Virus record (IMG/VR): IMGVR_UViG_3300042868_004622
Span: 1-37,984 of that record
Direction: 5' to 3' (one strand)
Length of the DNA: 37,984 nt
Origin: a virus
Shown here: positions 1-37,984 of the stretch, piece after piece
Layout: the number at the start of each line of letters is the position of its first letter
Numbering within the stretch: the stretch's first letter is position 1
The notes under the pieces: model-generated
Told to the model about the DNA's origin: nothing
The model's input: the letters and a program-made list of their open reading frames with translations, nothing else
The model's database searches: none
Position numbers and translations under genes: made by a program

Positions 1-184
1 TTTGGCGTCAACACCGTCGAAGTCTGGTATAACGCCGGCACACCTGACTTTCCGCTCGCGCGCATCCAAGGCGCGTTTAATGAAATAGGTTGCCTCGCCG
101 CCTATTCGGTCGCCAAACTCGACAATGGTCTGTTCTGGCTCGGGCGCGACGCGCGCGGTAACGGTATCGTCTACAGGTCCAAAG
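1..184. repeat. Left copy of terminal redundancy
   Basis: Bases 58-184 (127 bp) are identical to 37858-37984. Bases 1-57 match 37801-37857 except at seven positions (15, 21, 39-42, 57). Both copies lie in the same reading frame of the gp10-like gene. In protein terms only one residue changes, Thr versus Leu before PDFPLA. This fits a circular genome or concatemer assembled past its own start, with sequence variation in the population. It does not fit a fixed terminal repeat, whose copies should be identical. Confidence 0.85.
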
Positions 185-957
185 GTTACTCGGGCGAGCG
201 CGTCTCGACGCACGCGGTCGAGTGGCAGATACAGCAATACACCACGCTTAACGACGCCGTGGCCTACACCTACCAGCAGGACGGCCACAGCTTCTACGTG
301 CTGAATTTTCCGACCGCCAATACGACGTGGGTCTATGACGTGGCGACCGGCGTCTGGCATGAGCGCGCCGGGTGGGAAAACAACAACTTCACGCGCCATC
401 GCGGCAACTGCCAGATGAACTACAACAACGAAATCGTCATCGGCGATTACGTCGGCGGCGGGTTGTTTGCTTATGATTCAACAGTTTATACCGAAGCGGG
501 CTCTATCCAGAAGTGGCTGCGGTCGTGGCGCGCGCTGCCTACGGGCCAGAATGATCTGAAGCGCACGACGCAACATAGTCTGCAACTTGACTGCGAGGCG
601 GGTGTAGGTCTTACCGGCGACGACTATCAATATCTGGACGGCCAACATCTGACTACTGAGTTAGGTGAGTGGCTGTTGACCGAGAATGGCGATTACATAG
701 TAACGCAAAGCGCGCCTCTGGCTCCGGGCGTCAATCCGCAGGTCATGCTGCGCTGGTCGGATGACGGTGGCCATACGTGGTCAAACGAGCATTGGAAGTC
801 GATGGGCCGCGTCGGGCAATACGGCTACCGAACCATCTGGCGGCGGCTTGGCATGACATTGAAAATCCGCGACCGCGTGTATGAGGTGTCAGGGACCGAT
901 CCGGTCAAGATCGCGATCATGGGCGCTGAACTTATATTGAGCCCAACGAATGCCTGA
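1..957 (+). CDS. P22 gp10-like tail hub / packaged-DNA stabilisation protein, 3' part
   Basis: The frame is open from base 1 and ends at TGA 955-957. It is the downstream part of the gene that starts at 37030 and leaves the window at its right end; joining at the shared 127 bp gives a protein of about 575 residues. P22 gp10 (472 residues) closes the portal vertex after packaging and carries the tail needle and spikes. The assignment rests on overall similarity to this family and on position straight after a gp4-like gene, as in P22. The visible part is rich in Gly, Trp and Tyr with beta-type repeats (WVYDVATGVWHERAG, VMLRWSDDGGHTWS). The last 8 bases overlap the next start. The in-frame ATG at 259 is not the true start, since the reading frame and similarity continue upstream to base 1. 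Confidence 0.75.
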   Translation, partial: FGVNTVEVWYNAGTPDFPLARIQGAFNEIGCLAAYSVAKLDNGLFWLGRDARGNGIVYRSKGYSGERVSTHAVEWQIQQYTTLNDAVAYTYQQDGHSFYVLNFPTANTTWVYDVATGVWHERAGWENNNFTRHRGNCQMNYNNEIVIGDYVGGGLFAYDSTVYTEAGSIQKWLRSWRALPTGQNDLKRTTQHSLQLDCEAGVGLTGDDYQYLDGQHLTTELGEWLLTENGDYIVTQSAPLAPGVNPQVMLRWSDDGGHTWSNEHWKSMGRVGQYGYRTIWRRLGMTLKIRDRVYEVSGTDPVKIAIMGAELILSPTNA

Positions 958-1555
958 TATTGCAAACAATACGCAGATCCCGGCGGCGCGTGTTCCGATA
1001 TGGGATAAGCTGACTAATTTCGTCACCCGCGAATGGTATAGGTGGTTTTATAACACCTACATCGCGGTCGAGGCTGGCCGGCGGTATGGCTCATTCTACA
1101 GCACGACGACGTTCACGCCCGCTGCGACAAATACGGCCTACGCGCTGACCTTTAACCAGACATACACCCGCGCTGACGGGTCCAATGTAGTCTACGGCGT
1201 CTATATCGGGACGCCATCGTCGAGGATATATGTAGACAACGTGGCCACGTATAATTTTCAGTTTTCGGCGCAACTCAGGCAGACTTCTGGCGGCACGCAT
1301 AACATTTATATCTGGCCCCGCGTGAACGGCGTCAACGTCGATGACTCGGCCACGCAGATCACGATGAGCGGCGGGTCAAATACGGCCACTGTCGCCGCGT
1401 GGAATTTCGTGCTAAATCTTCAGGCGGGCGATTATTTTGAGCTGATCTATTCGGTAAGCAGCACAAATATTCAGATCCCCTATGTGGCGGCGGCTAGCCC
1501 GGTCCCGGCTATTCCTTCGGTCATCCTGACCGTAACCAGTTGTGTAGGTGCATAA
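950..1555 (+). CDS. Virion protein in tail-needle/fibre position, beta-sandwich C-terminus
   Basis: 201 residues. The N-terminus reads IPAARVPIWDKLTNFVTREW, a type of segment I associate with phage adaptor/fibre proteins. Residues from about 45 on are Thr/Tyr/Ser-rich alternating strands (FTPAATNTAYALTFNQTYTR, GGTHNIYIWPRVNGV) resembling a small jelly roll. The start overlaps the gp10-like stop by 8 bases, and its TAA overlaps the next ATG by one base, so it is probably translationally coupled on both sides. The P22 counterpart at this position is the gp26 tail needle, but the sequence is not needle-like (no long coiled coil). A fibre or adaptor role is therefore an inference. Confidence 0.55.
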   Translation: MPDIANNTQIPAARVPIWDKLTNFVTREWYRWFYNTYIAVEAGRRYGSFYSTTTFTPAATNTAYALTFNQTYTRADGSNVVYGVYIGTPSSRIYVDNVATYNFQFSAQLRQTSGGTHNIYIWPRVNGVNVDDSATQITMSGGSNTATVAAWNFVLNLQAGDYFELIYSVSSTNIQIPYVAAASPVPAIPSVILTVTSCVGA

Positions 1556-3252
1556 TGGCTGTCATCACCCCCATACCCAAGACCCAGTTCATCGGCGCTA
1601 ATGGCGCTCCTCTGGTCGGCGGTAAGGTCTACACTTATCAGGCCGGCACGACGAGCCCGCAGGTTACATATACGGATTCGACCGGATCGTCAGCTAACAC
1701 GAACCCGATCATTCTCGACTCGCGCGGCGAGGCGAATATCTGGCTCGGTGAGGCGACGTATAAATTCAAGCTGACCGACGCCAATGATGTTGAGATCTGG
1801 ACGGTCGACTATATCTCCGCCCCGACGACGGCCGTCTCGCCGGTTCTGACCGGCAACGTCACGATCTCGACCGACTCGTCTGGCCCGGCGCTTAAGATTA
1901 CCCAGACCGGCACGGGCGACGTTCTGCGTGTGCAGGATAGCGTCGACCCTGACCTTACGCCTTTCGTTATCAACGCGGCCGGTCTGGTCGGGCTTGGGAC
2001 CGTCGCCCCGGCCGAAGCGCTGGACATAGACAACAACGGGCGCATACAGTTTTCGGCTAACGGCACCCCGCGCACGGTCATCTCGGCCGACGCCACCAAC
2101 TCAACCGTGGATGTCCGTGACGCCCGCAATCTTGTCCTGCGCGTTAATGGCGGGGACCGGCTGACGATTGCCAGCACGGGCATGACATCGCTCGCGAATG
2201 GTCTGACCGTGTCGGCCAGCGGCGCGGCGATCACGGGTAACAGCTCAGTTACGGGTACGTTCACTTCGTCCGGCGCGCTCACCGTATCGTCCGGCGGCGC
2301 TACCATATCTGCCGGAGGACTGACCGTGTCTGCTGGCGGTGCAGCCATCACGGGCAACAGCTCGGTCACTGGAACGCTTGGCGTTAGCAGCACACTGACG
2401 GCTTCTAATGGACTGACCGTGTCGGCTGGCGGTGCGGCCATTACGGGCAACAGTTCTGTTACGGGCACGCTAGGCGTTAGCAGCACACTGACGGCTTCTA
2501 ATGGACTGACCGTGTCGGCTGGCGGTGCGGCCATTACGGGCAACAGTTCTGTTACGGGCACGCTAGGCGTTAGCAGCACACTGACAGCTTCTAATGGACT
2601 GACCGTGTCTGCTGGCGGTGCGGGTATAACAGGGACGCTCACGGCTAACAGCGGCGTTTCTGTTCCTTCTGGCGGCGTCAACGTCACGGGGACGGTCACA
2701 GCCACGACGTTCTCGGGCGCGTGGGCGAATATCCCTGCCGGCACCGTTATGCTGTTCGTGCAGACTTCGGCTCCAACGGGATGGACGAAATCCACCGCGC
2801 ATAACGATAAAGCACTGCGCGTGGTCTCCGGCTCAGCCTCGTCGGGCGGCAGCGTCGCGTTTACAACGGCGTTTGCTTCGCAGGCTGTGACCGGCACGGT
2901 TGCCAGCTATACGCTGACGACGGCGGACATCCCGTCGCATAATCATAGTGCCACCAGCACCAGCACCAGCACCAGCTCGGTAACAGATTCGGGGCACACG
3001 CATAATTATGATAGATCTGGCTCTAACACGGGCGTTTATCAACCGGGCGCTGTCGGCGCTACCGGATCGCTTAACTATACCGCCACCGCTACGACCAGCG
3101 CCACTACAGGAATTAGCGTTAGCACATCGACTTCCACATCTACGACTATCGGCAATACGGGCGGCGGCGGTGGTCATAGCCACGGCTTCTCCGCACCTAA
3201 TATAAACCTCGCCGTTCAGTATGTAGACGTAATCATAGCGACGAAAGACTAA
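1555..3252 (+). CDS. Tail fibre with internal repeats and collar-type metal-binding tip
   Basis: 565 residues, started at the ATG in the TAATG junction (MAVITPIPKTQF) rather than at an upstream in-frame ATG inside the previous gene. The N-terminal ~95 residues (GAPLVGGKVYTYQAGTTSP, LGEATYKFKLTDAN) resemble the virion-attachment domain of podovirus tail fibres and spikes. Residues ~215-365 are a Ser/Thr/Gly beta repeat including three 31-residue copies. The C-terminus has a phage tail-collar domain (AGTVMLFVQTSAPTGWTK) followed by HNH, HTH and HSH clusters in a Gly/Ser/Thr-rich segment. In T4 gp12-type tips such histidines bind metal and the domain contacts the host surface. It is probably the main receptor-binding protein. 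Confidence 0.7.
   Translation: MAVITPIPKTQFIGANGAPLVGGKVYTYQAGTTSPQVTYTDSTGSSANTNPIILDSRGEANIWLGEATYKFKLTDANDVEIWTVDYISAPTTAVSPVLTGNVTISTDSSGPALKITQTGTGDVLRVQDSVDPDLTPFVINAAGLVGLGTVAPAEALDIDNNGRIQFSANGTPRTVISADATNSTVDVRDARNLVLRVNGGDRLTIASTGMTSLANGLTVSASGAAITGNSSVTGTFTSSGALTVSSGGATISAGGLTVSAGGAAITGNSSVTGTLGVSSTLTASNGLTVSAGGAAITGNSSVTGTLGVSSTLTASNGLTVSAGGAAITGNSSVTGTLGVSSTLTASNGLTVSAGGAGITGTLTANSGVSVPSGGVNVTGTVTATTFSGAWANIPAGTVMLFVQTSAPTGWTKSTAHNDKALRVVSGSASSGGSVAFTTAFASQAVTGTVASYTLTTADIPSHNHSATSTSTSTSSVTDSGHTHNYDRSGSNTGVYQPGAVGATGSLNYTATATTSATTGISVSTSTSTSTTIGNTGGGGGHSHGFSAPNINLAVQYVDVIIATKD
2320..2634 (+). repeat. 93-bp tandem repeat inside the tail-fibre gene
   Basis: Three full 93-bp units start at 2320, 2413 and 2506. 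A partial fourth starts at 2599, and a diverged copy begins at 2203. Units 2 and 3 differ at a single base, so one duplication is recent. Each unit encodes 31 residues of the pattern LTVSAGGAAITGNSSVTGT followed by LGVSSTLTASNG. The array keeps frame and should lengthen or shorten the fibre shaft. Confidence 0.9.
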
Positions 3253-3518
3253 TGGAACTCAAAAACGGAACCTTCTGTCCGCTTATCAAAAAAGACTGCG
3301 TGCAATTAAAATGCGCGTGGTTTACATTGTTGCGCGGGACAAACCCCAATACGGGCAAAGAAATAGACGAATGGATGTGCGCTATTACGGCTATGCCTAT
3401 GCTTCAGATTGAAGTGGCAAAAGAAGTCCGTCAGGGCGCAGCCGCGACCGAGTCTTTCCGTAATGAAGTGGTTGCTATATCATCGCAACCCGTCACGCCG
3501 CTCATCGGCAGGAGCTAA
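3252..3518 (+). CDS. Conserved small four-cysteine phage protein
   Basis: 88 residues, begun at the ATG that overlaps the fibre stop (TAATG). Cysteines lie at 9, 16, 21 and 43 (FCPLIKKDC, LKCAW, WMCAI), a spacing that could hold zinc or an Fe-S cluster, though no named domain is evident. I recall similar proteins beside fibre and ejection genes in other podoviruses, but know no function. It ends two bases before the next gene and shares its transcription. Its place in the virion block suggests a minor structural or assembly role, which is inference. Confidence 0.6.
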   Translation: MELKNGTFCPLIKKDCVQLKCAWFTLLRGTNPNTGKEIDEWMCAITAMPMLQIEVAKEVRQGAAATESFRNEVVAISSQPVTPLIGRS

Positions 3519-3520
3519 CA

Positions 3521-5206
3521 ATGGACCCTTTCACCTTAGCCCTTCTCGGCAGTTCCGCCGCCAGCGGTCTGGGGTCCGTTCTAGGCGCGCGCGCTTCGGG
3601 ACAGGCGGCGCAAGCACAATCCCAAGCTGCTATGTTGAGCGCGGTTCTTCAGGCGCAGGCGCAGGAGCGCGCAAGACAAGACATCCTTCAGGGCAGGGCC
3701 AGCGGCGAGCAGGCTCTTAGATCCGCCGCCCAGCCAACATTGGAGGCTCTACGCGCTTCGACCGCGCGCGCTGAAGAGGTCCGGCGGGCGGGCGCTGGCG
3801 AGGCTGCGGCCGAGCTGGAGCGTGGGCGCGCGGCGTCTATCTCTCCGTTATTGGCGGCGCAGCAGGCGCAGCAGCAAGCGCTTTTAGGCGCTACCGGCGG
3901 TCAGTTGGAAGCGCTTTACGGCGGCGCTGGGCTGGGAATGCAGGCGCTTCGTCAGGCTGAGCTTGGACAGCTCGGCGCGTTACGAGGCGGAGCGGGTCAA
4001 GCTGCCGGCGCAATTCAGCGCGGTATGGGGCAGGGCGCAGGCGCGCTCACGGGGGCAGAACGCCGCGCGGCGGGAGAACTGACCGCAGGCGAGATGGGCG
4101 GCCTTGGCGCACTAGGCGGCGCGTTTGGTATGCAAGCCGGCTATCAACAGCCATATGTGTCGACAGGCGCAGGCGCGCAGAATCAGCTTGCGGCGCTTTA
4201 CGGCGTCGGCGGCGATCCTAACGCGCCGGGCTATGGCTCGTTTATGCGTCAGCCGACGCTCGAAGAACTTCAGATGGACCCCGGCTACGCGTTCCGCATG
4301 GCTGAAGGCCAGCGGGCTATGCAGTCGACGCTTGGCTCGTCGGGTATGCGCGGCTCGGGCGCAGCGCTGAAAGCTGCGACTCGCTACGGGCAGGAAGCTG
4401 GCAGTCAGGAATATCAGAACGCCTACGCGCGGTTCATGGCAAACCGTCAAGCGGCACTGTCCGGCCTTCAGGGCCTTGCGGGCTCGGGTCAGGGTGCGGC
4501 AAATGTAATGACGCAGGCTGCGGGTGGTCTTGGCACCGGAGCGGCAGGGCTTATGCAGACCGGCGCTACAGGCCGTGCGGGGCTTGCGTCCCAGACCGGT
4601 GCTAATCTCGCGAACATCTATGGAACCGGCGCACAGAACCTTGCGAACATCTATGGTGCGCAAGGCCAGAATGTCGCGGGTGTGCTGGGTCAGACGGGCG
4701 CTAATGTCGCTAATATTGCAGGCACGACAGGTCAGAACGTCGCGGGTGCGTTGGGTCAGACAGGCACTAACCTTGCGAATGTCTATGGCACGACGGGCCA
4801 GAACGTCAGTAATATTCAGGGCGCGACCGGGCAGAACCTTGCCGGGCTACGCGGCGCGCTCGGCACGGGGCTGTCGGCGGACATTCTTGGCAGCGGCCAG
4901 AACATCGCGAATGTCTACTCTGGACTTGGCACCGGTCTAGCCAATCTTGCCACGGGCGCGGCCGTCCCGCTCGCTAATCTGGCGACCGGCGGCGGCCAAG
5001 CGCTCGCGACCGGGCTGGAGAACGCCGCGCAGGCCCGCGCGTCCGGCTATATGGGCGGCGCGTCGGCGCTGTCTCAGGCGCTGGGCAATGTTGGGCAGAA
5101 CGCGCTGGCCTATAGCATGATGGACCGCATGTATGGTCAAGCGCGGCCGGCGACGGCGCAACCGTTCAACCGAAATTATGGTATGGGTTACGGCCCGCAG
5201 CTTTGA
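3521..5206 (+). CDS. DNA ejection / internal virion protein with hendecad repeats
   Basis: 561 residues, very rich in Ala, Gly and Gln. AGGAG at 3510-3514 lies at good distance from ATG 3521. The N-terminus is a small hydrophobic Gly/Ala/Ser segment (TLALLGSSAASGLGSVLG), then a long helical Ala/Gln/Arg stretch. Residues ~245-320 hold the motif DPGYAFRMAEGQRAM with SGAALKAATRYGQE, which I associate with podovirus DNA transfer proteins. Residues 358-445 are eight 11-residue repeats (for example QTGANVANIAG), with degenerate copies to about 500. The position fits the first of the three P22 ejection proteins (gp7, gp20, gp16), which leave the virion to form a conduit across the cell envelope. Sequence identity to P22 gp7 is not claimed. 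Confidence 0.65.
   Translation: MDPFTLALLGSSAASGLGSVLGARASGQAAQAQSQAAMLSAVLQAQAQERARQDILQGRASGEQALRSAAQPTLEALRASTARAEEVRRAGAGEAAAELERGRAASISPLLAAQQAQQQALLGATGGQLEALYGGAGLGMQALRQAELGQLGALRGGAGQAAGAIQRGMGQGAGALTGAERRAAGELTAGEMGGLGALGGAFGMQAGYQQPYVSTGAGAQNQLAALYGVGGDPNAPGYGSFMRQPTLEELQMDPGYAFRMAEGQRAMQSTLGSSGMRGSGAALKAATRYGQEAGSQEYQNAYARFMANRQAALSGLQGLAGSGQGAANVMTQAAGGLGTGAAGLMQTGATGRAGLASQTGANLANIYGTGAQNLANIYGAQGQNVAGVLGQTGANVANIAGTTGQNVAGALGQTGTNLANVYGTTGQNVSNIQGATGQNLAGLRGALGTGLSADILGSGQNIANVYSGLGTGLANLATGAAVPLANLATGGGQALATGLENAAQARASGYMGGASALSQALGNVGQNALAYSMMDRMYGQARPATAQPFNRNYGMGYGPQL
4592..4855 (+). repeat. 33-bp (11-residue) repeats in the ejection-protein gene
   Basis: Eight consecutive 33-bp units encode residues 358-445: QTGANLANIYG, TGAQNLANIYG, AQGQNVAGVLG, QTGANVANIAG, TTGQNVAGALG, QTGTNLANVYG, TTGQNVSNIQG, ATGQNLAGLRG. 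Invariant or near-invariant positions are Gly at 3 and 11, Asn at 5 and hydrophobic residues at 6, 9 and 10. The same period continues more loosely downstream (GSGQNIANVYS, GLGTGLANLAT, GAAVPLANLAT). Confidence 0.85.
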
Positions 5207-5216
5207 GGTCTGACTA

Positions 5217-6851
5217 ATGGCCGTTCGATATGACATTGCGTCTATGGTGCCCCAAATGAGTGGCGGCGGCATAGATCCGCTTAACATGATGGCTCAGTTG
5301 CGTCAGCAAGAATACCAGCAGGCGCAGCTTGCGCGTATGGCGCAGAGCATGGACGTGCAGGATCTTCAGGCGCAGATTGCCGCGCAGCGCGAGCTTCGCC
5401 AAGCCGAAGCAGCACAGCGTCAGGCGGGACTATATGGCGCGCAGCAGCAGGAAGCGGAGCAGAAAATACAGGCCGGCAAGATCGACCTTTATAAGAATAT
5501 GTTCCAGAATTTCGTCAACGACCAAAAGTCGCTCGATAGTTTTGTGGCTATGATGGAGCGCGACTTTCCGCAGGGCGTCGCAGCGTTCAAAGGCAAGACT
5601 TATTCGGACGATTGGAAACAGGGGCTTTTGAAGCCTGAAGGCGACTATATGGAAGCCGGCGGCGAAGTATATCAGAAAACCGCGCGAGGACTTAGGCCCG
5701 CACCTATCATCCAGCCCGAAGCCATCCCCGGCCCGCGTCAGGACATGGCGACGGCGCTTATTAAAGAGCGCGAAGGGTTTATTGAGAAGCCGAAATACGA
5801 TGTGAACGCCTATCGTGCCGGGTATGGTAGCGACACCGTGACGTTGCCGGACGGCACTGTCCAGAAGGTGACGCCCGGTATGCGCGTGTCGCCTGAGGAT
5901 GCTGAACGCGATCTTCAGCGGCGTATTCAGACCGAGTTTGTCCCGAAGGCTGCGGCCAAAGTCGGCGAAGAAGTTTGGTCTACGCTGCCTGAGAATACGC
6001 GCGCGGCGCTGACTTCGGTCGCATATAACTACGGCACGGTCCCCAGCCGTATCGTCCCGGCTGTGCAGTCCGGCAACCCTGAGACTATCGCGCGGGCTAT
6101 CGAGAGTCTGGCCGGCGATAACAAGGGTATCAACGCCGGGCGACGTATGCAGGAAGCTAATATCGCTCGCGGCACGGGTATGCCCGGCTCGCGCGCGGTG
6201 CCGGCTTTTGCCGCTGGCGGCGCGCCGTCGTTCATGGGCGGCCCCGAGATCACGCCGCCGATCAATATGATGGCCCCGCCGGCTGCACCTATGAACGCGA
6301 TGGCTGCGCCGGCTATGCCGACGCCGCCTGCGCCGCAGCCAGCTCAGCCGATCACGGTCGGCACCAAGACGCAGGTCAAAGGCCAGAGCAACGTCGAAAC
6401 GACGCTCGGTAAGATGATGGACAAATACAACAAGCTCGATCAGTTGGAGGCTATCCCCAGCTCTTCGCGCGGCGCGCTGTCCAACATCGCCGCTTATGCG
6501 GCTGGCACGACTGTCGGGCAGGAAGTCGAGAAGGCCCGCGCAACGCCGGCTCAGCAGCAGCGTAACGAGTTAAAGGCGCTTCGTCGGTCGCTTCTGAAAG
6601 ACATCATGTCTGCTACCGGCGCATCCGCCAAAGAACTCGACTCTAATTTTGAGTTGAAAAGTATGCTGGAGTCGTTGTCTGACGAGACTATGGACATTGA
6701 TTCCGTCCGTCGTATTATCGCTGATCTTTCAGCGCGCTACGGCCGTGGCGGTGTCTCTGCGCCAGAAGAAGCGGCTCCTGCGCCGGCTGCGCCGGCCGCT
6801 GCGGCAGGGCCGCAGGTCATTGATTTCAGCCAGCTTCCCAAGAGGCGCTAA
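5217..6851 (+). CDS. Ejection protein with embedded GH24-type lysozyme domain
   Basis: 544 residues. Residues 1-110 are Gln/Ala-rich helix (QQEYQQAQLARMAQSMDVQD). Residues ~175-318 resemble T4-type lysozyme (GH24): ATALIKEREGF with the candidate catalytic Glu186, then YDVNAYRAGYGSDT giving Asp195 and Thr207, matching the Glu-Asp-Thr triad order. It continues with NTRAALTSVAYNYG and the helical end of such domains. Residues 325-370 are a Pro/Ala/Met linker, followed by a helical segment and a Pro/Ala tail. The gene sits second in the ejection trio. The domain would cut peptidoglycan locally during DNA entry, unlike the separate endolysin at 8679. The TAA overlaps the next ATG by one base. Confidence 0.75.
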   Translation: MAVRYDIASMVPQMSGGGIDPLNMMAQLRQQEYQQAQLARMAQSMDVQDLQAQIAAQRELRQAEAAQRQAGLYGAQQQEAEQKIQAGKIDLYKNMFQNFVNDQKSLDSFVAMMERDFPQGVAAFKGKTYSDDWKQGLLKPEGDYMEAGGEVYQKTARGLRPAPIIQPEAIPGPRQDMATALIKEREGFIEKPKYDVNAYRAGYGSDTVTLPDGTVQKVTPGMRVSPEDAERDLQRRIQTEFVPKAAAKVGEEVWSTLPENTRAALTSVAYNYGTVPSRIVPAVQSGNPETIARAIESLAGDNKGINAGRRMQEANIARGTGMPGSRAVPAFAAGGAPSFMGGPEITPPINMMAPPAAPMNAMAAPAMPTPPAPQPAQPITVGTKTQVKGQSNVETTLGKMMDKYNKLDQLEAIPSSSRGALSNIAAYAAGTTVGQEVEKARATPAQQQRNELKALRRSLLKDIMSATGASAKELDSNFELKSMLESLSDETMDIDSVRRIIADLSARYGRGGVSAPEEAAPAPAAPAAAAGPQVIDFSQLPKRR

Positions 6852-8425
6852 TGGACGTTCGGCTTCCTGACGGCACGATTGTAAAAAATGTGCCGGATGA
6901 CATAACGCAGGAAGACTTGATGGAGCGCGTCGGCATGATGCGTCAGCCATCTGAAGGTCTGACTATGGGCCGCGCGGCGGAAGTCGCGGGCGGCGCTGTC
7001 GCGCCTATCGCTGCCGCAGCCGGGTTGGGCGGCCTCGTCGCAGGCCCGGTGGGCGCTGTCGCGGCTCCTGCTGCGCTCGGCGTCGCGGATCTGGCAACAA
7101 CACTCTATAATCTGGCCGCGCCCAAGATGGGCACGTCGCAGGTCCGCACGCCGTCTGACATCGCGCGCCAGTATCTGACGCCGGAATCATTCAAACCCCG
7201 CACTCAGGCTGAAGAACTGTTGGCTGCTGCGGCTGAAGGCGGCGCGGGGGCGTTGACGGGCGCGGGCGCAGCGAACGTGCTGGCGCGCCGCGCGGCCCCC
7301 GGCGTCGTGCGTAACGTCATGACCACCATGGGCGAGCGTCCGCTTGTGCAGGCAGGCGCTGGCGCGGGCGCAGCGGCCGCCCCGGTTCGCGCTGAGCAGA
7401 TGGGCGTCGAGGATCCTCGCGCGCTGCTGGCGACGAGCCTTGTTGGCGGTCTGGCCGGTGCGCGCGGCGCAGCCGGGCTACAGCGTGGCGTCGAGTCCGC
7501 GACAGCGGCGGGGCAGCGCGGGCTCATGGGTCTGGTCGGCAAACCCCCAACAACCGAAGCGCTCGGGCAGCGCGCCTCCGAGTCCTTTGAACGCGCCACA
7601 ACTATGGGCGTGCAATATGACCCGAAGGCGTATCAGTCATTTGCGGGCGGTCTGGAATCTAGCCTGAAGGGATACGATCCTGACTTCAGCAAGTTCGCCG
7701 ATGTTAAAGTCGCCATTAACAAGCTGAAAGATCTAGACAGCCAGCCGTTGACGATTGAGCGGCTGCACAACGCGCGGCAAATGCTGGGCGTTTTGCGTGG
7801 TGACAGCGAGAAAGACGTGCGCCGGATGGCCGGCATCCTGACGGATCGTCTGGATAGTTTCATTACCGACAGCAAGAACGCCATCGGGGCTAATTCTCAA
7901 GAAGCCGCCGACGCGCTTATGTCCGGTATCCGTGACTACCGCATGATGTCAAAGAGTTCGGAGATCGAGCGTCTTATCGACCGCGCCAATCTGTCGGGCG
8001 GATCAGCCGAAAACATCGAGTCCCAGTTCCGTTCGTTGGCAAAGAACGAAGGCCGTATGCGCAAGTTTACGCCTGACGAACAGACGATGATCCGACGCAT
8101 CGCCAAAGGCGAAGAGGGCTTGTCTCTCGCCAATCTCGCCAGCATGGTCTCCCCGACGCGTAACCCTACTATGCTCGCTTCGCAGGCGCTTGTCGGCGGG
8201 TATGGATTGTCCAGTGACGATCCTTACGCAGTCTTTGGTGCGGGCGGAGCGGCGTTGGCCGGCGCGAGCGGCAGGGCTGTCCGTAACGCTTTGGCGCGGC
8301 GGGCGGCGTCCAACGTCGCGGCTATGACGCGCGGCGCGCCGACAGCCGTTCCTTTCTCAGTTCAATTTGCGCCGCTGGCCGCTCCTATTGCGACACAGGG
8401 CGTCAACGCAATGGCGAGGCGATGA
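6851..8425 (+). CDS. Third DNA ejection / internal virion protein
   Basis: 524 residues. It opens with MDVRLPDGTIVKNVPDDITQ, a short N-terminal module I have seen on phage internal virion proteins. Residues ~40-85 and ~130-215 are long Gly/Ala hydrophobic stretches (GAVAPIAAAAGLGGLVAGPV) able to insert in or cross a membrane. They frame soluble helical segments (residues ~250-420), and another Ala-rich segment lies near the C-terminus. Following the lysozyme-bearing protein, it matches the place of P22 gp16, which crosses the inner membrane during ejection. Specific homology to gp16 is not claimed. It starts in a TAATG junction and its TGA overlaps the following ATG by four bases. Confidence 0.6.
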   Translation: MDVRLPDGTIVKNVPDDITQEDLMERVGMMRQPSEGLTMGRAAEVAGGAVAPIAAAAGLGGLVAGPVGAVAAPAALGVADLATTLYNLAAPKMGTSQVRTPSDIARQYLTPESFKPRTQAEELLAAAAEGGAGALTGAGAANVLARRAAPGVVRNVMTTMGERPLVQAGAGAGAAAAPVRAEQMGVEDPRALLATSLVGGLAGARGAAGLQRGVESATAAGQRGLMGLVGKPPTTEALGQRASESFERATTMGVQYDPKAYQSFAGGLESSLKGYDPDFSKFADVKVAINKLKDLDSQPLTIERLHNARQMLGVLRGDSEKDVRRMAGILTDRLDSFITDSKNAIGANSQEAADALMSGIRDYRMMSKSSEIERLIDRANLSGGSAENIESQFRSLAKNEGRMRKFTPDEQTMIRRIAKGEEGLSLANLASMVSPTRNPTMLASQALVGGYGLSSDDPYAVFGAGGAALAGASGRAVRNALARRAASNVAAMTRGAPTAVPFSVQFAPLAAPIATQGVNAMARR

Positions 8426-8682
8426 CGAGCGAAACACAGATCTTTTTTGACGTGGCTGTGGCCGTCATCGGCGCTATGGGCGGCTGGATTCTCAACACCG
8501 TCTGGAACTCGGTGAAAGAGTTGCAACGCGAAGACAAAGAGCTGGCCGATAAGGTCGCCGCTATAGAGGTGCTGGTTGCCGGGCGCTACGTCACTCGCGA
8601 CGAGTTCAACAGTACCTTTGCGCAGGTTTTCGCCAAACTCGACACGATCCGCGATCTGATAGCGACAAAGGCCGACCGATGA
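8422..8682 (+). CDS. Small N-terminal TM plus coiled-coil lysis protein (holin or i-spanin candidate)
   Basis: 86 residues. Residues ~8-28 (FFDVAVAVIGAMGGWILNTV) form one membrane helix. After it comes a charged, probably coiled-coil region (SVKELQREDKELADKVAAIE), then IEVLVAGRYVTRDEF and a short helical end. The gene overlaps both neighbours by ATGA junctions and precedes the endolysin directly, so it is translated with it. One N-terminal TM and an outer coiled coil is the architecture of an i-spanin (Rz). A holin role is equally possible, and the sequence does not decide. A second TM protein (9325) and an Rz1-like lipoprotein (9515) complete the cassette. Confidence 0.5.
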   Translation: MTSETQIFFDVAVAVIGAMGGWILNTVWNSVKELQREDKELADKVAAIEVLVAGRYVTRDEFNSTFAQVFAKLDTIRDLIATKADR

Positions 8683-9320
8683 ATTTGGCCGTCTTCTTCG
8701 ACGAGGTCCGCAACAGCCTGTTTGGTGGCAGGCTGACGCAGGATCAGGTCGTCGGGATGGAGAACATCATCAACTACCGCGACGACAACTATCGCGGCGT
8801 CACGGACGACCAGCTCGCCTATATGCTCGCCACGGTCAAGTGGGAGACGGCGCACACGATGCAGCCTATCAAGGAGTATGGCTCGCAGGCGTATCTGAAA
8901 TCGAAGCCTTATTACCCCTATTACGGGCGCGGGCTTGTCCAGTTGACGTGGAAGGCCAACTATGAGCGTTACAGTATCGCCGCCACGCCGGACAAGGCGC
9001 TGGAGTGGCCAACATCGCTGTTCGTGATGTTCGACGGCATGACCAAGGGTATTTTTACAGGCAAGAAATTATCCGACTATATTGCAGACGGCCGACGCGA
9101 CTACGTGAACGCGCGCCGTATCATCAACGGCACCGACCGCGCCAAAGAGATCGCGGCCATAGCGGACGACTATCGCGACGCTATCATCAAGGCTCAAGAC
9201 GCCGTCGAGCCGCCCCCACCTTCAGACGATCTGCAAGCCCGTTTCGACGCCATGCTTATTGTGGCTCTCCAAACCAACCCCCAAGTTCAGGAGTTGGTTC
9301 GGCAACTCAAAGAGGACTAG
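8679..9320 (+). CDS. Endolysin, GH19 chitinase-like muramidase
   Basis: 213 residues. It has the GH19 hallmarks: AYMLATVKWETAHTMQPIKE with candidate catalytic Glu56 and Glu66, then YYPYYGRGLVQLTWKANY (residues ~78-95), the substrate-groove motif of this family. GH19 endolysins cleave the peptidoglycan glycan strand. No signal peptide is visible, so release depends on a holin. Residues ~175-213 (PPPPSDDLQARFDAMLIVAL onward) are a linker and a helical tail, perhaps for oligomerisation. The start lies in the ATGA overlap with the preceding membrane-protein gene. Confidence 0.85.
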   Translation: MNLAVFFDEVRNSLFGGRLTQDQVVGMENIINYRDDNYRGVTDDQLAYMLATVKWETAHTMQPIKEYGSQAYLKSKPYYPYYGRGLVQLTWKANYERYSIAATPDKALEWPTSLFVMFDGMTKGIFTGKKLSDYIADGRRDYVNARRIINGTDRAKEIAAIADDYRDAIIKAQDAVEPPPPSDDLQARFDAMLIVALQTNPQVQELVRQLKED

Positions 9321-9324
9321 TTCA

Positions 9325-9498
9325 ATGATTCACAGCCCCTACACCACCATCTCCGGCGTTCTCGCGCTCGCGACCGTCCTGTGGCACGCGTGGCAGACGA
9401 AGACGGTTAACTGGGAAGATCTCCAGAACGCTCTGGTCGGGCTTGGCCTTATCGCCGCCAAGGACTGGAACGTGACCGGCGGCACCAAGAGCAACTGA
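9325..9498 (+). CDS. Small membrane protein, holin candidate
   Basis: 57 residues from ATG 9325 (MIHSPYTTISGVLALATVLW), preferred to an in-frame ATG at 9259 inside the endolysin gene. A purine stretch AGAGGA at 9311-9316 is the probable ribosome site. There is one clear hydrophobic segment (ISGVLALATVLWHAW), a polar turn, and a second weaker one (ALVGLGLIAA) ending in AKDWNVTGGTKSN. This layout, right behind an endolysin, is typical of small phage holins, which open the inner membrane to the lysozyme. Function is inferred from topology and context only. Confidence 0.6.
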   Translation: MIHSPYTTISGVLALATVLWHAWQTKTVNWEDLQNALVGLGLIAAKDWNVTGGTKSN

Positions 9499-9514
9499 AG
9501 GCGACAGGCCGAAA

Positions 9515-9733
9515 TTGCCAAACCCAAGACTACGGAAGAGACTGCTGCTGATCTTGACGCTGGTCGGTTCTAGCGGCTGTCAGTCGACGAGCGGGGGTTG
9601 CCCTCCGCTCGTAAACTATACTGTCGATCAGCAATTACGTGCCGCGCGTGAACTGCGAAGCCTCCCGAAGGGAAGTCAGCTCGCTCAGTTTGTCACTGAC
9701 TACGGGAAGTTTCGCAGCGCGTGTCGGCTTTGA
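9515..9733 (+). CDS. Rz1-like spanin lipoprotein, TTG start
   Basis: 72 residues from TTG 9515; no ATG lies in frame. The N-terminus is basic (NPRLRKR), then a hydrophobic run LLLILTLVGSSGC that would be cut and lipidated at Cys22. The lipobox is imperfect, with Ser instead of Leu at -3. The mature part, CPPLVNYTVDQQLRAARELR followed by SLPKGSQLAQFVTDY, resembles Rz1-type/outer-membrane spanin proteins, which join the two membranes in the last step of Gram-negative lysis. The last 99 bases overlap the oppositely oriented gene at 9635-10063. It is the last gene of the rightward late block. Confidence 0.6.
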   Translation: MPNPRLRKRLLLILTLVGSSGCQSTSGGCPPLVNYTVDQQLRAARELRSLPKGSQLAQFVTDYGKFRSACRL

Positions 9734-10063
9734 CGCCTGCGCTACCTTCCGGTTGGCCTTCTTCTGATAGGCAATCGCTTCCGATCCCTGCTTTGACATG
9801 ATGTAGTCCTCGGCGAAGGTCGCCGCAAACATCTCATAGTTCATAGCGTCAACATGGCTGTCGAGGTGATTCGGCGACGCAAACGCACGCGCATTCTTGA
9901 CACACGCCATGATGACGGCGATCTCGTAAGGATGAAAGTCGCGCCCGAGGCGCAGACTGGCGAGGTCAGAGATCAACTGGAAGTTGTCTTCGATTCCGCC
10001 GTAGTTAGCGCCGCGCTCGGCGATTACGTCCCCGGCCAGCTTTAGAAGTTCGTGCGGTGTCAT
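9635..10063 (-). CDS. DUF6378-like phage protein
   Basis: 142 residues. The core, ERGANYGGIEDNFQLISDLA then FHPYEIAVIMACVKNARAFA and HVDAMNYEMFAATFAEDYI, matches a conserved small phage family I recall as DUF6378. I know no assigned biochemical role. GAGAG lies just upstream of the ATG (on the minus strand). Residues ~100-142 are a basic/polar tail. The last 33 codons are antisense to the spanin gene, and the start overlaps the preceding minus-strand gene by 59 bases. It is the last gene of the leftward nuclease/helicase block. Confidence 0.7.
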   Translation of the reverse strand: MTPHELLKLAGDVIAERGANYGGIEDNFQLISDLASLRLGRDFHPYEIAVIMACVKNARAFASPNHLDSHVDAMNYEMFAATFAEDYIMSKQGSEAIAYQKKANRKVAQASKPTRAAKLPVVSDKLSELTSLREASQFTRGT

Positions 10064-10238
10064 CTATTTCTCTCATCAATTCGGCCCGTTCACGTAACAT
10101 CCGCAACGTCGTAAAACGCTGGTGCAGACGTATGATGAATGTAGACCGCCGAGCGTTACGGCGCTCGTCCTCCAAGAGGTCCAATACCTCTCGTTCCGTC
10201 AGGCTGGTCAGCACGTTCTGGAGTTCCGGCCAATTCAC
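10005..10238 (-). CDS. Small basic helical phage protein
   Basis: 77 residues: MNWPELQNVLTSLTEREVLD, then LLEDERRNARRSTFIIRLHQ, a helical charged stretch, and a strongly basic end (KAGRGRNRRARR). Its start overlaps the stop of the SNF2-type helicase by four bases and its end overlaps the DUF6378-like gene by 59, so it is made from the same leftward message. Small proteins with this TLTEREVLxLLE-type opening occur in other phages, but I know no function. The basic tail suggests nucleic-acid contact, which is inference. Confidence 0.6.
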   Translation of the reverse strand: MNWPELQNVLTSLTEREVLDLLEDERRNARRSTFIIRLHQRFTTLRMLRERAELMREIDDTARTSKAGRGRNRRARR

Positions 10239-11512
10239 TTCAGTTCCTCCAGGGCGATCTCAGCCAATGTTCGCTTGTCTTTTAGACTCTCGAATATTCG
10301 GTCGTCAATAGTTTTATTACAGAGGATGACGTAACACCACACGTCGCGCGTCTGGCCGCTGCGGTGCAGCCGGCCGATGGTCTGTTCGTAAAGCTCCAGC
10401 GACCATGGCAGCGACAGAAAGACGATCTTGTTGCCGCCGAATTGCAGGTTGAGCCCATGCCCGGCGCTCTTGGGGTGGATCGCCAGCAGTTGGATCTTGC
10501 CGGCGTTCCAGTTATCCACAGCGTTGTCTTCGTCGATAGTGGTCAGCTTGTAGCGGCGCTTCAGCTCGGCCAGCTCTTCCTTGTAGTTGTAGACAACGAT
10601 AGTATTGGCGTGCTGGTTCTCTTCAAGAATGTCATCGAGCATGTCGAACTTGTGGCCCGACAGCCACTCAGGGCCGGCCTCGCCGTAGACAAACCCGCCC
10701 GCGAGCTGCTGTAACTTCTGCGTCACGACGGCCGCTGTCGGCGCTGTGATCGTCTGGCCCAGCTCCAGCACGAACTCGCGCTTCATCGTATTGTAAGGCT
10801 GCATGTCCATGTCGCAGCGCATCTCGACGACGTGGAGCGGCGGCAGCTTGTCCTTATACTCGCCCGGCTCCAGCACATAGGTCGCCGGCTTGATCGCTTC
10901 CATAACCTTCGGCAGCGCGTCAGGCAGCGGCTCCCATTGGCCAAAGTCGCGGTTAACGCAGTAGAAATACTGTTGCAGGAACGCGCCCTTGCTGCGGCCG
11001 AGCAGCGCCTGATCGACGACCTTGCACTGGCCAAACACGTCTTCGAGGCCATTACTGGTAAACGAGCCCGTTAACCCCCAGCGGATCTGAAACTGATCGA
11101 GTATCTTGAGCAGAAATTTGAACCGCTTACCGGACGGATTCTTCAGCCGCGTCAGCTCGTCAAAGACGATACCGTCGAAATGCGTCGGATCTATCGACGG
11201 GATGTTGTCGTAGTTGGTGACGACGATGTCCGCGTCTGATTCGAACGCAGCCTTGCGTTGTGCCGGCGTGCCGACTGCAATCGCCAGTTTCAGATGATCG
11301 GCCCATTTCTTGACCTCGGTTGGCCAGACGGACAGACAGACGCGCTTGGGCGCAAGCACAAGCCAACGGTCGCAGTGCCCGCGCGCGGTCATGTCCGACA
11401 TGGCTGTAAGCGTGATCGCTGTCTTGCCCGCGCCAACCGGCGCGAGGATCATGGCTCTGTCGTGGGCAAAGAGGAAATCGGCGGCTTCGTGTTGATACGG
11501 TCGTAGGTCCAT
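10235..11512 (-). CDS. SNF2/SF2-type DNA helicase
   Basis: 425 residues. Two RecA-like lobes are visible. Walker A is GAGKT at 27-31, preceded by the Q-motif-like RPYQHEAADF. Walker B is DELT at 117-120 (usually DEAH/DEAD-like). Motif III is LTGSFTSN, where most phage relatives have LTGTP. Motif VI is QTIGRLHRSGQ at 377-387 with the arginine fingers. Phage proteins of this class act in recombination-dependent replication or repair, moving along duplex DNA by ATP hydrolysis. The start at 11512 begins just before the Q-motif, so it is well placed. It overlaps the upstream VRR-NUC gene by 64 bases and the downstream small gene by four, implying coupled translation of nuclease and helicase. Confidence 0.85.
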   Translation of the reverse strand: MDLRPYQHEAADFLFAHDRAMILAPVGAGKTAITLTAMSDMTARGHCDRWLVLAPKRVCLSVWPTEVKKWADHLKLAIAVGTPAQRKAAFESDADIVVTNYDNIPSIDPTHFDGIVFDELTRLKNPSGKRFKFLLKILDQFQIRWGLTGSFTSNGLEDVFGQCKVVDQALLGRSKGAFLQQYFYCVNRDFGQWEPLPDALPKVMEAIKPATYVLEPGEYKDKLPPLHVVEMRCDMDMQPYNTMKREFVLELGQTITAPTAAVVTQKLQQLAGGFVYGEAGPEWLSGHKFDMLDDILEENQHANTIVVYNYKEELAELKRRYKLTTIDEDNAVDNWNAGKIQLLAIHPKSAGHGLNLQFGGNKIVFLSLPWSLELYEQTIGRLHRSGQTRDVWCYVILCNKTIDDRIFESLKDKRTLAEIALEELK

Positions 11513-11766
11513 CGGTCAACGGCTTCTATAGAGTTGAGACACGCATAGTTCTGGTTGAGCCTGCGCATGTCGCTTGCGAATATTTTCTGCAACGCGGACA
11601 GACGCCCGCGCTCCGTTTTCAGTTCGATGAACCACGCCTCGCCGTTTGGCAACACGACGATGCGGTCGCTGACGCCACGGTTTGACAGGCTGTTGAATTT
11701 GTAAGCAATACCGCCGAGCGCCTTCACAGACTTGACGAAGTAGGCTTCGATTTGCTTCTCCAGCAT
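11449..11766 (-). CDS. VRR-NUC family nuclease
   Basis: 105 residues from the ATG at 11766 (MLEKQIEAYFVKSVKALGG). A TTG 27 bases upstream is in frame but adds a segment atypical for the family. VRR-NUC features are the VSDRIVVLPNGEAWFIELKT stretch, which carries the catalytic Asp and the Glu-x-Lys pair of the PD-(D/E)xK fold, followed by GRLSALQ. These stand-alone phage nucleases are Mg-dependent structure-specific endonucleases acting on recombination or replication intermediates. The gene leads the leftward block, diverging from the exonuclease gene over 62 bases. Its last 64 bases encode a Pro/Ser tail overlapping the helicase start. Confidence 0.85.
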   Translation of the reverse strand: MLEKQIEAYFVKSVKALGGIAYKFNSLSNRGVSDRIVVLPNGEAWFIELKTERGRLSALQKIFASDMRRLNQNYACLNSIEAVDRWTYDRINTKPPISSLPTTEP

Positions 11767-11828
11767 AAAAATATTTGTTGCACAACTCCGCAAACTTGTC
11801 TAGGGTCGGCTGTAAGAAAGGTAAGGTA
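11767..11828. promoter_or_regulatory. Divergent intergenic between nuclease and exonuclease operons
   Basis: Only 62 bases separate the two divergent starts, so promoters for both must lie here or inside the flanking genes. On the plus strand TTGCAC (11778-11783), a 17-base gap and TAGGGT (11801-11806) is a weak -35/-10 candidate. AAGGTAAGGTA just before ATG 11829 is a clear ribosome site. No convincing site was found for the leftward gene. Confidence 0.3.
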
Positions 11829-12905
11829 ATGACACACAGCAATATCGTTGGCGGATCATCCGCTAAACGTCTCATCAACTGCCCCGGTTCGCGGGCGCTC
11901 GTTGACAAAGTTCCGCCTAGCCCGTCTAGCGCATACGCCGAAGAAGGCACGCGTTTGCACAATGCGATGCACGCGATCCTGTCGCTGGACATGAAGGTGG
12001 ACGACTTTGACAATAACGAGAAACTGAAGTTTGCTCTCGACGCGTTAAACGAAATTGACCCTAATCGTGAGCTGGAGTTCCAGACCGAGCTTACGGTGCA
12101 TTTCGGAGGATTCCTTGCCGGTGTATTTGGATCAGTTGACCTCATTGGCCGAATTAGCCGTCGTGCAGTGGTTGTTGATTGGAAGTTTGGTGATGGGGTG
12201 GCGGTGGACGCTGAAGAGAACCATCAACTTCTGTTCTACGCCGCTGCTGCTATGCGCACGCCCGAGGCTCGCTGGGCGGTTGAGGGCGTGGACGAGATAG
12301 AGCTTATTATCGTGCAACCGCCGTATGTAAGACGATGGCTTACAACGCCCGGTCGTGTGAAGGCGTTTGAGCGCACGCTGTTCGACGCTGTGCAGATGTC
12401 CTTCCGTCCTGACGCGCCGCTGAAGCATGGCGATCACTGTCGCTGGTGTCCTGCGAAGCCGACGTGCCCTGCGATCACGGGACAGTTGGAGCGCGCGATC
12501 TCGACTAAGGTTAAGGCAATCGACCCGGAGAAGATGAACTATGCACTGGCAATGGCGATACTTGCGGAAGAATGGGCGAAAAGCGTTCGCGCGCTTGCGC
12601 AGACCATGCTGGAAAATAAAGCGCCTATCGACGGATGGAAGCTCGTTCCCAAACGAGCCACTAGAAACTGGGCCGATCCTGAGAAAGCAAGAACAACTCT
12701 TGCGGAGATGGGATACGCTGCCGAGGATTTGATGGAACTGAAGAGCCCTGCGCAGGTCGAGAAGATCTGCGGCAAACTGCCGAAGGAACTCTTCGTTTCC
12801 ATCTCAACAGGTAACACGATAGCGCCGGAGAGTGATCCCCGGCCTGCCGTGGTTACGCTAGGCTCTGACATTCGTCGGGCCTTCTCTAAACTAGAGGTGA
12901 AGTAA
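11829..12905 (+). CDS. RecB/Cas4-like exonuclease (DUF2800 type)
   Basis: 358 residues from ATG 11829, which has a strong AAGGTAAGGTA before it; an earlier in-frame ATG at 11775 lacks this and lies outside the conserved region. PD-(D/E)xK signatures: GGSSAKRLINCPGS at the N-terminus, EEGT (Glu39), FGSVDLIG (Asp104), VVDWKFGDG (Asp117, Lys119) and the QLLFYAAA helix motif. Cys18 with C204-x2-C207-x5-C213 forms the four-cysteine set that in AddB/Cas4 proteins ligates a 4Fe-4S staple around the nuclease. It probably resects DNA ends for phage recombination, alongside the helicase and VRR-NUC made from the divergent block. An HNH gene follows by one base. Confidence 0.75.
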   Translation: MTHSNIVGGSSAKRLINCPGSRALVDKVPPSPSSAYAEEGTRLHNAMHAILSLDMKVDDFDNNEKLKFALDALNEIDPNRELEFQTELTVHFGGFLAGVFGSVDLIGRISRRAVVVDWKFGDGVAVDAEENHQLLFYAAAAMRTPEARWAVEGVDEIELIIVQPPYVRRWLTTPGRVKAFERTLFDAVQMSFRPDAPLKHGDHCRWCPAKPTCPAITGQLERAISTKVKAIDPEKMNYALAMAILAEEWAKSVRALAQTMLENKAPIDGWKLVPKRATRNWADPEKARTTLAEMGYAAEDLMELKSPAQVEKICGKLPKELFVSISTGNTIAPESDPRPAVVTLGSDIRRAFSKLEVK

Positions 12906-12906
12906 A

Positions 12907-13392
12907 ATGATCGACGCAGAAACGTTACGCAGTCTGTTGGACTATGACCCTGCGACCGGCGTATTTACTTGGCGCGTGGCAACATCATACAGAATTAAGA
13001 TAGGTGACATTGCTGGTTGGGGTAACAGTGAAGGCTATCAGTATATCACTATATTAAAACGTAAATACGGGGCGCATAGATTGGCGTGGGTATATGTTTA
13101 TGGTGATTGGCCTCTACCACATCTTTGTGTGGACCACATTAATAATGTTAGAACCGATAACCGAATATGTAATCTTCGGCTGGCAACTCACAGCCAAAAT
13201 AACGTTAATCGACCAAACCATAGAGGCGATATGCCGAGAGGTGTTCACAGATATAATAATAAATTTGTGGCGAAGATAAGAATAAAAGGAAAAACAACAA
13301 GTTTAGGCAGTTATGTAACTGCCGAAGAAGCGCACGCTGCATACTGCGAGGCGGCGCAAAAAGAATTCGGTGCGTATTATCGCCCCGAATAA
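12907..13392 (+). CDS. Homing endonuclease HNH-AP2 (copy 1)
   Basis: 161 residues. The N-terminal helix LRSLLDYDPATGVFTWRV is shared with two other genes here. The HNH nuclease core is HRLAWVYVYGDWP then VDHINNVRTDNR (76-86) and NLRLATHSQNN. A C-terminal AP2-type DNA-binding fold (RGVHRYNNKFVAKIRIKGKT, LGSYVTAEEAHAAY) follows. Such proteins nick or cut a target in phages lacking them and spread by repair. Base 13201-13260 has 24 G+C of 60, far below neighbouring phage genes, a sign of foreign origin. It begins one base after the exonuclease stop and 19 bases separate it from the next gene, so it rides on the host operon without breaking a gene. Confidence 0.85.
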   Translation: MIDAETLRSLLDYDPATGVFTWRVATSYRIKIGDIAGWGNSEGYQYITILKRKYGAHRLAWVYVYGDWPLPHLCVDHINNVRTDNRICNLRLATHSQNNVNRPNHRGDMPRGVHRYNNKFVAKIRIKGKTTSLGSYVTAEEAHAAYCEAAQKEFGAYYRPE

Positions 13393-13411
13393 CTGAGAAA
13401 GGTGAAGTAGT

Positions 13412-14032
13412 ATGACTAATATCGTAAAGTTCGGTAACGCCAACCTTCCCACGGCCGCGTCTCTTGCGGCTGCGTTGCGTAAGACAGCCGACGAGGCCGC
13501 GTCAGGACCGGGTGTTATCCTGAAAATGGATAAGACGGGTCACTGGGTCTACGGTGCGGACCAGACCGAGATCGACCGCAGCGGTATCTGGGCGGTCAAT
13601 CCTTTGTCCTTTATTCATGGCTACATTGCGTGGGGCGAAGGCGAGGTGCTTGGCGAGCATATGTTCCCGATCACTGAAGAGCTGCCTGAGCTGGAGCCCC
13701 CGCCGCCGAACGCCAAGCGTGGCTGGGAGCCGCAAGTCGGCATGAGTCTGAAATGTATCAGCGGCGAAGACAAAGATGTGCAGGCACGCTTCACGACGAC
13801 TGCGGTCGGCGGGAAGAAGGCGATGCACGCGCTTGCCATGAAGGTCGCCGAGCAGGTCGAGAAAGATCCCGACAACTCTGTCGCACTGGTAAAACTTGGT
13901 GCCGATCATTACCAGCACAAGAGCTACGGACGGGTCTTCACGCCTGTGTTCGAGGTCACGGACTGGATCAGCCTTAACGGGCCGGTCGAGGAAGTGGCCG
14001 AGGCCGACACGGGGCGTCGTCGTCGTAGCTGA
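13412..14032 (+). CDS. Conserved replication-block protein, function unknown (ssDNA-binding candidate)
   Basis: 206 residues, preceded by AGAAAGGTGAAGTAGT as ribosome site. I recognise no named domain. The sequence looks like a compact mixed alpha/beta protein (GVILKMDKTGHWVYGADQTE, WEPQVGMSLKCISGEDKDVQ, YGRVFTPVFEVTDW). It ends in an acidic stretch (PVEEVAEAD) and then TGRRRRS. Its place between an exonuclease and a DNA polymerase, its own strong terminator, and its size are what one expects of an abundant single-stranded DNA-binding or annealing protein. That role is inference from context only. Codon use is GC-rich, unlike the HNH gene before it. Confidence 0.55.
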   Translation: MTNIVKFGNANLPTAASLAAALRKTADEAASGPGVILKMDKTGHWVYGADQTEIDRSGIWAVNPLSFIHGYIAWGEGEVLGEHMFPITEELPELEPPPPNAKRGWEPQVGMSLKCISGEDKDVQARFTTTAVGGKKAMHALAMKVAEQVEKDPDNSVALVKLGADHYQHKSYGRVFTPVFEVTDWISLNGPVEEVAEADTGRRRRS

Positions 14033-14039
14033 TATGAGG

Positions 14040-14063
14040 CGGGGGCTTCGGCCCCCGTCTTCT
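14040..14063 (+). terminator. TTCG-loop hairpin terminator
   Basis: GGGGGC, loop TTCG, GCCCCC at 14041-14056 (extendable by C14040-G14057), followed by TCTTCTTCC. The very stable tetraloop hairpin follows the stop of the 206-residue gene by 8 bases. The T tract is broken by C, so partial termination that dampens downstream replication genes is likely. Confidence 0.65.
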
Positions 14064-14077
14064 TCCGGGGAAGTAAA

Positions 14078-14446
14078 ATGAAAACGCAGTCAAAATACAT
14101 TACCCGATATACAGAAGCATCTAACCCGAAATACGGCACGTTCACACGTAGGCAGATTCTGCTGTCTCTACCGCGCGTCCAATGGCTGGACCGCCAGCCG
14201 GACTACGAACCGTGGCCGGAGATTGTGATACCCGAGCCGCCGACCAAAGAAGAAAGACCAAAGCCAAAGCCGCGCCCATGTATCAAACTCACAGATGAGT
14301 TGACGGAGCGCGAGGCGAAGGCGTGGGCGCTGCACTGCAAGGGTCTTATTGTTCTGAAGATCGCCGAGGCGATGGGCTGTAGCCCGAACGCAGCGAGTAA
14401 GGCACTGGCGCGGGCGAAAGAGAAGCAGGGCATAGGGCTGAAATGA
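14078..14446 (+). CDS. Small protein with C-terminal helix-turn-helix
   Basis: 122 residues, preceded by GGGGAAGTAAA. The N-terminal half is polar with a Pro/Lys linker (EERPKPKPRPC). Residues ~72-115 (LTDELTEREAKAWALHCKGL then IVLKIAEAMGCSPNAASKAL) look like a LuxR/sigma-region-4-type helix-turn-helix, where IAEAMGCSPNAASKAL would be the recognition unit. It may be a phage transcription factor or a DNA-binding accessory of replication. It lies right after a terminator in the replication block and overlaps the next gene by four bases. No family name can be given. Confidence 0.6.
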   Translation: MKTQSKYITRYTEASNPKYGTFTRRQILLSLPRVQWLDRQPDYEPWPEIVIPEPPTKEERPKPKPRPCIKLTDELTEREAKAWALHCKGLIVLKIAEAMGCSPNAASKALARAKEKQGIGLK

Positions 14447-14721
14447 CCGACTACGCCAAGATCAAACAGCGCTGCGCCGAGGATCCTGAATATCGCAAGC
14501 AGTATCTCGCTATGCGTGCGCGTAACAACCAGAAGGCGCGCGACCGGGCGAAGGCGAAGCTGACGCCGGAAGAGATCGAGGCGCGCCGCCAGCGTAACGA
14601 AGCGAAGCGTATAGCGGCTGTCCGCGCGGCGAACACCAAGCGGGTCGCGCCGGAAGTGCCTAAGTGGAAGAAAAGCAAACCGGGGCGCATCGTCGCCCTG
14701 TGCGGCTGGAAGGGGTGGTAA
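14443..14721 (+). CDS. Small highly basic helical protein
   Basis: 92 residues with about a third Lys/Arg/Glu: RCAEDPEYRKQYLAMRARNN, then AKLTPEEIEARRQRNEAKRI and VPKWKKSKPGRIVALCGWKG. It is probably one or two long charged helices, with no recognised domain. ATGA overlap with the upstream HTH gene and TAATG overlap with the downstream TM gene show it is part of a tightly coupled run. Charge suggests nucleic-acid binding (inference). Confidence 0.55.
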   Translation: MTDYAKIKQRCAEDPEYRKQYLAMRARNNQKARDRAKAKLTPEEIEARRQRNEAKRIAAVRAANTKRVAPEVPKWKKSKPGRIVALCGWKGW

Positions 14722-14855
14722 TGATCATTCATATCTTCACAGCCATCGGCGTTTACACCGTTGGGATGTGCTTTGTGCGGATCGTTCTGGCTCTTATGGG
14801 CGACAGGACGGGAAATAGCGGGCGATATAGGAGATGGGATCAGGAAGATGACTGA
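14721..14855 (+). CDS. 44-residue single-TM protein
   Basis: It starts at the ATG of a TAATG junction. MIIHIFTAIGVYTVGMCFVR then IVLALMG is one membrane helix, followed by the polar tail DRTGNSGRYRRWDQEDD. The size and topology are those of small phage membrane peptides of unknown role. An in-frame ATG further upstream (14664) lies inside the preceding gene and is not used here. Its stop overlaps a 12-codon ORF at 14848. Confidence 0.5.
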   Translation: MIIHIFTAIGVYTVGMCFVRIVLALMGDRTGNSGRYRRWDQEDD

Positions 14856-14886
14856 CGCCCGCGCCGCGCTGAATGGAGAGAAGTGA
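14848..14886 (+). pseudogene. 12-codon ORF, probable remnant of a gene
   Basis: ATG 14848 to TGA 14884-14886 encodes MTDARAALNGEK. Its last nine residues, ARAALNGEK, match the last nine of the next gene (ARAALKGEK) except Asn for Lys. The DNA around both stops is a 31/33-base repeat (14857-14889, 15192-15224). It looks like a gene collapsed by recombination between duplicated ends, or a leader that couples translation to ATG 14886 by a TGATG junction. Confidence 0.4.
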
Positions 14887-15224
14887 TGAGCGAAACGGAC
14901 CTGTTAATGTCTGCCTTTAAGCAGGGATATAATGAAGCAAAAGAGCAGGCCCGTGAGCGCATCACGGAGCTTGAGAGGCGCGAAAAGCATCTTGAAGAGA
15001 TGCTCAACGGCTGGCGGGACGAAGCAAAAAAAGCAGACGCCCGCATCGCGGAACTGGAGGCGGCGCTGAAAGACGCTACCGTCCACCTTATCGCAGCCGT
15101 GTCGCTTCTTGAAAGCGGAGGCAAGAAAGGTGCGCCAAGTAATAAGATGTTTGAGCAGATGCTTGTTGATTACAAAAACGGCATCGAACGCGCGCGCGCC
15201 GCGCTGAAGGGAGAGAAGTGATGA
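14857..15224 (+). repeat. Duplicated 33-bp gene junction (14857-14889 and 15192-15224)
   Basis: The two 33-base copies differ at two positions. Each contains the end of an ORF coding ARAAL(N/K)GEK, a GGAGAGAAG (or GGGAGAGAAG) ribosome site and a TGATGA overlapping stop/start. The copies bracket the 111-residue coiled-coil gene exactly, so that gene behaves as a removable cassette flanked by direct repeats. Confidence 0.7.
14886..15221 (+). CDS. Coiled-coil protein, unknown function
   Basis: 111 residues from ATG 14886, three bases after an in-frame GTG; GGAGAGAAG sits at the right distance. Residues ~10-65 form a charged heptad-like helix (YNEAKEQARERITELERREK, AKKADARIAELEAALKD), then TVHLIAAVSLLESGG and a short helical end (ERARAALKGEK). 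It precedes the DNA polymerase with a TGATG overlap, so it is translated with it. Many phages carry such small coiled-coil proteins before replication genes, and no role is known. It lies between two copies of a 33-bp direct repeat. Confidence 0.55.
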   Translation: MSETDLLMSAFKQGYNEAKEQARERITELERREKHLEEMLNGWRDEAKKADARIAELEAALKDATVHLIAAVSLLESGGKKGAPSNKMFEQMLVDYKNGIERARAALKGEK

Positions 15225-17146
15225 TCTTCTGGTGCGACTTCGAGACAGCCAGCGAATGCGATCTGCCGGAGGCGGGCGTATATAACTACGCCCGTCATCC
15301 GTCGACCCGCGTGCTGTGCATGTCCTACGCCTTCAACGATGGGCCTGTGATGACGTGGCGGCCGGGCGAGCCCATGCCGGACGTGCGCGGTCAGATCCGC
15401 GCGCATAACGCCGCGTTCGAGCGACTGATCTTCTGGCGTGTGCTGAAGATGGACATACCATTAGAGCAGTTCTACTGCACCGCCGCGCAGGCGCGGGCGA
15501 ACTGTGCGCCGGGTAGTCTGGAAGACGTTGGCCGATTCGCCGGGCTGTCGATGCGCAAGGATCATCGCGGCGCGTATCTCGTCCGCAAATGCTGTATGCC
15601 GCCCTATAACACTGAGCTGCTGCCCGAGCTGATCGAATATTGCGAGCAGGATGTCCGAACGATGCGCGCCGCCAGTCAGGCGATGCGCGAACTGACCCCG
15701 GAGGAACTGGAGGACTACCATGTTAACGAGCGGATTAATGATCGTGGTGTTCTTGTCGACATCAATCTATGCAGCGCGGCGGTCAAATATGCGGCTGACG
15801 AGCTTCGAGAGATCGAGGCTGCGGTTGTCGAGATCACGGGCGGAGAGGTTACGAGCGTTCGAAGTCCTCGAATGCGACTGTGGGTGCAGAACAGACTTGG
15901 CCCCGAAGCGCTGAAACTCATGCAGCGCGAAGACAAGATGTCTATTGACAAGACTGTCCGCGCCAATCTGTTAGCCATAGACGACCCCGAAGAGGTGCCC
16001 CCCGATGTTAAGGAAGTCATACAGTGCGCCGATGACCTTTGGGCGTCGAGCGTGGCAAAGTTTGATCGTCTTCGCAATCTGGCTTGCGCTGACGGTCGTG
16101 TTAGAGGCGCTTTTGTCTTTGCCGGTGGATCCGCCACAGGACGCGCGTCTAGTTACGGCGCGCAATTACACAATGCGCCACGTAAGTGCGCCAAAGACCC
16201 GGCCGCCGTGCGTCACGCAATGGTTCGAGGACATGCAATCGTGCCAGCATATGGTAGCCGCGTCACCGACGTTCTGAAAGGAATGCTCCGCCCTGCGATA
16301 ATTCCCGCTAAAGGAAATGTTTTCGTCGGATATGATTGGAGCGCCATCGAGGGCCGCGTTAATCCTTGGCTCGCCAACTCGACATCGGGTGAAGCTAAGC
16401 TGCAATGTTTTCGGGACGGACTAGACCCTTATATCGTGAACGCAGCCGCTACGTTTAACCGACCATACGCCGACATAGAACGCGAGTATAAAGAGACTGA
16501 CAAATCCGACGAACGTCAAGTCGGTAAGGTGCAAGAACTTGCGCTCGCCTTTGCCGGGGGTGCAGGCGCTTTTAATTCCATGGCGCGCATTTACGGTGTG
16601 CGGCTGTCAGACGCCGAAGTCAAGCGCGCAGTGAACGGTTGGCGGCGTGCCAATTCTTGGGCGGGCGTGTTCTGGAGCGAGCTGGAAATCGCGTATACGC
16701 GGGCGTTGCGGAATCCCGGTAAAGAATTTTCAGCCGGGCGCGTAGTCTATCTATCTGACGGGCGGCACCTTTGGTATGCACTTCCGTCAGGCCGCGTGCT
16801 TTGCTACCCCTACGCGCGATTTGAAGAAGACGGCAGCATAACTTACGCTAAAGCCGCGTGGAAACCGGCGGCGGGGGCTAATGAATGGCCACGCGCGAGA
16901 TTGTGGAGAGGAATCGCTGTCGAGAATTGCACACAGGCCACAGCGCATGATTTACTGCGCGAAGCGCTTCGCAAACTGCCGGACGTGGTAGCGCATATAC
17001 ACGATGAGATTTTGATAGAGTGCCCGGAAGATCGCGCCGACGAAGTGTTGTCAGACATGAAAACAGTCATGACAACACCGCCGTCATGGGCTAGTGGACT
17101 CCCCCTTGCCGTTAGTGGTAAAGTTATGTTACGATTTGGTAAATAA
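15221..17146 (+). CDS. Family A DNA polymerase with 3'-5' exonuclease
   Basis: 641 residues from ATG 15221 in a TGATG junction. Exonuclease domain: FWCDFETAS (Asp6, Glu8), AHNAAFE (61-67) and YCEQDVRTM (Asp144). Polymerase domain: GRASSYGAQLHNAPR, motif A DWSAIEGR (372-379), motif B RQVGKVQELALAFAGG (432-447) with Lys436, motif C HIHDE (592-596). All catalytic residues are present, so this should be the active phage replicase. Composition changes within the gene: 15361-15420 has 44/60 G+C, while 16441-16500 has 31/60, the shift falling near 15720. The AT-richer part lies next to the HNH gene at 17162, suggesting a recombination tract. The length is compact compared with bacterial Pol I, as in other phage enzymes of this class. 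Confidence 0.92.
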   Translation: MIFWCDFETASECDLPEAGVYNYARHPSTRVLCMSYAFNDGPVMTWRPGEPMPDVRGQIRAHNAAFERLIFWRVLKMDIPLEQFYCTAAQARANCAPGSLEDVGRFAGLSMRKDHRGAYLVRKCCMPPYNTELLPELIEYCEQDVRTMRAASQAMRELTPEELEDYHVNERINDRGVLVDINLCSAAVKYAADELREIEAAVVEITGGEVTSVRSPRMRLWVQNRLGPEALKLMQREDKMSIDKTVRANLLAIDDPEEVPPDVKEVIQCADDLWASSVAKFDRLRNLACADGRVRGAFVFAGGSATGRASSYGAQLHNAPRKCAKDPAAVRHAMVRGHAIVPAYGSRVTDVLKGMLRPAIIPAKGNVFVGYDWSAIEGRVNPWLANSTSGEAKLQCFRDGLDPYIVNAAATFNRPYADIEREYKETDKSDERQVGKVQELALAFAGGAGAFNSMARIYGVRLSDAEVKRAVNGWRRANSWAGVFWSELEIAYTRALRNPGKEFSAGRVVYLSDGRHLWYALPSGRVLCYPYARFEEDGSITYAKAAWKPAAGANEWPRARLWRGIAVENCTQATAHDLLREALRKLPDVVAHIHDEILIECPEDRADEVLSDMKTVMTTPPSWASGLPLAVSGKVMLRFGK

Positions 17147-17161
17147 CTTTGGAGCGGGGTC

Positions 17162-17659
17162 ATGCTGACGCAAGCGCGGTTAAGAGAGCTGTTGCATTAC
17201 GATGAAAAAACAGGTGTGTTTACATGGAAAGTTAAGAAAGGCGGTCGAGCCGTTGCGGGGCAGCGTGCGGGGGCCAGAGATTATTATGGCTATATTGTTA
17301 TTCGTCTGGATGGTGTGCTTTATAAGGCGCATCGTCTGGCGTGGCTTTATGAATCTGGTTCTTGGCCGTTAAAGAATTTAGACCACATAAATCGAGATAA
17401 AAGTGATAACCGGCTGAAAAATTTACGGTTGGCCGGGCAATCGTTGAATATGCACAATGCCAAACGAACACCTACCAAAAGCGGCGTTGTGGGCGTAGTA
17501 TGGGATTCTTGCCGCAAGAAATGGGTTGCCAGCATAAAAATTAATTACGCGACTATTTTTCTAGGGCGGTTCGACAAAAAAGAAGACGCTATAAGAGCGC
17601 GTAAATCCGCGCACAAAAAGATAATGGCTGTGCTGGAGACACCGCATGACACTCTTTGA
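17162..17659 (+). CDS. Homing endonuclease HNH-AP2 (copy 2)
   Basis: 165 residues, preceded by GGAGCGGGGTC. It has the same plan as copies 1 and 3: helix RLRELLHYDEKTGVFTWKV, HRLAW (57-61), LDHINRDKSDNR (73-84) with NLRLAGQSLN, then an AP2-type domain from ~107 (GVVGVVWDSCRKKWVASIKI, LGRFDKKEDAI). AT-rich codons mark it as transferred. It sits between DNA polymerase and primase-helicase, the classic setting for a free-standing phage homing gene. Its last 14 bases overlap the primase start, so the primase ATG is inside the HNH gene and may depend on its translation. Confidence 0.87.
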   Translation: MLTQARLRELLHYDEKTGVFTWKVKKGGRAVAGQRAGARDYYGYIVIRLDGVLYKAHRLAWLYESGSWPLKNLDHINRDKSDNRLKNLRLAGQSLNMHNAKRTPTKSGVVGVVWDSCRKKWVASIKINYATIFLGRFDKKEDAIRARKSAHKKIMAVLETPHDTL

Positions 17660-19976
17660 ATACTTTACTTCGCTCGCGCCGGAAGGCGAGACAGCGCTGA
17701 TCGTCAAACAGATCGACACTGGCAAGCTGCACGCCGACGGAACGCCGCGCTACACATGGCCGGCTTACATGCCGACGCATAAACGCCGTGAGGGCGAGAG
17801 CTGGTTTATCAATACCGGATCGTTCATCATCGACCGATTCAAGAACGGCAAGCCGTCCGCCAGCGTGGCGAACTGCACGCATGTTCTGTTTATGATGCTC
17901 GACGACATTGGCACGAAATCAAAGACGCCGCCGCTTGCGCCGACCGCTATCGTTGAGACAAGCCCCGGCAACTTTCAATACTGGTATGCTTACAGCGATC
18001 AGCCGACAGTCGAGCAGCACTGCGCTGCGCTGTCAGCTATCGCACGCGCGGGCTACACCGATCCGGGCGCGACTAACGCCGTGCGTAACTGCCGTCTTCC
18101 GGGCAGCGTAAACCAGAAACCCGGGCGCGAAGCGTTCGAATGCCGTGAGGCGGTATTCGATCCAGACATTGAGTATACACTGCAAGAGATATGCGCCGCG
18201 CTTGGCGTTACGCCTGACGAAGAGAGCAGCCGCGCAAATCATTTACGTCTTACGGATACCGGAAACGATGACGTGTTGGCGTGGCTCAACGAGCAGGGGC
18301 TTGTTACGTCACGCGTAAACAGTGAGGGTTGGTGCGGCGTTGTCTGCCCAAATCACGCCGAGCATACAGACGGCCAGCTAGAAGCCCGCTATATGCCTCA
18401 GTCGCGTGCGTTCTGTTGCTACCATGGCCACTGCGAACATCTCGACAGCAATTATTTTTGCGACTGGGTCGCCGAGCAGGGTGGCCCGAAGCACCGACCG
18501 GGGATCCGCGAGGAACTGATCGCCGAGGCGATGAAGCCGCTTAGCAGCCTGAAGCCGACGAAAGCCAACCCTGACGTGGCGGCCGAGATCATCGCCGAGA
18601 CCGAGCGCAAGCAGGCCGGGCGTGAATCGCGCAGCGAGTGGCATGACCGCTTCGCCTATATCATCTCCGACGACGCTTATTTCGACCGGCATACGTGCAG
18701 CGAGATCAGCCGCAAGGCGTTCAACGCTCTGTTCAAGGGCGTCGAGTGCGTGGTGTCTAACTCTGAAGGCAAGAAGCGCCGCATCGAGGCGTCGTCGTGG
18801 TTCGACACGTTCCGTGAGGACAAGGGCGCTTACGCCCTGCACGGCCTGACCTACGCAGCCGGCGAAGACTGGATGGTCACGAAGGACGGGCTCGTCTACG
18901 GCAATATGTGGCGCGACGCCCGCCCCGAGATCAAAGGGCCGCCCGGCGACCCGCAGCGGTGGATCGACCACTGTCGGCGGCTTGTGCCTGACGAACAAGA
19001 GCTTGAGCATATATGGGATGTGATGGCCTATAAGGCCCAGCACCCGAATGTAAAGATCAACCATGCGATTCTGCATGGCGGCAAGGGCGGCTGCGGCAAG
19101 GACACCATGTGGGCACCGTTTATATGGAGCGTGTGTGGGCCGCATGAGAAAAACAAGGGCCTGATTGACAACGACAGCCTGACGAGCCAATGGGGCTATC
19201 AGCTAGAGTCGGAGATCGTCGTCCTTAACGAGTTGAAGGAACCTGACGCCAAGGACCGCCGTGCGCTCGCGAACAAGCTGAAGCCGATCATCGCCGCGCC
19301 GCCGGAGACACTGGTCATTAACCGCAAGGGCCTACACCCCTATCAGATGGTTAATCGTCTGTTCATGCTGGCGTTCACCAACGAGGATATGCCGATAACG
19401 CTCGATTCCGACGACCGGCGATGGTTCTGCGTGTGGTCCGACGCGCCCAAGATGACGCCGGGCGAGGCGCAGGCGATGTGGGGCTGGTATCACAAGGGCG
19501 GCTTCGAGGCCGTGACGGGCTGGCTGCGCGCGCGGGACGTGTCGAAGTTCAACCCGCAGGCGATTCCGCCCATGACGGAATACAAGACTAAACTGATCTA
19601 TGTCGGCATGAGCAATGCCGAAAGTCACATCTATCACATGATCGAGAAGGGCGAAGCGCCGTTTAACGTCGATGTTATCAGCGGGCCGTGGCATACGTTT
19701 TTGGCGAAGCTGAACGATCCTATGGACAACGCGACCCGTGTCGTGCGGCCGGCGCTGTTTCATGCGTTGAAGGAGGCCGGTTGGGTTGACAAGGGGCTCT
19801 GCTACTCGTCAGACTTTCCGTCTAAGAAGCATTGTTTTGTGAAACCGCGTCTGGCGGAATGGAACCGGTCGGACGTAAGGCGCGCGCTGGCCGAGATAAC
19901 GGGCGAAGGGAAGGATAGGGAAAATGTCGTCGCCCTCGCTGAACGTGTATCCAATATTCCTAAAACATCTGGGTGA
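17646..19976 (+). CDS. Primase-helicase (AEP/RepB-like primase plus SF3/D5-like helicase)
   Basis: 776 residues. N-terminal primase-polymerase-like domain: VLFMMLDDIGTK (80-91) with the acidic pair Asp86/Asp87, SPGNFQYWYAYSDQP (106-120), and VRNCRLPGSVNQKPG (146-160), a signature of this fold. A Cys/His cluster at 230-263 (WCGVVCPNHAEH, FCCYHGHCEH) is a likely zinc finger. The C-terminal helicase has Walker A HGGKGGCGKDTM (477-488), a downstream ELKEPDAKDRRALANKLKP sensor region and FTNEDMPITLDSDDRRWFC, as in D5/NrS-1-type helicases. It should unwind the fork and prime for the polymerase at 15221. The start overlaps the HNH gene by 14 bases; codons become GC-rich again from its beginning. Confidence 0.85.
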   Translation: MTLFEYFTSLAPEGETALIVKQIDTGKLHADGTPRYTWPAYMPTHKRREGESWFINTGSFIIDRFKNGKPSASVANCTHVLFMMLDDIGTKSKTPPLAPTAIVETSPGNFQYWYAYSDQPTVEQHCAALSAIARAGYTDPGATNAVRNCRLPGSVNQKPGREAFECREAVFDPDIEYTLQEICAALGVTPDEESSRANHLRLTDTGNDDVLAWLNEQGLVTSRVNSEGWCGVVCPNHAEHTDGQLEARYMPQSRAFCCYHGHCEHLDSNYFCDWVAEQGGPKHRPGIREELIAEAMKPLSSLKPTKANPDVAAEIIAETERKQAGRESRSEWHDRFAYIISDDAYFDRHTCSEISRKAFNALFKGVECVVSNSEGKKRRIEASSWFDTFREDKGAYALHGLTYAAGEDWMVTKDGLVYGNMWRDARPEIKGPPGDPQRWIDHCRRLVPDEQELEHIWDVMAYKAQHPNVKINHAILHGGKGGCGKDTMWAPFIWSVCGPHEKNKGLIDNDSLTSQWGYQLESEIVVLNELKEPDAKDRRALANKLKPIIAAPPETLVINRKGLHPYQMVNRLFMLAFTNEDMPITLDSDDRRWFCVWSDAPKMTPGEAQAMWGWYHKGGFEAVTGWLRARDVSKFNPQAIPPMTEYKTKLIYVGMSNAESHIYHMIEKGEAPFNVDVISGPWHTFLAKLNDPMDNATRVVRPALFHALKEAGWVDKGLCYSSDFPSKKHCFVKPRLAEWNRSDVRRALAEITGEGKDRENVVALAERVSNIPKTSG

Positions 19977-20127
19977 TTTGACCGAGGCCGTCGAACTTTA
20001 CCTTGACTGGGCGTCCAGTCCGGGGGACGATGAGTGTCCGTCCGAGCTGATCGACCAGCTATGCCACGCACATGAGCAGGCTCGGGCGCTACTGGACGGG
20101 CTCGGCTATGGTTCGGAACCTAATTGA
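19924..20127 (+). CDS. Small acidic protein, unknown
   Basis: 67 residues: MSSPSLNVYPIFLKHLGDLT, EAVELYLDWASSPGDDECPS, then a helical LIDQLCHAHEQARALLDGLG. GGGAAGGATAGGG stands before the ATG. It overlaps the primase-helicase end by 53 bases in another frame, and its own end overlaps the minus-strand gene at 20106 by 22 bases. No domain is recognised. It closes the rightward replication run. Confidence 0.5.
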   Translation: MSSPSLNVYPIFLKHLGDLTEAVELYLDWASSPGDDECPSELIDQLCHAHEQARALLDGLGYGSEPN

Positions 20128-20357
20128 CCTGTTGATCTGCCTCTATGCATTGCAGAGAGAATACGGGTGCGGGTCGCTTCGTCGTGGATCTCATCCAGCG
20201 CCGATTCGAGAGCGAGCCGCAGCCGTGCGGCCTCGTCCAACGCCCCGGTGATGGTCCACTGCGCGCGTTGACGCGCCTCGGAATATCCGGCAAGGTAAGC
20301 CTTCGAAACCTCTTGTTGGAGCGCCTTCAGGCGTTCCTCATACTCGGGTGCGTTCAT
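20106..20357 (-). CDS. Small helical protein, unknown, wedged antisense
   Basis: 83 residues from the ATG at 20357, with GGAGGG about nine bases before it on the minus strand. An in-frame ATG 78 bases further upstream has no such site. The sequence is mostly charged helix (APEYEERLKALQQEVSKAYL, GALDEAARLRLALESALDE) with a basic end. Its 3' end runs 22 bases into the oppositely oriented 19924 gene, and its start codon shares two bases with the ATG of the divergent gene at 20356. It is isolated in orientation between two rightward genes. Confidence 0.5.
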   Translation of the reverse strand: MNAPEYEERLKALQQEVSKAYLAGYSEARQRAQWTITGALDEAARLRLALESALDEIHDEATRTRILSAMHRGRSTGQLGSEP

Positions 20358-20679
20358 GCCAAAGCCCTCCGGCCGGATTGAATACATGCGGCAGGCGCCC
20401 GCGTCCAGCGACCCCATCGCGGATTTTCTGGGCAAGTCTCCCGAGCAGCAGGCGTTCTGGGAGCGCGCGCGGGCGTTCCAGCAGGCGCAGGATTATAGCG
20501 GGCTTGACGACACGGGCGCGGGCGTTGACGCATATCTACGCAAGGAAGAGATGCGGCGGCGGCTGCTGTCCTATTTGCAGCCCTATCTCGAAATGACCGG
20601 GTTCTATCAGAACACCATGGCCCCGCCGCCGCAGAATATGATGCGCGGAATCTTTGGCCTACGTCAGCGCGGTCAATAG
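20356..20679 (+). CDS. Small phage protein, unknown
   Basis: 107 residues if started at ATG 20356; an ATG at 20386 (MRQAPASSDPIADFLGKSPE) is equally possible, and neither has a good ribosome site. The body is helical and charged (QQAFWERARAFQQAQDYSGL, YLRKEEMRRRLLSYLQPYLE), and the end is Met/Pro-rich (NTMAPPPQNMMRGIFGLRQR). No domain is recognised. The ATG at 20356 overlaps the start codon of the minus-strand gene at 20357 in a CATG palindrome. The last 21 bases converge on the MarR-like gene. Confidence 0.5.
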   Translation: MPKPSGRIEYMRQAPASSDPIADFLGKSPEQQAFWERARAFQQAQDYSGLDDTGAGVDAYLRKEEMRRRLLSYLQPYLEMTGFYQNTMAPPPQNMMRGIFGLRQRGQ

Positions 20680-20988
20680 CCCCCGGACTAGCTTCTCACC
20701 TTTTGGGCTTAGATATACTTCAGTCGCTCGCGCGTCGGTTGGCGAGGGTTTCTGTGTCAGCAGGCCCAGCCCTTCGACTCTTACGCCCTTGCTATAGGTG
20801 CGCCCGCGCGAGCCCAGCCGCGAGATGAGATGTGACGCGGCGGCTTTCTCGATCTTCAGCCGGTTTGCATAGGACACGGTCCCCTCGCCCGGATACATCG
20901 CCACCGTCAGAATAAATTCCATCTGTGCGGAAGTCATGTAGGGGCTCATTTTGCGGAATATTTTTACTAGTCTGTGTATATTTTCCAT
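20659..20988 (-). CDS. MarR-like winged-helix protein
   Basis: 109 residues from the ATG at 20988 (MENIHRLVKIFRKMSPYMTS), with AAAGG upstream. The body follows a winged-helix plan: AQMEFILTVAMYPGEGTVSY, ANRLKIEKAAASHLISRLG as turn and recognition helix, then wing RTYSKGVRVEGLGLLTQKPS, and LSPKGEKLVRGLLTAL, the C-terminal helix start common in MarR relatives. It is probably a phage transcription regulator, possibly acting on the repeats in 23759-24310. No dimerisation or ligand features can be judged. It lies at the far end of the leftward early block, behind a terminator-like hairpin, so it may have its own promoter. Confidence 0.6.
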   Translation of the reverse strand: MENIHRLVKIFRKMSPYMTSAQMEFILTVAMYPGEGTVSYANRLKIEKAAASHLISRLGSRGRTYSKGVRVEGLGLLTQKPSPTDARATEVYLSPKGEKLVRGLLTALT

Positions 20989-21002
20989 TAGACTACCTTT
21001 CA

Positions 21003-21034
21003 GGGAAAGAAAACGCCCGGTTTTTATGCCGGGC
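21003..21034 (-). terminator. Leftward intrinsic terminator
   Basis: On the minus strand GCCCGG, loop CATAAAAA, CCGGGC (21034-21015), then G and TTTTCTTT. It lies between the stop of the 21054 gene and the start of the MarR-like gene, so it should end or attenuate the leftward early message before the regulator. Confidence 0.7.
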
Positions 21035-21053
21035 AGTTGGGGAGAAAACGCGG

Positions 21054-21260
21054 CTAGATATTGCATGTTCCGTCACTGACGTAAAGCACGTCGAGACGGC
21101 GCACGATTTCCTGTTCGGTCATTATAGGATGCTCTGGCGCGGATGGCTCCACAGTGCGCCAGAAAGCCCATAGGGGCGGGTTTACCTGATAGGCCGGTAT
21201 ATCCCTAGGCAAGTCAGGAATCACGGCCTGTAGGGCCTCGTATTGTTCCTCGAAGGTCAT
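21054..21260 (-). CDS. Small phage protein, unknown
   Basis: 68 residues: MTFEEQYEALQAVIPDLPRD, IPAYQVNPPLWAFWRTVEPS, then MTEQEIVRRLDVLYVSDGTC. No domain is recognised. Its ATG overlaps the stop of the 16-codon ORF just upstream (ATGA), and a GGGGGT stretch inside that ORF may serve as ribosome site. A terminator follows its stop by about 20 bases. Confidence 0.5.
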   Translation of the reverse strand: MTFEEQYEALQAVIPDLPRDIPAYQVNPPLWAFWRTVEPSAPEHPIMTEQEIVRRLDVLYVSDGTCNI

Positions 21261-21307
21261 TTTACCCCCAGTAGTATTTCGATCAGAACAGCGATTAATA
21301 TTGCCAT
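21257..21307 (-). CDS. 16-residue hydrophobic peptide
   Basis: Minus-strand ATG at 21307 gives MAILIAVLIEILLGVK and a TGA that overlaps the next ATG. A GAGGAAAG stretch lies 9-16 bases upstream. Nearly all residues are aliphatic with a single Glu and terminal Lys, so it could insert in a membrane. It could also be only a leader that delivers ribosomes to the following gene. Too short for family assignment. Confidence 0.35.
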   Translation of the reverse strand: MAILIAVLIEILLGVK

Positions 21308-21311
21308 GAGA

Positions 21312-21548
21312 CTATCTTTCCTCATAGGTGCGAACTCCCCGTAGCACGGCGGCGTGCGTGCGGCGCATGACGCGCCCGATGGCGGGATAGGACGCCTTCA
21401 GTTCAGTCCGCGCCCGCCACATGATCCGCTGGCGGATCGCGCACCTCCACATCATCCGGTCGTGGTTTATCAGCACACCCACGGTCGTTCCGTTCGCTTT
21501 TGCTTCTTCCTCTACGATCCGCATTATCTTTTGGTCTATCTCTTCCAC
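21312..21548 (-). CDS. DnaA domain IV-like DNA-binding protein, GTG start
   Basis: 78 residues from GTG at 21548, with AAGGAG six bases upstream, which decides the start. After a charged helix (EEIDQKIMRIVEEEAKANGT) the second half reads RQRIMWRARTELKASYPAIG then RVMRRTHAAVLRGVRTYEER. This parallels the C-terminal DNA-binding domain of DnaA (LGRxFGxRDHTTVxHA), with basic HTH residues and a signature-like THAAVLRGV. No AAA+ domain is present. It could bind origin sites in phage or host DNA, modulating replication initiation. It overlaps the upstream gene by 146 bases. Confidence 0.55.
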   Translation of the reverse strand: MEEIDQKIMRIVEEEAKANGTTVGVLINHDRMMWRCAIRQRIMWRARTELKASYPAIGRVMRRTHAAVLRGVRTYEER

Positions 21549-21717
21549 TGAAATCTCCTTCGATTGCGAACGTCAGCGCCCGTGCGGCCACGAATAGCGC
21601 CCGATCGTCCGCTTTTGGCAGGTAAATCTGGCCCCATGGCAAGCCGTCAGCGCCGAATAGCGTCAGCGTTTTGCGCTCGTTCTGCCATGTTACTTTGGTA
21701 AGGTAGACGCGTCGCAT
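21403..21717 (-). CDS. Small phage protein with long overlap tail
   Basis: 104 residues. The first ~57 (MRRVYLTKVTWQNERKTLTL, GADGLPWGQIYLPKADDRAL) look like a compact beta-rich protein. The rest (GRDRPKDNADRRGRSKSERN onward) is low-complexity charged sequence read out of frame through the DnaA-like gene. Either the stop was lost and the tail is tolerated, or the tail is disordered by design. No domain is recognised. Its start overlaps the preceding 58-codon gene by 28 bases. Confidence 0.45.
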   Translation of the reverse strand: MRRVYLTKVTWQNERKTLTLFGADGLPWGQIYLPKADDRALFVAARALTFAIEGDFSGRDRPKDNADRRGRSKSERNDRGCADKPRPDDVEVRDPPADHVAGAD

Positions 21718-21866
21718 TTGCGTGCCCCCAGTTCGGCCCGTATCAGGTCTTTGCGTAGTTTATCAGTCTCGTTGTCCAGCATGACCTGCAAAGCGCCCTC
21801 TGATAGCACCTTAAGCGCCGCCCGGTAGGGCGCGTAGTCTTCCCATAGTTCTTTCATGTAGCCCAT
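21690..21866 (-). CDS. 58-residue helical protein, unknown
   Basis: Minus-strand ATG at 21866: MGYMKELWEDYAPYRAALKV, LSEGALQVMLDNETDKLRKD, LIRAELGARKCDASTLPK. GGGAGCTAGGA just upstream, overlapping the previous stop region, is the ribosome site; a second ATG three codons in is also possible. Amphipathic helical throughout, no recognised family. It starts four bases after the stop of the TM peptide at 21870 and overlaps the next gene by 28 bases, as expected in this packed early block. Confidence 0.5.
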   Translation of the reverse strand: MGYMKELWEDYAPYRAALKVLSEGALQVMLDNETDKLRKDLIRAELGARKCDASTLPK

Positions 21867-21869
21867 GTC

Positions 21870-21956
21870 CTAGCTCCCTATGATGTATGACGCGATAAGG
21901 ATTAGCGCGGACGCGGCTACAGCCGCGCCCAATATGATGGCCTCAATCTTCCGCAT
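21870..21956 (-). CDS. 28-residue membrane peptide
   Basis: Minus-strand ATG at 21956 gives MRKIEAIILGAAVAASALIL then IASYIIGS and TAG. After a short basic start it is a single hydrophobic helix. It overlaps the stop of the 97-residue gene by 14 bases. Single-span peptides of this sort are frequent in phage early regions, and function is unknown. Confidence 0.45.
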   Translation of the reverse strand: MRKIEAIILGAAVAASALILIASYIIGS

Positions 21957-22236
21957 GATTCAGACAAGCCTCTACAAGTTTGTCGTCCTTATACAGGGCC
22001 GCTTCGATAAGGGGATACAGGGGATGCTTCGTGTCAAGCATAAGCCCCTTCTCGCCTAGCGCGAGCGGGTCTAATTCAATCGCGTGTATGCACCAGTCGC
22101 CGATCGTCCACCGTGGCCAGCCGCTGTCGGGATCGGGCGGTTCTAGCTGGAAGTTTACGTCGGCGACGCCGCTGGCGACGATGTTGCAGCCGGGTAAGAC
22201 TTGCAGCGAGTCAAAGTAATATTCGATATTAGCCAT
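21943..22236 (-). CDS. Small phage protein, unknown
   Basis: 97 residues from the ATG at 22236 (MANIEYYFDSLQVLPGCNIV), chosen over an in-frame upstream start because GGAGAAAT precedes it. Trp-rich middle (PPDPDSGWPRWTIGDWCIHA), then helical end (PLIEAALYKDDKLVEACLNH). No domain is recognised. It overlaps the preceding 54-codon gene by eight bases. Confidence 0.5.
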   Translation of the reverse strand: MANIEYYFDSLQVLPGCNIVASGVADVNFQLEPPDPDSGWPRWTIGDWCIHAIELDPLALGEKGLMLDTKHPLYPLIEAALYKDDKLVEACLNHAED

Positions 22237-22393
22237 TGGACCATTTCTCCATCCAGTATTTTTCCGACTCTTCGTCGTAAAGATCATTCACTTGCGCCCG
22301 CAATAGCTCTAGCAGCGGCGGGCGCGGCTCTAGCGTTTCGAGATGGTCTCGCAGCGCCTCGAAGACATCCAGATCCAGTTCAATGGTTAGCAT
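22229..22393 (-). CDS. 54-residue acidic helical protein
   Basis: Minus-strand ATG at 22393: MLTIELDLDVFEALRDHLET, LEPRPPLLELLRAQVNDLYD, EESEKYWMEKWSNG. It is strongly acidic and helical. GAAAGAG-type purines from the preceding gene's end lie upstream. It overlaps the zinc-ribbon-like gene (14 bases) and the 97-residue gene (8 bases). A small acidic early protein could be a decoy or inhibitor of a host DNA-binding protein, but nothing in the sequence shows this. Confidence 0.45.
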   Translation of the reverse strand: MLTIELDLDVFEALRDHLETLEPRPPLLELLRAQVNDLYDEESEKYWMEKWSNG

Positions 22394-22562
22394 TTTTCAA
22401 CTCTCTTTCCGGTTTTTGGCCGCTGGGACGGCAAGAGCGCCCATCGGCGCGATCGTGCGGGATTGGCTGTTTCGCCCAGTATGAAAGCCCGCAATGGGGG
22501 CATTTCCATCTATGGCCAGCTAACGATTGCGCGCGAAAACCCTTAGTTTTAGTGATCGACAT
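22380..22562 (-). CDS. Small zinc-ribbon-like protein
   Basis: 60 residues from the ATG at 22562, which has GGAGAG at good distance; an in-frame ATG at 22604 lies in the previous gene. KCPHCGLSYW gives a CPHC knuckle, and a third Cys follows in GRSCRPSG; with a nearby His this could bind one zinc ion. Basic C-terminal end. Possibly nucleic-acid binding, no family named. Confidence 0.45.
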   Translation of the reverse strand: MSITKTKGFRAQSLAGHRWKCPHCGLSYWAKQPIPHDRADGRSCRPSGQKPERELKNANH

Positions 22563-22716
22563 CGTGGGTCTCTCCGTATGATTGCAGCATTTCGAGCCTC
22601 TCAAGCTCGCGATAGAGCGCGGCGGCGCGGTCTACGTCGCCGGTCCATAGGGCGTCCTGAATCTCGCGTCGCACGCGCATGATTTCGGACCATAGGGGGC
22701 GCGGGTTAGTCTGCAT
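22549..22716 (-). CDS. 55-residue charged helical protein
   Basis: Minus-strand ATG at 22716: MQTNPRPLWSEIMRVRREIQ, DALWTGDVDRAAALYRELER, LEMLQSYGETHDVDH. It looks like a helical hairpin with alternating Arg and Glu. Overlaps of 11 bases upstream and 14 bases downstream place it in the same packed message. No domain is recognised. Confidence 0.45.
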   Translation of the reverse strand: MQTNPRPLWSEIMRVRREIQDALWTGDVDRAAALYRELERLEMLQSYGETHDVDH

Positions 22717-22966
22717 TGGCCGCGAGCAAATGTTGGGCTATCTCGCGCCAGTTAACATCTTGGAGGAACGCGAGCGCATAGTCGCGCGCCAGTCCTTCGG
22801 GCGCGGTTTGTTCTATAATATCTTCGGCATACTCCCTAAGAAGCGGCGCGAGTTCGAATTGATTCATCCCGCACCAGCTCGTCTCGTTAATGTCCATTCC
22901 GTCGAACATCTCAAGATTGACGCGCCATGTTGCGTAGTTAGTCCATCCATTATAGCTCATTTTCAT
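22706..22966 (-). CDS. DUF7249-like small phage protein
   Basis: 86 residues; AGGAGAC directly precedes the ATG, and a second ATG two codons in (MSYNGWTNYATWRVNLEMFD) has better spacing. The NYATWRVNLEMFDG opening is a recurrent phage motif that I recall as DUF7249; the name is from memory. The rest is acidic and helical (LLREYAEDIIEQTAPEGLAR). Its function is not known. It follows the 158-residue gene after a 56-base gap containing a GC-rich imperfect hairpin (about 22991-23011). Confidence 0.55.
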   Translation of the reverse strand: MKMSYNGWTNYATWRVNLEMFDGMDINETSWCGMNQFELAPLLREYAEDIIEQTAPEGLARDYALAFLQDVNWREIAQHLLAANAD

Positions 22967-23022
22967 GTCTCCTATGTGAGTTTGTTATGATAGCGCCGCG
23001 CATGGCGCGACGCCAGTAATTA

Positions 23023-23499
23023 TCAGACAAGGCGTCCGTCAGCGTAAAACTCATAAGCGTTGGCTTCTAAACTGTCGTCTATACCGGCATCCGATAGCTG
23101 GTATCCTATATCGTCGCGCCATGCGCAAAACCCCGCATCCAGCGCCATGTCGAATGCGTGTTTGGCGTTGCCCGTTTTTTCAAATTGGTCGTAGAATGTA
23201 GACCACAGGTCATAATCCAAACAGAAGCCTGTAGGATTGTGTTCCCGGTCGAAGTCGCGCAGCTTACGCCCGCGAAAATGGGAGTTGTCGGCGTCGGTCG
23301 AATATGAATAGGGGCTATACGCGCCGATCTCCCATTTCGTCAGGCGAACGCCGAAATGCGCGCAGAAGGCTTTGACGCTCGCGAGGCTTTCATCGTGCCA
23401 GCTATACTCAAAACCGGCGCGCCACCAATTACGCGCGCGCTCCTTGGCGTCATCTGATAGTTCATCGAATGTGTAGATTTCTACGGTTGCCGTTCTCAT
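23023..23499 (-). CDS. Conserved early phage protein, unknown function
   Basis: 158 residues from the ATG at 23499 (MRTATVEIYTFDELSDDAKE), eight bases after AAAGGA; the ATG at 23505 is too close to it. The family pattern YTFDELSDDAKERARNWW, HFGVRLTKWEIGAYSPYSYS and DNSHFRGRKLRDFDRE is shared with hypothetical proteins of many phages, and I know no proven role. It is acidic with many aromatic residues, and is the largest gene of the leftward early block, near its promoter-proximal end. This would fit a host-modifying or anti-defence protein, an inference from position and charge. Confidence 0.6.
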   Translation of the reverse strand: MRTATVEIYTFDELSDDAKERARNWWRAGFEYSWHDESLASVKAFCAHFGVRLTKWEIGAYSPYSYSTDADNSHFRGRKLRDFDREHNPTGFCLDYDLWSTFYDQFEKTGNAKHAFDMALDAGFCAWRDDIGYQLSDAGIDDSLEANAYEFYADGRLV

Positions 23500-23520
23500 T
23501 GTCATGTTCCTTTGTTACAG

Positions 23521-23604
23521 TTAGGCGGAAAGAGTCGCGACGATTGCGCCAGCAATGGCGAAGCAGGCGGCGAAAGTTTGGATTGCGTCGATATAGGTGG
23601 GCAT
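23521..23604 (-). CDS. 27-residue membrane peptide
   Basis: Minus-strand ATG at 23604: MPTYIDAIQTFAACFAIAGA then IVATLSA. AAGGAC lies at correct distance upstream. It is one TM helix with a short polar start. It sits between the 47-residue and 158-residue genes. A longer frame reading through it from 23745 is rejected, because the 47-residue gene occupies that DNA in another frame with a better ribosome site. Confidence 0.5.
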   Translation of the reverse strand: MPTYIDAIQTFAACFAIAGAIVATLSA

Positions 23605-23614
23605 TGATTTGTCC

Positions 23615-23758
23615 TTATATTGAGATTGTAGAACGCCACGCTTCGACGACACGACCGCCGATTGCAGCGGCTTTCGCGTCAGCAGCAGCTCTATCTTTGA
23701 ACCGCTCAACAGTGCGCCAGTGTTTGCCGTCATACTTTTGGACAACGTAAATGGTCAT
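23615..23758 (-). CDS. 47-residue basic protein, first early leftward gene
   Basis: Minus-strand ATG at 23758: MTIYVVQKYDGKHWRTVERF, KDRAAADAKAAAIGGRVVEA, WRSTISI. AAGGAG ten bases upstream is one of the strongest ribosome sites in the block. The pattern (strand, turn, helix, strand) resembles small DNA- or protein-binding folds seen in phages, but no family is named. It is the promoter-proximal gene of the leftward early message and so should be made first. Confidence 0.55.
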   Translation of the reverse strand: MTIYVVQKYDGKHWRTVERFKDRAAADAKAAAIGGRVVEAWRSTISI

Positions 23759-23787
23759 TGGACTGTCTCCTTGTGTTCGATGCTCAC

Positions 23788-23816
23788 AAGATAGCGCGAT
23801 TCGACGGCGATTGCAA
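23788..23816 (-). promoter_or_regulatory. Candidate leftward early promoter
   Basis: On the minus strand TTGCAA (23816-23811), a 17-base spacer and TATCTT (23793-23788). Each box matches four of six sigma-70 consensus bases. It would start transcription about 25 bases before the ATG at 23758. No better pair was found in this direction. Confidence 0.4.
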
Positions 23817-24108
23817 TAAGATTTTTGATTAGGTCATCATTTATCTTGTTTTTGTCTGTGACTTAGGCGCGGGAAACACGAGCGATTACCGGGCGTTATA
23901 CTATTTGAGCTGTTTTTATATATTAAAGGTCAAAAAAATATAAATGTTTACATACGTATACATACAGTAAAAATGTATAGCGACTTAAAACGTCTTTGCT
24001 ATATCGCCTAATAGCATAACCCACCAAAATGGTAGACTATGCGCGCGGTCGTCTAGGCGCGCGTTATTTGCCTTCACGCAAAAAGTCTGACTCGACTTGA
24101 AACAGACT

Positions 24109-24135
24109 CGCCTAAATGACCTAAACCGCCTAACC
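24109..24135 (+). repeat. 9-bp tandem (iteron-like) repeats
   Basis: CGCCTAAAT, GACCTAAAC and CGCCTAACC follow one another without gaps (starts 24109, 24118, 24127). CGCCTAA occurs again at 24005, TTAGGTC at 23829 and TTAGGCG at 23863 (inverted copies). A period of 9 is near a helical turn, so a protein could occupy one face of the DNA. Confidence 0.7.
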
Positions 24136-24167
24136 CTTTCTGTTTACGTAAACGCTATGACTTGAGC

Positions 24168-24214
24168 GTTGACAGACGTTGACATTAAGCTGTTGACATT
24201 GAGCAGTAGACATT
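24168..24214 (+). repeat. GTTGACATT direct repeats
   Basis: GTTGACAGA (24168), GTTGACATT (24178), GTTGACATT (24192), GTAGACATT (24206). The last three are spaced exactly 14 bases. Each contains a TTGACA-like box, but no matching -10 box lies 16-18 bases downstream, so a protein-binding array is more likely than a row of promoters. Confidence 0.7.
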
Positions 24215-24297
24215 CAGGGGCGGGGGGCTGGGCCTTGGGATCTCCTTTAAGAAATACGCAGGGGCTGCACAAAATTTTTTAAATTTTATTTTTTCAT

Positions 24298-24306
24298 GCT
24301 ATAACA
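24298..24306 (+). promoter_or_regulatory. Candidate extended -10 box before the terminase operon
   Basis: TGCTATAAC at 24298-24306 has the TGn plus TATAAC form of an extended -10 element. A start about seven bases after it falls at or next to ATG 24311, which has no ribosome site, so a leaderless message is possible. No -35 box is seen, only an A/T tract. Confidence 0.35.
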
Positions 24307-24310
24307 AACC

Positions 24311-24817
24311 ATGTTTCACTCACTCCCCTATGAGCCGCGCCAGATCGCCGCGACGGAAGCGGTGCTGGAGCGCATATACGAAGCTGCTCGTAAGGGCCTG
24401 CGCGGCGACTCCATGGCGCTGGCGGCCGGGCTGACGCCGCATGAATACCGGACGCTTGTGCAACTCGACCCGATAGCGGAGTATGCCGAAACAAAGGGGC
24501 GCGCTGACGGAGAGGCGGAACTGGCCGACGTGATGATGAAGGCCGCGCGGAGCGGCGACACCAAAGCGGCCATGGACATGCTGAAGTTCGCGCATAAGTG
24601 GACGGCCCCGCAATCAATTCAGGTTCAGGTAGAGCAAAAAATTAGTATTTTGGCGGCTTTAGAAGAAGCTACCGCTAGAGTTATTGAAGGTTCTGTGTTA
24701 GATACAGTTGAGGCCGCCGACGCGGGAACGTCAGACGGCCTCTTGGACCACCGTAATAGGGACGGTAGCTATGCACAGGATTACGCACGACAGACTGAAA
24801 AGTCTACTGGCTTATGA
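24311..24817 (+). CDS. Small terminase subunit
   Basis: 168 residues. LERIYEAARKGLRGDSMALA then AGLTPHEYRTLVQLDPIAEY is the helix-turn-helix that binds the packaging site. EGEAELADVMMKAARSGDTK-like sequence (here DGEAELADVMMKAARSGDTK) and AAMDMLKFAHKWTAPQSIQV continue the helical core. It lies upstream of the large subunit with an HNH gene between. The C-terminal ~45 residues after VIEGSVLDTVEAA look unlike the GC-rich N-terminal part in codon use, and the last 47 bases overlap the HNH gene, so the natural end may have been altered by that insertion. No Shine-Dalgarno precedes the ATG. Confidence 0.75.
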   Translation: MFHSLPYEPRQIAATEAVLERIYEAARKGLRGDSMALAAGLTPHEYRTLVQLDPIAEYAETKGRADGEAELADVMMKAARSGDTKAAMDMLKFAHKWTAPQSIQVQVEQKISILAALEEATARVIEGSVLDTVEAADAGTSDGLLDHRNRDGSYAQDYARQTEKSTGL

Positions 24818-25259
24818 CCCGGACACCGGGGTTTTTACCCGCGACGGCAAACCGGCGGGCTACGCCCATCACACCGGCTACCGATATGTTGGCGTAGACG
24901 GCGAAACGATAATAGAGCATCGTTTAGCGTGGTTTTACGTATATGGAGTTTGGCCTTCCGCCGATCTGGACCACATAAACCGCGTTCGCTCCGATAACAG
25001 AATCGCTAATCTCAGAGAGGTTTCCCGCTCTGAAAACTGTCAGAATCAACCGATAAGACGCTCAAATAAAAGCGGTCGGACCGGCGTTTACTACCACAAA
25101 GTATCTGGTAAATGGGCAGCGACTATAAACGTAAACAGACGGCAGATACATTTAGGTATATACGACACTGCGGAAGAGGCAATATCAGTGAGGCGCAAAG
25201 CCGAGCTGGAGCACTACCCATATAGGGCTAAAGATGCAGACTCCGATATACGATCCTGA
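24771..25259 (+). CDS. Homing endonuclease HNH-AP2 (copy 3)
   Basis: 162 residues from ATG 24771 (MHRITHDRLKSLLAYDPDTG); an upstream in-frame ATG at 24708 adds only terminase-overlapping sequence. HNH core: HRLAWFYVYGVWP, DLDHINRVRSDNR (65-77), ANLREVSRSENCQNQ. AP2-type end: RTGVYYHKVSGKWAATINVN, LGIYDTAEEAISVRRKAELE. It lies between the terminase subunits, overlapping the small one by 47 bases and the large one by 26. Invading a packaging operon puts the target in an essential conserved gene, the usual strategy of such elements. It is paralogous to copies at 12907 and 17162. Confidence 0.87.
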   Translation: MHRITHDRLKSLLAYDPDTGVFTRDGKPAGYAHHTGYRYVGVDGETIIEHRLAWFYVYGVWPSADLDHINRVRSDNRIANLREVSRSENCQNQPIRRSNKSGRTGVYYHKVSGKWAATINVNRRQIHLGIYDTAEEAISVRRKAELEHYPYRAKDADSDIRS

Positions 25260-26760
25260 AGACGAGCAAAAACTGATGGCGACCTTTTGGTCGCCTCAGA
25301 TAAAAAACGATCCTCTGGCGTTTGTGAGGCTTTGTTTTCCGTGGGGTAAAGCCGGCACGCCACTAGAGCATTTCTCCGGGCCCCGGCGTTGGCAGGTAGA
25401 TGTTCTGCGCGAGCTGCGCGATCACATAGCGGCCAATAACAACCGCGTGGATTACGAGACTTTTCGTATGGCCGTGTCGTCAGGGCGCGGTATTGGTAAG
25501 TCCGCGTTAGTCAGTTGGCTTATTATTTGGATGGTGACGACGCGCATAGGGTCTACTGTCATAGTGTCCGCTAACAGCGAGGCTCAGCTCCGATCTGTTA
25601 CTTGGGCGGAAATAACCAAATGGCTAAGCATGGGCCTTAACTCCCATTGGTTTGAGATTAGCGCCACGCGCGTATCTCCCGCCAAATGGCTAACAGATCT
25701 TGTAGAACGCGATCTTAAAAAAGGTTGCCGCTACTGGTCCGTGGAAGGGCGTTTGTGGTCTGAAGAAAACCCGGACAGTTATGCGGGCGCGCATAACATG
25801 GACGGTATGATGCTGATATTTGACGAAAGTTCGGGCATACCCGATGCGATCTGGAGTGTGGCTAGTGGATTTTTTTCGGAAAATACTCCTAATCGCTTTT
25901 GGCTTGCTTTCAGCAACCCCCGGCGCAACTCAGGATATTTCTACGAGTGCTTCAACAGCAAGCGAGAGTTCTGGCGAACCAAGACTGTTGACGCCCGAAG
26001 CGTGGAGGGAACTGACAAGGCCGTTTATCAACAGATTATCGATGAATACGGCCCTGACAGCAGCGCAGCCCATGTCGAGGTCTACGGAGAGTTCCCCAAC
26101 GCCTCAGACGATCAGTTCATTGGATCCATGCTCGCTGAAGAAGCCATGGCAAGAGCGCCGTCAAAGGATCCGTCCGCGCCGATTGTGGTCGGGGTGGACC
26201 CGGCGCGGTTCGGGGCGGACGCGACGGTCATCGCGGTAAGGCAGGGGCGCGACATTATCGCGATCCGGCGCTACCGGGGCGACGACACCATGGAGGTGGT
26301 GGGGCGCGTCATCGACGTGATAACGGAGTTCAGCCCGGCGCTTGTAGTCATTGACGAGGGCGGGCTGGGCGCGGGCGTCGTCGACCGTCTGAAGGAGCAG
26401 CGTTACAAGGTGCGCGGGGTGAACTTTGGCCAGAAGTCCGTCAAACCGTTGATGTATGGCAACAAGCGGGCTGAGATGTGGGGCGCGATGAAGGAATGGC
26501 TGAAGACGGCCAGCATCCCGAAAGACCGCTTCCTGAAGTCTGACCTGACCGGGCCGATGATGAAGCCGGACTCGAAGGGCACGATCTTTCTGGAGAGCAA
26601 GAAGGATATGAAGGCCAGAGGGCTGGCCTCGCCCGACGCGGCCGACGCTATCGCCATAACATTCGCCTATCCGGTGGCGCACCGCGAGGCGCGGCCGATG
26701 GACAACAGACGCCGGCTCAGTTATGGTGGGGCGATTTCATCTGGATGGATGGCAAGCTAA
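25234..26760 (+). CDS. Terminase large subunit
   Basis: 508 residues. ATPase: Walker A SSGRGIGKSA (82-91), Walker B MLIFDESSG (193-201) with Asp197/Glu198. Nuclease of RNase H fold: VVGVDPARFGADA with Asp322, VVIDEGGLGAG with Asp374, and SPDAADAIAITFA with Asp468/Asp471. All packaging-motor and cleavage residues are present. It cuts concatemers and pumps DNA through the portal. AGGGCTAAAG before ATG 25234 lies within the HNH gene, so translation follows it. Base composition steps from about 50% to about 70% G+C near 26160 (25561-25620 is 30/60, 26161-26220 is 43/60), between the ATPase and nuclease halves. TAATG joins it to the next gene. Confidence 0.93.
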   Translation: MQTPIYDPEDEQKLMATFWSPQIKNDPLAFVRLCFPWGKAGTPLEHFSGPRRWQVDVLRELRDHIAANNNRVDYETFRMAVSSGRGIGKSALVSWLIIWMVTTRIGSTVIVSANSEAQLRSVTWAEITKWLSMGLNSHWFEISATRVSPAKWLTDLVERDLKKGCRYWSVEGRLWSEENPDSYAGAHNMDGMMLIFDESSGIPDAIWSVASGFFSENTPNRFWLAFSNPRRNSGYFYECFNSKREFWRTKTVDARSVEGTDKAVYQQIIDEYGPDSSAAHVEVYGEFPNASDDQFIGSMLAEEAMARAPSKDPSAPIVVGVDPARFGADATVIAVRQGRDIIAIRRYRGDDTMEVVGRVIDVITEFSPALVVIDEGGLGAGVVDRLKEQRYKVRGVNFGQKSVKPLMYGNKRAEMWGAMKEWLKTASIPKDRFLKSDLTGPMMKPDSKGTIFLESKKDMKARGLASPDAADAIAITFAYPVAHREARPMDNRRRLSYGGAISSGWMAS

Positions 26761-27272
26761 TGGCCGGCGAAACCCCCAAAACAAGATCTTACGCACAGCC
26801 CCGAACAACAATGACCGGTAAGATCGTGCGAGATGACGACGCCGCCGTAGGTGTTGGAGACAGAAACCTTTTTTTAGGGCCTCTGGATCAAGGGTTTATG
26901 GGGCGATCGCCACGCGAATACGGTCTATATGTTCCGAATCCCGATGTCACGCCGCAGGCTAATCCGGCCGCTGTGCGGGCCTATACGCGCAACGCGCCGT
27001 ATATGGAACAGTTTATGTCTGATCCGCAAGCTATGATGCGAGAAATGAATAATATACAAAACGAGCTAAGAAAAAATCCTGACGATGTAATTAATCAATA
27101 CAGGCTGCGCGTTTTACGACAGGCTATGGGCGACGTATTTGGTATGCAAGCGCCGGAGGATATATATAGCTTTACCCGCGCGCAGGCTCCTGTAACGCCG
27201 AGCGATACTTACGAAGGCGCTCGTACGACTACACCGCAATCGCCGCCCACTATGCCCCGTCGGGGGCGCTAA
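26760..27272 (+). CDS. Phage protein of the packaging region, unknown
   Basis: 170 residues from ATG 26760 in the TAATG junction with terminase (an in-frame ATG 15 bases earlier lies inside terminase). Disordered N-terminus (PKTRSYAQPRTTMTGKIVRD), helical centre (YMEQFMSDPQAMMREMNNIQ, NELRKNPDDVINQYRLRVLR), Pro/Thr/Arg-rich end (PQSPPTMPRRGR). Between terminase and portal, such proteins may help head assembly, but none of the text is recognisable. Its TAA overlaps the next ATG. Confidence 0.55.
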   Translation: MAGETPKTRSYAQPRTTMTGKIVRDDDAAVGVGDRNLFLGPLDQGFMGRSPREYGLYVPNPDVTPQANPAAVRAYTRNAPYMEQFMSDPQAMMREMNNIQNELRKNPDDVINQYRLRVLRQAMGDVFGMQAPEDIYSFTRAQAPVTPSDTYEGARTTTPQSPPTMPRRGR

Positions 27273-27535
27273 TGGTTAAAAAATCTGTTTCTCTGTCTGT
27301 TGGCCGTGGTGAGAAGCTGTCCACCAAGGCGGGCGCTGGCCTGACCGCCAAGGGTCGGGCCAAGTATAACGCGGCGACGGGGAGCAAGCTGAAGGCTCCA
27401 GCGCCCAACCCCAAGACCGAGGCTGACAAAGGCCGGAAGGCGAGCTTCTGCGCGCGGATGGGCGGCGTTGTCGCCAAGTCGAAGAACGCAGAGCGGGCCA
27501 AGGCGTCAATGCGGAGATGGAACTGTGGCAAGTAA
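27272..27535 (+). CDS. DUF6321-like basic phage protein
   Basis: 87 residues, very basic: LSTKAGAGLTAKGRAKYNAA, TGSKLKAPAPNPKTEADKGR, KASFCARMGGVVAKSKNAER, ASMRRWNCGK. The AKYNAATGSxLKAPxP and FCARM features recur in many phages beside terminase or portal; I recall the name DUF6321. The function is not known. Charge and location suggest DNA contact during packaging or in the virion. It starts in a TAATG overlap. Confidence 0.7.
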   Translation: MVKKSVSLSVGRGEKLSTKAGAGLTAKGRAKYNAATGSKLKAPAPNPKTEADKGRKASFCARMGGVVAKSKNAERAKASMRRWNCGK

Positions 27536-27674
27536 ACCGGGGCTCTACGCCAACATCCACGCCAAACGGGCGCGCATCAAGGCCGGCTCGGGCGAGAAGA
27601 TGCGCAAACCGGGCGCTGAGGGTGCGCCAACGGCCAAGGCGTTCAAGCAGTCAGCCAAGACGAGGAAAAAGTAA
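27525..27674 (+). CDS. Small basic phage protein, GTG start
   Basis: 49 residues from GTG 27525, which has GGAGATGG before it; an ATG further upstream (27468) is inside the previous gene. ASKPGLYANIHAKRARIKAG then SGEKMRKPGAEGAPTAKAFK is a very conserved short phage protein type often seen next to the DUF6321-like one. About a third is Lys/Arg. It overlaps that gene by 11 bases and the next by one. Function unknown. Confidence 0.65.
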   Translation: MASKPGLYANIHAKRARIKAGSGEKMRKPGAEGAPTAKAFKQSAKTRKK

Positions 27675-28102
27675 TGGCGAATACTAAGCCAATCGGCGTC
27701 GCTTATGAAGATCAAGATATTATTGGCGCAACGACTGTATCGGCCACTAATATCCTGTCAACAGGCGCGATTGGATATGCGGCCGGCGCATATGGAAATG
27801 TGACGCAGCAGAACAACAAGACAACAGCGGTGACGGTCAACGCATCGTCAGGCCAAATCATTACGGCTAATTCACAACTTGCGCCTAGTGCTAACGCGCT
27901 GTTTAAAGTAAACAATAACGTTGTATCTTCTAAAGATGTGGTAATTGTCAGCCCTGCAACGGGCGGCACAAACGGGGCCTATAACGTATTTATAACATCT
28001 ATTGACGATGGGTTTTTTTACATTGAGATTAAGAACGTAACGAACAACGCCTATTCTGAATCAATCCGCCTTAACTTTGCAATCTTACATACGGTGACAT
28101 AA
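27674..28102 (+). CDS. Virion beta-strand protein (paralogous start with 35248 gene)
   Basis: 142 residues. It opens with ANTKPIGVAYEDQDIIGATT, which parallels PNTKAVGVAFSDPELVSGTT of the gene at 35248. The rest is Asn/Thr/Val beta sequence (NVTQQNNKTTAVTVNASSGQ, IITANSQLAPSANALFKVNN) of a type common in phage capsid-decorating or fibre proteins. Begun in a TAATG overlap. Location before the portal suggests a minor virion component. Lower G+C than the portal gene. Confidence 0.5.
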   Translation: MANTKPIGVAYEDQDIIGATTVSATNILSTGAIGYAAGAYGNVTQQNNKTTAVTVNASSGQIITANSQLAPSANALFKVNNNVVSSKDVVIVSPATGGTNGAYNVFITSIDDGFFYIEIKNVTNNAYSESIRLNFAILHTVT

Positions 28103-28103
28103 C

Positions 28104-28268
28104 ATGCCTCTAGTCAAAAGCACCAGCAAAGAAGCCTTCCGTAAGAACGTAAAGGCTGAGATGAAGGCTGGAAAGCCGCAGAAACAGGCAGTTGCGATTG
28201 CCTACTCGACCAAGCGCGCGGCGGCCAAGAAGCCGGCTATGAAAGGCAAGTCTAGTGGCTGCAAGTGA
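28104..28268 (+). CDS. 54-residue basic DUF6496-like protein
   Basis: MPLVKSTSKEAFRKNVKAEM, KAGKPQKQAVAIAYSTKRAA, AKKPAMKGKSSGCK. The pattern AFRKNVxxEMxAGKPxKQAV followed by AIAYxxKR is a widespread small phage family, DUF6496-like by memory. Very basic. It is located just before the portal, which it overlaps by 14 bases. Role unknown, possibly DNA or head binding. Confidence 0.65.
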   Translation: MPLVKSTSKEAFRKNVKAEMKAGKPQKQAVAIAYSTKRAAAKKPAMKGKSSGCK

Positions 28269-30387
28269 TGTCAGGGACGCCGGCAAGGTAGCCAGCGCCG
28301 ACGAGGGCGACGAGCGCCTGTCGACGCTGCGGCATCGCTTTACGGTAGCGATGTCCGCCTACAGCGACACCCGCGAGGACGAGCTGGACGATCTGCGGTT
28401 TATGGCGGGCTCGCCGGACAACCAGTGGCAGTGGCCGGCTGATGTATTAGCTACCCGAGGCGCGGTGCAGGGGCAGACGATCAACGCGCGGCCGTGCCTG
28501 ACGATCAACAAGCTGCCGCAGCACGTTCGGCTCGTGACCAACGAGCAGCGGCAGAACCGGCCGCAGGGCAAGGTCATACCGGCCGACGAGAACGCGGACC
28601 CGGCGGTGGCCGAGGTGTTCGACGGCATCATCAAGCACATCGAGTATCTGTCCGACGCGGACGTGGCCTATGACACGGCCTGCGACAATCAGGTCACATA
28701 TGGCGAGGGCTATATCCGCCTGATAACGGAATATTGCCGCGAGGATTCCTTCGATCAGGACATCAAGATCGTCCGGGTCAGGAACAGTTTCAGCGTCTAC
28801 ATGGACCCGATGATTCAGGATCCGTGCGGTTCGGACGCGGAATGGTGTTTCATCACGGAAGACATCGCCAAGTCGGAGTATGAGCGGCTATATCCCGACG
28901 CAACGCCGATCTCGACGATGATGGCGCAGGGCGTCGGCGACCAGTCGCTGAGCATGTGGCTGTCGCAGGAGACCATCCGCATCGCGGAGTATTTCTACGT
29001 CGAGCATAAAAAGGCGACGCTGAACCTTTACCCGGACAATATCACGGCGTTCGACGGCACGCCGGAGGACAAGCGGCTGAAGTCGGCCTATGGCAAGCCG
29101 CTGCGCAGCCGGCAGAGCGACCGCCGGCAGGTGAAGTGGGTCAAGACTAACGGCTACGAGATCCTCGAAGAGCGGGACTGGGCGGGCAAGTGGATCCCGG
29201 TCGTCCGCGTTATCGGCAACGAGTTCGAGGTCGACGGCCAGCTCTACATCTCTGGTCTGGTGCGCAACGCGAAAGATGCGCAGCGCATGTATAACTACTG
29301 GGTCAGTCAGGAAGCAGAGATGCTCGCGCTGGCCCCGAAAGCGCCCTTCATTGGCTACGGCGGCCAGTTTGAAGGCTATGAAATGCAGTGGAAGACGGCC
29401 AATACGAACAACTGGCCGTATCTGGAGGTCAACCCGGATGTTACTGACGGAGCTGGAAGCCCTCTGCCGTTGCCCGAGCGCGCTCAGCCGCCTCTGGCGC
29501 AAACCGGCCTCATACAGGCGAAAATGGGTGCTGGCGAAGACATTAAGTCGACAACGGGTCAATACGACAGTTCAATTGGTGCGACCAGTAACGAAAGAAC
29601 GGGTCGTGCTATATTGGCACGCGAGCGGCAGGGCGACACGTCAACCTTCCATTACGTAGATAATATGAGCCGCGCGGTGCGCTACATCACGCGGCAGATG
29701 GTCGACCTTATCCCGAAAATCTACGACACACAGCGCGTCGCGCGGATCGTGGGTATCGACGGCGAAGTTGGGATGGTCAAGATCAACCCGATGCAGCCGG
29801 AGCCGGTGCGGATTATCAAGGATCCGATCACGGGCGAGACCATCGACAAGATCTACAACCCGAACGTCGGTCTGTATGACGTGATGGTTACGACCGGCCC
29901 GAGCTACATGACCAAGCGGCAGGAGTCCATGGACGCGATGGCGACCATCCTCCAGTCCAACCCGCAGCTCTGGACGGTCGCAGGCGATCTGTTCATCAAA
30001 AACATGGATTGGCCGGGGGCGCAGGAGATGGCGGCGCGCTTCGCCAAGATCCTCGATCCGAAGGTGCTGGAAGGCTCTGACGAGTCGCCTGAAGCGCAGA
30101 TGATGCGCGCTCAGATGAACGACATGGCCAACCAGATGGAGCAGATCACGGGCCTTGTGACGCAGCTCCAGCAGTCCTATGACATGCAAAAGCTCCAGAT
30201 TGACCAGCAGAACAGCCAAATCAAGGCTTACGAAGCCGAGACGAAGCGGATTCAGGTCACGCAGCCGGCCATGACGCCCGAGCAGATCCAAGATATTGTG
30301 CAAGGCACCATCGCTGCGGCTCTGGACATGGGCGACATCGTGCCGGCCATGCCGCAACAGCAGGTTTTACCGGGGTTTGAGCAATGA
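28255..30387 (+). CDS. Portal protein, P22 type, GTG start
   Basis: 710 residues (P22 gp1 has 725). GTG 28255 follows AAAGG; no ATG is available near. N-terminal features: DELDDLRFMAGSPDNQWQWP, ARPCLTINKLPQHVRLVTNE, RQNRPQGKVIPAD. Later come VTYGEGYIRLITEY and the conserved GEDIKSTTGQYDSSIGATSN with NERTGRAILARERQGDTSTF. The C-terminal residues ~620-690 are a Gln/Met-rich helix (barrel-like). Twelve copies form the DNA channel at one vertex. A short stretch (29440-29665) covering the most conserved motif has lower G+C than the rest (29521-29580 is 27/60, 29161-29220 is 39/60), a possible recombination patch. The end overlaps the next start by four bases. Confidence 0.9.
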   Translation: MAASDVRDAGKVASADEGDERLSTLRHRFTVAMSAYSDTREDELDDLRFMAGSPDNQWQWPADVLATRGAVQGQTINARPCLTINKLPQHVRLVTNEQRQNRPQGKVIPADENADPAVAEVFDGIIKHIEYLSDADVAYDTACDNQVTYGEGYIRLITEYCREDSFDQDIKIVRVRNSFSVYMDPMIQDPCGSDAEWCFITEDIAKSEYERLYPDATPISTMMAQGVGDQSLSMWLSQETIRIAEYFYVEHKKATLNLYPDNITAFDGTPEDKRLKSAYGKPLRSRQSDRRQVKWVKTNGYEILEERDWAGKWIPVVRVIGNEFEVDGQLYISGLVRNAKDAQRMYNYWVSQEAEMLALAPKAPFIGYGGQFEGYEMQWKTANTNNWPYLEVNPDVTDGAGSPLPLPERAQPPLAQTGLIQAKMGAGEDIKSTTGQYDSSIGATSNERTGRAILARERQGDTSTFHYVDNMSRAVRYITRQMVDLIPKIYDTQRVARIVGIDGEVGMVKINPMQPEPVRIIKDPITGETIDKIYNPNVGLYDVMVTTGPSYMTKRQESMDAMATILQSNPQLWTVAGDLFIKNMDWPGAQEMAARFAKILDPKVLEGSDESPEAQMMRAQMNDMANQMEQITGLVTQLQQSYDMQKLQIDQQNSQIKAYEAETKRIQVTQPAMTPEQIQDIVQGTIAAALDMGDIVPAMPQQQVLPGFEQ

Positions 30388-30740
30388 GCTGCGCTGATTT
30401 TGTAGGCCAACTGTTCTTGGCGCGGGATGTGACCCATTCTGTGCATCTCAACACGCGGTCATATGCCAAACATAAGGCTCTGGGCGGCTTTTATAGCAGG
30501 GTCATCGACCTGACGGATGATTTGGTGGAAACCTATCAGGGTCGGCACGGGCTGATCGGGCCAATTACGCTGCATTCGGCTGAAAAAACAGGAAATGTCG
30601 TTGAATTTCTTGAAGATTCGCTGAAAAAGATCGAAAAAGGCCGCGAAGAGTTCGGCGACGACACGGCTATTCAGAACATTGTCGACGAGATAGTTGGCTT
30701 GTATCTGAAAACGCTGTATAAATTGAAATTCTTGGCGTGA
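30384..30740 (+). CDS. DUF5856-like helical protein
   Basis: 118 residues, all-helical: FVGQLFLARDVTHSVHLNTR, SYAKHKALGGFYSRVIDLTD, DLVETYQGRHGLIGPITL, then KKIEKGREEFGDDTAIQNIV. The His/Glu/Asp pattern resembles a ferritin-like or Dps-like four-helix bundle, and I recall similar phage proteins as DUF5856. No metal site is proven. It is found after the portal in many podoviruses, role unknown. ATGA overlap with the portal. Confidence 0.65.
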   Translation: MSCADFVGQLFLARDVTHSVHLNTRSYAKHKALGGFYSRVIDLTDDLVETYQGRHGLIGPITLHSAEKTGNVVEFLEDSLKKIEKGREEFGDDTAIQNIVDEIVGLYLKTLYKLKFLA

Positions 30741-30747
30741 GGCTGAC

Positions 30748-31050
30748 ATGGAACTTCTGAATCCGCTTGCTGACGGCAACTTTCCGGCCCGAACGGTCAG
30801 CTATACCGGCACAGCCGGCTCTACCGCGACGTGGCCAGCAGGTCCGCAGGGCGTCGTTATCTGGTCGACGACGGAATGCTATGTTATTGTCGGCGAGGGC
30901 GTCACGGCTACGACGGCTTCTACGCCTATCCCGGCGTATACGCCGATCCCGTTTACGGTGCCTTCAGGGACAGGCGCGCCGTGGCGTGTCAGCGCTATTC
31001 AGGTCGGCACAGGCGGCGACATCTACTGCAAGCCGATTAACATACGATGA
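30748..31050 (+). CDS. Small virion beta protein
   Basis: 100 residues: GNFPARTVSYTGTAGSTATW, PAGPQGVVIWSTTECYVIVG, then STPIPAYTPIPFTVPSG and a GGDIYCKPINIR end. It is a compact beta sandwich in appearance, typical of small phage structural proteins seen near portal and coat genes. GAGGCTGAC before the ATG serves as ribosome site. It overlaps the next gene by four bases. Confidence 0.55.
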   Translation: MELLNPLADGNFPARTVSYTGTAGSTATWPAGPQGVVIWSTTECYVIVGEGVTATTASTPIPAYTPIPFTVPSGTGAPWRVSAIQVGTGGDIYCKPINIR

Positions 31051-31205
31051 GCTGGGGCGTCGCGCTTAGAAATTCACTCGCTATAGGGTTAGGCGGTATT
31101 GCCACCCTATTCTCCGGGTATGGCCGCGACGAAGCGCTCAATAATCTGGCGACTGAATCCGGCGCTAATCTCGTCCAGGAGGACGGCGGGTTCATTCTTC
31201 TTTAA
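31047..31205 (+). CDS. 52-residue small structural-type protein
   Basis: MSWGVALRNSLAIGLGGIAT, LFSGYGRDEALNNLATESGA, NLVQEDGGFILL. Short phage proteins with this NSLAIGLGG opening and ESGxNLVQEDGGxILL end are common in the virion region; function unknown. It begins in the ATGA overlap and ends 11 bases before the next ATG. Confidence 0.55.
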   Translation: MSWGVALRNSLAIGLGGIATLFSGYGRDEALNNLATESGANLVQEDGGFILL

Positions 31206-31216
31206 GGACTACTCGA

Positions 31217-32110
31217 ATGGCTGACGTAAAAATCTCCGCTCTTCCCGCTGCTACGACGCCTGTCGCAGGAACGGAAGTTCTGCCTATCGTGCAGTCCAGC
31301 ACGACCAAGAAAGTCGCTATCTCGGATCTTACAGCGGGCCGCACTATGTCGGCGGCGGGTCTGACGCTTACGACCACGCCGCTCGGTGTTGCGTCCGGCG
31401 GCACCGGGCTCACTTCGCTTACTGCTGGATATATTCCGTATGGCGCTGGGGCAGGTGCGTTTGGGAATAGCGCGAATTTACAGTTCGATGGCAACTATCT
31501 TGGCATTGGTGGCGCACCTAGCGTTGCCTTAGACATTTTTTCAGGTGTTCCTCAGATCAGAGTGCGTGGCACGGGAACCACATCAGAATTTAGGATAAAT
31601 TCAGCTTTTGGTGCTGCTGCTTTGGCGGCCATAGGGACGGTAGATGCGTCTCCTATGATGTTCTTTACGAACAACACAGAACGCGCCCGCATCGACAGCA
31701 GCGGGAACCTGCTAGTTGGGACGACTAGCAGTCCAAGCGGCACGAAGAAGCTCCGCGTTGCTGACAGTATTCTTGATGACCTAGCAGTTGGCTCTGGCGC
31801 GCACTTCGATACATCAAATGCAACTCCTATATCTTTAAGTGAGAGCAGCAATGCGCTTCTTATTACTGGCACCGGCTACTATTTGGTTCTCGTAGCTGAG
31901 AGAAACCAAACAGGAAATACAGCGCTCTTCCTTCTTGGAAATGGCGCTGCCGTTTTAATAAACCAAACCGGCGGCGCGTGGACAACCGGAACAACGCCCA
32001 GTGCGACACAGATGTCCATTGGCTTTTCTGGCGGAAACTACCGCCTCTATAACGGCCTTACGACGGTAGCCACATATTTGTTTTCGGCCACCATTATTCG
32101 GTGCTTCTAA
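31217..32110 (+). CDS. Fibre-like virion protein
   Basis: 297 residues. ADVKISALPAATTPVAGTEV and LPIVQSSTTKKVAISDLTA are a typical fibre/appendage N-terminus. GVASGGTGLTSLTAGYIPYG is the GGTG-type linker repeated in many phage fibres; NTERARIDSSGNLLVGTTSS follows. The C-terminal ~100 residues (beta-rich, FLLGNGAAVLINQTGGAWTT) may be a separate head or receptor domain. It has no chaperone domain. A fibre or whisker anchored near the capsid is likely, as it lies between portal and scaffold. Confidence 0.6.
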   Translation: MADVKISALPAATTPVAGTEVLPIVQSSTTKKVAISDLTAGRTMSAAGLTLTTTPLGVASGGTGLTSLTAGYIPYGAGAGAFGNSANLQFDGNYLGIGGAPSVALDIFSGVPQIRVRGTGTTSEFRINSAFGAAALAAIGTVDASPMMFFTNNTERARIDSSGNLLVGTTSSPSGTKKLRVADSILDDLAVGSGAHFDTSNATPISLSESSNALLITGTGYYLVLVAERNQTGNTALFLLGNGAAVLINQTGGAWTTGTTPSATQMSIGFSGGNYRLYNGLTTVATYLFSATIIRCF

Positions 32111-32122
32111 CAGGTGAAACAC

Positions 32123-32452
32123 ATGCCAAACACATATACATGGGTAATCTCCCAGCTTGACTGCTACCCACAACAGGACGACCACACGGACGTTGTGTTC
32201 ACCGTCCACTGGAGACGCCAAGCGACTGACGGAACCTACAGCGCCGACATCTACGGCTCACAGTCCGTCACCCTGGACCCTGAAGCGCCATTCACGCCGT
32301 ATGAAGACCTGACGGAAGCACAGGTTATCGGGTGGCTCGAAGATGCAATGGGCGAAGAGGTGCTTGCCGCGCAGGTGGCTGCGCTTGACAAGCAGATTGA
32401 AGATCAGATCAACCCGCCGGTCGTGGTTTTGCCGCTGCCGTGGGCTGAATAA
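32123..32452 (+). CDS. DUF7936-like phage protein
   Basis: 109 residues from ATG 32123, with AGGTG eight bases upstream; a GTG at 32114 adds three residues. TYTWVISQLDCYPQQDDHTD then VVFTVHWRRQATDGTYSADI is a conserved opening I recall under the name DUF7936; YGSQSVTLDPEAPFTPYEDL and an amphipathic helix (AQVIGWLEDAMGEEVLAAQV) follow. Common in phage structural regions, role unknown. Confidence 0.6.
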   Translation: MPNTYTWVISQLDCYPQQDDHTDVVFTVHWRRQATDGTYSADIYGSQSVTLDPEAPFTPYEDLTEAQVIGWLEDAMGEEVLAAQVAALDKQIEDQINPPVVVLPLPWAE

Positions 32453-32459
32453 CCCCCTT

Positions 32460-32520
32460 GACGCGGGAGGTCGTCGGCTCGGCCCGCGTCATTCTCCACC
32501 GGGCCGACAACCTTGGAGAA
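32460..32520 (+). promoter_or_regulatory. Overlapping hairpins before the 32525 gene
   Basis: GACGCGGG (32460-32467) pairs perfectly with CCCGCGTC (32483-32490). TCGGCCC (32479-32485) pairs with GGGCCGA (32501-32507); the two helices share bases and exclude each other. TTCTCC (32492-32497) can pair with GGAGAA (32515-32520), the ribosome site of ATG 32525. Together they form a possible attenuator or translational switch. It may be only a GC-rich terminator hairpin. Confidence 0.4.
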
Positions 32521-32524
32521 GGTT

Positions 32525-32680
32525 ATGTTTAACATTGACGAGCTTCAGAAGCTCTTACAGATGCTCGATATTGCTACAAAAGCTGGCGGCCTTGCCGTGG
32601 CTAACGAAGCGCTTCCTCTAGCGGTTAAGATTCAAGACCTTGCAAAGGGTCTTGTTGACGCACCCGCTGAAGAGGCGTAA
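32525..32680 (+). CDS. 51-residue helical protein
   Basis: MFNIDELQKLLQMLDIATKA, GGLAVANEALPLAVKIQDLA, KGLVDAPAEEA. Amphipathic helices; GGAGAAGGTT precedes the ATG. It lies just before the scaffold gene, separated by 34 bases. No family recognised. Small helical proteins here may help capsid assembly, but nothing shows it. Confidence 0.5.
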   Translation: MFNIDELQKLLQMLDIATKAGGLAVANEALPLAVKIQDLAKGLVDAPAEEA

Positions 32681-32714
32681 TATTTGTAAACCGACTGGCC
32701 GGAAAGCTAGGTAA

Positions 32715-33494
32715 ATGACAGAAGATGAACAGGCTGTAGCGGAGATCAGCCCCGCGCCGGAACCGGAAGCCACGGCAGCACCGGAGACCGCTGTAGAATC
32801 GCCGGAGGAACAGCAGCCTACAAAATCGTTCACTCAGGAAGAGCTGGACGCCATTGTAAGCAAGCGCCTTGCAAGAGAACAGCGGAAATGGGAACGTGAG
32901 CAGGCCCAGCGGCTTGCGGAGCAACAGGTCAGACAACCTGTCGCACCTCCTGCGGACCCCAACGATTTCGAGTCAGCTCACCAATACGCGGAAGCGCTGG
33001 CGGAGCAAAAAGCTCGGGAGTTGTTGGCTCAGCGTGAGGCCGCAAGGCAACAGGCCGAGATCATTGAGTCCTATCGCGACCGTGAAGAGGAAGTAAGGGA
33101 TAAATACGAGGACTTCGAGCAAGTCGCGTATAACCCCAACCTACCCGTCTCGGACGTTATGGCTCAGGCTATTCAGGCTTCTGATATTGGCCCCGAGGTT
33201 ATCTATTTCCTCGGATCCAACCCGAAAGAAGCCAGCCGTATATTCCGTCTGCCGCCCGTCTTGCAGGCAAAAGAGATCGGTAAGATTGAGGCCAAACTGG
33301 TCGACAATCCGCCGGTCAAGAGGACATCAACCGCGCCAGCGCCTCTTGCGCCTGTCACGGCAACCCGGTCGAACTCTGGCCCGAGACGAGACACGACGGA
33401 CCCCCGGTCCATAAAGGAAATGTCAACGTCGGAATGGATTGAAGCGGAACGTCAGCGGCAGATCAAGAAGTGGGAAGCGCAGAACCGGAGATAA
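32715..33494 (+). CDS. Scaffolding protein
   Basis: 259 residues. Acidic disordered N-terminus (EISPAPEPEATAAPETAVES), then FTQEELDAIVSKRLAREQRK, a signature of phage scaffold-type proteins, followed by long charged coiled coil to ~125 and PNLPVSDVMAQAIQASDIGP, EVIYFLGSNPKEASRIFRLP. The basic C-terminal tail (STSEWIEAERQRQIKKWEAQ NRR) fits the coat-binding helix of scaffolds. It guides procapsid assembly and leaves before packaging. It stands directly before the coat gene, three bases apart, as in P22 (gp8-gp5). Confidence 0.85.
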   Translation: MTEDEQAVAEISPAPEPEATAAPETAVESPEEQQPTKSFTQEELDAIVSKRLAREQRKWEREQAQRLAEQQVRQPVAPPADPNDFESAHQYAEALAEQKARELLAQREAARQQAEIIESYRDREEEVRDKYEDFEQVAYNPNLPVSDVMAQAIQASDIGPEVIYFLGSNPKEASRIFRLPPVLQAKEIGKIEAKLVDNPPVKRTSTAPAPLAPVTATRSNSGPRRDTTDPRSIKEMSTSEWIEAERQRQIKKWEAQNRR

Positions 33495-33497
33495 GGA

Positions 33498-34694
33498 ATG
33501 TCTAATTCGCTTCTTACCATTGACATGATTACTCGCAAGGCTTTGGAAATCCTTGAGAATAATCTTGTCCTGACCCGCACGGTCAACCGTCAGTATGACG
33601 ACTCTTTCGCCGTTGAAGGCGCGAAGATCGGCTCGACCCTCCGCATCCGTCTGCCCGACCGCGCGCTGGTCACGGACGGCGCGGCGCTTCAGGTGCAGGA
33701 CGACAACGAGCAGTACACCACGCTCGCTGTTTCCAGCCAGAAGCACATCGGCGTCAACTTCACGACCGCCGAACTCACCATGCAGCTCGACGATTTTGCT
33801 GAGCGTGTTCTGAAGCCTCGTATTTCGCAGCTCGCGTCGTCCATCGACGCCGACGTTGCGAACGCCTTCAAATACATCGGCAACTCGGTCGGCACGCCGG
33901 GCACGACGCCCGCCACGTCGCTCGTTCTGCTTCAGGCTCAGCAGAAGCTCAACGAGAACGCTGCGGTCATGTCGCCCCGCTATGCGACGGTCAACCCGGC
34001 TGCGAACGCCGCGCTGATCGAAGGCATGAAGGGCCTCTTCAACCCGGTCTCGGCGATTTCGAAGCAGTTCAAGAACGGCATGTTCGGCGAAGGCATTCTC
34101 GGCTATGACGAGCTGAATATGTCGCAGTCGATCAAGCAGTTCACGACGGGCTCGCGCACGGGCACGCTGACGGTCAACGCGTCGGTTACGTCGGAAGGCG
34201 CGACCAGCATCGTTGTTACGGGCCTCGGCTCGACGGTCGTCAAGGCCGGCGACGTGTTCACGGTTGCTGACTGCTTCGCCGTCAACCCGCAGACCCGCGA
34301 GTCCACCGGCTCGCTGTTCCAGTTCGTCTGCCTTGAGGACGTTACGGCGTCTACCACGGCGACGATCAAGGTCAATGCGATGTATTCGGCTTCGCAGGCT
34401 CTTGCGACGGTCGACGCTCTGCCGCAGTCTGGCAAGACCGTCACCTTCCTCGGCTCGCCGTCGACCCAGTATCCGCAGAACCTGATCTACCATCGTGACG
34501 CGATTGCGTTCGCGACGGCCGATCTGCTTATGCCGAACGGTGTCGACATGGCCTCGCGTCAGGTCCACAATGGTATCTCGCTCCGCGTTGTCCGTCAGTA
34601 TGACATCAACAACGACCGACTGCCCTGCCGTATTGACGTTCTGTATGGCTACAGCGTCATTCGTCCGCAGATGGCGGTTCGCCTTTGGGGCTAA
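33498..34694 (+). CDS. Major capsid protein, P22 gp5 type
   Basis: 398 residues (P22 coat has 430). SNSLLTIDMITRKALEILEN, NLVLTRTVNRQYDDSFAVEG and KIGSTLRIRLPDRALVTDG are typical of the P22 coat family, which has an HK97 fold. Residues ~210-300 (TGTLTVNASVTSEGATSIVV, then NPQTRESTGSLFQFVCLED) match an inserted I-domain-like beta region. The end reads RQYDINNDRLPCRIDVLYGY. Codon use is the most uniform in the window, with C/G third bases, as expected for a very highly expressed gene. It is followed directly by a strong terminator. Confidence 0.93.
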   Translation: MSNSLLTIDMITRKALEILENNLVLTRTVNRQYDDSFAVEGAKIGSTLRIRLPDRALVTDGAALQVQDDNEQYTTLAVSSQKHIGVNFTTAELTMQLDDFAERVLKPRISQLASSIDADVANAFKYIGNSVGTPGTTPATSLVLLQAQQKLNENAAVMSPRYATVNPAANAALIEGMKGLFNPVSAISKQFKNGMFGEGILGYDELNMSQSIKQFTTGSRTGTLTVNASVTSEGATSIVVTGLGSTVVKAGDVFTVADCFAVNPQTRESTGSLFQFVCLEDVTASTTATIKVNAMYSASQALATVDALPQSGKTVTFLGSPSTQYPQNLIYHRDAIAFATADLLMPNGVDMASRQVHNGISLRVVRQYDINNDRLPCRIDVLYGYSVIRPQMAVRLWG

Positions 34695-34698
34695 TCAG

Positions 34699-34724
34699 AT
34701 GGGGCTTCGGCCCCGTCTTTTTCT
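34699..34724 (+). terminator. Strong intrinsic terminator after coat gene
   Basis: GGGGC, loop TTCG, GCCCC (34701-34714), extendable by two weak pairs, followed by TCTTTTTCT. It starts five bases after the coat stop. It is nearly the same hairpin as that at 14041-14056 and would make coat mRNA a strong 3' end, reducing expression of downstream genes. Confidence 0.8.
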
Positions 34725-34745
34725 CTAATTCAGGAGCATTGAACC

Positions 34746-35237
34746 ATGGCTGCTTATGATCCCGTTACGCAGAGCGCTGCTTATCCGCTCGACACCCTCG
34801 GCCCGACGCCGCTTATCCCGAACGCTGTTGGCGGCTATCAGCTCGGCGCTGGCGCGCTGACCGAGCCGCTTATGACTCCGCAGCCCGCCCCGAGCGCGCT
34901 GACGGGCGCGACGGTCACGGTCACTGTTGGCAATCTCGCCAACGGCATCATCACCGTTGACTCTGGCGGCACGGACGCGGGCACTTACACGTTCCCGACG
35001 GGCGCGCTGATCGACGCGGCGTTCCCGAGCATCAAGACGAACTCGGCGTTCGATGTCGTTGTCATCAACCTTGGTGACGCGGCCCAGAATGACGTGACGT
35101 TTGGCGCGGGCGCTGGCAACACCATCGTTGGTAACGCGGTTGTTGTGGACGGCGCTGCTGCGGCAAATGCGTCTTCGGCGATTTTCCGTTTCCGTCGCAC
35201 GGGCACGTCCGCCTACACGATCTATCGTATCGGCTAA
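34746..35237 (+). CDS. Capsid-associated (decoration-type) protein
   Basis: 163 residues, with AGGAG before ATG at usual distance. N-terminal ~50 residues are Pro/Gly/Ala loops (SAAYPLDTLGPTPLIPNAVG), then a beta domain (TGATVTVTVGNLANGIITVD, TDAGTYTFPTGALIDAAFP, NTIVGNAVVVDGAAAANASS). Codon use is as biased as the coat gene, so it should be abundant. A head decoration or second coat component is likely from this and position. Family unknown. Confidence 0.55.
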   Translation: MAAYDPVTQSAAYPLDTLGPTPLIPNAVGGYQLGAGALTEPLMTPQPAPSALTGATVTVTVGNLANGIITVDSGGTDAGTYTFPTGALIDAAFPSIKTNSAFDVVVINLGDAAQNDVTFGAGAGNTIVGNAVVVDGAAAANASSAIFRFRRTGTSAYTIYRIG

Positions 35238-35247
35238 GGAGGGCTCT

Positions 35248-35565
35248 ATGCCTAATACCAAAGCGGTAGGCGTCGCGTTCTCGGATCCGGAGCTTGTCTC
35301 CGGCACGACGATCACGGGCGCTACCATCTCTGGCTCGACACTAACGACGGCGACGGCCTCCGGCACGTTCACGTCCACGGCGACGAGCGGCCCGGTTATC
35401 GCGAATGCGACGGCCGGACTCTACTTCCTGACCACGGCCATCACGGCGGGGTCGACGACCACGACCGCTCCGGCGGGCTCGCTGGCCACGACGACCAACG
35501 CCACGGGCGCAGGTAAGCTGTTCACTTCGGTGGGCGGCAAATGGGAATTCCCCGTTCTCACCTAA
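35248..35565 (+). CDS. Small abundant virion protein
   Basis: 105 residues from ATG 35248, behind AAGGAGGG, the strongest ribosome site seen here; an in-frame ATG at 35101 lies inside the previous gene. PNTKAVGVAFSDPELVSGTT then TGATISGSTLTTATASGTFT is Thr/Ala/Gly beta sequence; the end is GKLFTSVGGKWEFPVLT. The first 15 residues parallel those of the gene at 27674. Decoration or fibre subunit are both possible. Confidence 0.5.
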   Translation: MPNTKAVGVAFSDPELVSGTTITGATISGSTLTTATASGTFTSTATSGPVIANATAGLYFLTTAITAGSTTTTAPAGSLATTTNATGAGKLFTSVGGKWEFPVLT

Positions 35566-35576
35566 ATCAATCTTAC

Positions 35577-35596
35577 GAGCGGCCTACGGGCCGCTC
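35577..35596 (+). terminator. GC-rich perfect hairpin
   Basis: GAGCGGCC, loop TACG, GGCCGCTC: eight perfect pairs, 12 bases after the stop of the 35248 gene. No T tract follows (GGCCCTTACC), so it may pause transcription or protect an mRNA end rather than terminate alone. Confidence 0.45.
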
Positions 35597-35617
35597 GGCC
35601 CTTACCATAGGTGTAAA

Positions 35618-35902
35618 ATGGCTGTAATTTACCTGCGGCACCCCAAGCACGGGGTGAAGGTCGCTACCATGGATTTGGAAGCCGCCTACGACGAAGAGAA
35701 CGGCTGGGAAAGGTTCGATCCAGATGACGACGACAGCGGGCGATCAGATCAACGGGGCGCTGAGACTGTTGGGCGTCCTCGCAGAGGGCGAAACGCCCTC
35801 AGCCGAGACCTCGCAGGACGCGCTGACCGCGCTGAATCAGATGATAGACTCGTGGAACACCGAGCGGCTGTCGGTATTTTCGACACAGGACCAAGTTTTT
35901 AA
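35618..35902 (+). CDS. Small phage protein with tail reading through gp4 gene
   Basis: 94 residues. The first ~40 (AVIYLRHPKHGVKVATMDLE, AAYDEENGWERFDPDDDD) are a conserved small phage protein type known upstream of gp4-like genes, role unknown. The rest (SGRSDQRGAETVGRPRRGRN onward) is read out of frame through the first 179 bases of the gp4-like gene. The tail is probably a consequence of a lost stop, or of a frameshift. AGGTGTAAA precedes the ATG. Confidence 0.5.
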   Translation: MAVIYLRHPKHGVKVATMDLEAAYDEENGWERFDPDDDDSGRSDQRGAETVGRPRRGRNALSRDLAGRADRAESDDRLVEHRAAVGIFDTGPSF

Positions 35903-36437
35903 CTGGCCGTCGGGCGAGCTGTTCCGCACGCTTGGCCCGACCGGAAATTTCGTAGGTGAGCGCCCGGTTCTGCTGGATGATTCGACCTATTTTCGAGACC
36001 CGCAGACCAACGTCTCCTACGGCATAAAGTTCATCAATCAGCAGCAGTATAACGGCATTGCTGTCAAGACCGTGACCAGCACCTATCCGCAGGTTATTTT
36101 TGTCAACAATACGTTCCCCGACATTGAAATGTATATCTACCCAAGACCCCTGCGGCTATTGGAGTGGCATTTCATTTCGGTTGAGAAGCTGACCCAGCCT
36201 GCCCAATTGGCTACGACGCTGACATTCCCGCCGGGCTACCTGCGGGCGTTCCGCTATAATCTTGCGTGCGAGATCGCGCCGGAGTTCGGCGTCGAACCTT
36301 CCGCGCAGGTGCAGCGGATTGCTATGTATAGCAAGCGCAATCTGAAGCGCATCAATAACCCCGACGACATCATGGCGCTGCCTTATAGCATTGTCGGCAC
36401 ACGTCAGCGCTTTAACATCTACGCAGGGAACTACTAG
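35724..36437 (+). CDS. P22 gp4-like head-tail connector / tail accessory protein
   Basis: 237 residues (P22 gp4 has 166). TTTAGDQINGALRLLGVLAE, GETPSAETSQDALTALNQMI, DSWNTERLSVFSTQDQVFNW give the helical bundle common to this connector family. FINQQQYNGIAVKTVTSTYP, EMYIYPRPLRLLEWHF and FPPGYLRAFRYNLACEIAPE follow. In P22 gp4 binds below the portal and receives gp10, the gene next in line here apart from the HNH insert. Its last four bases overlap the end of the convergent HNH gene. Confidence 0.85.
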   Translation: MTTTAGDQINGALRLLGVLAEGETPSAETSQDALTALNQMIDSWNTERLSVFSTQDQVFNWPSGELFRTLGPTGNFVGERPVLLDDSTYFRDPQTNVSYGIKFINQQQYNGIAVKTVTSTYPQVIFVNNTFPDIEMYIYPRPLRLLEWHFISVEKLTQPAQLATTLTFPPGYLRAFRYNLACEIAPEFGVEPSAQVQRIAMYSKRNLKRINNPDDIMALPYSIVGTRQRFNIYAGNY

Positions 36438-36973
36438 GTATGTTGCATTTTAGCATACTTACTACGCGGCCCTCGTCTTTGTCCTTTAGCAAGATGTTGC
36501 CGTTCTTCACTGTATATCTCATGGGCATGAAGGATATTTTCTTGGTGCGTAACAAGCTCAAGATTTTCCAGCCTGTTATCGGCTCGGTCTAAGTTCTTAT
36601 GGTTTATCTCCAGCCGACCGGGAATAGGGCCAATAAATGCTTCCCAAAGCATACGATGTATAGACAAGCATCTATACACGCCGTTTTTGCACAGCCGAAC
36701 GACAACATAATGCTTCAGCAGCCCAGTTTTTACGGGCCTATAATTTACGTCCCCCGCCCATGTTTTGCCGTGCTTAATAGACATGACAGTGGTGACGCTT
36801 GTGTTCAAAAACGCCGCAATGTCTTTCAATTTGGCCCCATTAGCCAATCGACGCTTAGCTTCCGCAATTTGATCTGCGGAAAACAATTTGCCGCGCGCTA
36901 TGCGGCGCACGTTGCCAAGATTGCTAATTTCGTAAAGTCCTTCATAATTAAGAACTGGTCGCCATTCTTCCAT
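36434..36973 (-). CDS. NUMOD4-HNH homing endonuclease, opposite strand
   Basis: 179 residues, with AAGGAG before the ATG on the minus strand. MEEWRPVLNYEGLYEISNLG then NVRRIARGKLFSAD is the NUMOD4 DNA-binding motif. Residues ~35-70 (AEAKRRLANGAKLKDIAAFL, TSVTTVMSIKHGKTWA) are a helix-turn-helix of resolvase type. The HNH core is SIHRMLWEAFIGPIPGRLEI then NHKNLDRADNRLENLELVTH. G+C is low (36781-36840 is 28/60). It lies between the gp4-like and gp10-like genes, antisense to both, so it must use its own promoter in the AT-rich 36974-37029 stretch or a late antisense one. Confidence 0.87.
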   Translation of the reverse strand: MEEWRPVLNYEGLYEISNLGNVRRIARGKLFSADQIAEAKRRLANGAKLKDIAAFLNTSVTTVMSIKHGKTWAGDVNYRPVKTGLLKHYVVVRLCKNGVYRCLSIHRMLWEAFIGPIPGRLEINHKNLDRADNRLENLELVTHQENILHAHEIYSEERQHLAKGQRRGPRSKYAKMQHT

Positions 36974-37029
36974 AAGGTGTCTCCTTCAATGAACATGCAG
37001 TATATCTACATGTATATTGGAGGTCAAGC
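36974..37029. promoter_or_regulatory. Short AT-rich gap before gp10-like gene
   Basis: 56 bases hold the AAGGAG of the leftward HNH gene and the GGAGGT of the rightward gp10-like gene, with an AT-rich centre containing TATATCTACATGTATATT. This partly palindromic stretch could carry back-to-back -10 boxes, but no paired -35 sites were identified. Confidence 0.3.
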
Positions 37030-37984
37030 ATGAAGACGCCGGTCCTCGGCTCCAGCTATGTCCTGCGCAGCCCTAATGCGGCTGACAGCCGCATGGTCAA
37101 TCTCTATCCTGAGATTGTGCCAGAAGGGGGCAAAGAGGCCGCTTGGCTTCAGCGAGCGCCGGGGCTCCGTCAGCTCGCCGTGTTTCCGACCGGCCCTGTG
37201 CGGGGGCTTTGGCAGTATGGCGACTATGGTTACGCCGTCGCGGGCACCAAGCTATACCGTGTAGACACGGATTGGAGTTACCACGAACTCGGCACAGTAG
37301 CCGGCGCAGGCCCGGTCAACATGGTCGATAACGGCACGCAGCTATTCATCGCTGCGGGCGCTAACGGCTACATCTACAACAACACCAACGTAACGCTGAG
37401 CTGCAATACGACCAACGGTTCGCCCACTGTTACGACCGCTGATACATCTCTTATCTGGGTCGGCCTCCCTGTCACGGGCTCGGGCATTCCGGCCAGCACG
37501 ACGGTCTCCAGTATTACGGACGGAACGACTTTTGTTTTGTCGGCCAACGCTACAGCCACGGCGACGACGGATCTGACGTTCTCGCCGCTCTTCAGCGACA
37601 TCACGGACCCGGATTTTCCGGGCGCGATTGGCGTCGGGTTTATTGACGGCTATTTTGTATTCAACGAGCCCAACAGCCAGAAATTCTGGGTGACTGAGGC
37701 CTATAACGGCCTGTCCATCGACGCGCTGGACTTCGCCAGCGCGGAAGGCTCGCCGGACAATCTGGTCACGCTGATCGTTGACCATCGAGAAATCTGGCTG
37801 TTTGGCGTCAACACTGTCGAGGTCTGGTATAACGCCGGGCTCCCTGACTTTCCGCTTGCGCGCATCCAAGGCGCGTTTAATGAAATAGGTTGCCTCGCCG
37901 CCTATTCGGTCGCCAAACTCGACAATGGTCTGTTCTGGCTCGGGCGCGACGCGCGCGGTAACGGTATCGTCTACAGGTCCAAAG
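37030..37984 (+). CDS. P22 gp10-like tail hub / packaged-DNA stabilisation protein, 5' part
   Basis: It starts at ATG 37030 behind a strong GGAGGT and is open to the last base, continuing in the gene part at 1-957. The opening, KTPVLGSSYVLRSPNADSRM then VNLYPEIVPEGGKEAAWLQR and APGLRQL, is characteristic of the P22 gp10-like/DNA-stabilising family. WQYGDYGYAVAGTKLYRV, VDNGTQLFIAAGANGYIY and VDHREIWLFGVNTVEVWYNA show the repeated beta-blade motif. The middle (~residues 115-190) contains an Ig-like insert (SGIPASTTVSSITDGTTF), which helps explain why the joined product (about 575 residues) is longer than P22 gp10. It closes the head after packaging together with the gp4-like protein. Confidence 0.85.
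   Translation, partial: MKTPVLGSSYVLRSPNAADSRMVNLYPEIVPEGGKEAAWLQRAPGLRQLAVFPTGPVRGLWQYGDYGYAVAGTKLYRVDTDWSYHELGTVAGAGPVNMVDNGTQLFIAAGANGYIYNNTNVTLSCNTTNGSPTVTTADTSLIWVGLPVTGSGIPASTTVSSITDGTTFVLSANATATATTDLTFSPLFSDITDPDFPGAIGVGFIDGYFVFNEPNSQKFWVTEAYNGLSIDALDFASAEGSPDNLVTLIVDHREIWLFGVNTVEVWYNAGLPDFPLARIQGAFNEIGCLAAYSVAKLDNGLFWLGRDARGNGIVYRSK
37801..37984. repeat. Right copy of terminal redundancy
   Basis: It corresponds to bases 1-184, identical over the last 127 bases and 50/57 over the first 57. The reading frame of the gp10-like gene is the same in both. Removing one copy leaves a circle of 37,800 bases. Confidence 0.85.

Follow-up and report, generated by a model that had tools for sequence, protein, structure and literature searches.

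The catalytic half of the DNA polymerase in this phage has been swapped for a distant version along with a neighboring, probably selfish, endonuclease gene. The window, meaning the whole 37,984-nucleotide stretch of IMG/VR record IMGVR_UViG_3300042868_004622, a virus of bacteria, carries on its plus strand a family A DNA polymerase gene of 642 codons (15218..17146; PF00476, E = 3.9e-14; phrog_17, E = 5.5e-90), a free-standing HNH-AP2 endonuclease gene (17162..17659; PF13392, E = 5.9e-13; phrog_99, E = 6.6e-60), and a primase/helicase gene with RepB-primase/DUF5906 matches (17646..19976). The names polymerase, HNH, and primase, which the first-pass annotation had given from the sequence, are borne out by these domain matches. 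Alignment with relatives indicates that the polymerase gene is a chimera, typical of its clade in the front part and foreign in the catalytic core. Its parts are an exonuclease part (codons 1 to 166, 15218..15715), a clade-typical middle part (codons 167 to 315, 15716..16162), and the foreign catalytic core, termed the A core (codons 316 to 642, 16163..17143), all on the plus strand. The A core contains the motifs DWSAIEGR, RQVGKVQELAL, and HDE, which we take to be the family A polymerase motifs. On the same comparisons, the foreign block consists of the catalytic core, the stop codon, and the HNH gene, at about 16163 to 17645; its right edge is the start of the primase gene, which the last codons of the HNH gene overlap. 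We regard it as near certain that this block has a foreign origin and became linked to the HNH gene.

The block was delimited against 11 relatives (L001 to L011) found by using the polymerase to scan viral contigs. Outside the polymerase, kilobase-long aligned stretches of L001, L002, L003, L009, L010, and L011 mostly match the window at 90 to 96% identity. Compared with L009, identity is 0.92 in the exonuclease part, 0.96 in the middle part (96.4% of nucleotides), and 0.64 in the core and returns to 0.968 in the primase protein. The exonuclease part is 92 to 95% identical in nucleotides to those of L002, L003, L007, and L009 and only 64% identical to that of L010, whereas the core is 63 to 64% identical to those of eight relatives with a B-type core (L002 and L004 to L010), 92% identical to that of L001, and 74% identical to that of L040. 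In bins of 12 codons, identity to L009, L007, and L002 is mostly above 85% through codon 312 and then, with few exceptions, at or below 0.75 to the end of the polymerase; L010 exceeds 85% mostly only after about codon 160 and shows the same drop past codon 312. L001 is the only complete relative in this first set that stays 92 to 95% identical along the whole polymerase, and L011 stops at codon 304 and is uninformative on the core.

The left edge lies between codons 315 and 316, inside the conserved SATGRASSYGAQ motif. Triplet tests that took L040 for the second parent and L009, L010, L002, or L004 for the backbone placed the switch at 315/316 in every case (0 of 5,000 permutations each); edges were less sharp in other polymerases, falling at codon 345 in L001 and at codon 292 or 345 in L040. 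At the right edge, the first 120 bases of the primase gene are 99% identical to those of L007, which lacks the HNH gene, and 94 to 96% identical to those of L009 and L010; the whole primase protein is 96.8% identical to that of L009, 98.2% to that of L010, and 74.1% to that of L040. A tract inherited with the HNH gene, as the first-pass annotation proposed, thus exists in kind, running from codon 316 to the primase start, but not in the place or on the evidence originally given.

Trees of the separate polymerase parts, built from 21 of 27 polymerases (L003, L028, L034, L041, and L042, as copies or near-copies, and L054 were omitted), conflict in the way that a replaced core predicts. In the exonuclease tree, the window and L001 group with L002 and L004 to L009 (support 97/97) and L040 groups with L027 and L029 (96/91); the middle tree recovers the same groups, with L010 added to the first, at lower support (94/97 and 83/88). 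In the core tree (codons 316 to 642), the window, L001, and L040 are joined at 100/99. Approximately unbiased (AU) tests rejected both backbone groupings in the core and rejected a clade of A-core carriers in the exonuclease (p = 0.0003) and middle (p = 0.007) parts, p values that are descriptive, the groups having been defined only once the core signature was apparent. The conflict between partial trees that had been suggested as a check was therefore found, but with its break at codon 316 and not at 166. L040 represents a second backbone, the closest HNH-less relative of which outside the core is L027 (84% identical in the exonuclease part, 81% in the middle part, and 65% in the core; primase proteins 87.7% identical, against 74.1% between L040 and the window). 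Between the two backbone lineages, A cores are 74% identical, B cores 73%, and backbones 72 to 76%, values compatible both with recurrent acquisition from donors outside the sample and with long-term maintenance of the two core types.

The same tree bears on the proposal of divergence without transfer, in which pressure to avoid being cut altered the resident core. Such pressure would likewise confine divergence to HNH-bearing phages. For the A core it is contradicted by the sister relationship of the window core to the L040 core, which lies in a different backbone and shares its length differences, and by the low core dN between the window and L001 (0.016, against a dS of 0.32). We consider divergence in place highly improbable; it may apply at most to L205, discussed below.

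The first-pass annotation had located the tract differently, taking a change in composition near 15720 as its left edge. The 60-base counts on which it relied are exact (44/60 at 15361 to 15420 and 31/60 at 16441 to 16500), but these were chosen windows and do not represent the two halves, for which the mean G+C of 60-base windows is 62.6% (codons 1 to 165) and 56.3% (codons 170 to 641). The proposed break holds for third codon positions and fails for total G+C: the change in total G+C (0.626 to 0.556) is nonsignificant in a change-point test (block-permutation p = 0.159), whereas GC3 falls from 0.784 (0.78 over codons 1 to 166) to 0.545 with the best break at codon 167 (15719), a value reached in 0 of 2,000 block permutations. 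The breakpoint in codon usage that was to be looked for is thus present at the predicted place. The primase is GC-rich again in third positions (0.736) and only modestly so in total G+C (58.9%), and the HNH gene lies below it on both measures (G+C 46.2%, GC3 0.452). A GC3 step by itself says little, since steps at p < 0.01 occur in 5 of the 11 genes tested, the polymerase gene included, and that of the terminase gene (25234 to 26760; 0.571 to 0.837 at 26170) is larger. Composition alone was accordingly dropped as evidence.

Several observations place this step outside the HNH-linked exchange, as an ordinary inherited feature. GC3 of the exonuclease part exceeds that of the rest by 0.11 to 0.25 in 10 of the 11 relatives, among which L002 and L003 give identical values and L011 is partial; the sole exception is L010, which carries a different allele of the exonuclease part (GC3 of 0.52) and so lacks the step. 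Four carriers of the step (L004, L006, L007, and L008) have an empty polymerase/primase junction, the polymerase stop overlapping the next start, and the step is therefore independent of the HNH gene. Codons 167 to 315 are of the HNH-less backbone type: codons 170 to 312, which the composition-based reading assigned to the copied tract, are 95 to 96% identical to those of L007, L009, and L010 and 87 to 88% identical to those of L004, L005, L006, and L008, none of which has a junction HNH gene. L040 and L205, which do pair such a gene with a different core, lack the step. Besides the significance of the step itself, the reading is favored by a somewhat larger median step in clusters with an AP2-HNH gene in the junction (0.104 in 13 clusters, against 0.041 in 154 without; p = 0.039, with rows that are not independent). 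We give almost no credence to the step being the left edge of an HNH-copied tract. Across the true edge at codon 316, GC3 is nearly flat (0.564 to 0.538), which illustrates how composition steps can mislead about breakpoints when the real edge is nearly invisible in composition.

Where the GC3 step came from is a separate question. That the ancestor of the clade long ago exchanged its exonuclease domain is a tentative possibility that we think rather unlikely. Steps of at least 0.15 are rare in the wider set (8 of 182 polymerase clusters), exonuclease swaps are common there (168 of 904 pairs with a middle identity of at least 0.80), and L010, with a replaced exonuclease part, changes type near the same place, at codons 145 to 168. 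The exonuclease and middle trees, however, agree on the clade of the window and on its separateness from L027 and L040, so that no exonuclease exchange is seen at the sampled depth, and different selection on the two domains would give the same picture.

The gene at 17162..17659 probably encodes a free-standing homing endonuclease. It contains an HNH_3 domain (PF13392) above the cutoff at residues 54 to 96 and belongs to PHROG 99, thus retaining the endonuclease domain of a homing family; its AP2 match falls under the curated cutoff. At a single site beside a conserved essential gene, it is present in the window, L001, and L015, and the junction is empty in L004, L006, L007, L008, L010, L017, and L037. 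The adjoining DNA, from codon 316 to the primase start, is inherited with the gene, an association seen in 3 of 3 lineages of mixed AP2-HNH status; that the tract arose by conversion is what we infer from this. No interruption splits the polymerase reading frame, and the HNH gene stands on its own past the stop codon, unlike an endonuclease encoded within an intron or intein, and no group I intron or other structured RNA was found by Rfam at the gathering threshold in the window, L031, L025, L009, or L033. Repeats of at least 10 bases were not found around the gene, and scans for promoters and terminators gave no more than in shuffled sequences.

Compared with its counterpart in L001, the HNH gene has a low dN/dS, about 0.21. 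Its dS of 0.98 exceeds those of the shared core (0.32) and the upstream polymerase (0.20 to 0.29), so HNH gene and core have not simply traveled together since; either the HNH gene was exchanged or converted separately from the core or it may be evolving faster. When 17162-17659 is aligned with L001:4433-4915, the first 100 codons are 79 to 84% identical in nucleotides and the AP2 part (codons 101 to 150) is 59% identical, although the neighboring DNA of the two phages is more than 90% identical. This divergence could possibly reflect turnover of target specificity. The window also encodes a second HNH-AP2 protein (12907-13392), between exonuclease and nucleotidyltransferase genes. This gene is missing from L001, L003, L009, L010, and L011, where the flanks are 92 to 96% identical on both sides, and its insertion therefore left no divergent block; it is bounded by 16-base near-repeats (12895-12910 and 13400-13415, 88% identical).

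The A core and the orthologous HNH gene have the same narrow distribution. Among the best 80 of 406 and the best 80 of 534 matches in the core scans, A cores were found in L001 and in L040 to L042 (the latter 82% identical in protein), and other matches were at most 67% identical. Such scans can miss A cores, since L015, which was found through its primase and has a truncated A-type core (95% identical over 130 residues), was in neither best-80 set. Orthologues of the HNH gene at the polymerase/primase junction occur in L001 (73%), L015 (73%), and L040 to L042 (69%) and in these only. A core and orthologue thus co-occur in the window, L001, L015 (partial core), and L040 to L042, across two backbones. 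The A core was recovered from several metagenomes, which makes a chimera improbable for it. In loci sampled by the primase only (27 loci, 24 with readable cores), both A cores were accompanied by the HNH orthologue, whereas any junction HNH gene beside the 22 non-A cores was at most 47% identical. Annotated phages offered no donor for the A core, the best record (MW202483) being only 57.8% identical; that relative carries a 702-base hypothetical gene in its polymerase/primase junction. No relative was confirmed in bacterial genomes in one scan with exact peptide patterns, which is sensitive to close relatives only.

A survey extended the comparison to 248 complete, uninterrupted polymerases from the fetched loci, grouped into 182 clusters at 98% identity and leaving out intein-bearing L031 and L039 and truncated L011, L015, L017, L025, and L037. 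Junction HNH genes were present in 19 clusters (13 of AP2 type and 6 of NUMOD type; primase located in 173 clusters), and an HNH gene lay upstream of the polymerase in 29 (169 clusters having at least 450 bases upstream); the HNH models were built from matches found here, that for the NUMOD type from a single sequence, and may have overlooked further HNH types. Where codons 170 to 312 were at least 85% identical, the cores were discordant in 29 of 50 pairs that differed in junction HNH status and in 1 of 502 pairs of equal status, all 29 of the former involving the window, L001, or L205; at an 80% threshold for middle identity, the counts were 50/79 and 31/825. Grouping yielded 25 lineages with more than one member. 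All three lineages that mix presence and absence of the AP2-HNH gene split in the core exactly by that gene; two lineages have it throughout and are uninformative, and two of the other 20 also have divided cores, with no AP2-HNH gene in any member (a lineage of 45 members, split 17/28, and another in which L248 stands apart). The association is not shared by other junction genes: four lineages are mixed for NUMOD-type HNH genes and none splits along NUMOD status, and the cores are unswapped in L005 and L009, which have Mom-like and PAPS-reductase-like genes in the junction (Pfam matches below the cutoff). AP2-type junction HNH genes also accompany non-A cores (L033 to L035, L133, L151 and L152, and others), but most of these have no close HNH-less relative and so neither support nor contradict the association.

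In the third mixed lineage, the HNH-bearing side is a single contig, L205, which appears from its alignments to pair an AP2-type HNH gene with a swapped core of its own. Relative to L317, L324, and L053, its polymerase is 94 to 95% identical in the middle part, 81 to 85% in the exonuclease part, and 64 to 66% in the core, with an edge near codon 349 and a junction HNH_3 gene with a weak AP2 match. Its core is not an A core, and the nearest cores (70%) belong to HNH-less phages. HNH genes lie on both sides of the L205 polymerase, one of NUMOD4 type overlapping its start (L205:4452-4916) and one of AP2 type past its stop (7008-7466). More generally, the junction looks like a cargo slot, holding a NUMOD4-HNH, Mom-like, or PAPS-reductase-like gene or nothing in L002, L003, L005, L009, L025, L029, and L031, phages that otherwise resemble one another. 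A further insertion, in L031 (3819-4685; similar in L039), interrupts polymerase motif B in frame with 289 codons that begin with Cys and end with His-Asn before a Cys. It resembles a mini-intein in these features, had no Pfam intein match, and hides an HNH-type frame (3893-4639; phrog_374, E = 2.4e-34) in another reading frame; hidden HNH genes in an excerpted source offer a comparison (PMC11855218).

We consider intronless homing in which the polymerase core is co-converted the best explanation of these patterns and moderately probable. In a mixed infection, the HNH-AP2 product would cut within the B-type catalytic core of an HNH-less phage. Repair templated by the HNH-bearing genome would then replace the cut core and carry the endonuclease gene along by co-conversion. 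Strand exchange would be resolved where identity resumes, leftward at the conserved motif that ends near codon 315 and rightward where the primase gene begins, as expected for A and B cores that share only about 63% identity; such dissimilarity of the exchanged pieces would also explain why the block is one-sided. The imported A core keeps its catalytic motifs and presumably resists cleavage. The separation of gene and target would fit intronless homing as it is described in available excerpts, in which the target lies hundreds of bases or more from the gene and repair copies both (PMC2988022).

Homing, and not plain recombination, would then be the driver. Several observations complicate that reading. 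Cores have been exchanged without a detected junction HNH gene in the 45-member lineage and in L248; the second HNH gene at 12907-13392, of the same class, was inserted without a tract; dS between the window and L001 is higher in the HNH gene than in the core; and L205 does not have the A core. The association is carried by only three independent lineages, and some of the loci surveyed had been retrieved by querying with the A core or the HNH gene.

Ordinary mosaicism, in which polymerase segments recombine at conserved motifs and take along an HNH gene that happens to lie within them, is the main alternative and has a real, if smaller, chance of being correct. The edges do lie within conserved motifs, two lineages are split in the core without AP2-HNH genes, and exonuclease swaps are frequent without a 5' HNH gene, being seen in 56 of 362 pairs of equal 5' status with a middle identity of at least 0.85. 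Against it, core discordance tracks the AP2-HNH gene in 3 of 3 mixed lineages, compared with 2 of 20 others, and the differing edges and the different donor core of L205 point to separate events with the same companion gene. A more far-reaching version of homing, which we regard as speculative and less probable than simple mosaicism, is a two-part driving cassette, in which the endonuclease destroys the B cores of rivals and the linked A core serves as both immune allele and replacement enzyme. Such a cassette would keep two very old versions of the core circulating within single phage species, given that both core types have diverged between the two backbone lineages about as far as the backbones.

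The 5' side of the polymerase in L010 looks like a mirror image of this arrangement, as a weaker case. In L010, an HNH gene (PHROG 2255, E = 1.9e-26; no Pfam match at 0.001) overlaps the polymerase start and the exonuclease part is foreign. Of the fetched rows, 32 have a relative of this HNH gene upstream of the polymerase, and in 29 of these the exonuclease part is of L010 type; the rows were not deduplicated, and some were fetched with the L010 HNH gene or exonuclease part as the query. The case is weaker since exonuclease exchange is frequent without HNH genes and since the nearest relatives of the L010 exonuclease part (L280 to L282, 80%) lack the L010-type HNH gene. The candidate donors are either the 80% relatives without the HNH gene or relatives at 65 to 69%, some of which have it, so that joint transfer of HNH gene and exonuclease part into L010 is putative. 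With L048 as a stand-in donor, a triplet test supported only codons 4 to 86. A general rule for the 5' side was likewise weaker, exonuclease parts being discordant in 50 of 103 pairs of different 5' HNH status against 56 of 362 pairs of equal status. If the cassette reading holds, selfish endonucleases would account for part of the mosaicism of phage polymerases, on the 3' side in the window and on the 5' side in L010.

A role for homing endonucleases in phage mosaicism is a long-standing suspicion, and exchange of essential phage genes linked to homing endonuclease genes (HEGs) is known in outline from phage T4 and from HEG islands. Intronless homing by free-standing T4 endonucleases, with co-conversion and marker exclusion, is described in one account (PMC2988022) and is reportedly the subject of Belle 2002 and Liu 2003. 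The present locus resembles the T4 SegF, SegG, and mob family, as portrayed in excerpts of that account, in that a free-standing endonuclease gene adjoins an essential replication gene, occupies one site in some close relatives and not in others, and is coinherited with neighboring DNA (PMC2988022). Cleavage and biased inheritance are demonstrated in the T4 material presented there, whereas here they are inferred from sequence comparison, and the block here is a whole catalytic domain, 63% identical to the one it replaced. A review of T4-like phages, in its excerpted part, states that much mosaicism lacks closely linked homing genes and that effects on distant loci are without experimental evidence (PMC2993671).

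HEG islands, in the portion available of the report by Barth, Dunham and Seed (2023), are likewise places where homing genes border exchanged essential genes and HEG content is unstable; 29% of IPA-HNH neighborhoods are near a DNA polymerase (PMC10448857). Those islands exceed 10 kb, are bracketed by HEGs, and are more than 90% identical between distant phages (PMC10448857). The block described here has one HEG, spans about 1.5 kb, and has an edge inside a gene, and identity between A-core lineages is 74% (nucleotide identity of the window and L040 cores); it is therefore not a HEG island in that sense. Lactococcal Skunavirus genomes, as excerpted, also have HNH genes at fixed places beside core genes, including that for DNA polymerase, with lower coverage or identity in the neighboring core genes, and no sub-gene block with defined edges is described in that excerpt (PMC12724721). 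Phage pan-genomes from cryoconite similarly include near-identical genomes in which individual genes, that for DNA polymerase among them, were swapped for distant variants, and in the excerpted account a link to homing is only suggested (PMC7468147); in the present case, the block tracks one HNH class. A description of this case was not found in the open-license literature among the matches listed for intronless homing and for HEG-polymerase co-conversion or domain swap. What the present case adds is a replacement the size of a domain, smaller than a gene, that lies next to one endonuclease class in three backbones, a natural series in which, on matched backbones with HNH-less controls and with defined edges, one class of homing gene tracks the replacement of an essential polymerase's catalytic half.

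Follow-up and report, generated by a model that had tools for sequence, protein, structure and literature searches.

The window analysed here comprises positions 1–37,984 of IMG/VR record IMGVR_UViG_3300042868_004622 (37,984 nt). Between positions 20106 and 23758 it carries leftward reading frames where the initial annotation had placed them, and an AT-rich divergent control region (23759..24310, 41.5% GC vs 57.2% overall), also described there, adjoins the block and separates it from the terminase small subunit. Comparison of related sequences indicates that this leftward block is a genuine operon. Its roughly 15 genes, most of them tiny, overlap at their ends, are maintained by natural selection and are reshuffled among related phages. 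According to Nei-Gojobori estimates against up to 10 distinct close IMG/VR homologues (about 90% nucleotide identity), 14 of the 16 leftward frames (g2, g3, g5, g6 and g8-g17, all with close homologues) are under purifying selection, with dN/dS of 0.03-0.36. Shadow frames, taken as a contrast, mostly gave values of about 0.7 to 7; two of them on the plus strand gave 0.22 and 0.36, yet are broken in most relatives. A ratio near 1 had been named beforehand as grounds for abandoning the block, and the frames are instead conserved. The other two genes, g1 and g7, have no close homologue, so their support comes from context, namely start overlaps and an insert that exactly fills a variable slot. 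Chance frames or a decaying non-coding region, as the very short ORFs and the absence of homologues for some of them (g1, g7) might suggest, would be an extremely improbable explanation, since the low ratios, the intact frames across relatives and the micropeptide families conserved in frame only refute it for these 14. At least 16 genes of 16–158 codons had originally been counted; the upper limit stands with g3, while the lower limit for supported genes is 22 codons and 14 genes are selected. A frame at 22950-23054 was rejected as a gene (dN/dS 1.70). Scanning the window for tRNAs and Rfam families gave no matches.

The operon is bounded by a conserved promoter and a structure-conserved terminator. 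The sigma-70-like promoter, TTGCAA-17-TATCTT (23788..23816, minus strand), is kept in 12 relatives whatever the first gene downstream, and the control region of relatives consists of conserved stretches interspersed with replaced ones. In L005, L006 and L007 the DNA upstream has been replaced, yet TTGACG is present at the identical 17-nt spacing. A generic promoter scan showed no excess and scored this promoter under its threshold. Ahead of first genes, a generic sigma-70 search found a slight excess only (mean best 7.8 vs 7.3 shuffled); the case for the promoter is therefore built on conservation. A TTGTG/CACAA palindrome, considered as an operator of the window clade, was dropped, because L015 and L019 lack an intact copy. 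Within the operon, a junction composed of a GC-rich hairpin and then TATCATAACAAACTCACATAGGAG (22961..23022, minus strand; RNA MFE -21 kcal/mol, z -4.3) is conserved ahead of whichever cassette comes next (c10, c21, c19). The intrinsic terminator (21014..21035, minus strand) consists of GCCCGG-N8-CCGGGC followed by TTTTCTTT, and most relatives retain a GC-hairpin and T-run of differing sequence. Because this terminator precedes the winged-helix gene at 20659-20988, the single block of 20106-23758 holds as an operon as far as g15. Nor is the interval purely leftward, since it includes a plus-strand gene at 20356-20679.

From promoter to terminator, all on the minus strand, the operon begins with g1 (23615..23758, 47 aa), an optional first cassette with a codon score and SD and a match to phrog_15891 (E=0.002); it is missing from close relatives, where the slot is empty or holds unrelated genes. 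The 27-aa hydrophobic, single-TM-like peptide g2 (23521..23604, dN/dS 0.12) is intact in all eight distinct homologues and belongs to cluster 9, found in 16 loci. Two acidic exchangeable cassettes follow. The 158-aa g3 (23023..23499, net -12, dN/dS 0.10) matches phrog_10310, of unknown function (E=1.4e-19), and its sole homologue among named phages, UAntarctica uan_015, lies among consecutive small hypothetical genes that share one strand. The 84-aa g5 (22706..22960, net -10, dN/dS 0.21) is DUF7249-like (PF23907) in its first 22 residues only, at 22.8 bits and under the cutoff of 27; its helical structure model, of moderate quality (pLDDT 76), had no significant match in the PDB. Downstream of g6 (22549..22716, 55 aa, dN/dS 0.05, 19 loci), a hypervariable slot is occupied by the basic g7 (22380..22562, 60 aa), which had been called zinc-ribbon-like: one CPHC plus later H/C are present, but two knuckles and a curated match are absent, and at E<=1 just weak zinc-finger matches under cutoffs appear. 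The equivalent slot of L008 holds an unrelated CPHC/CNDC protein. Next come the acidic g8 (22229..22393, 54 aa, net -9, dN/dS 0.13, 20 loci) and the acidic core gene g9 (21943..22236, 97 aa, net -12, dN/dS 0.11, 26 loci), whose confident model (pLDDT 89) weakly resembles uncharacterised phage proteins only and had no significant PDB match. They are followed by the 28-aa single-TM-like g10 (21870..21956, intact in 8 of 8 homologues, dN/dS 0.36, 17 loci), g11 (21690..21866, 58 aa, dN/dS 0.22, 22 loci) and g12 (21403..21717), a 104-codon frame of which about the first 56 codons are selected: upstream of the g13 start its dN/dS is 0.17, and its 49-codon tail overlapping g13 is unselected (1.90). 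After g13, discussed below, the 22-aa single-TM-like peptide g14 (21257..21325, 19 loci) has a Glu in its hydrophobic stretch (IEILLGVK) and a pN/pS of 0.19-0.34 in frame vs mostly >1 in other frames. The final operon gene is the acidic g15 (21054..21260, 68 aa, net -7, dN/dS 0.06, 23 loci). PDB sequence searches with g13, g9 and g5 returned nothing useful. The description of the block as including acidic proteins and consisting mostly of genes without a recognised function agrees with its content.

Beyond the terminator, g16 (20659..20988, minus strand, 109 aa, dN/dS 0.12) encodes a winged-helix/MarR-like regulator. The MarR-like call is supported by a match to phrog_9665, a transcriptional regulator (E=1.8e-14), but not by Pfam MarR_2 (PF12802), which scores 15.5 bits against a cutoff of 27. 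Convergent with g16 is p18 (20356..20679, plus strand, 107 aa, dN/dS 0.06), and L002 is without both. The start codon of g17 (20106..20357, minus strand, 83 aa, dN/dS 0.13, 19 loci) is head-to-head with that of p18.

The primase-terminase slot of 51 relatives has fixed flanks and contains 8-20 leftward small genes in each. Their block proteins form 240 clusters, including 140 singletons, and Pfam recognised about 10 families among 144 representatives. Even near-identical neighbours carry differing cassettes, which in the promoter-proximal slots are exchanged between fixed boundary sequences, while g6, g8-g11 and g13-g15 recur as core genes. Replication-type inserts are also present in these slots, such as beta-clamp-like genes (11 loci) and RusA-like ones. 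The blocks frequently encode a stand-alone protein of the DnaA DNA-binding type as well.

Where four hydrophobic peptides had been claimed in the window, three are counted here (g14, g10 and g2). In the wider set, 50 of the 52 blocks each contain between one and three predicted membrane micropeptides of <=40 aa. Of the 115 micro-ORFs in 162 kb of block sequence, 89 are TM-like as called from hydropathy alone; among the 47 in 501 kb elsewhere there is 1. The TM-like peptides form 25 clusters, and the families tested are under selection in their own frame. These micropeptides are selected frames that encode one predicted hydrophobic helix, from which we infer membrane insertion. Genes under annotation length are routinely omitted from phage genomes, and here a whole class of putative membrane peptides of 20-40 residues is under selection and gathered in a single operon of a large phage lineage from the environment.

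The gene g13 (21312..21548, minus strand, GTG start) encodes a 78-aa DnaA-domain-IV-like, putatively DNA-binding protein and has the lowest dN/dS among the leftward genes (0.03). As had been proposed, it aligns to Bac_DnaA_C (PF08299; E=2e-6, 28.2 bits, under the curated cutoff of 31.5), and a relative from its cluster does so at E=1.1e-17; the AAA+ domain of bacterial DnaA is absent. The relatives retain the box-reading motif RDH[ST]T of bacterial domain IV, whereas the window clade lacks an RDHTT-type motif, having RRTHAAV in its recognition helix, and its promoter is without a DnaA box. In group A loci, the DnaA box core TATCCACA occurs 13 times in 72 kb, in a single orientation and always ahead of a leftward gene, 12 times at a distance of 60 nt or less, and is the commonest 8-mer there, although these loci are related (74-90% nucleotide identity) and the counts are hence not independent. 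L026, L038, L041, L046 and L101 have perfect boxes that overlap the -10. The group A box is a portion of a longer repeated element (TAACATATCCACA), which could serve another purpose. In the window clade, no TTWTNCACA was found in 120 kb of 11 loci, where 4.0 were expected; L053, L059 and L064 have the canonical motif, yet lack boxes at the first gene.

With boxes on the operon promoter, shut-off of host replication was demoted as the sole role of g13, which looks more like the operon's own regulator than a weapon. The boxes might instead be read by host DnaA, coupling the operon to the host replication initiator or to origin use, with g13-like proteins displacing or mimicking host DnaA. Perfect boxes at the promoter would suit such a reader, and loci without a g13-like gene are also box-enriched (30 boxes vs 5.3 expected), with arrays in the control region (L090, L092, L094) or near it (L087). 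Host DnaA is moreover known to bind lambda DNA near replication promoters (PMC3985674). Lambda thus resembles the window's relatives in having DnaA boxes beside a phage promoter. It relies on host DnaA and is not known to encode a DnaA-domain-IV protein, unlike the phage here, which encodes one within the controlled operon. In the window clade the loss of boxes coincides with the change in g13's reading helix, which indicates the phage protein as reader, and we regard reading by host DnaA as possible but doubtful.

The divergent control region, the sigma-70-like promoter, the turnover and the small acidic proteins of unknown function are typical of early host-takeover or accessory modules, and we infer such a function for the operon, which resembles a set of tools directed at the host cell. 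Our favoured explanation, which we consider reasonably probable, is that a P22-like podovirus here carries an accessory operon of the host-polymerase type, with autorepression by g13 and micropeptides directed against the host. Transcription would start at TTGCAA-17-TATCTT, run leftward across about 15 small genes and stop at the terminator past g15. The products, mainly small acidic proteins and single-membrane-spanning micropeptides, likely bind host machines or membrane proteins, resetting or inhibiting them early, and cassette exchange around a recurrent core would be the signature of genes targeting variable host components. As stand-alone DnaA domains IV, g13 and its relatives most likely act at the promoter of their own operon, binding it and lowering its activity; the L030 protein would bind TATCCACA at its own promoter, and the window g13 the conserved CGCGCTATCTTGTGAGCATCG segment instead, reader and site having presumably changed jointly. 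The operon would then provide a short ordered list of candidate host-interaction proteins, and the DnaA-box link a concrete claim on its regulation by a DnaA-derived phage protein whose helix and site changed together. More tentatively, a widespread, probably freshwater, podovirus lineage may carry a host-manipulation operon with rapidly replaced single-helix membrane micropeptides as weapons and a stand-alone phage-encoded DnaA domain IV governing it through own-promoter boxes, reader and operator co-diverging. If true, phages would here have captured a regulator family from the replication initiator.

The initial annotation had proposed a host-takeover or anti-defence island, and the coherent operon, conserved promoter and fast cassette turnover fit the first part. 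A dedicated anti-defence island, in which the majority of cassettes would counter restriction, CRISPR or abortive-infection systems, is rather unlikely. The extreme gene turnover speaks for it, as do a number of acidic proteins (net -7 to -12), potential DNA mimics, a C5-cytosine methyltransferase in the MW202483 slot (PF00145 E=2.3e-14; phrog_363 E=1.2e-80) and a phrog_757 methyltransferase match among block representatives, assigned by sequence to cluster 37 (L030, L059, L086). However, searches of Pfam, PHROGs and NCBIfam matched no window gene to a known anti-defence family, methyltransferases occur in about 4 of 52 blocks only, and the other recognised inserts are replication-type; PADLOC, which lists defence genes, gave the L101 methyltransferase as its sole match. 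Still less likely is a regulatory or immunity-type region where the DnaA-like and MarR-like proteins choose the developmental programme and the small genes are accessory. Two DNA-binding proteins, the divergent control region and DnaA boxes on the relatives' promoter agree with such a switch, but the majority of the genes do not resemble DNA-binding proteins, the cassettes turn over more than a switch requires, and the complete relative MW202483 is annotated without an integrase or CI-type repressor.

Small anti-host genes also precede the replication genes in the T7 gene 0.3-0.7 early region. Family searches found no homologues of T7 early proteins, and no phage RNA polymerase was seen, so host polymerase would transcribe throughout, unlike in T7. 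In SPO1, an early part of the genome holds a cluster of genes, most of them small, whose promoters and ribosome-binding sites look strong (PMC6873191), a likeness to the window operon. SPO1 differs in having several operons and eight products with proven growth inhibition, whereas the leftward block, characterised from its sequence, is a single operon that is notably rich in TM micropeptides and has predicted regulation of the DnaA type. The podovirus ctNMl277 (MW202483, L101) shares with the window the slot between primase and terminase, a DnaA-HTH gene and small hypotheticals, has the C5-cytosine methyltransferase in its leftward block, and carries several micropeptides detected here that its annotation omits, e.g. 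L101 8761-8853 and 7501-7593.

The leftward block (20106-23758), which lies between the plus-strand genes for primase (ending at 19976) and the terminase small subunit (starting at 24311), was described in the initial annotation as a run of many tiny overlapping genes. The g3 and g16 proteins served as queries for close relatives (L002-L019, about 90% nucleotide identity), and the terminase for more distant ones. Compared with the close relatives, 14 leftward frames showed dN/dS of 0.03-0.36, while shadow frames mostly gave 0.7 to 7, which argues that the leftward genes are real and upholds the early call. Two plus-strand shadow frames were also low (0.22 and 0.36), yet they are broken in most relatives. 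No close homologue of g1 (23615-23758, minus) or g7 (22380-22562, minus) was found among the relatives, and their status as genes rests on context. Where g12 (21403-21717, minus) and g13 (21312-21548, minus) overlap by 146 nt, selection acts on g13 only (dN/dS 0.12 versus 1.90 for g12). The plus-strand gene p18 (20356-20679) is also under selection (dN/dS 0.06), as is g17 (20106-20357, minus); their start codons overlap head-to-head in one CATG (20355-20358), so that the ribosome-binding site of each lies inside the other gene.

The block behaves as an operon with a constant frame and exchangeable content. A promoter, TTGCAA-17-TATCTT (23816-23788 in the window), precedes the first gene, whichever gene that is, in 12 relatives. 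In L005, L006 and L007 an insert stands in place of the upstream DNA, yet a new TTGACG stands at identical spacing to the -10; the 82-aa plus-strand gene inserted directly behind the -35 (L005 3604-3852, locus reverse complement) is possibly regulatory. A GC hairpin with a T-run (21035-21014), retained in most relatives despite differing sequences, follows g15 (21054-21260, minus), and g16 (20659-20988, minus) and g17 beyond it would thus need read-through or their own promoter. Gene ends overlap at 291 of 617 junctions across all blocks, with 4 and 14 bases the most frequent lengths. Across the 51 relatives that have eight or more leftward genes, the primase-terminase region holds a mean of 12 of them (median 67 aa), and plus-strand genes have a median of 142 aa. 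The 700 block proteins form 240 clusters, including 140 singletons, and Pfam recognised ten families among 144 cluster representatives. The core consists of g6, g8-g11 and g13-g15. Within the window's clade, flanks stay collinear despite differently filled slots: the first holds g1, c35, c103 or nothing, the g3 slot (23023-23499, minus) g3 or c22+c16, the g5 slot (22706-22960, minus) g5, c21 or c19, and the g7 slot g7, c34, c36, c101 or nothing. Ahead of the differing cassettes in slot 3 stands a constant 62-nt junction (22961-23022, minus) that contains a strong hairpin (z -4.3). Larger identifiable inserts in relatives include DNA methyltransferases, RusA-like, DUF7227, GP88 and phosphoesterase proteins, as well as a 193-aa beta-clamp-like protein (c16; dnan 57 bits, below cutoff; L012 4866-5447, plus) in 11 loci, which fills the g3 slot in several relatives.

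The g13 protein matched Bac_DnaA_C (E 2e-6, slightly below the curated cutoff) and has the lowest dN/dS among the leftward genes (0.03). Relatives encode homologues with GGRDH[ST]T, KRDHST or similar motifs, and all window-clade members carry RRTHAAV. In seven related loci (group A: L024, L026, L027, L030, L032, L038 and L041), whose counts are therefore not independent, 72 kb of sequence contain 13 copies of the DnaA-box core TATCCACA. All point the same way and precede a leftward gene, in 12 cases with at most 60 nt to the start codon. The core is the commonest 8-mer of the segments ahead of leftward genes there, and the -10 is often bracketed by two boxes 26-27 nt apart. Perfect boxes in L046 and L101 overlap the -10 in opposite orientation and in a different sequence context. 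No box was found in 11 window-clade loci (120 kb; 4.0 expected), and the two boxes of the window itself lie outside the block and the control region (23759-24310).

Since the motif of the g13-type protein and the box are gained and lost together, we read this protein as an autoregulator of the operon, acting on the boxes as a candidate operator. Against this, the group A box sits within a longer repeat, L053, L059 and L064 are exceptions to the motif-box pairing, and the enrichment of boxes extends to some loci lacking a DnaA-like gene. Such loci include L090 (5852-5901), L092 (9278-9327) and L094 (2238-2287), with arrays of three to five perfect boxes in the control region, and L087 (5240-5337), with an array near it; these arrays might be an origin, an operator or a DnaA decoy.

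Membrane micropeptides are a further feature of the blocks. At least one TM-like peptide of 40 aa or less was present in 50 of 52 blocks (one in 23, two in 12, three in 15), and these peptides fall into 25 clusters. Among called micro-ORFs, 89 of 115 were TM-like inside blocks (162 kb), versus 1 of 47 elsewhere on the same contigs (501 kb); mechanically derived frames showed the same bias but weaker (85 of 557 on the coding strand versus 44 of 869 on the opposite one). For seven families tested, pN/pS was 0.19-0.55 in frame and mostly about 1 or above in other frames. The g14 family (21257-21325, minus) retains a glutamate within its hydrophobic stretch and ends in LG[VLI]K or similar; such a charge buried in a membrane helix may serve to pair the peptide with one particular host membrane protein. 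A PHROG search with ten micropeptide representatives gave no match better than 0.04. Two TM micropeptides of L101 (8761-8853 and 7501-7593) are absent from the annotation of its GenBank record, MW202483.

As a whole, the block is similar in type to the host-takeover module of SPO1, with which it shares no demonstrated homology. The only named-phage homologue of the g3 family, in Pseudomonas phage UAntarctica, lies within a series of small hypothetical genes that share its strand, which would fit an early accessory role. Given the methyltransferases in relatives, an anti-defence role is plausible for some cassettes; for any gene of the window, it is not established.

The 37,984-base record encodes DNA polymerase, a RepB-type primase and terminase, and its closest annotated relative is podovirus ctNMl277 (MW202483), with P22-like portal and coat. 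Terminase relatives also occur on contigs of freshwater-type beta/gamma-proteobacterial MAGs, e.g., Rhodoferax, a weak hint that the host may be of this type. A 184-bp direct terminal repeat (1-184 and 37801-37984) has 96.2% identity, and the genome in the record is probably complete, with variation at its ends that may come from a mixture of strains. Moreover, HNH-type homing-endonuclease-like genes, called from sequence, are scattered amid phage genes (12907-13392, 17162-17659, 24708-25259 and 36434-36973), and a tail-fibre-like protein (1540-3252) contains near-identical repeated segments (GLTVSAGGAAITGNSSVTGTLGVSSTLTASN).
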